Part shown: in pieces, positions 1 through 35,983 of the stretch
Layout: every line of letters starts with the position of its first letter
Numbering within the stretch: position 1 is the first letter of the stretch
Origin: an uncultured Arenicella sp.
GTDB taxonomy: Bacteria > Pseudomonadota > Gammaproteobacteria > Arenicellales > Arenicellaceae
Assembly: GCA_937973905.1 (NCBI GenBank)
Contig: CALJJR010000050.1
Span: 1-35,983 of the forward strand
DNA: 35,983 nt
Direction: 5' to 3'
The notes under the pieces: generated by a model
What the model saw: only the letters and a program-made list of their open reading frames with translations
Told to the model about the DNA's origin: nothing
Database searches by the model: none
Program-made: the position numbers and the translations under genes

Positions 1-1251
1 ATGCGAATCAAAGATGCAAAGGGTCGGGAATATCTGGACGCAGTCAGCGGCGGCTTGTGGACTGTGAACGTGGGTTACGGGCGCGAAACCATCGCCAAGG
101 CCGTTTACGACCAGCTCGTCAAACTGAACTTCTTTGCGCAAACCGCCGGCAATGTGCCGGCAGCGCAATTCGCTGAAAAGTTGATTGAAAAGATGCCCGG
201 CATGAGCCGAGTGTATTACTCAAACTCAGGCTCAGAGGCGAACGAAAAGGCCTACAAACTCGTTCGTCAAATTGCAGAAAAAAAATACGGCGGCAAGAAA
301 CATAAAATCTTGTTCCGCGAACGCGATTATCACGGCACCACGATCACCGCTTTGAGTTCTACAGGGCAATTTGAACGAAAAAACCAGTATGGCCCGTTCA
401 CCCCGGGGTTTGTGGAAATACCGCATTGTTTGGAATACCGCTCACAATGGGGAGACATTCCGGACTACGGTGTGAAAGCCGCTCTGGAAATGGAAAAAGT
501 GATCCTACGCGAAGGTCCAGATACGGTTGGCGCAGTCGTGTTAGAGCCAATCACTGCTGGCGGTGGCGTTATTACTCCTCCAGAAGGTTATTGGGAAACA
601 ATTCAGGAAATCTGCAAAAAATACGATGTGCTCTTGCACATTGACGAGGTCGTCTGTGGCCTCGGTAGAACCGGCAAGTGGTTTGGCTACCAACATTACG
701 GTATCCAACCAGATATTGTAACCATGGCCAAAGGCGTCGCTTCTGGGTATGCCGCTATCTCTTGCACGGTTACCACAGAAGCGGTTTTTGATATGTTTAA
801 GAGTGATGCAAGTGATCGCATGGGCTATTTTCGTGATGTCTCTACCTTTGGTGGTTGTGCCGCGGGCCCTGCTGCTGCACTGGAAAATATGCGCATCATT
901 GAAGAAGAAAATCTCCTTGAGAATGCGCAGGTGCAAGGCGAGTATTTTTTCAACAAACTCCTAGAGCTGAAAGAAAAACACGCAATCATCGGCGACGTAA
1001 GAGGCAAGGGCTTATTCGTTGGTCTAGAGCTAGTGCAAAACCGTGAAACCAAAGAACCCGTTGATGAGAGCGTGGTGATGAAGATTGCTGGACATTGCCA
1101 AAATCAAAGCGGCGTAATTATAGGGCGAACCAATCGCAGCTTTCGCTCACATAACAATACGATTGCGATCAGCCCAGCACTGATTGCCACGCAAAGCGAG
1201 ATCGACGAAATCGTAAACGCTTTGGATTTGGCTTTTAGCGAAGTGTCTTAA
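1..1251 (+). CDS. tpa: Taurine:pyruvate aminotransferase, 5'-partial
   Basis: Class III PLP-dependent aminotransferase that moves the amino group of taurine to pyruvate, giving sulfoacetaldehyde and alanine in the cytoplasm. Visible marks are the SGSEANE PLP-phosphate loop (residues 76-82), the IDEV motif with D215, and the Schiff-base lysine K244 in MAKG. The early DAVSGGLWTVNVGYGR stretch is very typical of Tpa. The frame is open from base 1 and the 416 residues are about 40-50 fewer than a usual Tpa, so the true start lies upstream of the window and the first ATG is internal. Substrate assignment rests on family resemblance plus the xsc and pta genes about 6-8 kb downstream. A related omega-amino-acid transaminase is the alternative. 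Confidence 0.87.
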   Translation: MRIKDAKGREYLDAVSGGLWTVNVGYGRETIAKAVYDQLVKLNFFAQTAGNVPAAQFAEKLIEKMPGMSRVYYSNSGSEANEKAYKLVRQIAEKKYGGKKHKILFRERDYHGTTITALSSTGQFERKNQYGPFTPGFVEIPHCLEYRSQWGDIPDYGVKAALEMEKVILREGPDTVGAVVLEPITAGGGVITPPEGYWETIQEICKKYDVLLHIDEVVCGLGRTGKWFGYQHYGIQPDIVTMAKGVASGYAAISCTVTTEAVFDMFKSDASDRMGYFRDVSTFGGCAAGPAAALENMRIIEEENLLENAQVQGEYFFNKLLELKEKHAIIGDVRGKGLFVGLELVQNRETKEPVDESVVMKIAGHCQNQSGVIIGRTNRSFRSHNNTIAISPALIATQSEIDEIVNALDLAFSEVS

Positions 1252-1343
1252 CAAGATAAGATTGAGAGATTACTTCGTTCGTCGTTATCGCGAAGAGCGA
1301 CGCGGCAACCTCATTGCTGGAACGCATGCGCACCAACCATAGT

Positions 1344-1367
1344 CCTGCGAAACTGACCTGCGAAACT
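1344..1367. repeat. Short tandem direct repeat after tpa
   Basis: CCTGCGAAACT occurs twice with a period of 13 bases (1344-1354 and 1357-1367), ending at the stop codon of the convergent MGMT-like gene. Its role is unknown. It may be a chance slippage repeat. Confidence 0.5.
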
Positions 1368-1771
1368 TAAGCCAGCTCATCCTCGCGAAGGCGGTCTAGT
1401 TCTGCACCATCAATACTCAGCTTCTTAGCGATCTTGTCTTTACTTGTTAGCAGTCGCCAAAAAGGCGTAACGTCACTCATAGCTGCGCCAGCATTTATCT
1501 CTTCAATTGCAGCCTCTGCTGAGATTCGAATAAATATCGCGGTCGATACCGGGCATGAAGCGTCGCACTTTGCTCGCCTCGCCAACTCTCTTCGAAATCG
1601 TTCAATAGTGCGTGTCTCTCCAAATGGAATTTCACGAACGGAGTCATCAACAATCTTCGGTGTTGCCACGAACATTTTCTGCCCGCGCTTAATTCCTGCG
1701 AAGTCTTTATCCAGCACTACATACTTCGGTGATTTGTTGCTTGCTAGATGTTCTTTGGGAGTTTTAGCCAT
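1367..1771 (-). CDS. MGMT-family (alkyltransferase-like) protein
   Basis: A 134-residue protein resembling the short bacterial 'MGMT family' proteins, which share the DNA-binding half of O6-methylguanine methyltransferase. The recognisable core runs from the IPFGETRTIERFRRELARR helix region through CPVSTAIFIRISAEAA to TPFWRLL near the end. The PCHR alkyl-acceptor motif of true MGMT is absent, so repair by suicidal alkyl transfer is not expected. By analogy with alkyltransferase-like proteins it may bind damaged DNA or have another role. I prefer the ATG at 1771 because GAGAG lies just upstream. An in-frame ATG at 1810 would add 13 residues. It is convergent with tpa. Confidence 0.6.
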   Translation of the reverse strand: MAKTPKEHLASNKSPKYVVLDKDFAGIKRGQKMFVATPKIVDDSVREIPFGETRTIERFRRELARRAKCDASCPVSTAIFIRISAEAAIEEINAGAAMSDVTPFWRLLTSKDKIAKKLSIDGAELDRLREDELA

Positions 1772-1939
1772 TGTTTCGCTCTCAGAATCGTCACTAACTA
1801 GTTCTAACATGGATCAAAGAAAAACAAAATAAGGCCACTTTTTATTCATTAAAAACAGTCACATAGCGTTAGCTGATTGGAGTCACGTCACTTGCACTAA
1901 AGTGATGAGAGAATCCTTCGACAATACTCGGAGCCGCCC

Positions 1940-2806
1940 ATGACACGTCTATCCCTCCTTATCGTCCTTCTGCTGCTCAGCGCATGCGCGACAACGTTTC
2001 CTCGGCCTGAAGTCGAAAGCCCAAGTGCAGAGGCAAAGGCTTCTGGTGGCCAGTTATTCTCGCGCACCTTCGTCGCCCACGGCGGCGCCAACATCGAACA
2101 GCTCGCCAACGTTAATGTTGGAATTACCGGCAAATGGAAGCAATTGATTCGGCGCATCCAACCGCTGGTGACGGATTTTAAATATCGCGTTGACTCACAA
2201 GAGCGATTGATAATCTCGCCACCCGTCTACGCATCACAATACCAAGGGCCCGCTGGGCGCAAATCGGTGTTCCGCAGTGCAGACGAGGTAACAGTTCATT
2301 ACAATGGCGAACTGTCGAGCGATGCGCAAGTATTGAGCTCTACGGCACTCACGGCCGACGCATTTCATTTATTTTTGTTAGGCCCGCTCAATCTTGAGAA
2401 GTGGCGAGATCAATTTGTGCTGCTCCCTCAGAAGAAGCTCAATGGTACGCTGCATGAACGCATCTACCTACAGCGTGAGCCAGGTTTTGGCCTATCAAAT
2501 GTTGATGAAATTGTGCTTTGGATCGATCCCGAAACCGATTTAACCACCTTGGTACAAATTACGCTTGAAGGCCATGCTTCAACCCAAGGGGCGCATGTAG
2601 AAGTGGAATATTTAGACTATACGACGCTGCAAGACTTTGTCTTTCCAAGCCGCTTTTTTGAACGCGTGAATGCGCCCATTGCGATTGATGCGCATGCTTG
2701 GCAGCTCACTGGCATTGATATCAACCGTGATTACGCAAGTGATGACCTCAAAGGCGCCCAGTACCTTGGTGAGGCTGCAAAACCTGCCCTACCGCTGCAG
2801 CATTAG
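1940..2806 (+). CDS. Putative lipoprotein, unknown function
   Basis: A 288-residue protein with a classic lipoprotein signal: a short basic start, a run of leucines, and the lipobox LSAC with the lipidated cysteine at position 16. The remainder is rich in beta-strand-like segments and could adopt a LolA/LolB-like fold, but that is inference and I do not recognise a named family. GGAG sits seven bases before the ATG. Residue +2 after the lipidated cysteine is Ala-Thr rather than Asp, which favours outer-membrane sorting. Its stop codon overlaps the end of the convergent MarR gene by four bases. Confidence 0.75.
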   Translation: MTRLSLLIVLLLLSACATTFPRPEVESPSAEAKASGGQLFSRTFVAHGGANIEQLANVNVGITGKWKQLIRRIQPLVTDFKYRVDSQERLIISPPVYASQYQGPAGRKSVFRSADEVTVHYNGELSSDAQVLSSTALTADAFHLFLLGPLNLEKWRDQFVLLPQKKLNGTLHERIYLQREPGFGLSNVDEIVLWIDPETDLTTLVQITLEGHASTQGAHVEVEYLDYTTLQDFVFPSRFFERVNAPIAIDAHAWQLTGIDINRDYASDDLKGAQYLGEAAKPALPLQH

Positions 2807-3282
2807 CATTGACCAGCTTCGTACTCCGACAGTGACGCCAATGCACCCAACATAACGCTGTTGGTGTGTTGTAAGTCAGCAGCACTCGCCCGCTTTACCA
2901 TTGAGATAACCACCTCACGTTGGATCAACTCGGTTTCCTGAACCAAGGCCTCGCCCGCTGCGGTTAGACAAATCAGCTTGGCTCTTTGATCTTCCTTGTT
3001 TGAACGAATTTCTACCAATCCGCTTTGGTTTAGCTTCTTTAATAAATTAGACACATTACTCTTAACAACTAACAGGCGCTTCGCCAGTTCTTTGGCTGTC
3101 ATATCGGGTTGCTGCTTAATATTCAGCAGTATTTCGTGCTGTGCGATTGAGATTTCGTGCTCAGCCAGGCGCTGATTTAGAACCCTTTGGCACTTGAGGA
3201 AAACCTTGCCCACATTGAGCCAATATTCGTGGAGTTCGGCGAAGTGAAGTTTGTGATGAAGTGCATGTGAATCTTTTTTCAT
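2803..3282 (-). CDS. MarR-family transcriptional regulator
   Basis: A 159-residue winged helix-turn-helix repressor of the MarR family. The recognition region (MTAKELAKRLLVVKSNVSNLL, residues 61-81) is followed by a wing with the characteristic D98-R100 pair, and both ends carry the dimerisation helices. It is divergent from the alpha/beta hydrolase gene. The 89-base gap holds two matching dyads, at 3302-3315 and 3335-3348, that are likely its operators, implying autoregulation and control of the hydrolase. The inducer is unknown. No convincing ribosome-binding site precedes the ATG. Confidence 0.88.
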   Translation of the reverse strand: MKKDSHALHHKLHFAELHEYWLNVGKVFLKCQRVLNQRLAEHEISIAQHEILLNIKQQPDMTAKELAKRLLVVKSNVSNLLKKLNQSGLVEIRSNKEDQRAKLICLTAAGEALVQETELIQREVVISMVKRASAADLQHTNSVMLGALASLSEYEAGQC

Positions 3283-3301
3283 ATCGACATTTTAGCATTT
3301 A

Positions 3302-3348
3302 GTACACTTGTGAACCAATAGCAACTCCTATATAGTTCACTAATGAAC
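3302..3348. promoter_or_regulatory. Two MarR-type operator dyads
   Basis: Site A is GTACACTTGTGAAC (3302-3315) and site B is GTTCACTAATGAAC (3335-3348). Site B sits inside a perfect palindrome with 10-base arms and a 4-base centre (3330-3353). The centres are 33 bases apart, about three helical turns, so two dimers would lie on the same face. Their position between a marR gene and its divergent neighbour fits MarR binding. Confidence 0.65.
3308..3336 (+). promoter_or_regulatory. Candidate sigma-70 promoter of the hydrolase gene
   Basis: A -35 like TTGTGA (3308-3313) and a -10 TATAGT (3331-3336) are separated by 17 bases. The -35 overlaps operator site A and the -10 overlaps the site B palindrome, the arrangement expected for repression by steric exclusion. 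Confidence 0.4.
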
Positions 3349-3371
3349 TATATTGATGTGATGGTGACAAA

Positions 3372-4202
3372 ATGCAAACAACGATGACCGAACGCAGACC
3401 ACCCTCGCTGCTGTCATTTCTTTTTGAGTCCCGAGCTCTCCTTGATGTTGCAAGCGTGCCGCTTACGCTCGCTGGTAGCAAGCTGGTCAGAAACCAAGCA
3501 AACCATGCTCTGCCAATTATTCTGTTCCCTGGCTTTGGCTCCGACGAGGTCTACCTAAAGGCTCTTGAACATTACTTAAGCAACCTAGGCTATCAAGCTG
3601 AAGGATGGGGGCTTGGCACAAATTTGGCCGGCGCCGATATAGACCATACTTTAGAAGACCTGCACCCGCGCTGGGAATTCGAAAGTCCTGACGGCTACAC
3701 GCCAGAGACCTACCGCGGTGAAGGCGGTGTTCCCATGTTGTGTGATAAGGCCATTGATCGAGTGATCAAACGTTCAGAGGAACTAGATTCGCCCGTCGTG
3801 CTTATAGGCTGGAGCCTTGGTGGTTACCTCGCCCGCGAATGCGCGCGCGAGCTGCCTGACCAAGTAGCTCAGGTGATTACATTTGGAGCGCCCGTTTATG
3901 GTGGCCCCAAGTACAGCCGTGTTGCAAGCGTGTTCAAAGCCAGAAACTTTGATCTTGATTGGATAGAAGAGTCCATCGAAAGACGCACCAGCAAACCCAT
4001 CATGCAGCCGATTACTTCGATCTACAGCAAATCAGATGGCATTGTTTCTTGGACGGCAGCGATCGACCAAGATAGCCCCAATGTCGAAAATATCGAAGTC
4101 AACGCCTCGCATCTCGGCATGGGGTTCAACCGAAAGGTGTGGAAGATAATCGCAGATGCGCTGCAAGCCAAGGCACTGCAGCAGGCGGAACTAACTTCTT
4201 AG
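3372..4202 (+). CDS. Alpha/beta hydrolase (esterase/lipase-like)
   Basis: A 276-residue alpha/beta-fold hydrolase. The nucleophile elbow is G-W-S-L-G with S148. LPIILFPGFGSDE (about residues 46-58) forms the oxyanion strand region, and the NASHLGMG segment near the C-terminus supplies the likely catalytic histidine. No signal peptide is evident, so it is probably cytoplasmic. An ATG 12 bases further on (3384) is an alternative start. It is divergent from marR and probably its target. It ends 12 bases inside the convergent FAD/GcvT gene. The substrate cannot be told from the sequence. Confidence 0.8.
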   Translation: MQTTMTERRPPSLLSFLFESRALLDVASVPLTLAGSKLVRNQANHALPIILFPGFGSDEVYLKALEHYLSNLGYQAEGWGLGTNLAGADIDHTLEDLHPRWEFESPDGYTPETYRGEGGVPMLCDKAIDRVIKRSEELDSPVVLIGWSLGGYLARECARELPDQVAQVITFGAPVYGGPKYSRVASVFKARNFDLDWIEESIERRTSKPIMQPITSIYSKSDGIVSWTAAIDQDSPNVENIEVNASHLGMGFNRKVWKIIADALQAKALQQAELTS

Positions 4203-6614
4203 CAACTGATTGGACGGATCGTAAACCGCGTCTATTTCAATGTGTGCCTTACGCATGCCTAGGCTGGTAAACACCTCTAATTCAGTGCCCTGCTCGACTA
4301 ACTCAGGTTTGATATAAGCGAACGCCAGGCTGTATCCAACCCGGTGCCCATAGGCGCCACTGGTGGTTATGCCTATAAGCTCGCCCTGATGGTAAACCGC
4401 TTCATTGCCAAAACATTCGCAAGCCACGTCGTCATCAAAGGCCAAATAGGCGAGCTTTATTTCGCCGCCTTCTTGCTCACGTTTTCGTACCGTCTCAACC
4501 CCAATAAAGTCTCGGCTGGTGTCGATAAACCTATCCATGCCAGCTTCCACACCGGTCATCTCTTCAGTGAATTCATGGCCCCATGCGCGATACATTTTTT
4601 CCATCCGCATTGAGTTGAAGGCAAGACCGCCAAAATCCCGCAAGCCCTTTTCTGCGCCAACGCGGAATAATGATTCGTAAATGCTCGGCAGTTGATAAAC
4701 AGGCATATGCAGCTCGTAACCAAGCTCACCCGCATAGCTGACTCGAATCGCTCGCACCATGGCGGCGTCCACTTGAATCATCTGCGTGGTCAACCAAGGA
4801 AAAGCCTTGTGCGACAAATCCGATGCACTCAGTTCTTGTAAAATTTCTCTGGATTTGGGGCCAGTTAACAGCACGCCTCCCCAAGCATCGGTACGATTGA
4901 TAATTTCGACATCAAAGCCATCGGCATGTTGCTCCATCCATTGATAGTCACGCACTTCACCACCCATCGGGCCCACTAAAAAGAAGTGTTCTTCATTGAT
5001 ACGCGTAATCGATTGCTCGGTCATGATGCCGCCGTTAGGCCCATGAAAAAGAGTCAATCCAAGCCGGCCATCTTGGCCAGGCAATTTGTTACAACTTAAG
5101 CGGTCGAGAAAAGCGTAGGCATCTTTGCCAATAATTTCATACTTGGCCGCACCCGAGATATCTGTAACTCCAGCCGCGTGTTGCACAGCCGCGCACTCAG
5201 CAGCGACTACCTCGTGTGTTTCATTTCTGCTCCAAGTGGGTGTTTCGTGCGGCACCTCTTTGGTGGCGAACCATTGCGGCTTTTCATAACCATGCACGAC
5301 ACCATGCACAGCGCCCTTCTCTTGCAATATTGCGTACAGCGGCCCGTTGCGTTGTGCACGCCCAATCGGCCGGTGTTCAGTGGCACCCATGGCGGTAAAC
5401 ATGGTTTCATAACTTTCTATCGCCTTGGTCACAAGAAAGTTTTTATCCTCATACGCCCATGCACCAAAGCGTCGGCTATCGAGCGGTGCCATATTGATTT
5501 CTGTTTCACCGTAGACCATCCATTGCGCCATGAATTTGCCCAGCGAACCCTGTGCAATGCCAATACTTGATCCACACAGATTCCAAAAATTGCGCAACCC
5601 TTCTTGCGGGCCGGCTAACACATTGTCGTCTGGCGTATGGGTAATGGGGCCGTTTACAACCGTAGATACGCCGACTTCACCAAACGCAGGAGTCAACTCC
5701 ATGCAGCGATCTAAAAATGGCATCAGGCGGTCTAAATCTCCCGGGAATAACTCACGATCAAAGCCCCAGTCCATACCGTCGAGTGCCCAAGGTTTAGAAC
5801 CCCAGGTTTCGTAAGGACCAACTAAGAACCCGTCGCCCTCTTGGCGAATGTAAGAGTTTGAATAAGAGTCACGGCAAACCGGCATCTCCTTCGTTAAGGC
5901 TTTTACATCCGGGTGCGCATCAGTGACCAAATACTGGTGCTCTAAATTAATGATCGGAACTTTAACCCCGACCATAGCGCCAACCTCAGGAGCAAAGCAC
6001 CCTGCGGCATTCACCACATGCTCGGCTCTGACCGTGCCCTTTTCGGTGATTACTTCCCACTCTCCGTTGGCGAGTTGATTGATATCAAGCACTCGGTTGT
6101 AGCGGCTTATGGTGGCCCCGTTTTTGCGTGCCGCTTGCGAGATCGGCATGACCACTGAAGTAGGGTCAACGTGACCATCATTCGGTGTGCTGACGATAAC
6201 TCTCGCCTTATCGAAATTCATCAGAGGGTTGAGCTCTTGTGCCTCGCGCTTGCTAATAATATTGAACTCGCAAGGGATGTTTTTTGAGCGGCTTTCCATA
6301 TTTCGAAACCACTCTTCTTCGAGCTGGGTATAGCCGATGCGTAAGCTGCCGGGCTGTTTAAATGGGGAAGGTTCACCCGTCAGTTCAGGGAGCTCTTTGG
6401 TGTAGAGATCAATCGATGCCTGATGCACCTGTGACACGGTCATACTGCCATTGAGGTTACACAGCAAACCCGCGGCATGCCAAGTAGAGCCGCTAGTGAG
6501 TTCGCCTTTGTCAATCAACAGCGTGTCGGTCCAGCCTTCTTTACTCAAGTGATACAGCAAGCTAACACCTAAGGAACCACCACCAACAATTACCACGCGT
6601 GCGTAATCAAGCAT
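4191..6614 (-). CDS. FAD-dependent dehydrogenase fused to GcvT (dimethylglycine/sarcosine dehydrogenase type)
   Basis: An 807-residue two-part enzyme. The N-terminal half is a DAO-type FAD oxidoreductase with the dinucleotide motif G11-x-G13-x-x-G16 and the GSTWHAAG segment. In dimethylglycine dehydrogenases the histidine of this segment (here H46) carries covalent FAD. The C-terminal half is a GcvT/aminomethyltransferase domain, which in this family passes the oxidised methyl group to tetrahydrofolate. Such enzymes demethylate N-methylated amines such as dimethylglycine or sarcosine. Here the gene lies between tpa and xsc and is divergent from xsc, so an N-methylated taurine is a plausible substrate (inference). 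GAGGAG lies just before the ATG. The length is normal for the family. Confidence 0.85.
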   Translation of the reverse strand: MLDYARVVIVGGGSLGVSLLYHLSKEGWTDTLLIDKGELTSGSTWHAAGLLCNLNGSMTVSQVHQASIDLYTKELPELTGEPSPFKQPGSLRIGYTQLEEEWFRNMESRSKNIPCEFNIISKREAQELNPLMNFDKARVIVSTPNDGHVDPTSVVMPISQAARKNGATISRYNRVLDINQLANGEWEVITEKGTVRAEHVVNAAGCFAPEVGAMVGVKVPIINLEHQYLVTDAHPDVKALTKEMPVCRDSYSNSYIRQEGDGFLVGPYETWGSKPWALDGMDWGFDRELFPGDLDRLMPFLDRCMELTPAFGEVGVSTVVNGPITHTPDDNVLAGPQEGLRNFWNLCGSSIGIAQGSLGKFMAQWMVYGETEINMAPLDSRRFGAWAYEDKNFLVTKAIESYETMFTAMGATEHRPIGRAQRNGPLYAILQEKGAVHGVVHGYEKPQWFATKEVPHETPTWSRNETHEVVAAECAAVQHAAGVTDISGAAKYEIIGKDAYAFLDRLSCNKLPGQDGRLGLTLFHGPNGGIMTEQSITRINEEHFFLVGPMGGEVRDYQWMEQHADGFDVEIINRTDAWGGVLLTGPKSREILQELSASDLSHKAFPWLTTQMIQVDAAMVRAIRVSYAGELGYELHMPVYQLPSIYESLFRVGAEKGLRDFGGLAFNSMRMEKMYRAWGHEFTEEMTGVEAGMDRFIDTSRDFIGVETVRKREQEGGEIKLAYLAFDDDVACECFGNEAVYHQGELIGITTSGAYGHRVGYSLAFAYIKPELVEQGTELEVFTSLGMRKAHIEIDAVYDPSNQLLRS

Positions 6615-7015
6615 TTACTTCTCCTCTCGCGCTGGAACTTTAGCGCTACAACCTTGGGATATATTTTATTTTTATCGGTGCCGAACACTTGGCTCAGCAA
6701 CACTTAACCGTGAGATATTGGCACCCATTAATCGGGCGCACAACAACCAGATTAAGCAACTTAATGGAACCAGCTTTTGATTGCTATCATGCAATCGACA
6801 TTGAGTGATTTAAAGCACCCTTAAGGATTTTAAAAAATAGAAATTTTAGCTGTTTTCATGCCTATTATTTTGATTATTGAGACTATTAGAGTCATTAAAT
6901 CTCAAATATGGTTGCTGCGCCAAATTCTCGTTGCTAATCTTACACGGCTAATTTGTACTCACAAACTAGCTCACAAAAAACTTATTCATCGACACTGAAA
7001 TTTGGAGGAAGGACC
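6615..7015. promoter_or_regulatory. Divergent control region of xsc and the FAD/GcvT gene
   Basis: This 401-base gap has no credible gene. It holds three dyads: ATTAAG-CAA-CTTAAT (6751-6765), GATTGC-TATCAT-GCAATC (6779-6796) and TTGAGA...TCTCAA (6877-6905), the last enclosing GACT-ATTAG-AGTC. The first two are perfect inverted repeats about 30 bases apart. They are candidate binding sites for a sulfonate-responsive regulator encoded outside the window. No promoter is clear enough to call. Confidence 0.45.
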
Positions 7016-8779
7016 ATGGCACGCATGACTCCTAGCGAAGCATTTGTAGAAACTCTGGTTGCCAATGGCGTAACTGATATTTTTGGCATTATGGGGTCAG
7101 CCTTTATGGATGCCATGGATATTTTCGCCCCCGCTGGAATCCGTTTGATTCCAGTTGTGCACGAACAAGGAGCGGCGCATATGGCAGATGGCTATGCGCG
7201 CGCCACGGGCAAGCATGGCGTGGTGATTGGTCAAAACGGACCGGGCATCAGCAACTGCGTAACGGCCATTGCGGCAGCTTATTGGGCGCACAGCCCGGTG
7301 GTTATGATTACGCCTGAAACGGGCACGCTGGGCCAAGGCTTAGGTGGCTTTCAAGAAGCCGATCAGCTGCCCATGTTCCGCGAATTCGTTAAGTATCAAG
7401 GCCATGTAAACAACCCCGCCAGAATGGCTGAATACACCGGCCGCTGCTTTGATCGTGCCTTATCCGAAATTGGCCCAACTCAGCTGAATATCCCGCGGGA
7501 TTATTTCTACGGCGATATCGATGTCGACATTCCCCAACCGGCGCGCTTGGACCGAGGCCCAGGCGGGGAACGTACGCTGCAAGAAGCCGCCGATCTGCTA
7601 GCGGAAGCTAAATTCCCAGTTATTGTTGCAGGGGGCGGTGTGGTTATGGCCGACGGTGTTGAAGAGTGTAAGGCGCTCGCAGAGCGGCTCGGTGCGCCGG
7701 TAGTCAACAGTTACCAACACAATGACTCGTTTCCTGCCAGCCATCCACTTTGGTGTGGGCCGCTAGGCTATCAAGGTTCTAAAGCCGGCATGAAATTAAT
7801 CTCCAAAGCCGATGTGGTGATTGCTCTGGGTTCACGCCTTGGGCCGTTTGGAACCTTGCCGCAACACGGCATGGACTATTGGCCAACCGATGCCAAGATC
7901 ATTCAGATTGATGCAGACCACAAAATGCTCGGCTTGGTGAAAAAGATTTCAGTCGGCATTTGCGGCGATGCCAAAGCCGCGGCCATTGCTCTAACCAATT
8001 TACTTACTGATAAAGCGCTGGCCTGCGATGCAAGTAAAGAAGCACGGGCAGCTGAAATTGCCGACGAGAAAAAAGCTTGGGAAGCAGAACTAGACGAGTG
8101 GATCCACGAGAAAGACGACTTCAGTCTGGACATGATCGAAGAAGCTAAGAACGAGCCGGGTAATTGGCTGCATCCGCGGCAAGTACTGCGTGAACTCGAA
8201 AAAGCCATGCCAGAAGACGTAATGGTCTCAACCGACATCGGTAATATCAATTCTGTTGCGCACAGTTATCTACGTTTTGAGCGACCCCGCTCGTTTTTCG
8301 CACCGATGAGTTTTGGTAACTGTGGATACGCACTGCCAACCATGATCGGCGCCAAAACAGCAGCGCCGGAACGTCCGGCGATTGCCTATGCAGGCGACGG
8401 CGCTTGGGCCATGAGCATGACCGAAATCATGACCAGCGTGCGCCACGACATTCCGGTTACCGGCGTGGTCTTTCATAATCGTCAATGGGGCGCAGAGAAA
8501 AAGAACCAGGTTGACTTCTATAACCGTCGCTTTGTTGCAGGCGAACTTGAAAGCGAGAGCTTTGCGGGTATCGCGCAAGCCATGGGCGCTGAAGGGATCG
8601 TCGTCGATAAGCTAGAAGATGTTGGCCCTGCCCTGAAGAAGGCCATCGATATGCAGATGAATGAGCGTAAAACCTGCGTGATCGAAATCATGTGCACCCG
8701 TGAGCTGGGCGATCCGTTCCGTCGCGATGCTTTGTCAAAACCGGTTCGCTACCTCGAGAAGTACAAAGACTACGTTTAG
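7016..8779 (+). CDS. xsc: Sulfoacetaldehyde acetyltransferase
   Basis: A thiamine-diphosphate enzyme that, with phosphate, cleaves sulfoacetaldehyde to acetyl phosphate and sulfite in the cytoplasm. The protein is 587 residues, normal for Xsc. The catalytic ThDP-activating glutamate is E50 (VHEQGAAHMADGYARATG), and the ThDP/Mg motif runs from G460-D461-G462 to N488. The opening RMTPSEAFVETLVANGVTDI and the RQWGAEKKNQ segment are typical of Xsc rather than acetolactate synthase. I chose the ATG at 7016 because GGAGGAAGG lies immediately before it. The open frame continues 63 bases upstream without such a signal. It is followed by a hairpin and then pta. Confidence 0.95.
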   Translation: MARMTPSEAFVETLVANGVTDIFGIMGSAFMDAMDIFAPAGIRLIPVVHEQGAAHMADGYARATGKHGVVIGQNGPGISNCVTAIAAAYWAHSPVVMITPETGTLGQGLGGFQEADQLPMFREFVKYQGHVNNPARMAEYTGRCFDRALSEIGPTQLNIPRDYFYGDIDVDIPQPARLDRGPGGERTLQEAADLLAEAKFPVIVAGGGVVMADGVEECKALAERLGAPVVNSYQHNDSFPASHPLWCGPLGYQGSKAGMKLISKADVVIALGSRLGPFGTLPQHGMDYWPTDAKIIQIDADHKMLGLVKKISVGICGDAKAAAIALTNLLTDKALACDASKEARAAEIADEKKAWEAELDEWIHEKDDFSLDMIEEAKNEPGNWLHPRQVLRELEKAMPEDVMVSTDIGNINSVAHSYLRFERPRSFFAPMSFGNCGYALPTMIGAKTAAPERPAIAYAGDGAWAMSMTEIMTSVRHDIPVTGVVFHNRQWGAEKKNQVDFYNRRFVAGELESESFAGIAQAMGAEGIVVDKLEDVGPALKKAIDMQMNERKTCVIEIMCTRELGDPFRRDALSKPVRYLEKYKDYV

Positions 8780-8795
8780 AACCCAAAATCGGCTT

Positions 8796-8828
8796 AGGCT
8801 CGCCCTTAATTAAGTCGGCGAGCCTTTT
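8796..8828 (+). terminator. Hairpin terminator or attenuator between xsc and pta
   Basis: AGGCTCGCC (8796-8804) pairs perfectly with GGCGAGCCT (8817-8825), followed by a short T run. The loop contains the palindrome CTTAATTAAG, which can extend the structure. The T tract is short, so partial read-through into pta is likely. Confidence 0.65.
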
Positions 8829-8964
8829 GCTCGACTCGTCGACTCTTTGAGGTACCCTTAGCGTGAGCGGGCACTATTGTCTGCTTGCGTTAGCGCCGAA
8901 CTCACCGACACTAGACCTGCCTCGATATCACTTTGAACACGCACCGATAACAAGCCGTAAAGCC

Positions 8965-9900
8965 ATGCTCAGTAAAACTCCGGTTGAATGCCCGCAAACG
9001 CTGCTTGATAAAGCGTCTGGTTCCGCTCCTGTTGCAACGGCAGTTGTGAACGCTGGATCGAAACTGGTGCTTCAGAGCGCCCAGATGGCTCACCAAGAAG
9101 GACTCATCGAGCCAGTATTCGTTGGTAACAGAGCCGAGATTCAGACGCTTGCCGGACAACTCGATTGGGACATTTCCACACTGCGCATTGTCGATGCCGA
9201 CAATGAATTAGAAGCCGCCAACACAGCTGTCTCGTTAGCGCGAGGCAACGAAGTCGCCTCTTTAATGAAGGGTGATGTGCATACCGATAATTTGCTCAAA
9301 GCGGTGTTAAACAAAGACCGCGGCTTGAGAACAGGCAGCCGATTAAGCCATGTGTTTCATATGTCGGTTCCCACTTCCACGCAAACGATTTGCATTACCG
9401 ACGCTGTTGTAAATGTTCAACCCGATGTCACCACCAAATTGCACATCGCTCGCAATGCTACTTTGCTCATGCATGCTCTGGGATTTGAGCAACCAAAAAT
9501 TGCCGTGCTGTCTGCCACCGAGGTGGCAACGCCATCGATGCCCTCGAGTATTGATGCCGCCGCAGTAGTAAAAGCCGCCGCCGAAGGGGAAGTAGAGGGC
9601 GCTCTTGTGGGCGGACCCTTTGCCTTTGATAACGCGATGTCACTTGAGGCTGCTAAGTTAAAAGGAATCAGCGATCCGGTCGCTGGCCAGGCTGACGTTC
9701 TGTTGGTACCCAACATAGAGACCGGCAATGCGCTGTTTAAGCAAATGGTGTATTTCATGAGCGCCGCGGCCGCCGGCGTTGTTTTGGGCGCCAAGGTGCC
9801 AATTGTACTTACCTCGCGCGCTGATCCAGCTGCAGCGCGTCTCGCCGCCGCGGCGTTGGCGTCAATTTACGCTAGCCACTCACCTAACCACGGACAATAG
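8965..9900 (+). CDS. pta: Phosphate acetyltransferase (short Pta form)
   Basis: A protein of the phosphate acetyl/butyryl-transferase family that converts the acetyl phosphate made by Xsc to acetyl-CoA. The PTA_PTB fold covers essentially the whole chain. Typical segments are SRLSHVFHMSVP and ITDAVVNVQPD in the middle and ADVLLVPNIETGNALFKQMVYF near the C-terminus. I favour the ATG at 8965 (311 residues), where family-like sequence begins. A GTG at 8863 would add 34 residues that look non-coding, though TTGAGG lies before it. Neither start has a strong ribosome-binding site. It is followed after two bases by the CobS-like gene, so they are co-transcribed. Confidence 0.85.
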   Translation: MLSKTPVECPQTLLDKASGSAPVATAVVNAGSKLVLQSAQMAHQEGLIEPVFVGNRAEIQTLAGQLDWDISTLRIVDADNELEAANTAVSLARGNEVASLMKGDVHTDNLLKAVLNKDRGLRTGSRLSHVFHMSVPTSTQTICITDAVVNVQPDVTTKLHIARNATLLMHALGFEQPKIAVLSATEVATPSMPSSIDAAAVVKAAAEGEVEGALVGGPFAFDNAMSLEAAKLKGISDPVAGQADVLLVPNIETGNALFKQMVYFMSAAAAGVVLGAKVPIVLTSRADPAAARLAAAALASIYASHSPNHGQ

Positions 9901-9902
9901 AC

Positions 9903-10883
9903 GTGACTGAAATCAGCCAACTGCAACCCGACCAAATGCTGGCCGTTAAAGACCTGTTTGGTATCGACAGCACATTAAAAGTACCTGCCTTCAGTGAGCG
10001 CGATGAACATGTGCCTGAGATAGACCCGGCCTATCAGTTCAATGCAGACGTGACCTTAGCGATCTTATCGGGCTTCGTACAAAACCGCCGGGTAATGGTG
10101 CAAGGCATGCATGGAACCGGCAAGTCTACCCACATCGAGCAAATTGCCGCGCGTTTAAATTGGCCCTGTGTGCGGATTAATTTAGACGGCCACATCAGTC
10201 GTTTAGACCTGATTGGTCGCGATGCAGTAGTGCTAAAAAACAACAAACAAATCACCGAATTTCAAGAAGGTATTTTGCCGTGGGCAATACAACGACCCGT
10301 GGCACTAATCTTTGACGAACTTGATGCCGCCCGACCAGAGGTCATGTTCGTGATTCAACGCATCTTGGAACGCGAAGGCAAATTCACCTTGCTCGATCAA
10401 AATAAAGTGCTTGCCCCACACTCACATTTTCGTTTGTTCGCCACCGCCAACACCGTTGGCTTGGGTAACCTAAATGGCCTTTACCATGGCACCACGATGA
10501 TGAATCAAGCGCAAATTGATCGCTGGAATATTGTCGCCAAACTCAATTATTTGTCGGCTGAGGACGAGGCCAATATCGTGATTAGTCGGGTACCGAGTTT
10601 TGATAGCGAAGAAGGGCGAAAAACGGTTCGCTCAATGGTGGCGCTTGCTGATCTAACTCGAAAGGGATTTGCAGCCGGCGACATATCGACTCTGATGTCG
10701 CCAAGAACGGTTATTTTTTGGGCTGAAAACCAAGAGATCTTCCGCGATGTGGCAGCTGCTTTTCGTCTTTCATTTTTGAATAAATGTGACGAGGCCGAGT
10801 ATTCGATCATTGCCGAGTACTATCAACGTTGCTTCGACACCGAACTTTCTGAAAGCGAAACCATCAGTGAGTGGTTTGACTAA
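9903..10883 (+). CDS. CobS-like AAA+ ATPase (MoxR class)
   Basis: A 326-residue AAA+ ATPase closely resembling CobS, the ATPase subunit of aerobic cobaltochelatase. Walker A is GMHGTGKST (residues 68-76, K74) and Walker B is LIFDELD (D138, E139). The FRLFATANTVGLGNLNGLYHGT stretch carries sensor 1 and the characteristic CobS loop. The SPRTVIFWAEN and RLSFLNKCDE segments are also CobS-like. The GTG start lies two bases after the pta stop. CobS normally works with CobT and CobN to insert cobalt into hydrogenobyrinate diamide. No CobN is in view, and the position behind xsc-pta suggests a paralogue remodelling another client. That role is inference. Confidence 0.85.
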   Translation: MTEISQLQPDQMLAVKDLFGIDSTLKVPAFSERDEHVPEIDPAYQFNADVTLAILSGFVQNRRVMVQGMHGTGKSTHIEQIAARLNWPCVRINLDGHISRLDLIGRDAVVLKNNKQITEFQEGILPWAIQRPVALIFDELDAARPEVMFVIQRILEREGKFTLLDQNKVLAPHSHFRLFATANTVGLGNLNGLYHGTTMMNQAQIDRWNIVAKLNYLSAEDEANIVISRVPSFDSEEGRKTVRSMVALADLTRKGFAAGDISTLMSPRTVIFWAENQEIFRDVAAAFRLSFLNKCDEAEYSIIAEYYQRCFDTELSESETISEWFD

Positions 10884-10889
10884 GCAAAC

Positions 10890-12608
10890 ATGCAACGGCT
10901 CGAAGTTCTCCAGCAAAAGCTCGAACACTGGTGCGCTGCGTCGGTTAGAGCACTGTCTGGTAAACCCACTGTTCATTACCGCGGGCATAACCTTTACCTT
11001 GGCGAGCAACATCTAGCGCTGCGCGCGCCCTATCTGCATTTAGACTTCTCCACCCACAACGCACATCAGTTGCGCGGAGTTGCCGACGCCATCGCGCTGC
11101 GGTTACGCAATAGCGATAACCAACTGCATGTCTGCAATAGCCCAGAGAGCCCACTACAGCAATTAGTTTTCGAGTTACTTGAGCAACTCAGAACCGAAGC
11201 GTTGGTGCCCGACAAGTTTGTTGGCATGCGCAAAAACCTACGCAATCGCTTCCTATTTTGGGCGACTCAAGCATCCACATCTAAATTGGTTGAAAATGAT
11301 ATCGGCTTGCTGATCTTCACATTAACGGTGATGGCATGGTCACGTTTATTAAGTGAGTCGATCCCCGAACATATCGAGGACGTTATCGAATCCACCCGCT
11401 GGGGTTTGGCCGAAAGTATCGGTTCTCAACTTAGAGAACTAAAACGCTTCAAACACGAGCAGCAAGCTTTTGCCGACACGGCGCTATTGATCGCCAAAAC
11501 AATTAGCGACATGGCTAACGAGCAAAGCTCTAATGGCGAAGACCAAGAGGATGCAGCAGCACAATTGCAAAAACTTGCTGAGAGCAAACAGCTCAATTTG
11601 AAGTGGTTGGAAAACGACAGCGAGCAAGTGCAAAACCAGTTTGGCATCACGGCGCCTAATGCGCTGGAATCGATACCAGACGGTTTCGTCTATCAAGTTT
11701 TCACCAACGAGCATGATCGAGAACTCGCGGTCACACAGCTAATTCGCACCGCGCAGTTGCGTAAGTTCCGCATACAGTTAGACAAACGCATCCGGCAACA
11801 ATCGCTCAATACTCACCGAGTCGCCCGTTACATCAAGCAACTCGTTGCCAGCCCTACATTATCGGGCTGGTCGTTCGGACAGGAGCAAGGCTACTTAGAT
11901 GCCGCACGATTAACTCGCCTGGTAACCTCGCCAGAAGAACGTCGCTTGTTTCGGCGAGAAGATCTGCGTTCTCAGAGCGATTGCGCAATCAGCATTTTGA
12001 TCGATAACTCGGGGTCAATGAATCACCACAACGAGACCGTTGCCGCGCTCGTGGATAATCTTGCCAAAGCCTTGGAACTTGCGAGCGTACGCTGCGAAGT
12101 GCTTGGATTCACTACCCGGGAATGGAACGGTGGTCAGGTTATGAAAGATTGGCTTGCTGCTGGCAGCCCAGATAATCCAGGACGCTTGAATGCAATACAA
12201 CACACCGTTTACAAGGAGTTTGAAACGCCGTGGCGCCGATCTAGACCTGCAATTGCAGGCTTGCTCAGAACGGATTTATTTCGTGAAAGCGTTGATGGCG
12301 AAGCCTTGGAGTGGGCATCTCAAAGACTGTCACTACGATCTGAAAGCAAGAAGATACTCATTGTAATCTCGGATGGATCACCGATGGACACGGCGACGGT
12401 AAGCACCAATCATGAGCGCTATCTTGATCACCACCTAGCGCAGGTTTGCCGAAATATTGAGCGGCGCCCAGACCTTAAACTGTGTGCCATTGGCGTGGGC
12501 TTAGATCTCAGTGCCTACTATCAACACAGCATATCGATTACGCTCGATAACGAGCTAACAACCAACGACTATCTCGCGATGGCGGAATTACTGCACCGCG
12601 CGACCTAG
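10890..12608 (+). CDS. CobT-like VWA-domain protein
   Basis: A 572-residue partner of the preceding AAA+ protein, resembling cobaltochelatase subunit CobT. The N-terminal two thirds are helical, with a short acidic stretch (NGEDQEDAAAQ) where CobT has a longer one. The C-terminal von Willebrand A domain shows the metal-ion-dependent adhesion site D372-x-S374-x-S376 in LIDNSGSM and the later LIVISDGSPMD strand. It starts six bases after the CobS-like stop, so the two are translated together. In MoxR/VWA pairs the VWA protein links the ATPase ring to the client. The short acidic linker and lack of a nearby cobN leave open whether this is a true chelatase subunit. Confidence 0.82.
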   Translation: MQRLEVLQQKLEHWCAASVRALSGKPTVHYRGHNLYLGEQHLALRAPYLHLDFSTHNAHQLRGVADAIALRLRNSDNQLHVCNSPESPLQQLVFELLEQLRTEALVPDKFVGMRKNLRNRFLFWATQASTSKLVENDIGLLIFTLTVMAWSRLLSESIPEHIEDVIESTRWGLAESIGSQLRELKRFKHEQQAFADTALLIAKTISDMANEQSSNGEDQEDAAAQLQKLAESKQLNLKWLENDSEQVQNQFGITAPNALESIPDGFVYQVFTNEHDRELAVTQLIRTAQLRKFRIQLDKRIRQQSLNTHRVARYIKQLVASPTLSGWSFGQEQGYLDAARLTRLVTSPEERRLFRREDLRSQSDCAISILIDNSGSMNHHNETVAALVDNLAKALELASVRCEVLGFTTREWNGGQVMKDWLAAGSPDNPGRLNAIQHTVYKEFETPWRRSRPAIAGLLRTDLFRESVDGEALEWASQRLSLRSESKKILIVISDGSPMDTATVSTNHERYLDHHLAQVCRNIERRPDLKLCAIGVGLDLSAYYQHSISITLDNELTTNDYLAMAELLHRAT

Positions 12609-12632
12609 CAGGAACAATCAGAGGAATTCAAA

Positions 12633-12974
12633 ATGCCATTAAAACGATATGTAACAGAAATGGGTATGGGCGTTGATGTGCACGGCGGCGACTATACCAA
12701 GGCCGCATGCCGCGCCGTGTCCGACGCAATCCGCCATAGCAGTCTGAATTTCTTTCCTCACATAGACTACACGCGCGACGATATGCGCATCATCGTGAAA
12801 ATTGGCGCCAAGCATCCCGAGCAAGTAGACCGACAAAAGGTGGCGGATGAACTGCCGTATGGCCAGGTAACAGTAGAACCCGAAACCGGTGGTCTAGATG
12901 TACTGGCCGAGAACGGCGAAGACCTGATGGTGGTCGTCAATGCAGTACTGTTGGTTTGCTTTGAGGATAAATAG
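12633..12974 (+). CDS. Lin0512-family protein of unknown function
   Basis: A 113-residue protein of the Lin0512 family (TIGR02058), identified by the invariant GxGxDxHG motif, here GMGVDVHG at residues 11-18. It is followed by the expected helix (YTKAACRAVSDAI) and alternating strands. The family has no established function. A good GAGG ribosome-binding site precedes the ATG. The gene follows the CobT-like gene by 24 bases and is the last of the xsc-pta-cobS-cobT run. The conserved Asp and His could bind a metal, which would fit chelatase-like neighbours, but this is speculation. Confidence 0.88.
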   Translation: MPLKRYVTEMGMGVDVHGGDYTKAACRAVSDAIRHSSLNFFPHIDYTRDDMRIIVKIGAKHPEQVDRQKVADELPYGQVTVEPETGGLDVLAENGEDLMVVVNAVLLVCFEDK

Positions 12975-13000
12975 GCTAGCTTTTGCTGACTGGTTCGCCG

Positions 13001-13059
13001 AGGTTCATGGCTGCTTTGAGGCTGGATTAGAAAAATCGCCCCCCCAAAGCAGCAAACCT
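13001..13059. terminator. Stem-loop between convergent Lin0512 and DUF3604 genes
   Basis: GCTGCTTTG (13010-13018) pairs with CAAAGCAGC (13045-13053). The stem can extend through AGGTT (13001-13005) with AACCT (13055-13059). The loop is long (26 bases) and ends in seven consecutive C. Its place between two convergent genes suggests a bidirectional terminator, though there is no clear T run. Confidence 0.4.
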
Positions 13060-13072
13060 TGTGTCGCTATTC

Positions 13073-15070
13073 TTATTCCGATTGACCGCGATACCAAATC
13101 GGAGATGACCAAGCCATTTCTCGTATCATCTGCGGATACGAATCATCACTACAAACAGCCGGGCGTTGATCTTCGCCGAGTCGATCGCAGTCATAGTTGT
13201 GCCAACGTTTGACTGGCGGTTCAACCGCACGCAAATAGTAGTATGCAGATTGTTTTGCATCGAATTTTTCATCGGTGAAAACAGTACACAAACGGCTTGC
13301 GCCATTCTCAGACTTAGCGACAGGTAAAACTTCGTTGTGCATTTTGCCATCGGCGTCTACCCAGCCTTTGATGAGGTGCAGTTCGGCAAGGTTTTGACCT
13401 TCAGGGTCTTTGTTGGCTGCGGCCAAGAAATGAGGCTTGCCGCTGGCATTGACACTAAGGTCGCCACCCATTGGCACACCGCCCGCGTAAGCTTTTTTAA
13501 TCATGTCTGGATCATCACACAAGTTTTCCGCGTAGCTCCAGCCGCCGAACAAGCGCACTGTCATGCGCGGGCCGGATGTGCCGAAAACTTCTCGATTAAG
13601 CATCGCGTCGAAGATTGCATCGCGCGTATTTTCCTTGGCCCATACACCGGCTAAACCACCTGGGTTGCCATCAATACCACTGGTGAGCAAACCGGGTTGC
13701 AGACGTTCTGCGGGGGTAGATTCCAAAGTGACCGCCCCCGTCCAGTCTGATTCCAACACCGCACCTGGTGTTGAAGAATGTGTGTCAGTCGCGGCGATGG
13801 TGCCCAGCTTAATAGGGTTGAAACCAATCTCTTGCTCTTCCTTCAGTCCAACAATAAGGCCAGAACGCTGAAAATCTGTCGGGTCCACACAACCGGCACC
13901 CAGCATGCCATTGGCACCAATTTCACCGTCGGCACATTCCTTAGTCACTTCAGTAGCTTGAGAAGTCGCTAAGCTGCCGCCTGTGAGATCGCGAGTAACA
14001 TAGGTTTTCTCTTCACCCATTCTGCGCACTTCTTCAACCGAACATAGTTCGTCAGGCGCTCCAAACACGGTGCTCAACCCATTAATACACTCGGAACTGC
14101 CTTTGTGTTGGAAGATTTCCATAATCGGTTCACGCTGCAGCCGCTTTTGCGCGTAGGCGCGCTTCGCTTCTGAGGTGTCTTCAAGTTGCATATACGGCGC
14201 CATGCGGCCATTCGCAAGATTCGAGTTATGAGGAATGGTTAAGTAGTCACAACCGCTTGCCGCGTCGCATACTTGATCCAAGTTCGCCCACAACTTGCTG
14301 TCAATCGGCGCGTCGATATAACTGACCGGCGCCGCAGGCACGACATCATTGCGAAAAATCACGTTTCGATGATAGTTCGACGTGCCAGGTGTGCCGGTGT
14401 ACTCATAACCAACAAAGCTCGTGAATTCACAAGGCGTGTTGACCTCATTAGCGGCCCGTTGCACCTCTTGCCATGGAGATACGGCGTATTCTCGACACAG
14501 CGAACCATCTTCACCACAAATTTCAGCAATCCGCGCGGGCGTTTCGGTCGTGATTACCGTCCCCAACATCATCATGCCTTGGCGTTGGTTGGCGCGATAG
14601 TTTTGACAAAACTCAGTGTCATAACTTGGCGAGCCCTCAGCGCGACAGATAGCACTTTCGCCCAAGAATTCACCATGATCGGTCACCGCCAGAAAGTCGA
14701 GTGGGCGGTCGATTTGCGCGGTGCCGGTGGCTTCGCCTTGTTCGTTTACGGGGAAGAACGGAATACTCTCGCCGCGCGCGTAACGTTGCGCGTCGAATGG
14801 CGTAGTGCCGGTGCTATTCGCAGCTGCGTCAAAGGAGTAACTGGTGTGCACGTGCAAATCCCCAAACAAGGCCATGCCATCTTCGTTGCGATTACCACAA
14901 CTTGTTTCAGGAGTATCGCTCGATTCAGCTTTTGCAACGAATTCCGTCTCAGCGACAGGATCAACTGCACTCGCCTTATCGTTGGCCTGCTCTGCGGGGT
15001 TGCATGCAACCAGCATGATCGTCATTAGACAAGCAACGACGACACGACCAAAATTTATTATTCCTCGCAT
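13073..15070 (-). CDS. DUF3604 lipoprotein (PHP-like predicted metallohydrolase)
   Basis: A 665-residue DUF3604 protein. The N-terminus is a lipoprotein signal with the lipidated cysteine at position 23 (MLVAC). The mature part opens with GDLHVHTSYSFDA, whose H73-x-H75 matches the metal-binding start of PHP-type phosphoesterases. AVTDHGEF and LTIPHNSN further on supply more putative metal ligands. DUF3604 proteins are abundant in marine bacteria, but I know of no firmly established activity. I chose the ATG at 15070 because GGAG precedes it and the lipoprotein signal begins there. A start 105 bases upstream would bury the signal. Confidence 0.85.
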   Translation of the reverse strand: MRGIINFGRVVVACLMTIMLVACNPAEQANDKASAVDPVAETEFVAKAESSDTPETSCGNRNEDGMALFGDLHVHTSYSFDAAANSTGTTPFDAQRYARGESIPFFPVNEQGEATGTAQIDRPLDFLAVTDHGEFLGESAICRAEGSPSYDTEFCQNYRANQRQGMMMLGTVITTETPARIAEICGEDGSLCREYAVSPWQEVQRAANEVNTPCEFTSFVGYEYTGTPGTSNYHRNVIFRNDVVPAAPVSYIDAPIDSKLWANLDQVCDAASGCDYLTIPHNSNLANGRMAPYMQLEDTSEAKRAYAQKRLQREPIMEIFQHKGSSECINGLSTVFGAPDELCSVEEVRRMGEEKTYVTRDLTGGSLATSQATEVTKECADGEIGANGMLGAGCVDPTDFQRSGLIVGLKEEQEIGFNPIKLGTIAATDTHSSTPGAVLESDWTGAVTLESTPAERLQPGLLTSGIDGNPGGLAGVWAKENTRDAIFDAMLNREVFGTSGPRMTVRLFGGWSYAENLCDDPDMIKKAYAGGVPMGGDLSVNASGKPHFLAAANKDPEGQNLAELHLIKGWVDADGKMHNEVLPVAKSENGASRLCTVFTDEKFDAKQSAYYYLRAVEPPVKRWHNYDCDRLGEDQRPAVCSDDSYPQMIREMAWSSPIWYRGQSE

Positions 15071-15259
15071 TGGGAGACTCCGATTTTTATAGTTGTTATG
15101 AGTATGGAGAGAGCGATCTGATGTTGAATTCTCTCGATTAGGTTCATTATTGAATACCAACCGTCGCCAAGGCAACCTAATGAAGGCAATCCGAGCACTA
15201 TGGTGAGTGTTACACGGTCTAGCTATACTTCCCGATTAAGCGCAAACACCCAGACGATC

Positions 15260-16048
15260 ATGGAACCAACTGCATTTTTTGAACTCACCGACACAGGCCA
15301 ATTTAACGCCACCGAAGCTTCCCGCGGGCCATGGTCTGAAGCGCATTGTCATGCTGGGCCAGTGAGTGGGTTGATGGTGAGGGCACTCGAGCAATTGGTC
15401 ACTGACAAGACCTTAACTCGCATTACATTGGAGTTTATGCGGCCGGTTCCAATGCTAGGGCTCAGTGTAGAAGCAAAGCTTGAGTCTGCGCGGCGCACTG
15501 TCTCAACCGCGAGTGCGCAGCTGTTTGACGCAGATCAAAAACTGTGTGCCGTTGCCCGTTCGTTACATATTGTCGAGTCAGACTACCAAGATATTCCTAC
15601 CCTAACTCCAACAGCGGCGCCAAGCGCGAACGATGCGAGCGTGGACGATGTGCTCCCAGAAACTCGCCACTCGTTGCGCTCATTTCGTGATTTTGTCGAA
15701 CTAAAATCAACGGAGGCAGTGCGTGGCGCTTTCGGTGCAAAAACGATTTGGATGAAAACCCTACCCTTGCTGGCCAATGAAACCCCTTCACCATTTCAAT
15801 CGCTCTGCGCTATTGCCGATTGTGGCAATGGTATTTCGAGAAACGCAGCCACCCATCAAGTGGGCTTTGTGAACGCGGATCTAACGATCAACATCCATCG
15901 CCCGCCTTGCTCAGAGTGGCTAGCTTCTGAAGCAAAATCACATTGGCATAATTCTGGTATCGGTTTGTCTGAAGCCGTCATTTATGACCAACAGGGCCCA
16001 GTTGGAGTGGCCTTGCAATCTTTAGTCTTAAAACCGGCGGGTCAATAA
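15260..16048 (+). CDS. Thioesterase-family (double hotdog) protein
   Basis: A 262-residue protein resembling the acyl-CoA thioesterase-like family with two hotdog domains. The N-terminal hotdog includes GPWSEAHCHAGPVSGLMVRALE and LTRITLEFMRPVPM. The C-terminal one includes VGFVNADLTINIHRPP and the final GIGLSEAVIYDQQGPVGVALQSL strand. The likely substrate is an acyl-CoA, which cannot be specified. An ATG at 15200 would add 20 residues that look unlike the family. Neither start has a strong ribosome-binding site. It is divergent from the DUF3604 gene and upstream of the SulP gene. Confidence 0.7.
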   Translation: MEPTAFFELTDTGQFNATEASRGPWSEAHCHAGPVSGLMVRALEQLVTDKTLTRITLEFMRPVPMLGLSVEAKLESARRTVSTASAQLFDADQKLCAVARSLHIVESDYQDIPTLTPTAAPSANDASVDDVLPETRHSLRSFRDFVELKSTEAVRGAFGAKTIWMKTLPLLANETPSPFQSLCAIADCGNGISRNAATHQVGFVNADLTINIHRPPCSEWLASEAKSHWHNSGIGLSEAVIYDQQGPVGVALQSLVLKPAGQ

Positions 16049-16077
16049 ATAAACCATCATGTTTAACAATTGATCGA

Positions 16078-16106
16078 TTGAATTTAGCGCGGTGGCGGCA
16101 TAGAAT
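16078..16106 (+). promoter_or_regulatory. Candidate sigma-70 promoter of the SulP gene
   Basis: TTGAAT (16078-16083) and TAGAAT (16101-16106) are spaced by exactly 17 bases and lie 68 bases before the preferred ATG. This suggests that the transporter is transcribed independently of the thioesterase gene. Confidence 0.45.
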
Positions 16107-16173
16107 CCGCGCGCCGAGGCGTTCTGCCTGAAACCACTCACCCCATTCGGAGTCGTTGGACTCCCGAGTTCCC

Positions 16174-17775
16174 ATGTTTGAATTAGTAGCGGCACGTCGT
16201 GCCAGCTTGAAGAACGATATATTGTCGGGTCTGACCGTGGCCCTTGCCTTGGTTCCAGAAGCCGTAGCGTTTGCATTGATTGCGGGCGTCGAACCATTGG
16301 TTGGTCTCTATGCCGCAGCAATTGTGGGCTTTATTACCGCAGTTGCCGGCGGGCGGCCCGGTATGATCTCAGGCGCCACCGGCGCTCTCGCGGTGGTGAT
16401 GGTGTCCTTGGTCGCACAACATGGTGTTGAGTACCTATTTGCAACCGTGATTTTGATGGGCGCGATTCAGATGTTGGCATCGGTACTTCGCATTGCAAAG
16501 TTTATCCGTCTGGTTCCTCATCCCGTCATGCTTGGCTTTGTGAATGGCCTGGCAATCGTGATTTTCTTGGCCCAGCTGGGCCAGTTCGGCGTTGATACTG
16601 GCGTGGGTTGGGCAAAAGATACGTTTCTGGAAGGCAGCATTGTAGATGTGGCTTGGTTACCTGCCCCTGAACTCATGATGATGATTGGTTTGGTGGTGAT
16701 AACCATGGCGATTATTCGCTATCTGCCATTGCTGACTAAAGCAATACCATCCTCTTTAGCGGCCATTTTAGTGATCTCATTTGACGTCATCGGCTTCGAT
16801 ATTGATACTAGGCTGGTCGGGGACGTTGCATCGATTGCCGGTGGCCTACCCACTTTTAGCATTCCAACCGTACCGTTCAATGCCGAAACGCTAAGCATCA
16901 TTTTCCCCTACGCCTTTATTCTCGCGGCCATTGGGCTTATTGAGTCACTGCTGACGCTGCGCTTAATCGACGAGCTTACTGAGACTCGCGGTAATGGTAA
17001 CAAAGAGTGCTTTGGACAAGGCTTGGCGAACACAGTAACGGGATTGTTCGGCGGCATGGGTGGTTGCGCGATGATCGGTCAGAGCATGATTAACGTAAAC
17101 TCCGGCGGCCGCGGCCGACTATCTGGAATTGCCGCGGCGGTATTTTTAGGTATTTTCATTCTCGTCGCATCGTCTTTGATTGAACAAATACCGATCGCGG
17201 CATTGGTCGGCGTTATGTTCATCGTTGTGATTGGTACTTTCGAATGGTCAAGCTTTAGAATCATTCGACGAGTTCCCAAAGAAGACGCGTTTGTCTTAAT
17301 AACGGTCTCTGCTGTCACCGTGTTTACCGACTTGGCCATCGCGGTGGTCGTTGGTGTCATCATTTCTGCCTTGGTGTTTGCTTGGAACCACGCCAAGGAA
17401 GTCCGTGTTGAAAAACGCGAGAATCGCTACGGATCACACTACTACACAGTTCACGGACCACTTTTCTTTGGCTCTACTGCCTCCTTTTCAGAGCAGTTCA
17501 CACCCCGTGACGACAACAATGACGTGATCATTGATTTTGCCGATTCGCGGGTAGCCGACTATTCAGGCATCGAAGCGATTGATGCCCTCGCCGAACGATA
17601 TCGTAAGAACAATCGCACTCTGCACCTCTTGCACCTGAGCCATGAGTGTAAAAAGCTACTCAAAAAAGCCGGTAGCCTAGTAGAAGTAAACGTCGTTGAA
17701 GACCCCAAGTATTTTGTTGCTATTGAGCGCGCGTGGAATGAAGAAGATGCCCTGCCCTCGCAGGAATCTAGTTAA
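16174..17775 (+). CDS. SulP-family anion transporter with STAS domain
   Basis: A 533-residue inner-membrane transporter of the SulP (SLC26-like) family. The N-terminal signature runs through GLTVALALVPEAVAFALIAG and is followed by many hydrophobic helices. The C-terminal cytoplasmic STAS domain carries D462-Y463-S464-G465, the site that resembles the anti-sigma-antagonist phosphorylation motif. Family members carry sulfate, bicarbonate, dicarboxylates or other anions. The substrate cannot be read here, although sulfate is tempting given the sulfite made by Xsc nearby. I prefer the ATG at 16174. A TTG at 16156 is possible but too close to its GGAG. Confidence 0.88.
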   Translation: MFELVAARRASLKNDILSGLTVALALVPEAVAFALIAGVEPLVGLYAAAIVGFITAVAGGRPGMISGATGALAVVMVSLVAQHGVEYLFATVILMGAIQMLASVLRIAKFIRLVPHPVMLGFVNGLAIVIFLAQLGQFGVDTGVGWAKDTFLEGSIVDVAWLPAPELMMMIGLVVITMAIIRYLPLLTKAIPSSLAAILVISFDVIGFDIDTRLVGDVASIAGGLPTFSIPTVPFNAETLSIIFPYAFILAAIGLIESLLTLRLIDELTETRGNGNKECFGQGLANTVTGLFGGMGGCAMIGQSMINVNSGGRGRLSGIAAAVFLGIFILVASSLIEQIPIAALVGVMFIVVIGTFEWSSFRIIRRVPKEDAFVLITVSAVTVFTDLAIAVVVGVIISALVFAWNHAKEVRVEKRENRYGSHYYTVHGPLFFGSTASFSEQFTPRDDNNDVIIDFADSRVADYSGIEAIDALAERYRKNNRTLHLLHLSHECKKLLKKAGSLVEVNVVEDPKYFVAIERAWNEEDALPSQESS

Positions 17776-18205
17776 GCGGTTGACAACATCCCAATGAAAA
17801 CCTTAAGAAGTTTGTGCAATAAGTACACCGCAGAGTATCCGCTAGAAAAAGCCAGCAAACATCTCACGACCCATCAAGCAACGGCCACGCCATGGCCTAA
17901 GGTCACTATTGATAAACAACCGCTTCGGGTTAGCCCAATTCTGGGCTAACCCAATGAGCTATAGGAGTAGTATGGCCGCTTAATCACAGTTAAGTATTTC
18001 GCGAAAAGTGATTCTGCAGTTAGTAATTCATGGAGTGCGAGCGTATACTCGCGCGGCACTCAAGCTAAGGGTTGGGCACACACTGTTGCCGCCAACTTTG
18101 TTACTGACAAACTCTATTTGTTGTAGGTAATTAGAACCCGCTTTCGAGTGCTCTGTCATCGCGCTGCCAACTCCAGTTCGGTGTTTACGCTTCTGGAGAG
18201 CATCG
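17776..18205 (+). promoter_or_regulatory. Structured leader region before the helicase gene
   Basis: This 430-base gap holds no convincing gene. GGGTTAGCCCA (17927-17937) pairs perfectly with TGGGCTAACCC (17942-17952) around a four-base loop, without a T run. Further on, GAGTGC/GCACTC (18033-18038 with 18056-18061) and TTTGT/ACAAA (18097-18101 with 18107-18111) form smaller hairpins. deaD/csdA genes in other bacteria often have long structured, cold-responsive leaders, so this may be one. The first hairpin could instead belong to the sulP 3' end. Confidence 0.4.
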
Positions 18206-20083
18206 ATGTCAAACCCTGATCAAACCACACACCATCAGTCCTTTGCAGACTTAGGCTTATCTTCGGAAGTCTTAGCGGCGGTACAGGACCAAGGCTATGA
18301 ACAGCCTTCTCCAATTCAGGCCGCCACGATTCCGGCGCTGCTTGATGGTCACGATCTACTGGGCCAAGCACAAACCGGCACCGGTAAAACAGCCGCATTC
18401 GCGTTGCCATTGCTCAGCTCAATCGACGCTAAGAAACGTTACCCGCAATTGCTAATTTTAGCGCCAACGCGAGAACTCGCAATTCAAGTAGCTGAAGCCT
18501 GTCAGCAGTACGCCAAGCATATTAAGGGGCTCGAAGTACTGCCAATTTATGGCGGCCAGTCTTACACCATTCAGTTAAAGCAACTTAAACGTGGCGTGCA
18601 GGTTGTCGTAGGCACACCGGGTCGCGTCATGGATCATATGCGCCGCGGCACCCTATCGCTTGACGGTTTAAAAGCGCTGGTACTCGATGAGGCCGACGAA
18701 ATGTTGCGCATGGGGTTTATTGATGATGTGAAGTGGGTACTCGAGCAATCTCCACCAGAACGGCAAATCGCATTGTTCTCGGCGACTATGCCTAAGGAAG
18801 TGAAGAAGGTCGCTGATCACCACCTGAACCAGCCGAAACACATCAAAATTGCCAGTAAAACAGTCACCGCGACGAACATCTCGCAGCGGTTTTGGGTAGT
18901 ACGCGGAACTCATAAATTGGATGCGATTACCCGCATTCTAGAAAGCGAAGAGACAAATGGCGTTATCGTCTTTGTACGTACAAAAAATGCAACATCAGAA
19001 CTCGCTGACAAACTCTCAGCACGAGGGTTTCGCAGCGAAGCCCTAAATGGGGATATCCCCCAGGCTAATCGAGAAAAAATCATCGATCGATTGCGCAAAG
19101 GACTGCTCGATATTTTGATTGCAACCGATGTCGCTGCCAGAGGGCTCGACGTTGAACGCATAAGCCACGTTATCAATTTCGACGTACCGCATGACACTGA
19201 ATCTTATGTGCATCGAATCGGTCGTACAGGTCGCGCCGGTCGTGAGGGCAAAGCCATCTTGTTTGTTGCCCCACGTGAGAAGCGTATGCTGTCGGCGATC
19301 GAACGCGCAACCAAGCAAACCATCGAGCCAATGGAGTTGCCAACCGTCAAAGACATTAATGAAGGCCGCGTTAATCGTTTTAAGAACAAACTGACCAATG
19401 CAGCAGCGACCGAAGATCTAAGTATTTATTCACAAATCATTGCGGAGTTGCAGCGCGAGCACGAATTAAGCGCAGAGCGTATAGCCGCAGCCGCATTGTT
19501 GCTGGCTCAGGGCGATACCCCGCTGATGCTGGACGAGAAAGAGCTCAGAGCCACGCGTGCGTTTGACAACGAACCGTCAAGCAGCCAGCGCGGCGGCGAA
19601 GACCGACCCAACCGAAGAGCAGACAAACCTGCGCCGAGAGTTTCTGCGACACCGCTCAAAGAATTCCCGGACTTAGAGATGTCGCGGTTTCGTATCGACG
19701 TTGGGCGCCGCAACAGCATTCGCCCCAGCAACATTGTCGGTGCGATCGCCAATGAAGCCGAGATAGAGAGCAAATATATCGGCGAGATCGAAATTAGAGA
19801 AGAGTATTCAACCGTCGACCTACCCGCTGATATGCCCAAAGGCATATTGTCTATTTTGAAGAAAGTGCGAGTCGCCGGCCGGCCGATGGCGTTGTCGATC
19901 TACAACGGCGAAAACAATGAAGAATCTGCAGCGCGGTCAAAGCGCAAAGACTTCTCAAGTGAATCCGCACCAGCGAAGAAAAAATCCTACGATTCCAAGA
20001 AGCGGAAACCGAACGGTAAGCGCGGCTCGCCTAAATCAGACTTCGCTAAAAACAAGCGCAAGCAACGCAAAAAGAAAGATTGA
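18206..20083 (+). CDS. deaD: DEAD-box ATP-dependent RNA helicase, DeaD/CsdA type
   Basis: A 625-residue RNA helicase that unwinds structured RNA during ribosome assembly and mRNA decay, particularly in the cold. Motifs in order are the Q-motif region (residues 7-40), Walker A AQTGTGKT (55-62), DEAD (161-164), SAT (192-194), DVAARGLDVE and HRIGRTGRAGREG. A DbpA-like RNA-binding domain begins near residue 492 (SRFRIDVGRRNSI). The last 50 or so residues are a strongly basic tail. The length and domain order fit DeaD rather than RhlE or SrmB. GGAG lies before the ATG. Confidence 0.93.
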   Translation: MSNPDQTTHHQSFADLGLSSEVLAAVQDQGYEQPSPIQAATIPALLDGHDLLGQAQTGTGKTAAFALPLLSSIDAKKRYPQLLILAPTRELAIQVAEACQQYAKHIKGLEVLPIYGGQSYTIQLKQLKRGVQVVVGTPGRVMDHMRRGTLSLDGLKALVLDEADEMLRMGFIDDVKWVLEQSPPERQIALFSATMPKEVKKVADHHLNQPKHIKIASKTVTATNISQRFWVVRGTHKLDAITRILESEETNGVIVFVRTKNATSELADKLSARGFRSEALNGDIPQANREKIIDRLRKGLLDILIATDVAARGLDVERISHVINFDVPHDTESYVHRIGRTGRAGREGKAILFVAPREKRMLSAIERATKQTIEPMELPTVKDINEGRVNRFKNKLTNAAATEDLSIYSQIIAELQREHELSAERIAAAALLLAQGDTPLMLDEKELRATRAFDNEPSSSQRGGEDRPNRRADKPAPRVSATPLKEFPDLEMSRFRIDVGRRNSIRPSNIVGAIANEAEIESKYIGEIEIREEYSTVDLPADMPKGILSILKKVRVAGRPMALSIYNGENNEESAARSKRKDFSSESAPAKKKSYDSKKRKPNGKRGSPKSDFAKNKRKQRKKKD

Positions 20084-20141
20084 GCTAGTCAGCTCGGAGC
20101 GTGTTCCAAGCCTTTAACTCAAGCGCGAAGCTCGGCAAGTA

Positions 20142-21137
20142 CTAATTAAATTCGAAATTTTGTCGCACCGTTTGCCCGGCTCCACAACGCAGTTCTTTGC
20201 GTAGTGGGCTAATCAACAGCCCAGCATTGCCAGTGCTCACAATCTCCAACACATAAGCGCCCGGCGACAGGTTTTTAAACGTATACACGCCGGCATCAAA
20301 ACGTTGTTCCAAACGCTCTCTGTCTCCCGTTAACATAACGCGCGCCGTAGCGGACTGCGCAACTGCTGAGCCGGTGGCCAAGCCGCCAATATTGCAGGTT
20401 GAAACACCCACGCCAGTTACAATCAATTGATTGGTCGAGACTTCGTTGCTGACGCCAGAATTGCTTTCAGCGATTACGTACCAGTTATGCTTGCCAATAC
20501 TAAGAGGCCCAGACTTAGCGCGGCACTCATTGCTGTCGCATTGTTTTATTCTCTTTTTGTCGACGAAAATACTCATCGATTTGATGCCGTCTGGGTGCGA
20601 TGCTTTGGCGACAAACTCAACAGCGTCACGATCACTGGGTCGAAACGGAATCGTCTGCATACTGGTAGAGGGCACTATTGAACCTTGTTTAGAATCTTCT
20701 TTCTGAGACTCTGCTGAAGCAGGCGTGATTGACTCACTTGTTGCAAGATCGCAGTCTGCACTCCATACCCCACTTAAGCCATCGCCGAAACGACCGCCAA
20801 TTCTCACTTGTTCAGCGCCGACTTTAATAGCGATGCCGTGCATCATCTGACTGCTGTTCGCGGTAGTAAAGCGGGTCAATTCAATCTCTTTGCCAACCCA
20901 ACGACCTTCAACATCTTGTGCAAAGCGTTTGTCGTTGCGGTTGATTACTATCTCGCCCTTTACGGATTGATTATCGCGATTAAGGCTTAAGCTACCGCGA
21001 TCACCTTGTTGTAAATCTAAGGCACATTCCCAGCTTTGGGCATGAGTAACTTGGCTCAGCATCAACATACCTAATGCGGTGACCAAGCTTAAAGACTTCA
21101 CGCTGCGTTGCTTATGGTTGTTTGAATTGGGGCGCAT
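20142..21137 (-). CDS. Secreted protein of unknown function
   Basis: A 331-residue protein with a typical Sec signal peptide (basic start, hydrophobic LVTALGMLMLSQV, cleavage likely after THA at residue 33). The first part of the mature chain is rich in beta strands. A central piece resembles an Ig-like domain (PFRPSDRDAVEFVAKASHPDGI followed by a two-cysteine segment). The last 90 residues, with TARVMLTGDRERLEQRF and YTFKNLSPGAYVLEI, look like a carboxypeptidase regulatory-like or SpaA-like beta sandwich. No enzyme motif is seen. It is probably periplasmic or cell-surface. It is convergent with the helicase gene. Confidence 0.75.
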   Translation of the reverse strand: MRPNSNNHKQRSVKSLSLVTALGMLMLSQVTHAQSWECALDLQQGDRGSLSLNRDNQSVKGEIVINRNDKRFAQDVEGRWVGKEIELTRFTTANSSQMMHGIAIKVGAEQVRIGGRFGDGLSGVWSADCDLATSESITPASAESQKEDSKQGSIVPSTSMQTIPFRPSDRDAVEFVAKASHPDGIKSMSIFVDKKRIKQCDSNECRAKSGPLSIGKHNWYVIAESNSGVSNEVSTNQLIVTGVGVSTCNIGGLATGSAVAQSATARVMLTGDRERLEQRFDAGVYTFKNLSPGAYVLEIVSTGNAGLLISPLRKELRCGAGQTVRQNFEFN

Positions 21138-21274
21138 ATTCTTACCTCGCCGACATTGGCTACCGGTCTATTATTGCTGGCACGAGTATCGCATAATTTT
21201 TGCCGAATTCTGACGCGGCTAAAATCGCTGTAATCAGCAGCGGCGAGTGTGTAGAAGTAAGCAAACGCGAGTAC

Positions 21275-21307
21275 AAAAAAAGCCGAACCTTTCGGTTCGG
21301 CTTTTTT
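21275..21307. terminator. Strong bidirectional rho-independent terminator
   Basis: GCCGAACC (21282-21289) and GGTTCGGC (21294-21301) form a perfect stem with a TTTC loop, flanked by seven A on the left and six T on the right. It works for either strand. On the minus strand it terminates the TonB-dependent receptor gene, 23 bases after its stop. Confidence 0.93.
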
Positions 21308-21330
21308 CTACTTGTTAGTGAGGCAAGCTA

Positions 21331-23991
21331 CTAGAACTCAGCACCTAACTGCAAGTAAACAATGCGCCCACGCGGGTCATGAGTACGTGACTCAAAACCA
21401 CCGTTGGTGAATACCACGGGTGGGTCTTCATCAGTGAGGTTGGTAACGCCTAAAGTAGCGCTGTAGTTTTCGCCAAAGGCATAGCCGATTTGAGCATCGA
21501 TCGTATCAAAAGAATCGATTTCTTGATCATTTTGATCATCGTTAAAGCTATCAACGAATCGATACGCCAAACGCGCAGTGAGGTTTTCACCAATATAGTT
21601 GATGCCCGCTGTATAACGAGTTTCCGGTGTGGGGCTACCAAAATTAGTGAAATTTCGATTGCCTGCTCCTTCGACCAAACCAGCTTGTGGATCATCGATG
21701 TCGTAATTGAAGACTTGAGTGAAATCCAAGAATGGCGAGAACGTACCTACGTTTGAATCGATATCATAGCGAGCTGCAATATCAATACCATCGGTCTCAA
21801 TGCTGGAAGCATTTACATAGTCAGGGAACACAAACAAGATAGTACCCGCTGGGCTACGGCCCACACGTGGCCCAGTTGGGTCAGCGTTCACAATCGCTTG
21901 GAAGCTCTCTTGAATGATCGCGTCAGTGAACTCGAAATTCCAATAGTCTACGTCGATTGAAAAATTACCTGGCGCAAAAGAAAAACCGAGGTTAATCGCT
22001 TCGCTTTCTTCAGGTTGAATCGGTCGCTCGCCACCTGCTGGTGGAAGATTTCGAACTGCCGCAAACGCCGTACCACCAGTAATTGGGTCGGAAACTTGAT
22101 TAAGTGACGTGGCCTGCCCATTGGTCTGAAATAAACTCGGCGCGCGGAAACTGCTTGAGAAACTGCCGCGCAGAGAAAGCACGTCGCTGGGGCGGTACAA
22201 CAACGATACTTTAGGATCAATCGTGTCACCTATAGAGCCGCCATAATCCTCATACCGTAATGCCGCACTCAGCTCTAAGTTGTCCGATAATGGCACTAGC
22301 ACCTCAGCAAATGCTGCGAACACGTCTCGATCAGCAGCGAAATCTTGGCTACCAATAATAAACGCGAAGGCATCTTGGTTAGACAGCTCATCGAAATCGC
22401 GCACGAGGTCTTCACTACGATATTGCAAACCCAGTGCCAAACCAATGTTAGAACCGACGGTACCACTGAATACCGCATCAACCACCGTAAGCTCAGATTC
22501 AGAATCAATAACTTGGGTATCAACTAAGAAGTCTAAGAGTGCCGGGTCGTTCGGTAATACATTAAAGCTAGTAGCGAACGGATTGAAGAACTGACAAGGC
22601 CCTTGACCACGTACCCCAGTCGCTGGATCACAACCGGCACCACCCAAACCATTCAAGGCATTTGAAAGACGTTGAGTTACCGTGTCTTCTGTGGCAAACC
22701 TACTTTCGTTACGACCGTAGGTAAGACCGACGTCGTATCTCCAATCACTGGAACTCGATAAGCTACCTTCGAAGCCAGCACTCAGGCGGATAGTTTCGTA
22801 CTCTCCGACACTTGGAGACACAGTTCCGCCATTACCACTCACGCGGCCGAAGAATAAAACCGGGCCAAGTGCGGATGGAAAAATATTCCCTGGGTTATCC
22901 GCCGGTACTACCGCGCTGCCCAGTTGTAGGAATGGAAAAGAAGGAGAATTACCGCGGATCGCTTCATTGTCTGCGTAAGCTGCTTCAAAACGGAAACGAC
23001 TATCTTCACCGTAATCGTGAGTTACCGTTCCGTAAAGATTTAAGCGCTCTTCTTCTGGCACCAAATTAAAGAAATCGCCAAAATCGAAGCCGCAGAAACC
23101 ACCTTGAAAAGGCAGTCCAGCACCATCCAACGCTGCTTGAGCGCCAGCACTCGGAATTGGGAAACCGCCTTCTGAGGCACATCCTGTTGGATCAACTACC
23201 GGCAACGCGCCCAAAAGGAAGAAGGCTCCTGGATTACCCAACGCTGAAGTATCGTCTTGCGCACGACTCAATCTGCGCTCAGCCGTGGTCAATGGAGATC
23301 GGTCATAGTAGCTGCCAGCAATCATATAATTGGTGGTGTCATTACCCCAGCCAAATTTAAGCTCGGCAGTAACGTCTTCTTGATCACCTTCACCGGTGAT
23401 GCCGGCATAACGAAGGTTGACTGCAGAACCGCGAAAGTCGTCATCGGTAATAAAGTTGACTACACCAGCAACCGCATCGGTACCATAAATCGCGGCGGCG
23501 CCGTCTTTTACGATTTCAACACGCTTCACCGCGATGTTGGGAACCAAAGAGTTAGTATCGACAAACGCAATACCGTCGTTAGTAACCGTACTCGAGCTTA
23601 CCTGTCGGCGGCCATTCAGCAACACCAACGTAGAAGCCACACCAAGCCCGCGCAGGTTGAAGTTAGAGGTACCCGTGGTCGCGTTTTGTGTAAACGCGTC
23701 TGGGTTATTCTGCGATCCGTTATTGATGGTCAAGGTTGAGACAAAATCAGCCACATTCGCTGCACCGATATCATCGAAATAATCATCACCGAAGACGCTA
23801 GTTGGAGAAGCGACGTCGGCTTGCCTCAGACGACTAAGGTATGAACCGGTGACGACAATTTCTTCTAGTGTACTGCCTTCCACCGCTTGTTCTTGAGCAT
23901 GCGACGCAAAGGGGAGCGTTAAAATTAACCCCGCCACTACGCGCTTTGCTAACGAGGGCACGTGGCACCCTCTAAATATACAACTTTTCAT
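21331..23991 (-). CDS. TonB-dependent outer-membrane receptor
   Basis: An 886-residue receptor. It has a signal peptide (cleavage near HAQ, residue 32), a TonB box EEIVVTG (43-49), a plug domain with DGAAAIYGTDAVAGVVNFIT, and a long 22-strand-type barrel ending in aromatic-terminated YLQLGAEF. The plug contains an Asn/Gln-rich stretch after the VADFVSTL helix, as in many marine receptors for carbohydrates or other organic nutrients. The ligand is not identifiable. The ATG at 23991 follows GGAGG. The upstream ATG at 24021 lacks this. The divergent TolB-like/TPR gene may be functionally linked. Confidence 0.93.
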   Translation of the reverse strand: MKSCIFRGCHVPSLAKRVVAGLILTLPFASHAQEQAVEGSTLEEIVVTGSYLSRLRQADVASPTSVFGDDYFDDIGAANVADFVSTLTINNGSQNNPDAFTQNATTGTSNFNLRGLGVASTLVLLNGRRQVSSSTVTNDGIAFVDTNSLVPNIAVKRVEIVKDGAAAIYGTDAVAGVVNFITDDDFRGSAVNLRYAGITGEGDQEDVTAELKFGWGNDTTNYMIAGSYYDRSPLTTAERRLSRAQDDTSALGNPGAFFLLGALPVVDPTGCASEGGFPIPSAGAQAALDGAGLPFQGGFCGFDFGDFFNLVPEEERLNLYGTVTHDYGEDSRFRFEAAYADNEAIRGNSPSFPFLQLGSAVVPADNPGNIFPSALGPVLFFGRVSGNGGTVSPSVGEYETIRLSAGFEGSLSSSSDWRYDVGLTYGRNESRFATEDTVTQRLSNALNGLGGAGCDPATGVRGQGPCQFFNPFATSFNVLPNDPALLDFLVDTQVIDSESELTVVDAVFSGTVGSNIGLALGLQYRSEDLVRDFDELSNQDAFAFIIGSQDFAADRDVFAAFAEVLVPLSDNLELSAALRYEDYGGSIGDTIDPKVSLLYRPSDVLSLRGSFSSSFRAPSLFQTNGQATSLNQVSDPITGGTAFAAVRNLPPAGGERPIQPEESEAINLGFSFAPGNFSIDVDYWNFEFTDAIIQESFQAIVNADPTGPRVGRSPAGTILFVFPDYVNASSIETDGIDIAARYDIDSNVGTFSPFLDFTQVFNYDIDDPQAGLVEGAGNRNFTNFGSPTPETRYTAGINYIGENLTARLAYRFVDSFNDDQNDQEIDSFDTIDAQIGYAFGENYSATLGVTNLTDEDPPVVFTNGGFESRTHDPRGRIVYLQLGAEF

Positions 23992-24671
23992 GAATCCTCC
24001 AGTCTTGGTTTTTAAGGGCATATTCTGTGCCCAACTCTCTCTAGTTTGGCGCTGCTTTAAGCAATACTTTCAACAAACTTGATTACCACGCGCCATGTTG
24101 GTATCAAAAGTTTAATAGTCATCATGTCCAGCAGAACATTTGTTGATTTTAATTAACATGGGCGATTGTGAAGCACATCAAGCAACGCGATGTGAAGGCT
24201 AATTGGTCGTCCACAATCATGATGTCAGACCGCCACGGATAGCTCTTTATTACAAACAAGTATTACCGACGTCGAATTTAGACTGGCCCTATACTCTTAC
24301 AGGCTTTATAGACAGCCGGAATCCGCCGCAAGCCTTTGCGACTCAAATAAGTCGCTATACTCTATGAGCTCAAAGCAGCTCCAGTAGAGTTTTGCCTTTA
24401 GAATTACCGTTCGTGGGTTTTAGCATTGTCGCAGGACAAATGAAGATTTCCTTTTGCACCTTTTTACACTTAAGCGCATCTAAGTAGTACTTAGAGAAGA
24501 CCTCAGCCTTGATCTTGGATAAACTCGGGGTGATTTAAAAAACCCAGTTTGGCACTATGTGTTGTGTATTCTGGCGCAGAACAGCAACTTAGAACGGCAG
24601 GCAAATACACTTAGTGTCTGTAGTTAGTGATTTTCGAGTACATTTCTTAATCTGATTCGCTCATCCTGAAC
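23992..24671. promoter_or_regulatory. Divergent intergenic region, receptor versus TPR gene
   Basis: About 680 bases without a credible gene on either strand. The clearest element is TCTAAGTA-G-TACTTAGA (24479-24495), a perfect 17-base palindrome about 180 bases before the TPR start. The region must hold promoters for both genes, but none matches consensus well enough to call. Confidence 0.45.
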
Positions 24672-26909
24672 GTGGAAAAATTTTTCTCACAATTGCGGCA
24701 ACGCCAAATCTTCAAAGTTGCGATTATCTATATCGTAGCAACTTGGCCGCTTATCCAAATTGTGGATATTGCCATTCCGGTGCTTGGTTTACCGGAGTCG
24801 GTGCTGCCGCTCCTATTCAAAGTCTTTTTGGTGGGTTTTCCCATCAGCCTAATCTTTGCTTGGTTAACAAATTTCACCGCCGACGGGCTGGTGAAGGCGA
24901 GTTCGACAAGTACAAATCCAGAAAAAGGCGAAAGCACCAACAAATTTAAGGCCAACCTACGTGCGTTTAGCACAATAGGTGGTGCTCTCGTCATGGCGGC
25001 CATCATCACCCTGGGCAGCCAACTCTTACTTGGCTCGAAAAACGAACCGCGGCCAGTGGCAAATAATCAAAACACTGCTACGCCAGCTAAATCTGCTGAT
25101 GATGACCGCGAATCACTCGCGGTATTGCCTTTCGAAGTGTTTAGCAACGACGTGCAAGACGAGTATTTTGTCGATGGCATGGTTGAAGAACTCCTCAACT
25201 TGCTGGCTGGAGTTCCTGAACTCAGTGTGGCTGCAAGAACCTCTTCATTCGCCTATAAGGGCGTAAGGGATAAAACCATCACTCAAATTGGTCACGAACT
25301 CGGCGTAGACACCATTCTTGAAGGCAGTATTCGCAAGAATGACCTGGAAAACAGAATTCGAGTGACGGCACAGCTTATTAATGTTGCTGACGGCAGCCAC
25401 CTGTTCTCCGAAACATTTGATCGGGAATACCGAGATATTTTTCAGATTCAAGATGAGATAGCCAAGCGCGTAACCGAGCGCATGAAATCGACACTGTTGG
25501 GCAGCCAAAAGCCAATTGAGTTTGTCGCTGGTACAACCAATGTTGATGCTATGGTCGAATATGGCAAAGGCCAAAAGGAATTAGGCCACCGCACAGCCGC
25601 ATCGCTGCAAAGGGCGATTCAACACTTTAACAAAGCGACTGCGTTAGATGATGGTTACGCACGGGCGCATGTGGGCACAGCCGACGCCACTTTGCTGTTA
25701 GCCCTGTATGGCACGCTTCCTCGCGAGACCGCCTATGAGGTGGCGCAAAAATCCATTGAAAAAGCCTTAGCGTTGCAGCCGGAGCTCGCCGCAGCGCACG
25801 CATCTCAGGGTTTGCTTTACACCGAGCAACACGAGAAAACCAAGGCCGAAGAAGCTTTTCAAAAAGCCATTGAACTCAATCCAAACTATGCGATGGCGTA
25901 TATGTGGTACGGCTCTTTAAAGCGTGACCGTGGTGAACACAGTGGCGCAAATGAATTGTTTGCCAAGGCCTCGGAATTAGATCCGAAGTCGCCGGTAGCC
26001 GCCTATAACGTCGCTTGGGGCAACTATCAATTAGGTAACGAGACAGTGGCCATGGAATGGTTCTCCAAAATCGTCGCCAACGACCCCTACTATCCTGGCG
26101 CCTACTCATTAGTTGGCCATATCCTGCGCAATAGTGGCCGACTTGCAGAATCGTCTGAAATGTTTCGGCGCGCACTGAAAGTTGATCCCAGTAGCAAACA
26201 GGCCGTTAGTGGCTTGCTAATCAATGCGATGGATTTGCAAGACGAGGGTGAAACCGACTATTGGTTTGAGCATTTGCAGGACAACCCTTCAATTCTAACT
26301 ACGAATGAACTCCATCAATTAGAAGCACGCTATTTTCTGGCGTTTAAAAAACCTGAAGAAGCTATCAAAGCGTTAGAGAAGTTAGAATTCAGCCAGTCAG
26401 AGCAATTTATTCGCTTGCTTCTAGATGGCGAAGTCGGCTACTACCTCGATGACAATGCTTCTGCCATCAAACACTTTGAGCAGCTGCGACAGACAAACTT
26501 TGCGCGCGGCCCTACTTTTCTGAGTCTCTCGGATAGCCAACCTGCGGTGCATTTAGCTCAGGCCTACCTTAGAACCAATGCGAATGATCAAGCAACACAA
26601 CTACTGAAAGAGCTTAAAACTTATCTAACCGCTGAGTTGGCTCAGAATAGCAAGAATGCGACCACTTACTACACACTGGCCTTGGTCTACGCAATGCAGG
26701 GCGACGCCAACGAATCAATAAATCATTTACAGGCGGCGATCGATTCGGGTTGGGTGCAAGTATGGCAAGCCGAAATTGAACCGATTCTATTTGAAGTAGC
26801 TAAGGAACCCCGCTTCGAGCTTATGATGGGGGGCGTTAAAGCTCGTCTTGCCTATATGCGCAGCCGCTTGAATAACTCAGAAAGTGCAGGTTTTGCAGAA
26901 CGAGGTTGA
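24672..26909 (+). CDS. Membrane-anchored TolB-like/TPR protein
   Basis: A 745-residue protein with three hydrophobic segments near the N-terminus (about residues 13-31, 45-66 and 101-120). A TolB-like/FlgO-like domain follows (148-275, opening ESLAVLPFEVFSND). The rest of the chain is built of tetratricopeptide repeats, for example AEEAFQKAIELNPNYAMAYM. Similar proteins often carry an N-terminal adenylate cyclase or DNA-binding domain, but here the N-terminus is only a membrane anchor. The start is a GTG with family-like sequence from residue 2. A signalling or scaffolding role in the inner membrane, possibly linked to the divergent receptor, is inferred. Confidence 0.83.
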   Translation: MEKFFSQLRQRQIFKVAIIYIVATWPLIQIVDIAIPVLGLPESVLPLLFKVFLVGFPISLIFAWLTNFTADGLVKASSTSTNPEKGESTNKFKANLRAFSTIGGALVMAAIITLGSQLLLGSKNEPRPVANNQNTATPAKSADDDRESLAVLPFEVFSNDVQDEYFVDGMVEELLNLLAGVPELSVAARTSSFAYKGVRDKTITQIGHELGVDTILEGSIRKNDLENRIRVTAQLINVADGSHLFSETFDREYRDIFQIQDEIAKRVTERMKSTLLGSQKPIEFVAGTTNVDAMVEYGKGQKELGHRTAASLQRAIQHFNKATALDDGYARAHVGTADATLLLALYGTLPRETAYEVAQKSIEKALALQPELAAAHASQGLLYTEQHEKTKAEEAFQKAIELNPNYAMAYMWYGSLKRDRGEHSGANELFAKASELDPKSPVAAYNVAWGNYQLGNETVAMEWFSKIVANDPYYPGAYSLVGHILRNSGRLAESSEMFRRALKVDPSSKQAVSGLLINAMDLQDEGETDYWFEHLQDNPSILTTNELHQLEARYFLAFKKPEEAIKALEKLEFSQSEQFIRLLLDGEVGYYLDDNASAIKHFEQLRQTNFARGPTFLSLSDSQPAVHLAQAYLRTNANDQATQLLKELKTYLTAELAQNSKNATTYYTLALVYAMQGDANESINHLQAAIDSGWVQVWQAEIEPILFEVAKEPRFELMMGGVKARLAYMRSRLNNSESAGFAERG

Positions 26910-27199
26910 TGCGCTTTAAGACGAGAAACACAGCCTCGCAAATGCGCTCGCTTGGCTCCGCCAAAGGAATGAAGACGGCTCGAGAAATCTGCAAATCTCC
27001 TATTTGTCAAAATTAGTCAAGAGATGACACAAGTTGTCACTCCAATCGTGAAGAAAAATTTCATTGTGTTTTCAAATGGATAAGTGACTCTGCATTCAGC
27101 TTAGGAGGGCCAAACAAAATTTTCGGTATTTTATTCTCCGATGTGCAAAATACCTTGCCAATGACTAGTTTTTTAACTGCGTGTTCGGGGGGATAACCA
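26910..27199. other. Intergenic region before the pilin gene
   Basis: A 290-base region without a credible gene. It contains the dyad TGACA-CAAGT-TGTCA (27025-27039), about 160 bases before the pilin start. I found no clear sigma-54 site of the kind that drives many pilA genes, and no sigma-70 promoter that stands out. Confidence 0.4.
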
Positions 27200-27631
27200 G
27201 TGCAAAGTACCGTCATGAAAAATGGGTTCACCTTAATCGAGCTAATGATCACCGTTGCCATAATCGGCATCTTGGTGGCGATCGCTATTCCTGCGTATTC
27301 TGATTACTCTGTGCGTGCCAACATGAGTGAGGTGATATTAGCCTCGTCTACTTGTAGGCGTGAAGTCACAGAGTTCGTGCAGACCAACAAGCGCATACCT
27401 ACCGAGCTCGAACCAGTATGCCCCCTAGCGGGGCAAACAAAGTTCGTGGATAGCATCGTGTGGAATGGGACTTCAATCACCACCACCACATCGAACTCAG
27501 CCGCACTTCGCGAGGCTGGCAGCCATGAGTTTTACTTTACTCCAACGCTAAATGACTCAAGCACCAATATACGGGCCTGGGATTGTTCAGGCACGATGGA
27601 AGCTCGTTACCTTCCTGGCATCTGCCGCTAG
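27200..27631 (+). CDS. Type IV pilin-like protein
   Basis: A 143-residue type IVa pilin or pilin-like protein. The prepilin motif G|FTLIELM is followed by the hydrophobic helix [20 protein letters not shown], with the conserved Glu at mature position 5. The C-terminal part has two cysteines ([16 protein letters not shown]) that would form the usual disulfide loop. The GTG at 27200 has six G seven bases upstream and gives a nine-residue leader. The ATG at 27215 gives a four-residue leader but has no ribosome-binding site at the right distance. No other pilus gene is nearby, so assembly proteins must be encoded elsewhere. Confidence 0.88.
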
Positions 27632-27758
27632 TTGCAGGGAATCTATTAGCTAACACAACCGCCTGCCCGCTGAGGCCTAGCTCGCCACAAAGCCGAATGT
27701 AGTTGCTAGCTTGGCGCGCTCATGGCAGTCTCGCAAATAAAGCGCGGGCGACATTCAA

Positions 27759-27992
27759 ATGCGAGAAAGAAAATTAATTACCTTTTTTGAGGTAAGCGGT
27801 TCGGCTCTGGCCATCATTTACGCCTTACTGATTGCATCCAATACGGGCAATGAAGTGCTTGGCTTTGGCTTACTACTCCTATCGGCCCTGCTATTCGCAG
27901 CCTGGGCGGTCATCGATAAACGGTGGGCGTTTTTGTGTTTGCAAGGCTTTTATATTTTTTCAGCCATCGTCGGCCTAATCCGTTGGAGTTGA
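27759..27992 (+). CDS. Small inner-membrane protein, unknown
   Basis: A 77-residue protein with three hydrophobic stretches (about residues 11-26, 33-50 and 57-75) and basic residues between them, suggesting a small polytopic membrane protein. It resembles short unnamed proteins often seen in marine bacteria, but I cannot name a family. There is no good ribosome-binding site. It ends two bases before the likely TTG start of the next gene, so the two are probably translationally linked. Confidence 0.55.
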   Translation: MRERKLITFFEVSGSALAIIYALLIASNTGNEVLGFGLLLLSALLFAAWAVIDKRWAFLCLQGFYIFSAIVGLIRWS

Positions 27993-27994
27993 AT

Positions 27995-28429
27995 TTGGTC
28001 TCTCCTGCCAAACTGCAACTCTATTTCTTATTCTCACTTGCTATATATTTTAGCCCCGTGCGCGCTTCAGAGGATGCTGCCATGCCGTCAATCGTAGAAG
28101 AAATCGTTCAATCTAATTTAGATGCCTACAACCAACGTGATATCGATGCATTTATGTCATCGGTTGCCACCGACATTGAGTTGTTCTCCTTAGGTGAAGC
28201 GCAACCAAGCTTATCCGGGCTTCAGGCGGTGCGGGATTTTTATCAAACGCTGTTCGAGAACTCACCCACGCTAAATTCAACGATTATCAAACGCATCGTC
28301 ATCGGCAACAAAGTGATCGACCATGAGTCAATAAGCGGCCGTAATGGATCTGAAAGCTTGACCGAGCTGGTACTCATTTACGAGGTAGAGAACGACAAAA
28401 TTACTCGCATCACCGTCGTCAGAGAATAG
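27995..28429 (+). CDS. Secreted SnoaL/NTF2-like protein
   Basis: A 144-residue protein of the nuclear transport factor 2 / SnoaL-like fold. The helix EIVQSNLDAYNQRDIDAFMS is followed by the FYQTLFENSP and LTELVLIYEVENDKITRI strands. This fold serves many binding and isomerase roles and the substrate is not known. The TTG at 27995, with GGAG six bases upstream, gives a clean signal peptide (YFLFSLAIYFSPVRA). An ATG at 28082 would give a cytoplasmic version. The open frame also extends left into the small membrane-protein gene, but that extension is not family-like. Confidence 0.68.
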   Translation: MVSPAKLQLYFLFSLAIYFSPVRASEDAAMPSIVEEIVQSNLDAYNQRDIDAFMSSVATDIELFSLGEAQPSLSGLQAVRDFYQTLFENSPTLNSTIIKRIVIGNKVIDHESISGRNGSESLTELVLIYEVENDKITRITVVRE

Positions 28430-28437
28430 GTCCGCCC

Positions 28438-29016
28438 TTGGAACACAAGCTGATCTTGCTGGATTTAGGCGGCGTGCTTATCAAGCTCGGCGACGACCTG
28501 TTCCCAAAGCATTGGTTGTCATCAAGCCCGAGCTTTACGCTCAAAGAATGGTTTAATTCAGACACAGCTCGACAATTTGAAACTGGTGCTATTTCGGCCG
28601 ATGAATTTTTACGCCGGCTGAAAAATGATCTTCAACTAAACCAATCTGTTGAAAAAATTGGCCTCGCCTTCAATGACTGGTTGCAAGGCCTCTATCCTGA
28701 AACGGAAGACGTTCTACAGAGCCTGGCACAGCGCTACCAGCTCGCCGTTTTATCTAATACCAACGCTCTGCATGAGCAAATCATCTTGCAAAAATATCGC
28801 CTAGATCACTTGGTGAGCGACATGTTCTTTTCGCACCAGATTGGCTTAGCCAAACCAGACGCCGCCGCATTTGAGCATGTACTAAACGCGTTGAGTGTCG
28901 CGCCAAGCGACGTTATCTTTTTTGATGACAACCACGCTAATATCGAGGCCGCCAAAGGACTTGGCATGCAAGCTCACCAAGTAAACAGCGCGCTGGAGAT
29001 ACTTAACCACACCTAA
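28438..29016 (+). CDS. HAD-superfamily phosphatase, YihX-like
   Basis: A 192-residue haloacid-dehalogenase-type hydrolase. Motif I is D9-L-G (LLDLGGVLI) as in YihX, rather than the commoner DxD. Motif II is LSNTN with S106, motif III is K139 in GLAKPD, and motif IV is FFDDN with D163 and D164. YihX-type enzymes release phosphate from sugar phosphates such as glucose 1-phosphate, but the substrate here is unproven. The start is a TTG eight bases after the preceding stop, with a weak AGG, so it is likely co-transcribed with the SnoaL-like gene. Confidence 0.83.
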   Translation: MEHKLILLDLGGVLIKLGDDLFPKHWLSSSPSFTLKEWFNSDTARQFETGAISADEFLRRLKNDLQLNQSVEKIGLAFNDWLQGLYPETEDVLQSLAQRYQLAVLSNTNALHEQIILQKYRLDHLVSDMFFSHQIGLAKPDAAAFEHVLNALSVAPSDVIFFDDNHANIEAAKGLGMQAHQVNSALEILNHT

Positions 29017-29168
29017 GACTCCAGCCACCATTCTGAAGTACGAAAACGAAGCTTCACTAAGTTGAATCCGTTTTTTAGTTTTATGCATCTAATCTCAGGA
29101 ACGACAGCTTGGCTTGTGCAAGCTTCTTGCATTTTGCCGAACGATATCCCCTAGCCTAGGCCTAAAAA

Positions 29169-30278
29169 ATGAAACTACGGTACAAAATTCTATGTGGGTT
29201 TGCTTCGATAATAATTATTGCGCTCGCAACGTTAATGGTAATGATCAGTAACAACGACGCTTGCGAAAAAATCGCACAGCCTGAGATAAGCGGCCCCGTA
29301 ATGCGCGCCGCCCTGACTCGATGTTATGGATCAGCCGACGTCATCAGTTTTGAACAAATTACCAAGCCACAGCCCGTGGCTGGCGAGGTCTTGGTACGAG
29401 TCAAGGCCGCCGCCGTTAACCCGCTCGATTGGCACCAAATGCGTGGCTCTCCGTACCTTATGCGTTTGGGTTCAGGCTTGGGCAAACCTAAGAGTGCCGA
29501 GTTCGGCGTGGATTTCGCCGGCGTTGTTGAATCTGTTGGTGCAGGCGTAACTCAATTTGCGCCGGGTGATGAAGTCTTTGGTGGCTGGGGTGGTGCGTTC
29601 GCCGAATATTTAGTGATGCCCGCAAATCGCGCCATCGTCAAGAAACCATCAAGCGTGTCTTTTGCCGAAGCAGCGGCAATCCCTATTGCCGGGCTCACAG
29701 CAATACAAGCCTTAGTTAACAAAGGTGGGCTGCAACCAGGTCAGCGCGTGCTGATCAATGGCGCTTCTGGCGGTGTTGGCACCTTTGCCACGCAAATCGC
29801 CGCAGCGATGGGAGCTCATGTATCGGGTGTCTGCAGCACGCGCAACGTAGAGATGGTAAAAGGACTAGGCGCAGATCAGGTGTTTGACTACAAGACAGAA
29901 GACTACACTCAAAGCGGTCAACGATTCGATCTTATTGTTGATCTTGTTGGTAATCACAGTGTCGCAGCCAATCGATCCTTGCTCACACCCAAGGGCACTT
30001 TAGTCATCGTGGGTGCAACAAAAGGAGACTGGTTCGCTCCCTTGAAAAATGCGCTGGTGGCCGCCGTCACGCAACCATTTGTCGATCAGAAACTCGGGAT
30101 GTTCATCGCCCAACTCAACCAACAAGATTTGACTCAGCTATCCGACATGATGACCGCAGGCGAGTTAAAAACCAGGATTGATCGCACCTATAAACTCGAT
30201 GATCTTGCCACCGCAGTTCGCTATTCAGAGAGCGGGCGTGCCCGCGGAAAAATCATTATCGAGATCGAGATCGAGTAA
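29169..30278 (+). CDS. Membrane-anchored MDR-family NAD(P)H reductase
   Basis: A 369-residue medium-chain dehydrogenase/reductase of the zinc-independent quinone-oxidoreductase type. The catalytic domain begins near residue 45 and has AAAVNPLDWHQMRG and the nucleotide-binding loop GASGGVG (198-204). It lacks the usual zinc-ligand cysteines, so it likely reduces quinones or enones with NADPH. Unusually for the family, about 28 hydrophobic residues (FASIIIIALATLMVMI) precede it and would anchor it in the inner membrane. The catalytic domain would then sit outside the cytoplasm unless the anchor is inverted. The ATG is clear and no other start removes the anchor until an internal Met near residue 45. 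Confidence 0.85.
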   Translation: MKLRYKILCGFASIIIIALATLMVMISNNDACEKIAQPEISGPVMRAALTRCYGSADVISFEQITKPQPVAGEVLVRVKAAAVNPLDWHQMRGSPYLMRLGSGLGKPKSAEFGVDFAGVVESVGAGVTQFAPGDEVFGGWGGAFAEYLVMPANRAIVKKPSSVSFAEAAAIPIAGLTAIQALVNKGGLQPGQRVLINGASGGVGTFATQIAAAMGAHVSGVCSTRNVEMVKGLGADQVFDYKTEDYTQSGQRFDLIVDLVGNHSVAANRSLLTPKGTLVIVGATKGDWFAPLKNALVAAVTQPFVDQKLGMFIAQLNQQDLTQLSDMMTAGELKTRIDRTYKLDDLATAVRYSESGRARGKIIIEIEIE

Positions 30279-30431
30279 CGCTAGCCTTTTTACACGTCAG
30301 CCATCAAGAAGACGAAAAAAACGAAGCTTAATCATTGAAATATATAGATATTCTTGAGAGGTAAGCCCTCACCTGTTACACTGACTTAACACCAGAGATC
30401 ATCTTAAGCCTAGGCAGTGGGGGGAGGCATA

Positions 30432-30869
30432 TTGAGATTACTTGGATGTTTTTGCGCTGCGGTCATGTGCCGCAAACTTATAATTGGACTGATGCTGGTG
30501 GGGATAACTCACCAGAGTTACGCCTTGGATGGCTTGGCGCCCAGCGTCTGGGATTCAACCTCAGAATCCGGTTGCCGAACAACATTGACCTTTCTCAGTG
30601 ATGAGGAATATATGTTGGAAAGTAGCGATCAAATCGTGATGAAAGCCTACAAGCTCACCAAATATCGACGCACGGAGTTTTTCGTCTTTTTTCAACGCAC
30701 CGTAGCAAATAACGAGCAACTCAGTTGCGCTGGCATCAAAGCCGCAAGAATCGGCACAAGACTAAAATTCTACGCCAAATTCAATGCAGATATGACCCAG
30801 CTAGCTGTCTACCCTGAGCCGGATGAAAACTCTCAGATAAGTATCGAATATGTGAAACGAGGCAGTTAA
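30432..30869 (+). CDS. Small secreted protein, unknown
   Basis: A protein of about 145 residues with a signal peptide ending near THQSYA and a mature part of about 110 residues. Two cysteines (SGCRTT and LSCAG) probably form a disulfide. I do not recognise the family. The TTG at 30432 has an excellent GGGGAGG five bases upstream. A GTG at 30417 and an ATG at 30465 are in-frame alternatives, and the ATG would also leave a good signal peptide. Confidence 0.65.
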   Translation: MRLLGCFCAAVMCRKLIIGLMLVGITHQSYALDGLAPSVWDSTSESGCRTTLTFLSDEEYMLESSDQIVMKAYKLTKYRRTEFFVFFQRTVANNEQLSCAGIKAARIGTRLKFYAKFNADMTQLAVYPEPDENSQISIEYVKRGS

Positions 30870-31351
30870 CGGCAACGAACGCCGATTTTAATCATCGTGT
30901 TGAGTGTCACTCACTGCTTTCTTGCGCACGTGATTAGAGTCAGTTTCATCGCCTTAACGTTCGCCACCCTCTTTTGATACATCGGCTATAAGTTCGGGTG
31001 ATGTTCAATCGCAGACATCATTAAGACGAACAGCACGGTTCTGGCTTTGTGACGCATCAGTAGCGCTAGCCATTACTTCTGTAATGCTGAATTATGACGA
31101 AACCAAAAAAGCACCCATTTTCACCGGTCTTGCGGAAGCAACCTCTAGCACCATCGCAAAAGTGTTTTACCCTGCTATTGTCAGATTCTTGGAGCTCAAT
31201 GCCCCACAAACTGGTCTTTTTCTCGGGGGAAAGAGCAGATTCCATCTAATCTTTTCTAGCGGAAAATTGTACTCAGAATTCGAGAGTATCATCGCTATAA
31301 ATAAGATCGACCGAGCAATGCTCGGCCGATCAAATATCAGGTAGTTTATGC
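30870..31351. other. Intergenic region, no convincing gene
   Basis: A 480-base stretch. An open frame of 86 codons (31084-31344) has no ribosome-binding site and no recognisable family, and its end runs into the terminator of the opposite VOC gene, so I do not call it. Nothing else stands out. Confidence 0.5.
31305..31331 (-). terminator. Terminator hairpin of the VOC gene
   Basis: GATCGACCGAGC (31305-31316) pairs with GCTCGGCCGATC (31320-31331), with one mismatch and a three-base loop. On the minus strand the stem is followed by a T-rich TTATTTAT. It lies 20 bases beyond the VOC stop. Confidence 0.75.
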
Positions 31352-31720
31352 TTAAGTCATGTTGAAGAAACAAAGTTTGTTTCCATCAAGGTCGTAGACG
31401 TAACCGCCATAGAAAAAGTCAAAGCGTTGACCAGGCGCGCCGGCGTCTGTAGCACCTAATTCAATCGCTTTTTTGTAAAGTGCATCAGCACCTTCAGCCG
31501 AACCACCAGGAATAGCTACCATTTGGCCATTGCCACAGCTCTGCATTCCCTCATCAGCGGGAATACAAACAGCTAACATTGCGCCACCCTCATCGGTACC
31601 GTAGAACTTAATACGGTCCATTTCCATTAGTCTCTTGCCACCAACTAAACCCAATAGTTCGTCGTAAAAAGAGACAGCTTTGTCTAAGTCTTTTGACCCA
31701 ATAGTCGTATATCCAATCAT
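31352..31720 (-). CDS. VOC-family (glyoxalase/bleomycin-resistance fold) protein
   Basis: A 122-residue single-module member of the vicinal oxygen chelate superfamily, with the opening MIGYTTIGSKDLDKAVSFYDELLG and closing YVYDLDGNKLCFF typical of glyoxalase-like proteins. In this variant the first metal-ligand position is not the usual histidine, so catalysis cannot be assumed. Many members bind or modify small reactive molecules. It is divergent from the AhpD-like gene, with a TetR-type operator in its promoter, so it belongs to the same regulon. AGGTAA precedes the ATG. Confidence 0.85.
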   Translation of the reverse strand: MIGYTTIGSKDLDKAVSFYDELLGLVGGKRLMEMDRIKFYGTDEGGAMLAVCIPADEGMQSCGNGQMVAIPGGSAEGADALYKKAIELGATDAGAPGQRFDFFYGGYVYDLDGNKLCFFNMT

Positions 31721-31817
31721 TGTTATTACCTGTTGTTTGTTAGTTAACTCATATAAAAAATGGTCTTCAAATTCTTAAGAAACCAATTTGAGGCGCTTGA
31801 GTTTGTAGCGTGTACGC

Positions 31818-31846
31818 ATTTTGACTACCTATCGGTAGATAGTCAA
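31818..31846 (-). promoter_or_regulatory. VOC promoter with TetR-type operator in its spacer
   Basis: On the minus strand, -35 TTGACT (31841-31846) and -10 CAAAAT (31818-31823) are 17 bases apart. The operator CTACCTATCGGTAGATAG (31825-31842) fills the spacer. It matches the operator at 31943-31960 in 14 of 18 positions. Confidence 0.6.
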
Positions 31847-31914
31847 TAGCATTTGCAAAACAATTTGATGCTGATACGACTTTATTAAATGTTGCTCTAT
31901 TCATTAAAAAAAAT

Positions 31915-31960
31915 TTGACAATTAGATTCTCAACGCTATTATCTATCTATCACTAGGTAG
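31915..31960 (+). promoter_or_regulatory. AhpD-like gene promoter followed by TetR-type operator
   Basis: A perfect -35 TTGACA (31915-31920) and -10 TATTAT (31937-31942) have a 16-base spacer. The operator CTATCTATCACTAGGTAG (31943-31960) begins right after the -10 and would cover the transcription start, a classic repressor position. It is 28 bases before the ATG. Confidence 0.7.
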
Positions 31961-31988
31961 ATTTTTAGCAAAATCAGAAAGGTAAACT

Positions 31989-32294
31989 ATGTTTGACATG
32001 AATAATTTAAAGAAGGTCTCTTCTTTTAAAAAAACAGCTCCGGAAGCGATGGCCGGTTTTATCGCATTGGATCAAGCCGCTATGAAAGACGGCGCTATTC
32101 CAAAGAAATACAAAGAGCTCATGGCACTGGCCGTGGCTTTAACAACGCAATGTGGCTATTGTTTAGAAGTCCATCGTAAAGCAGCTGTCGCTGCCGGTGC
32201 CACTGAAGAAGAACTGGCAGAAGCAACATTTGTTGCTGTGGCTTTACGTGCTGGTGCGGCGTTAACGCATGGCACCCATTTAGTCGAAGACTAA
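31989..32294 (+). CDS. AhpD-like carboxymuconolactone decarboxylase-family protein
   Basis: A 101-residue all-helical protein of the CMD/AhpD family. The redox motif is C55-G-Y-C58 with H62 three residues later (CGYCLEVH), the arrangement used by AhpD-type peroxidase/reductases. Family members of this size act on peroxides or other oxidants as homo-oligomers. It is the first gene of the cluster and carries the best promoter and operator in the window. AAAGG is the ribosome-binding site. Confidence 0.9.
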   Translation: MFDMNNLKKVSSFKKTAPEAMAGFIALDQAAMKDGAIPKKYKELMALAVALTTQCGYCLEVHRKAAVAAGATEEELAEATFVAVALRAGAALTHGTHLVED

Positions 32295-32331
32295 CATTCC
32301 CCAATGGTACTCAGGTTCAATTATCAGCGAG

Positions 32332-32362
32332 CTGAGTGTTAGAAGTAGTGACTAGCACTCAG
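32332..32362 (+). terminator. Intercistronic hairpin between AhpD-like and cupin genes
   Basis: CTGAGTGTTAG (32332-32342) pairs with CTAGCACTCAG (32352-32362), 11 base pairs with one wobble, around a nine-base loop. There is no T run directly after it, so it may reduce read-through or stabilise the upstream mRNA rather than terminate fully. Confidence 0.45.
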
Positions 32363-32394
32363 TTGCTATATAGATTTAAAACCAGGTTAAAAAT

Positions 32395-33093
32395 ATGAAG
32401 ATTAATGCTGAATTTAATGAACGGGTTGTGGTTCACAGCGCCGATATGGAGTGGATTGACTCGCCGATGCCGGGTGTATCACGCCGCCCATTAGACCGTG
32501 TAGGCGGAGAAGTTGCACGTGCAACAACCATCGTACGCTATGCCCAAGGAAGCCACTTTTCTCCACATGTTCATACTGGTGGAGAAGAGTTTGTGGTTCT
32601 CGAAGGTGTCTTTCAAGACGAGCATGGTGATTTTCCTGCAGGGTCTTATATCCGCAACCCACCCCAATCAAGCCACACTCCTGGCTCTGAACCAGGGTGT
32701 GTAATCTTCGTGAAGTTGTGGCAATTTGTACCCACAGACCCCACTCATGTAAGACTCAACTCTCGTTTCATGAAACCTATTCCTGACCGCGATCACAACG
32801 GAGTTTCAGTTACATCGTTGTATATCGATGACCACGAGGAAGTGAGCATTCAAGACTGGCAAGCAAACACCGACATTTCTCTTGATGCCAGTCAGGGAAT
32901 CGAGGTGTTGGTACTTGAGGGCTCTTTTTTTGAGTCTAGCGAGGTATTAAAAAAAGGGAGTTGGTTACGCTTACCGGTTGGTAGCACTCTAACAGCCAAA
33001 GCTGGTGGCGAAGGCTGTAAAGTTTGGATTAAGCAGCATCATCTCAATCGCGTTGATCAAGAGGTAAAACGGATTGAAAACGTCAATAGCTAG
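32395..33093 (+). CDS. ChrR-type cupin protein
   Basis: A 232-residue protein with two cupin-like halves. The first half has the metal-binding set H58-x-H60, E64 and H94 (FSPHVHTGGEEF and QSSHTP) seen in the C-terminal cupin of ChrR, the anti-sigma factor that responds to singlet oxygen. The second half (about residues 135-225) keeps the fold but has lost the histidines. There is no zinc-binding anti-sigma domain and no sigma factor beside it, so it is not ChrR itself. Such stand-alone ChrR-like cupins often lie in oxidative or quinone metabolism clusters. Confidence 0.85.
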   Translation: MKINAEFNERVVVHSADMEWIDSPMPGVSRRPLDRVGGEVARATTIVRYAQGSHFSPHVHTGGEEFVVLEGVFQDEHGDFPAGSYIRNPPQSSHTPGSEPGCVIFVKLWQFVPTDPTHVRLNSRFMKPIPDRDHNGVSVTSLYIDDHEEVSIQDWQANTDISLDASQGIEVLVLEGSFFESSEVLKKGSWLRLPVGSTLTAKAGGEGCKVWIKQHHLNRVDQEVKRIENVNS

Positions 33094-33206
33094 ACAAATT
33101 TAGGCGAATCAAACCGTTTTGTGGGTGGCAGTGTCAACGCAGTTACCACCCGAGGTCTGAGGATGGTAAAGCTTATGGAAAATTTAATTGTACTGAGATA
33201 ACGACG

Positions 33207-33758
33207 ATGACCAAGAGAGAGACAACAATTTTACAGGCTGCCGAAGCCATGGTGCGACAAGGTGGGTATAACAGCTTTAGCTTTAGAGACATCGCGACCG
33301 AGGTGGGCATTAAGAGCGCCTCTGTACATTATCATTTTCCAACCAAGGAAGACCTTGGGGCGGCGGTCGCTCAATACTACACCGATAAATTCATTGACGC
33401 TCTCGGTGACCCAAATGATATTCACTCGTCTGGGAAAAACCCCATTGAATCTTACATCGCCGCTTTCAGAGCCGCTTTAATCGAAGACAAAGGCATGTGC
33501 TTGTGCGGAGTATTAGGGGCCGAAGCTGACGCGTTGCCAGAATCTGTGATTGCCGCGACAAGAATGTTTTTCGTCCGTAATATTGAGTGGTTAGAAAGAG
33601 CATACCTCTGCCTTGGCCATACCGAAAATTCTAAAGCCGCGGCGATTCAAACTGTCTCACTATTAGAAGGTGCAATGATTACTAGTGGCGCCATGACCGA
33701 TATTAGCTACTTCGACGCATCAATAGAACTACTAAAACTCATTGATATTAGAGTTTAG
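33207..33758 (+). CDS. TetR-family transcriptional repressor
   Basis: A 183-residue TetR/AcrR regulator. The N-terminal helix-turn-helix covers residues 25-44 (FRDIATEVGIKSASVHYHF), followed by the usual PTKEDL. The C-terminal ligand domain has MCLCGVLGAEADALP, typical of a subgroup controlling small redox or detoxification clusters. The two 18-base dyads in the VOC and AhpD-like promoters are its most likely operators. It has no such dyad of its own and is probably transcribed from the AhpD-like promoter, giving negative feedback. Confidence 0.9.
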   Translation: MTKRETTILQAAEAMVRQGGYNSFSFRDIATEVGIKSASVHYHFPTKEDLGAAVAQYYTDKFIDALGDPNDIHSSGKNPIESYIAAFRAALIEDKGMCLCGVLGAEADALPESVIAATRMFFVRNIEWLERAYLCLGHTENSKAAAIQTVSLLEGAMITSGAMTDISYFDASIELLKLIDIRV

Positions 33759-33802
33759 TAGGCAACCACTTTTTAATACAAAGCCACTAAATATTCAGCG
33801 CT

Positions 33803-33821
33803 ACTATTCTGCCAGAATAGT
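33803..33821. promoter_or_regulatory. Perfect 19-base palindrome before the SDR gene
   Basis: ACTATTCTG-C-CAGAATAGT is a perfect inverted repeat with a single central base, 39 bases before the SDR start. The loop is too short for an RNA hairpin, so it reads as a protein-binding site. It is unlike the two TetR-type sites at 31825 and 31943. Confidence 0.6.
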
Positions 33822-33859
33822 TCTTATCAGTATTAGCTTCGATCAATCTAGAGAGCAAA

Positions 33860-34543
33860 ATGAAAACAAATGCAGTAGCGCTTATATTAGGTGCAGGGCC
33901 CGGCTTGGGCGAATCTTTGTGTAAACAATTCAGTGAAGCGAATTATCAAGTCGTAACGGTTAATCGTAGCCAAAAAAACGACAGCGGTTTAACTGACAAC
34001 TACATTGTAGACCTAGGAGATACCAAAGCAGCGCAACTGACGTTAAGTGACATTATCAAAAAGCATGGAACCCCGTCGGTAGTTATCCACAATACAGCCC
34101 AATTAACAATTAAGCCCTTTTTAGAAACCAGCGAGCAAGAATATGAGCAGTGCTGGCGCGCGATGAGTAAATCGCTGTTTAATTCGATGCAAGCCGTTCT
34201 GCCAAGTATGATTGATGCCGGTAAGGGGTGCGTGTTGGTCTCGGGTGCGACAGCGAGTCTGCGCGGTGGCAACAAATTTTCGGCCTTTGCCTCAGCAAAG
34301 TTTGCGCTGAGAGGGTTGAGCCAATCATTAGCTCGCGAATATCAAAGCCAAGGCATTCACATCGCACACATCATCTTGGATGGGATTATTGATACCACGC
34401 GCAGCCGTGAAATGCATTCACTAAGCCCCGATTACATGTTGAAACCAGAAGATGTCGCACAACAGTATTTAAATCTAGTAAACCAACCAGAGTCGGTATG
34501 GACGCACGAGCTAGACCTTAGACCTAGTCGTGAAAACTTCTGA
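33860..34543 (+). CDS. Atypical short-chain dehydrogenase/reductase
   Basis: A 227-residue SDR-fold protein. The nucleotide-binding loop is G11-A-G13-P-G15-L-G17. The catalytic Y-x-x-x-K is replaced by F143-A-S-A-K147, and the position 13 residues earlier (usually Ser) is A130, so classical SDR chemistry is unlikely. The sequence around it (FSAFASAKFALRGLSQSLARE and HIAHIILDG) matches a known subgroup with this substitution, so it is not a sequencing error. GAGAG precedes the ATG. The stop overlaps the next ATG by one base (TGATG), implying translational coupling with the amine oxidase. Confidence 0.85.
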   Translation: MKTNAVALILGAGPGLGESLCKQFSEANYQVVTVNRSQKNDSGLTDNYIVDLGDTKAAQLTLSDIIKKHGTPSVVIHNTAQLTIKPFLETSEQEYEQCWRAMSKSLFNSMQAVLPSMIDAGKGCVLVSGATASLRGGNKFSAFASAKFALRGLSQSLAREYQSQGIHIAHIILDGIIDTTRSREMHSLSPDYMLKPEDVAQQYLNLVNQPESVWTHELDLRPSRENF

Positions 34544-35643
34544 TGAACAATAAGAGAATTGGAATTGTAGGTGCGGGTATCAGTGGTCTGCATACGGCCT
34601 ATGAATTAGCAAAAATAGGCCAACCTTTTATCTTGTTTGAAGCACGCAAACGCACTGGTGGTCGTATTAGTTCGCCTCTTGCAACATCGAGTTCGGCCCG
34701 ATTCGATATTGGCCCTTCTTGGTTTTGGCCCGGCCAAGCAAACGTCGAGAGCTTAGTAAGCGAACTCGGTTTAAACGAGCTGGTATTCGAACAATACGCC
34801 TCTGGCGATGCACTCTATGAACCAATTGACAGCCAAATCCGACGAGGCGTAGGCGGTATTTCAATGGCCGGTTCTAAGCGCCTGAATGGTGGCTTACAAT
34901 CCTTAACGGACACGTTACGGCAAAAAATCACCGACCTTGCCGGTGAAGATTCAATTAAATTAAGCACTCGTGTTAGCTCAGTAAGTTTGGGTGAATCGTC
35001 TATTGATATAAAAGACGTTAACGGTGCTGGATGGCAGTGCGATAAAATCGTATTAGCACTCCCCCCAAGAGTTGCGCTCAACCTCATTACCTTCAACCCG
35101 GCGTTAAGCGATGAACGGCAACGGCAATTAAGCCAGGTTGCCACCTGGATGGCTGGGCATGCCAAAGCGGTGATACTTTATAAAACACCATTCTGGCGAA
35201 ATACGAACCTATCCGGCGATATAATTAGTCATAGAGGCCCCTTGTCGGAAATTCATGACGCGTCACCATTTGAGGCTGCCAACCTTGATTGCTATGGCTT
35301 ATTTGGTTTTTTTGCAACGCCGCCGGCTTATCGCAGTGACGATAAAGCGAAAGTCGACACACAAATAGCCAATCAATTAACACGCATATTCGGCCCTGAT
35401 GCAGCATCGCCAATTGAAATAATTTATAAGGACTGGGCAAAGGATGATCTTGTCGCAAGCCAATTAGATCAAAAAATCCCAAATCATCATCCCAGCAATC
35501 ATTGGGATTCCAAACTTGAAGATGACTGGCAGGAAAGGCTAATTTGGTCTGGGACAGAAAGTGCTGACGGACATTACAATGGCTACATTGAAGGTGCGAT
35601 AATTGCTAGCAAAGCGTCATTGAATTTTCTTCAAAACCGCTAG
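34543..35643 (+). CDS. FAD-dependent amine oxidase-family protein
   Basis: A 366-residue flavoprotein of the monoamine oxidase/NAD(P)-binding Rossmann type. The FAD-binding motif is G10-x-G12-x-x-G15 with E33 at the end of the second strand, followed by RTGGRI. The C-terminal segment (IWSGTESADGHYNGYIEGAI) is the usual FAD-contacting GTE motif region. The substrate is unknown: amines, carotenoid-like or other hydride donors are possible. It is translationally coupled to the SDR gene, so the two probably act on the same compound. Confidence 0.87.
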   Translation: MNNKRIGIVGAGISGLHTAYELAKIGQPFILFEARKRTGGRISSPLATSSSARFDIGPSWFWPGQANVESLVSELGLNELVFEQYASGDALYEPIDSQIRRGVGGISMAGSKRLNGGLQSLTDTLRQKITDLAGEDSIKLSTRVSSVSLGESSIDIKDVNGAGWQCDKIVLALPPRVALNLITFNPALSDERQRQLSQVATWMAGHAKAVILYKTPFWRNTNLSGDIISHRGPLSEIHDASPFEAANLDCYGLFGFFATPPAYRSDDKAKVDTQIANQLTRIFGPDAASPIEIIYKDWAKDDLVASQLDQKIPNHHPSNHWDSKLEDDWQERLIWSGTESADGHYNGYIEGAIIASKASLNFLQNR

Positions 35644-35983
35644 GCCTAGGTATTGAGCATAATTAAAGTTTGGCTGCCCTTAACGAGTTATCGCGGAATA
35701 AGCTGAAGTTGCAAGATGGCCCAAACACGAATAGTCCAAGGCAATGACCCCATCGCATTCCAAAAAACAACAATGTCTTTAACTAAGCGCATCAGTTTCA
35801 ACCCAACTCCGAAGCGCTAATAGAATGAGATATTTGTTCCAAATAACGCCTATAACAGCGGCAAGCATCAACATGTCATTTGCTGATTATTCTTGTTAAA
35901 TTATTTTCCATAGTGGTACCGACAAGAAATTATTGTCAATTGATTGCCGTCCAGTACGTACACAAGACGATTTGTTTCATCGA
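35644..35983. other. Terminal intergenic region
   Basis: A 340-base stretch with no credible gene. GACAA-GAAATTA-TTGTC (35931-35947) is an inverted repeat near the window end. TTCTTGT (35890-35896) repeats inverted as ACAAGAA (35932-35938). These may belong to the promoter of the next gene outside the window. Confidence 0.4.

Follow-up and report, generated by a model that had tools for sequence, protein, structure and literature searches.

In an uncultured Arenicella sp., genes encoding a CobS-like AAA+ ATPase and a CobT-like VWA protein follow xsc and pta, which raises the question of what such a pair does beside genes of sulfonate metabolism. Among organic sulfur compounds taurine is abundant, and its breakdown includes a desulfonation step performed by Xsc; the CobNST cobaltochelatase inserts cobalt into hydrogenobyrinate diamide. 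CobS/CobT pairs of this kind are usually annotated as vitamin B12 cobalt-inserting subunits. Comparative analyses of this locus and its relatives lead us to propose that the pair, designated here X-type CobST, is probably a dedicated MoxR AAA+/VWA remodelling machine, the client of which would be one type (A) of Xsc.

Organization of the locus

The window, i.e., the whole analyzed stretch of 35,983 nucleotides, contains the following features.

6953..8779, + strand: xsc, sulfoacetaldehyde acetyltransferase, type A (TIGR03457; clade A of the Xsc tree), the proposed client
8797..8828, + strand: terminator-like hairpin GGCTCGCC...GGCGAGCC followed by TTTT, in the xsc/pta gap (read from the sequence and its fold)
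8863..9900, + strand: pta, phosphate acetyl/butyryltransferase-family protein (PTA_PTB, E 8e-38; PRK08190)
9903..10883, + strand: cobS-like gene of an AAA+ (MoxR-type) ATPase, X-type, 326 aa (CobS_N, AAA_5, TIGR01650, tree)
10104..10127, + strand: Walker A motif GMHGTGKS of the CobS-like protein (read from the translation)
10890..12608, + strand: cobT-like gene of a VWA protein, X-type, 572 aa (PF06213, 98.8 bits; PF11775, 182.6 bits; TIGR01651; AF2 model)
11538..11732, + strand: linker region of the CobT-like protein, residues 217-281 (pLDDT below 50 at 217-219 and 237-281 in the AF2 model)
12003..12374, + strand: first-to-last span of the VWA MIDAS ligands D372-x-S374-x-S376, T409 and D495 (aligned X-type CobT)
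12633..12974, + strand: Lin0512-family protein with an FtsZ-like fold, 113 aa (PF09585; PDB 3c8l)

The Xsc protein scored 1066.8 bits against the TIGR03457 equivalog of NCBIfam (cut-off 676.4), and, since this family match starts at residue 24, the true start of the gene is probably near 7022. The start of pta may likewise lie further in, because the PRK08190 match begins at about residue 44. The Lin0512 protein reached 113.5 bits with the Pfam family PF09585 (gathering score 23.4). In the CobT-like protein, Pfam and the AF2 model distinguished a helical N-domain, a low-confidence linker and a C-terminal VWA domain (CobT_C). A preliminary description of this DNA had recognized the trio of CobS-like, CobT-like and Lin0512 proteins downstream of xsc and pta, and the open reading frames, the families and the gaps of 2 (pta/cobS), 6 (cobS/cobT) and 24 (cobT/lin0512) bases were all confirmed. 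Its assignment of xsc to the same transcription unit stood in part: pta-cobS-cobT-lin0512 form a tight unit, but xsc and pta are separated by 83 bases with the terminator-like hairpin (stem 8797-8804/8817-8824, then TTTT; fold of -21 kcal/mol, z -3.9, with 0 of 200 shuffles equally stable), so that xsc may for the most part form a transcript by itself. The hairpin was absent from the pattern-scan list because the loop limit of that scan was 8. The CobT linker, described before as short and acidic, is indeed short (59 aa), and its acidity is weak (19% D/E in the linker comparison).

Xsc-linked CobS and CobT form separate groups

By sequence, the nearest solved relatives of the two proteins are chelatase CobS and CobT, with which they share the domain order (CobS_N and AAA+; CobT N-domain and VWA with MIDAS). 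They nevertheless fell below both NCBIfam equivalog cut-offs: the CobS-like protein scored 515.3 bits against TIGR01650 (cut-off 558.55) and the CobT-like protein 322.1 bits against TIGR01651 (cut-off 759.05). For comparison, the chelatase-type pair of locus L261 reached TIGR01650 with its CobS (584.8 bits), while its CobT (716.5 bits) was also below the TIGR01651 cut-off. The labels X-type and chelatase-type were assigned beforehand from scores and linkage and then tested by trees, in which X-type CobT (55 hand-picked rows of 98; SH-aLRT 100) and X-type CobS (59 of 75 rows, the 16 dropped being mostly Pandoraea; support 88/89) were each set apart from the chelatase-type sequences. The xsc-linked copies are thus groups of their own in both trees, a point on which the preliminary description had called for a phylogeny. 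The pair has kept its functional motifs, as the Walker A pattern was present in 75 of 75 CobS rows and the Walker B pattern in 73, and the full MIDAS (DxSxS, T, D) in all 33 aligned X-type CobT sequences (invariant in 14/14).

X-type cobST accompanies type-A Xsc

Within three genome samples, X-type cobST was found in 25 of the 31 genomes with type-A Xsc (one more had a chelatase-type pair and five none) and in 0 of the 48 genomes typed with only other Xsc types. Reciprocally, type-A Xsc was present in 25 of the 26 X-type genomes, and the 26th breaks off at a contig end. X-type cobST, in other words, follows one Xsc type. Among 61 relatives, type-A Xsc and CobT occurred together in 19, type-A Xsc alone in three, CobT alone in two and neither in 37 (Fisher p 9e-11, uncorrected for relatedness); CobT was found in none of the 21 relatives having only type B or C Xsc. 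The class sample (n=229) had type-A Xsc in all four X-type genomes (two of which also belong to the 61 relatives), and the phylum sample (n=398) had X-type CobT in 7/7 type-A and X-type pairs in 0/20 type-C genomes. As for plasmids, 139 records carried Xsc, ten of them at 80-90% identity (type A), and the seven proteobacterial records among the latter were exactly the seven with CobS of at least 69% identity (7/7). X-type cobST and type-A xsc are both present, for example, in Paraburkholderia phymatum STM815.

Xsc types were read from a tree of 62 of the 76 distinct rows, after 14 near copies from named loci had been dropped. Typing by bit score alone was abandoned, as the G474 protein scored 1016 bits, yet was 46% identical and belonged to type C. 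Partial Xsc matches below the cut-off (G026, G029 and G120) were left untyped; G026, whose 36-bit CobT match sits at the end of a contig, is entered as CobT-positive in the table of 61 genomes and was not taken as X-type. Two genomes with weak CobT matches and no Xsc (G525 and G597) were not counted as X-type, since the AAA+ partner there aligned with part of CobS at just 36% identity.

Gene neighborhoods and the possible client

Linkage to xsc recurs across Gamma- and Betaproteobacteria, as the preliminary description had expected of a functional tie. The two are kept close in several layouts: co-directional at 30-303 bp, with pta in between, or head-to-head at 0.3-1.2 kb; in a further layout they lie on opposite strands, 2.2-5.7 kb apart (distances between HSP ends). 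Less in favor of Xsc as the client, six X-type relatives have no xsc near cobST, the two being 340 kb apart in G024 and on different contigs in G037, G042, G047, G055 and G059; the neighborhood of cobST includes a CbiX-like gene in four of these and a ferrochelatase-like gene in three (assigned by clusters, of which one member each was verified with Pfam). The remaining neighbors are varied: alanine dehydrogenase (G047) or a molybdopterin oxidoreductase with a DmsC-like anchor (G107) beside xsc, and, at other X-type loci, an FAD oxidoreductase with a TRAP transporter and TauE (G459) or MFS transporters.

This variety bears on the possibility that the pair serves another protein of taurine or sulfonate metabolism (Pta, a sulfite dehydrogenase, a transporter or an unlinked metalloenzyme), type-A Xsc being a mere marker of the pathway version. 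The position of pta between xsc and cobS in the window, the cobST of G107, located by pta and transporter genes and away from xsc, and a TauD-family dioxygenase gene three genes beyond cobT on the opposite strand in L023 would all fit such a client. However, pathway genes vary across the few X-type loci compared, with xsc as the constant element, and L023 and L027 have contiguous xsc-cobS-cobT with no adjoining pta, which makes this explanation unlikely, if the best of those competing with Xsc as the client.

A proposed remodelling machine acting on Xsc

Recurrent linkage to the gene of a client enzyme is a feature of MoxR/VWA pairs, and here the recurrently linked gene is xsc. There are two precedents. 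Passages of PMC9976466 and PMC13036017 describe NorQ/NorD as a MoxR AAA+ protein with a VWA partner, involved in metal insertion into nitric oxide reductase, and passages of PMC4660213 describe the Rubisco activase CbbQ/CbbO, a MoxR/VWA pair which frees the enzyme from inhibitors and whose MIDAS docks an acidic residue. X-type CobST has the composition of NorQ/NorD, and when the CobT model was searched with Foldseek, the VWA domain of NorD headed the 50 listed matches; as none of these was a solved CobT chain, the search places NorD above other folds and not above CobT. It differs from NorQ/NorD in the client and in belonging by sequence to CobS/CobT, another MoxR/VWA branch. With CbbQ/CbbO it would share action on a soluble metabolic enzyme, but the client there is Rubisco and here putatively a ThDP enzyme, the inhibition of which is hypothetical.

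As the window's genome has no CobN match and the pair travels with one Xsc type, the pair is probably an ATP-driven helper of Xsc, and we infer a maturation or reactivation of type-A Xsc analogous to the action of NorQD and CbbQO on their own clients. CobS would assemble as an ATP-driven ring on which the VWA domain of CobT is seated; the MIDAS metal of CobT might dock Xsc at an acidic residue, for which E144 is a candidate, and ATP hydrolysis would then distort Xsc, letting a cofactor or metal in, or a dead-end adduct out, to give active enzyme. In this specific form, with CobST as an activase of a ThDP enzyme and as one case of CobN-less CobST pairs being enzyme-specific remodellers, with further cases next to AurF-like oxygenase and urease genes, the proposal is tentative and somewhat less probable than its converse. 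Within the literature library searched, no paper tied CobST to Xsc or taurine, and passages of PMC2864759, PMC2265553 and PMC5997447 ('xsc' there being the program Xscale) contain no such link. If one Xsc type does need an ATP-driven helper, naming the pair 'cobaltochelatase' leads B12 predictions astray in those Burkholderiales and marine gammaproteobacteria which possess it, recombinant type-A Xsc prepared without its partner may be underactive, and MoxR/VWA pairs gain a thiamine-diphosphate client.

CobST pairs in other contexts

A broader reading takes CobST as a general chaperone-like module with several clients, Xsc among them, and the xsc linkage as shared regulation. Chelatase-type CobST does adjoin an AurF-like diiron oxygenase in L070, L234 and L270 (no CobN was found in the two searched genomes of these loci), and further pairs of this type are found within a urease cluster (L261) and next to a different ThDP enzyme (L021). 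Those pairs, however, are not X-type, and the presence of X-type closely follows type-A Xsc, so we regard a general module as improbable. A ThDP enzyme gene overlapping cobT in G033 was considered as proof of a general CobST service to such enzymes; it is weakened by its occurrence in 4 of the 109 genomes of the order, with no CobT in the surrounding stretch in the three genomes besides G033.

That the genes are ordinary cobaltochelatase subunits, in a chance location or working with a CobN encoded elsewhere, is very improbable despite their clear CobS/CobT homology. The preliminary description had noted the lack of cobN in the window, and this extends to the assembled genome (G000, 88.75% complete; 0 CobN matches); with the recurrent xsc linkage, neither of the observations which it held to speak against its proposal was made. 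CobN was present in 6 and unmatched in 15 of the 21 CobT-carrying relatives, and present in 2 and unmatched in 5 of the 7 further X-type genomes, whereas alphaproteobacteria whose CobT is of the chelatase type had CobN in 12 of 14 cases. Across the 61 relatives CobN does not track CobT (Fisher p 0.53), i.e., X-type cobST is independent of CobN, and in G024, the single CobN-carrying genome of this kind that was inspected, cobN has ChlI-like AAA+ and VWA genes of its own downstream. Together with the missed cut-offs, the separate groups, the short, weakly acidic linker and the tracking of Xsc type, this sets the X-type pair apart from CobNST.

No more credible is a hitch-hiking of cobST on a mobile taurine island, which the wide spread of type-A Xsc (including Rhodococcus plasmids, at 85% identity) might suggest, as several layouts keep the pair near xsc, both are kept even in families where they lie apart, and the MIDAS is intact across large divergence.

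Type-A Xsc without the pair

The pair is not universally needed, since five type-A genomes (G014, G016, G023, G102 and G242) gave no CobT or CobS matches and type-A Xsc was unaccompanied by CobS on the records of three Rhodococcus plasmids. The Xsc proteins of these five genomes keep nearly all type-A marker residues, so loss of a docking site is not visible. A search for an Xsc residue lost along with CobST yielded no position that changes in all three lineages. Nor is an acidic residue at the E144 position peculiar to type A, as type-C Xsc has E or D there in 12 of 14 cases.

Lin0512

Lin0512 had been suggested as an adaptor, a role that its distribution argues against. It was found in 9 of the 61 relatives, seven of which carry X-type cobST; it lies close to cobST in five (G000, G006, G008, G010, with one ORF in between, and G012), all of the window's genus, and on a different contig in G018 and G036 (a sister genus), and it also occurs in two genomes lacking CobT matches, G031 and G050. 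It was therefore rejected as a core component. The protein shares family PF09585 and the FtsZ-like fold with 3c8l, deposited as 'unknown function', and differs in its setting downstream of cobT, where it is a lineage-specific extra or passenger of the unit.

Gene organization of the window

Re-reading of the window bore out the cobS-like, cobT-like, and lin0512 genes of the preliminary description, together with their coordinates and gaps. The region contains:

4191-6614 (-), FAD oxidoreductase/GcvT-domain protein
6953-8779 (+), xsc
8863-9900 (+), pta
9903-10883 (+), cobS-like gene
10890-12608 (+), cobT-like gene
12633-12974 (+), lin0512
13073-15175 (-), DUF3604 protein
16156-17775 (+), sulfate-permease-family transporter with a STAS domain

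The xsc product clearly belongs to TIGR03457 (1066.8 bits), the following gene encodes a PTA/PTB-family protein, and Pfam assigned CobS_N plus AAA_5, the CobT N-domain plus CobT_C, and Lin0512 to the next three products. The 83 bases between xsc and pta contain a terminator-like hairpin (fold -21 kcal/mol, z -3.9), which leaves pta-cobS-cobT-lin0512 as the tight unit. The window comes from an Arenicella-like gammaproteobacterium, its closest named loci (L040, L041, and L064) being labelled "uncultured Arenicella". The two minus-strand genes flank the sulfonate genes, and the downstream transporter might handle sulfur anions released by taurine breakdown.

Co-occurrence of X-type CobST with type-A Xsc

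Xsc proteins were typed by how closely they match the window's Xsc (identity for A, at least 77%; B, 65-72%; C, 44-49%), with partial matches in G026, G029, and G120 left out, and in a tree of 62 Xsc sequences the 33 type-A rows formed a supported clade (100/96). Within the respective genome or locus, 27 of these rows are accompanied by X-type CobT (the group including the window protein), one (G033) by chelatase-type (cobaltochelatase-like) CobT, and five by none. Among the 61 relatives, 19 carry both type-A Xsc and CobT, 3 type A only, 2 CobT only, and 37 neither (Fisher p 9e-11, in a test that ignores kinship); for CobN and CobT the table reads 6 with both, 8 with CobN only, 15 with CobT only, and 32 with neither (p 0.53). 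In one CobT-only relative (G008) the contig stops just upstream of pta, and in the other (G026) the CobT match is weak, partial, and located at a contig end.

In the class sample (229 genomes), type A was found in 4/4 genomes with X-type CobT, and X-type CobT in 4/6 type-A genomes. In the phylum sample (398 genomes), all seven type-A genomes have X-type CobT; every one of the remaining 20 genomes with Xsc is type C, and their CobT proteins are exclusively higher-scoring, chelatase-type ones. After pooling without repeats, the 31 type-A genomes comprised 25 with X-type CobT, one with chelatase-type CobT, and five without CobT; type-A Xsc occurred in 25 of 26 X-type genomes, and X-type CobT in none of the 48 genomes typed B or C only (21 relatives, 7 class, 20 phylum). 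The contrast persists within single taxa: families f2, f5, and f9 and genus g225 each include some genomes that have both and others that have neither. Positions that distinguish type A from the other two types include M47, C102, and N433, which, from our reading of the family, we take to lie near the active site. Five type-A genomes have no match to either CobS or CobT and retain nearly all type-A residues in their Xsc, so the need for CobST is not absolute.

Comparison with cobaltochelatases

Judged from sequence by the usual tests, the window CobST pair is not a cobaltochelatase. CobN gave no match in the window's own genome (88.75% complete), and both proteins score below the family cut-offs (CobS-like, 515 bits versus 559 required; CobT-like, 322 versus 759). 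A single branch (SH-aLRT 100) of the CobT tree (55 rows, quick method, long branches flagged by the program, X-type labels assigned beforehand) splits 33 X-type from 22 chelatase-type copies, and in the CobS tree (59 rows, bootstrap incompletely settled) a branch supported at 88/89 has 34/34 X-type rows on the same side. The CobT linker is 48-64 aa long with 10-32% D/E in X-type proteins, versus 76-99 aa and 17-50% in chelatase-type ones.

CobN accompanies chelatase-type CobT in 12 of 14 alphaproteobacteria and, in the class sample, in one of eight gammaproteobacteria; as it was unmatched in the other seven (G077, G106, G153, G180, G235, G249, and G273), CobN-less CobST may be common there. 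Outside the relatives, two of seven X-type genomes have CobN. In G024, the one genome with both CobN and X-type cobST that was checked, cobN has ChlI-like AAA+ and VWA genes of its own downstream. Six Arenicella relatives (G002, G004, G006 (L230:6912-11276), G007, G011, and G018), four of which are without CobT, encode a divergent member of the CobN family (frames of 1450-1503 aa, with a shorter one in G002).

Linkage of xsc and cobST

In 12 of the 21 relatives with CobT, xsc and cobS lie less than 6 kb apart, and they are within 6 kb also in Pandoraea, Paraburkholderia, Burkholderia, Rhodoferax, an Alcaligenaceae bacterium, Thiotrichaceae, Photobacterium, Cupriavidus, and Caballeronia. The layouts, measured between HSP ends, are co-directional (30-303 bp apart, or with pta in between), head-to-head (0.3-1.2 kb), or on opposite strands (2.2-5.7 kb). 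Locus L023 has an IclR-type regulator facing the xsc-cobS-cobT genes, with opposite-strand genes, one of the TauD family, beyond cobT; in L027 the trio is flanked by EamA and MFS transporters.

Among 139 plasmid records with Xsc (10 at 80-90% identity, 129 below 60%), the seven proteobacterial records of the ten are exactly the seven with CobS of at least 69% identity, and CobS is absent from the three Rhodococcus records. A plasmid labelled Roseateles (unverified) with type-C xsc is absent among the CobS-carrying records. One Rhodococcus record, plasmid pDK3 of strain DK17 (L262:11950-14869), encodes type-A Xsc (85% identity) and a phosphotransacetylase, likely a recent transfer into an actinobacterium.

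In several X-type genomes cobST is remote from xsc, with a CbiX-like gene nearby in four and a ferrochelatase-like gene in three, neighbours that could be cited in favour of a tetrapyrrole reading.

Lin0512 was found in 9 of the 61 relatives, close to xsc-cobST solely in the window's genus and elsewhere as single genes or tandem pairs. Its model matches PDB 3c8l (FtsZ-like, unknown function). Lin0512 is best regarded as a local addition.

Proposed action on Xsc

Some MoxR/VWA pairs are already known to serve an enzyme; the literature searched yielded no CobST pair doing so for Xsc. Chelatase-like pairs without the large subunit are not new as such, as excerpts of PMC9227772 describe ChlI/ChlD-like products in genomes lacking it.

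The Walker A pattern is present in 75/75 CobS rows and Walker B in 73/75 (both exceptions being alphaproteobacterial chelatase-type rows), and all 33 X-type CobT proteins have the full set of five MIDAS ligands. In the AF2 model of the window CobT-like protein (mean pLDDT 76), a low-confidence linker connects a helical N-domain to a VWA domain; among the 50 Foldseek matches listed for this model, NorD VWA structures ranked top (E 5e-8) and the MIDAS domain of Rea1 came sixth, with solved CobT chains (matched by sequence) not included.

In excerpts of the NorQD papers (PMC9976466, PMC13036017), the MIDAS is inferred to be what binds the client, and remodelling driven by ATP permits iron insertion; those of the CbbQO paper (PMC4660213) present an acidic Rubisco residue as the docking site of the VWA MIDAS, with inhibitors being released. 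By analogy, X-type CobST probably remodels type-A Xsc after docking on it; the service would be either to insert a cofactor or to remove a dead-end adduct. A candidate docking residue, judged from conservation, is E144 of Xsc (E in 47/47 type-A and 0/15 type-B proteins; E or D in 12/14 of type C).

Other CobST pairs

An AurF-like diiron oxygenase gene adjoins cobS-cobT in three gammaproteobacterial loci (L070:10930-13809, L234:5246-9629, and L270:7816-11764; assigned by Pfam in two and by 60% identity to one of those in the third), and CobN was unmatched in the two of their genomes searched (G106 and G235). In L021:9147-15941 (G033), cobT overlaps the next gene downstream, which encodes a ThDP enzyme of a kind found in three other genomes with no CobT alongside, and cobS lies downstream of genes for MttB and a B12-binding protein. 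On Pandoraea oxalativorans plasmid pPO70-1 (L261:1377-8835; ureC, B, A, D, a UreE_C protein gene, ureG, cobS, cobT), the position of cobS-cobT directly behind ureG in the urease cluster suggests a part in urease metallation; this CobS scores above the NCBIfam cut-off.
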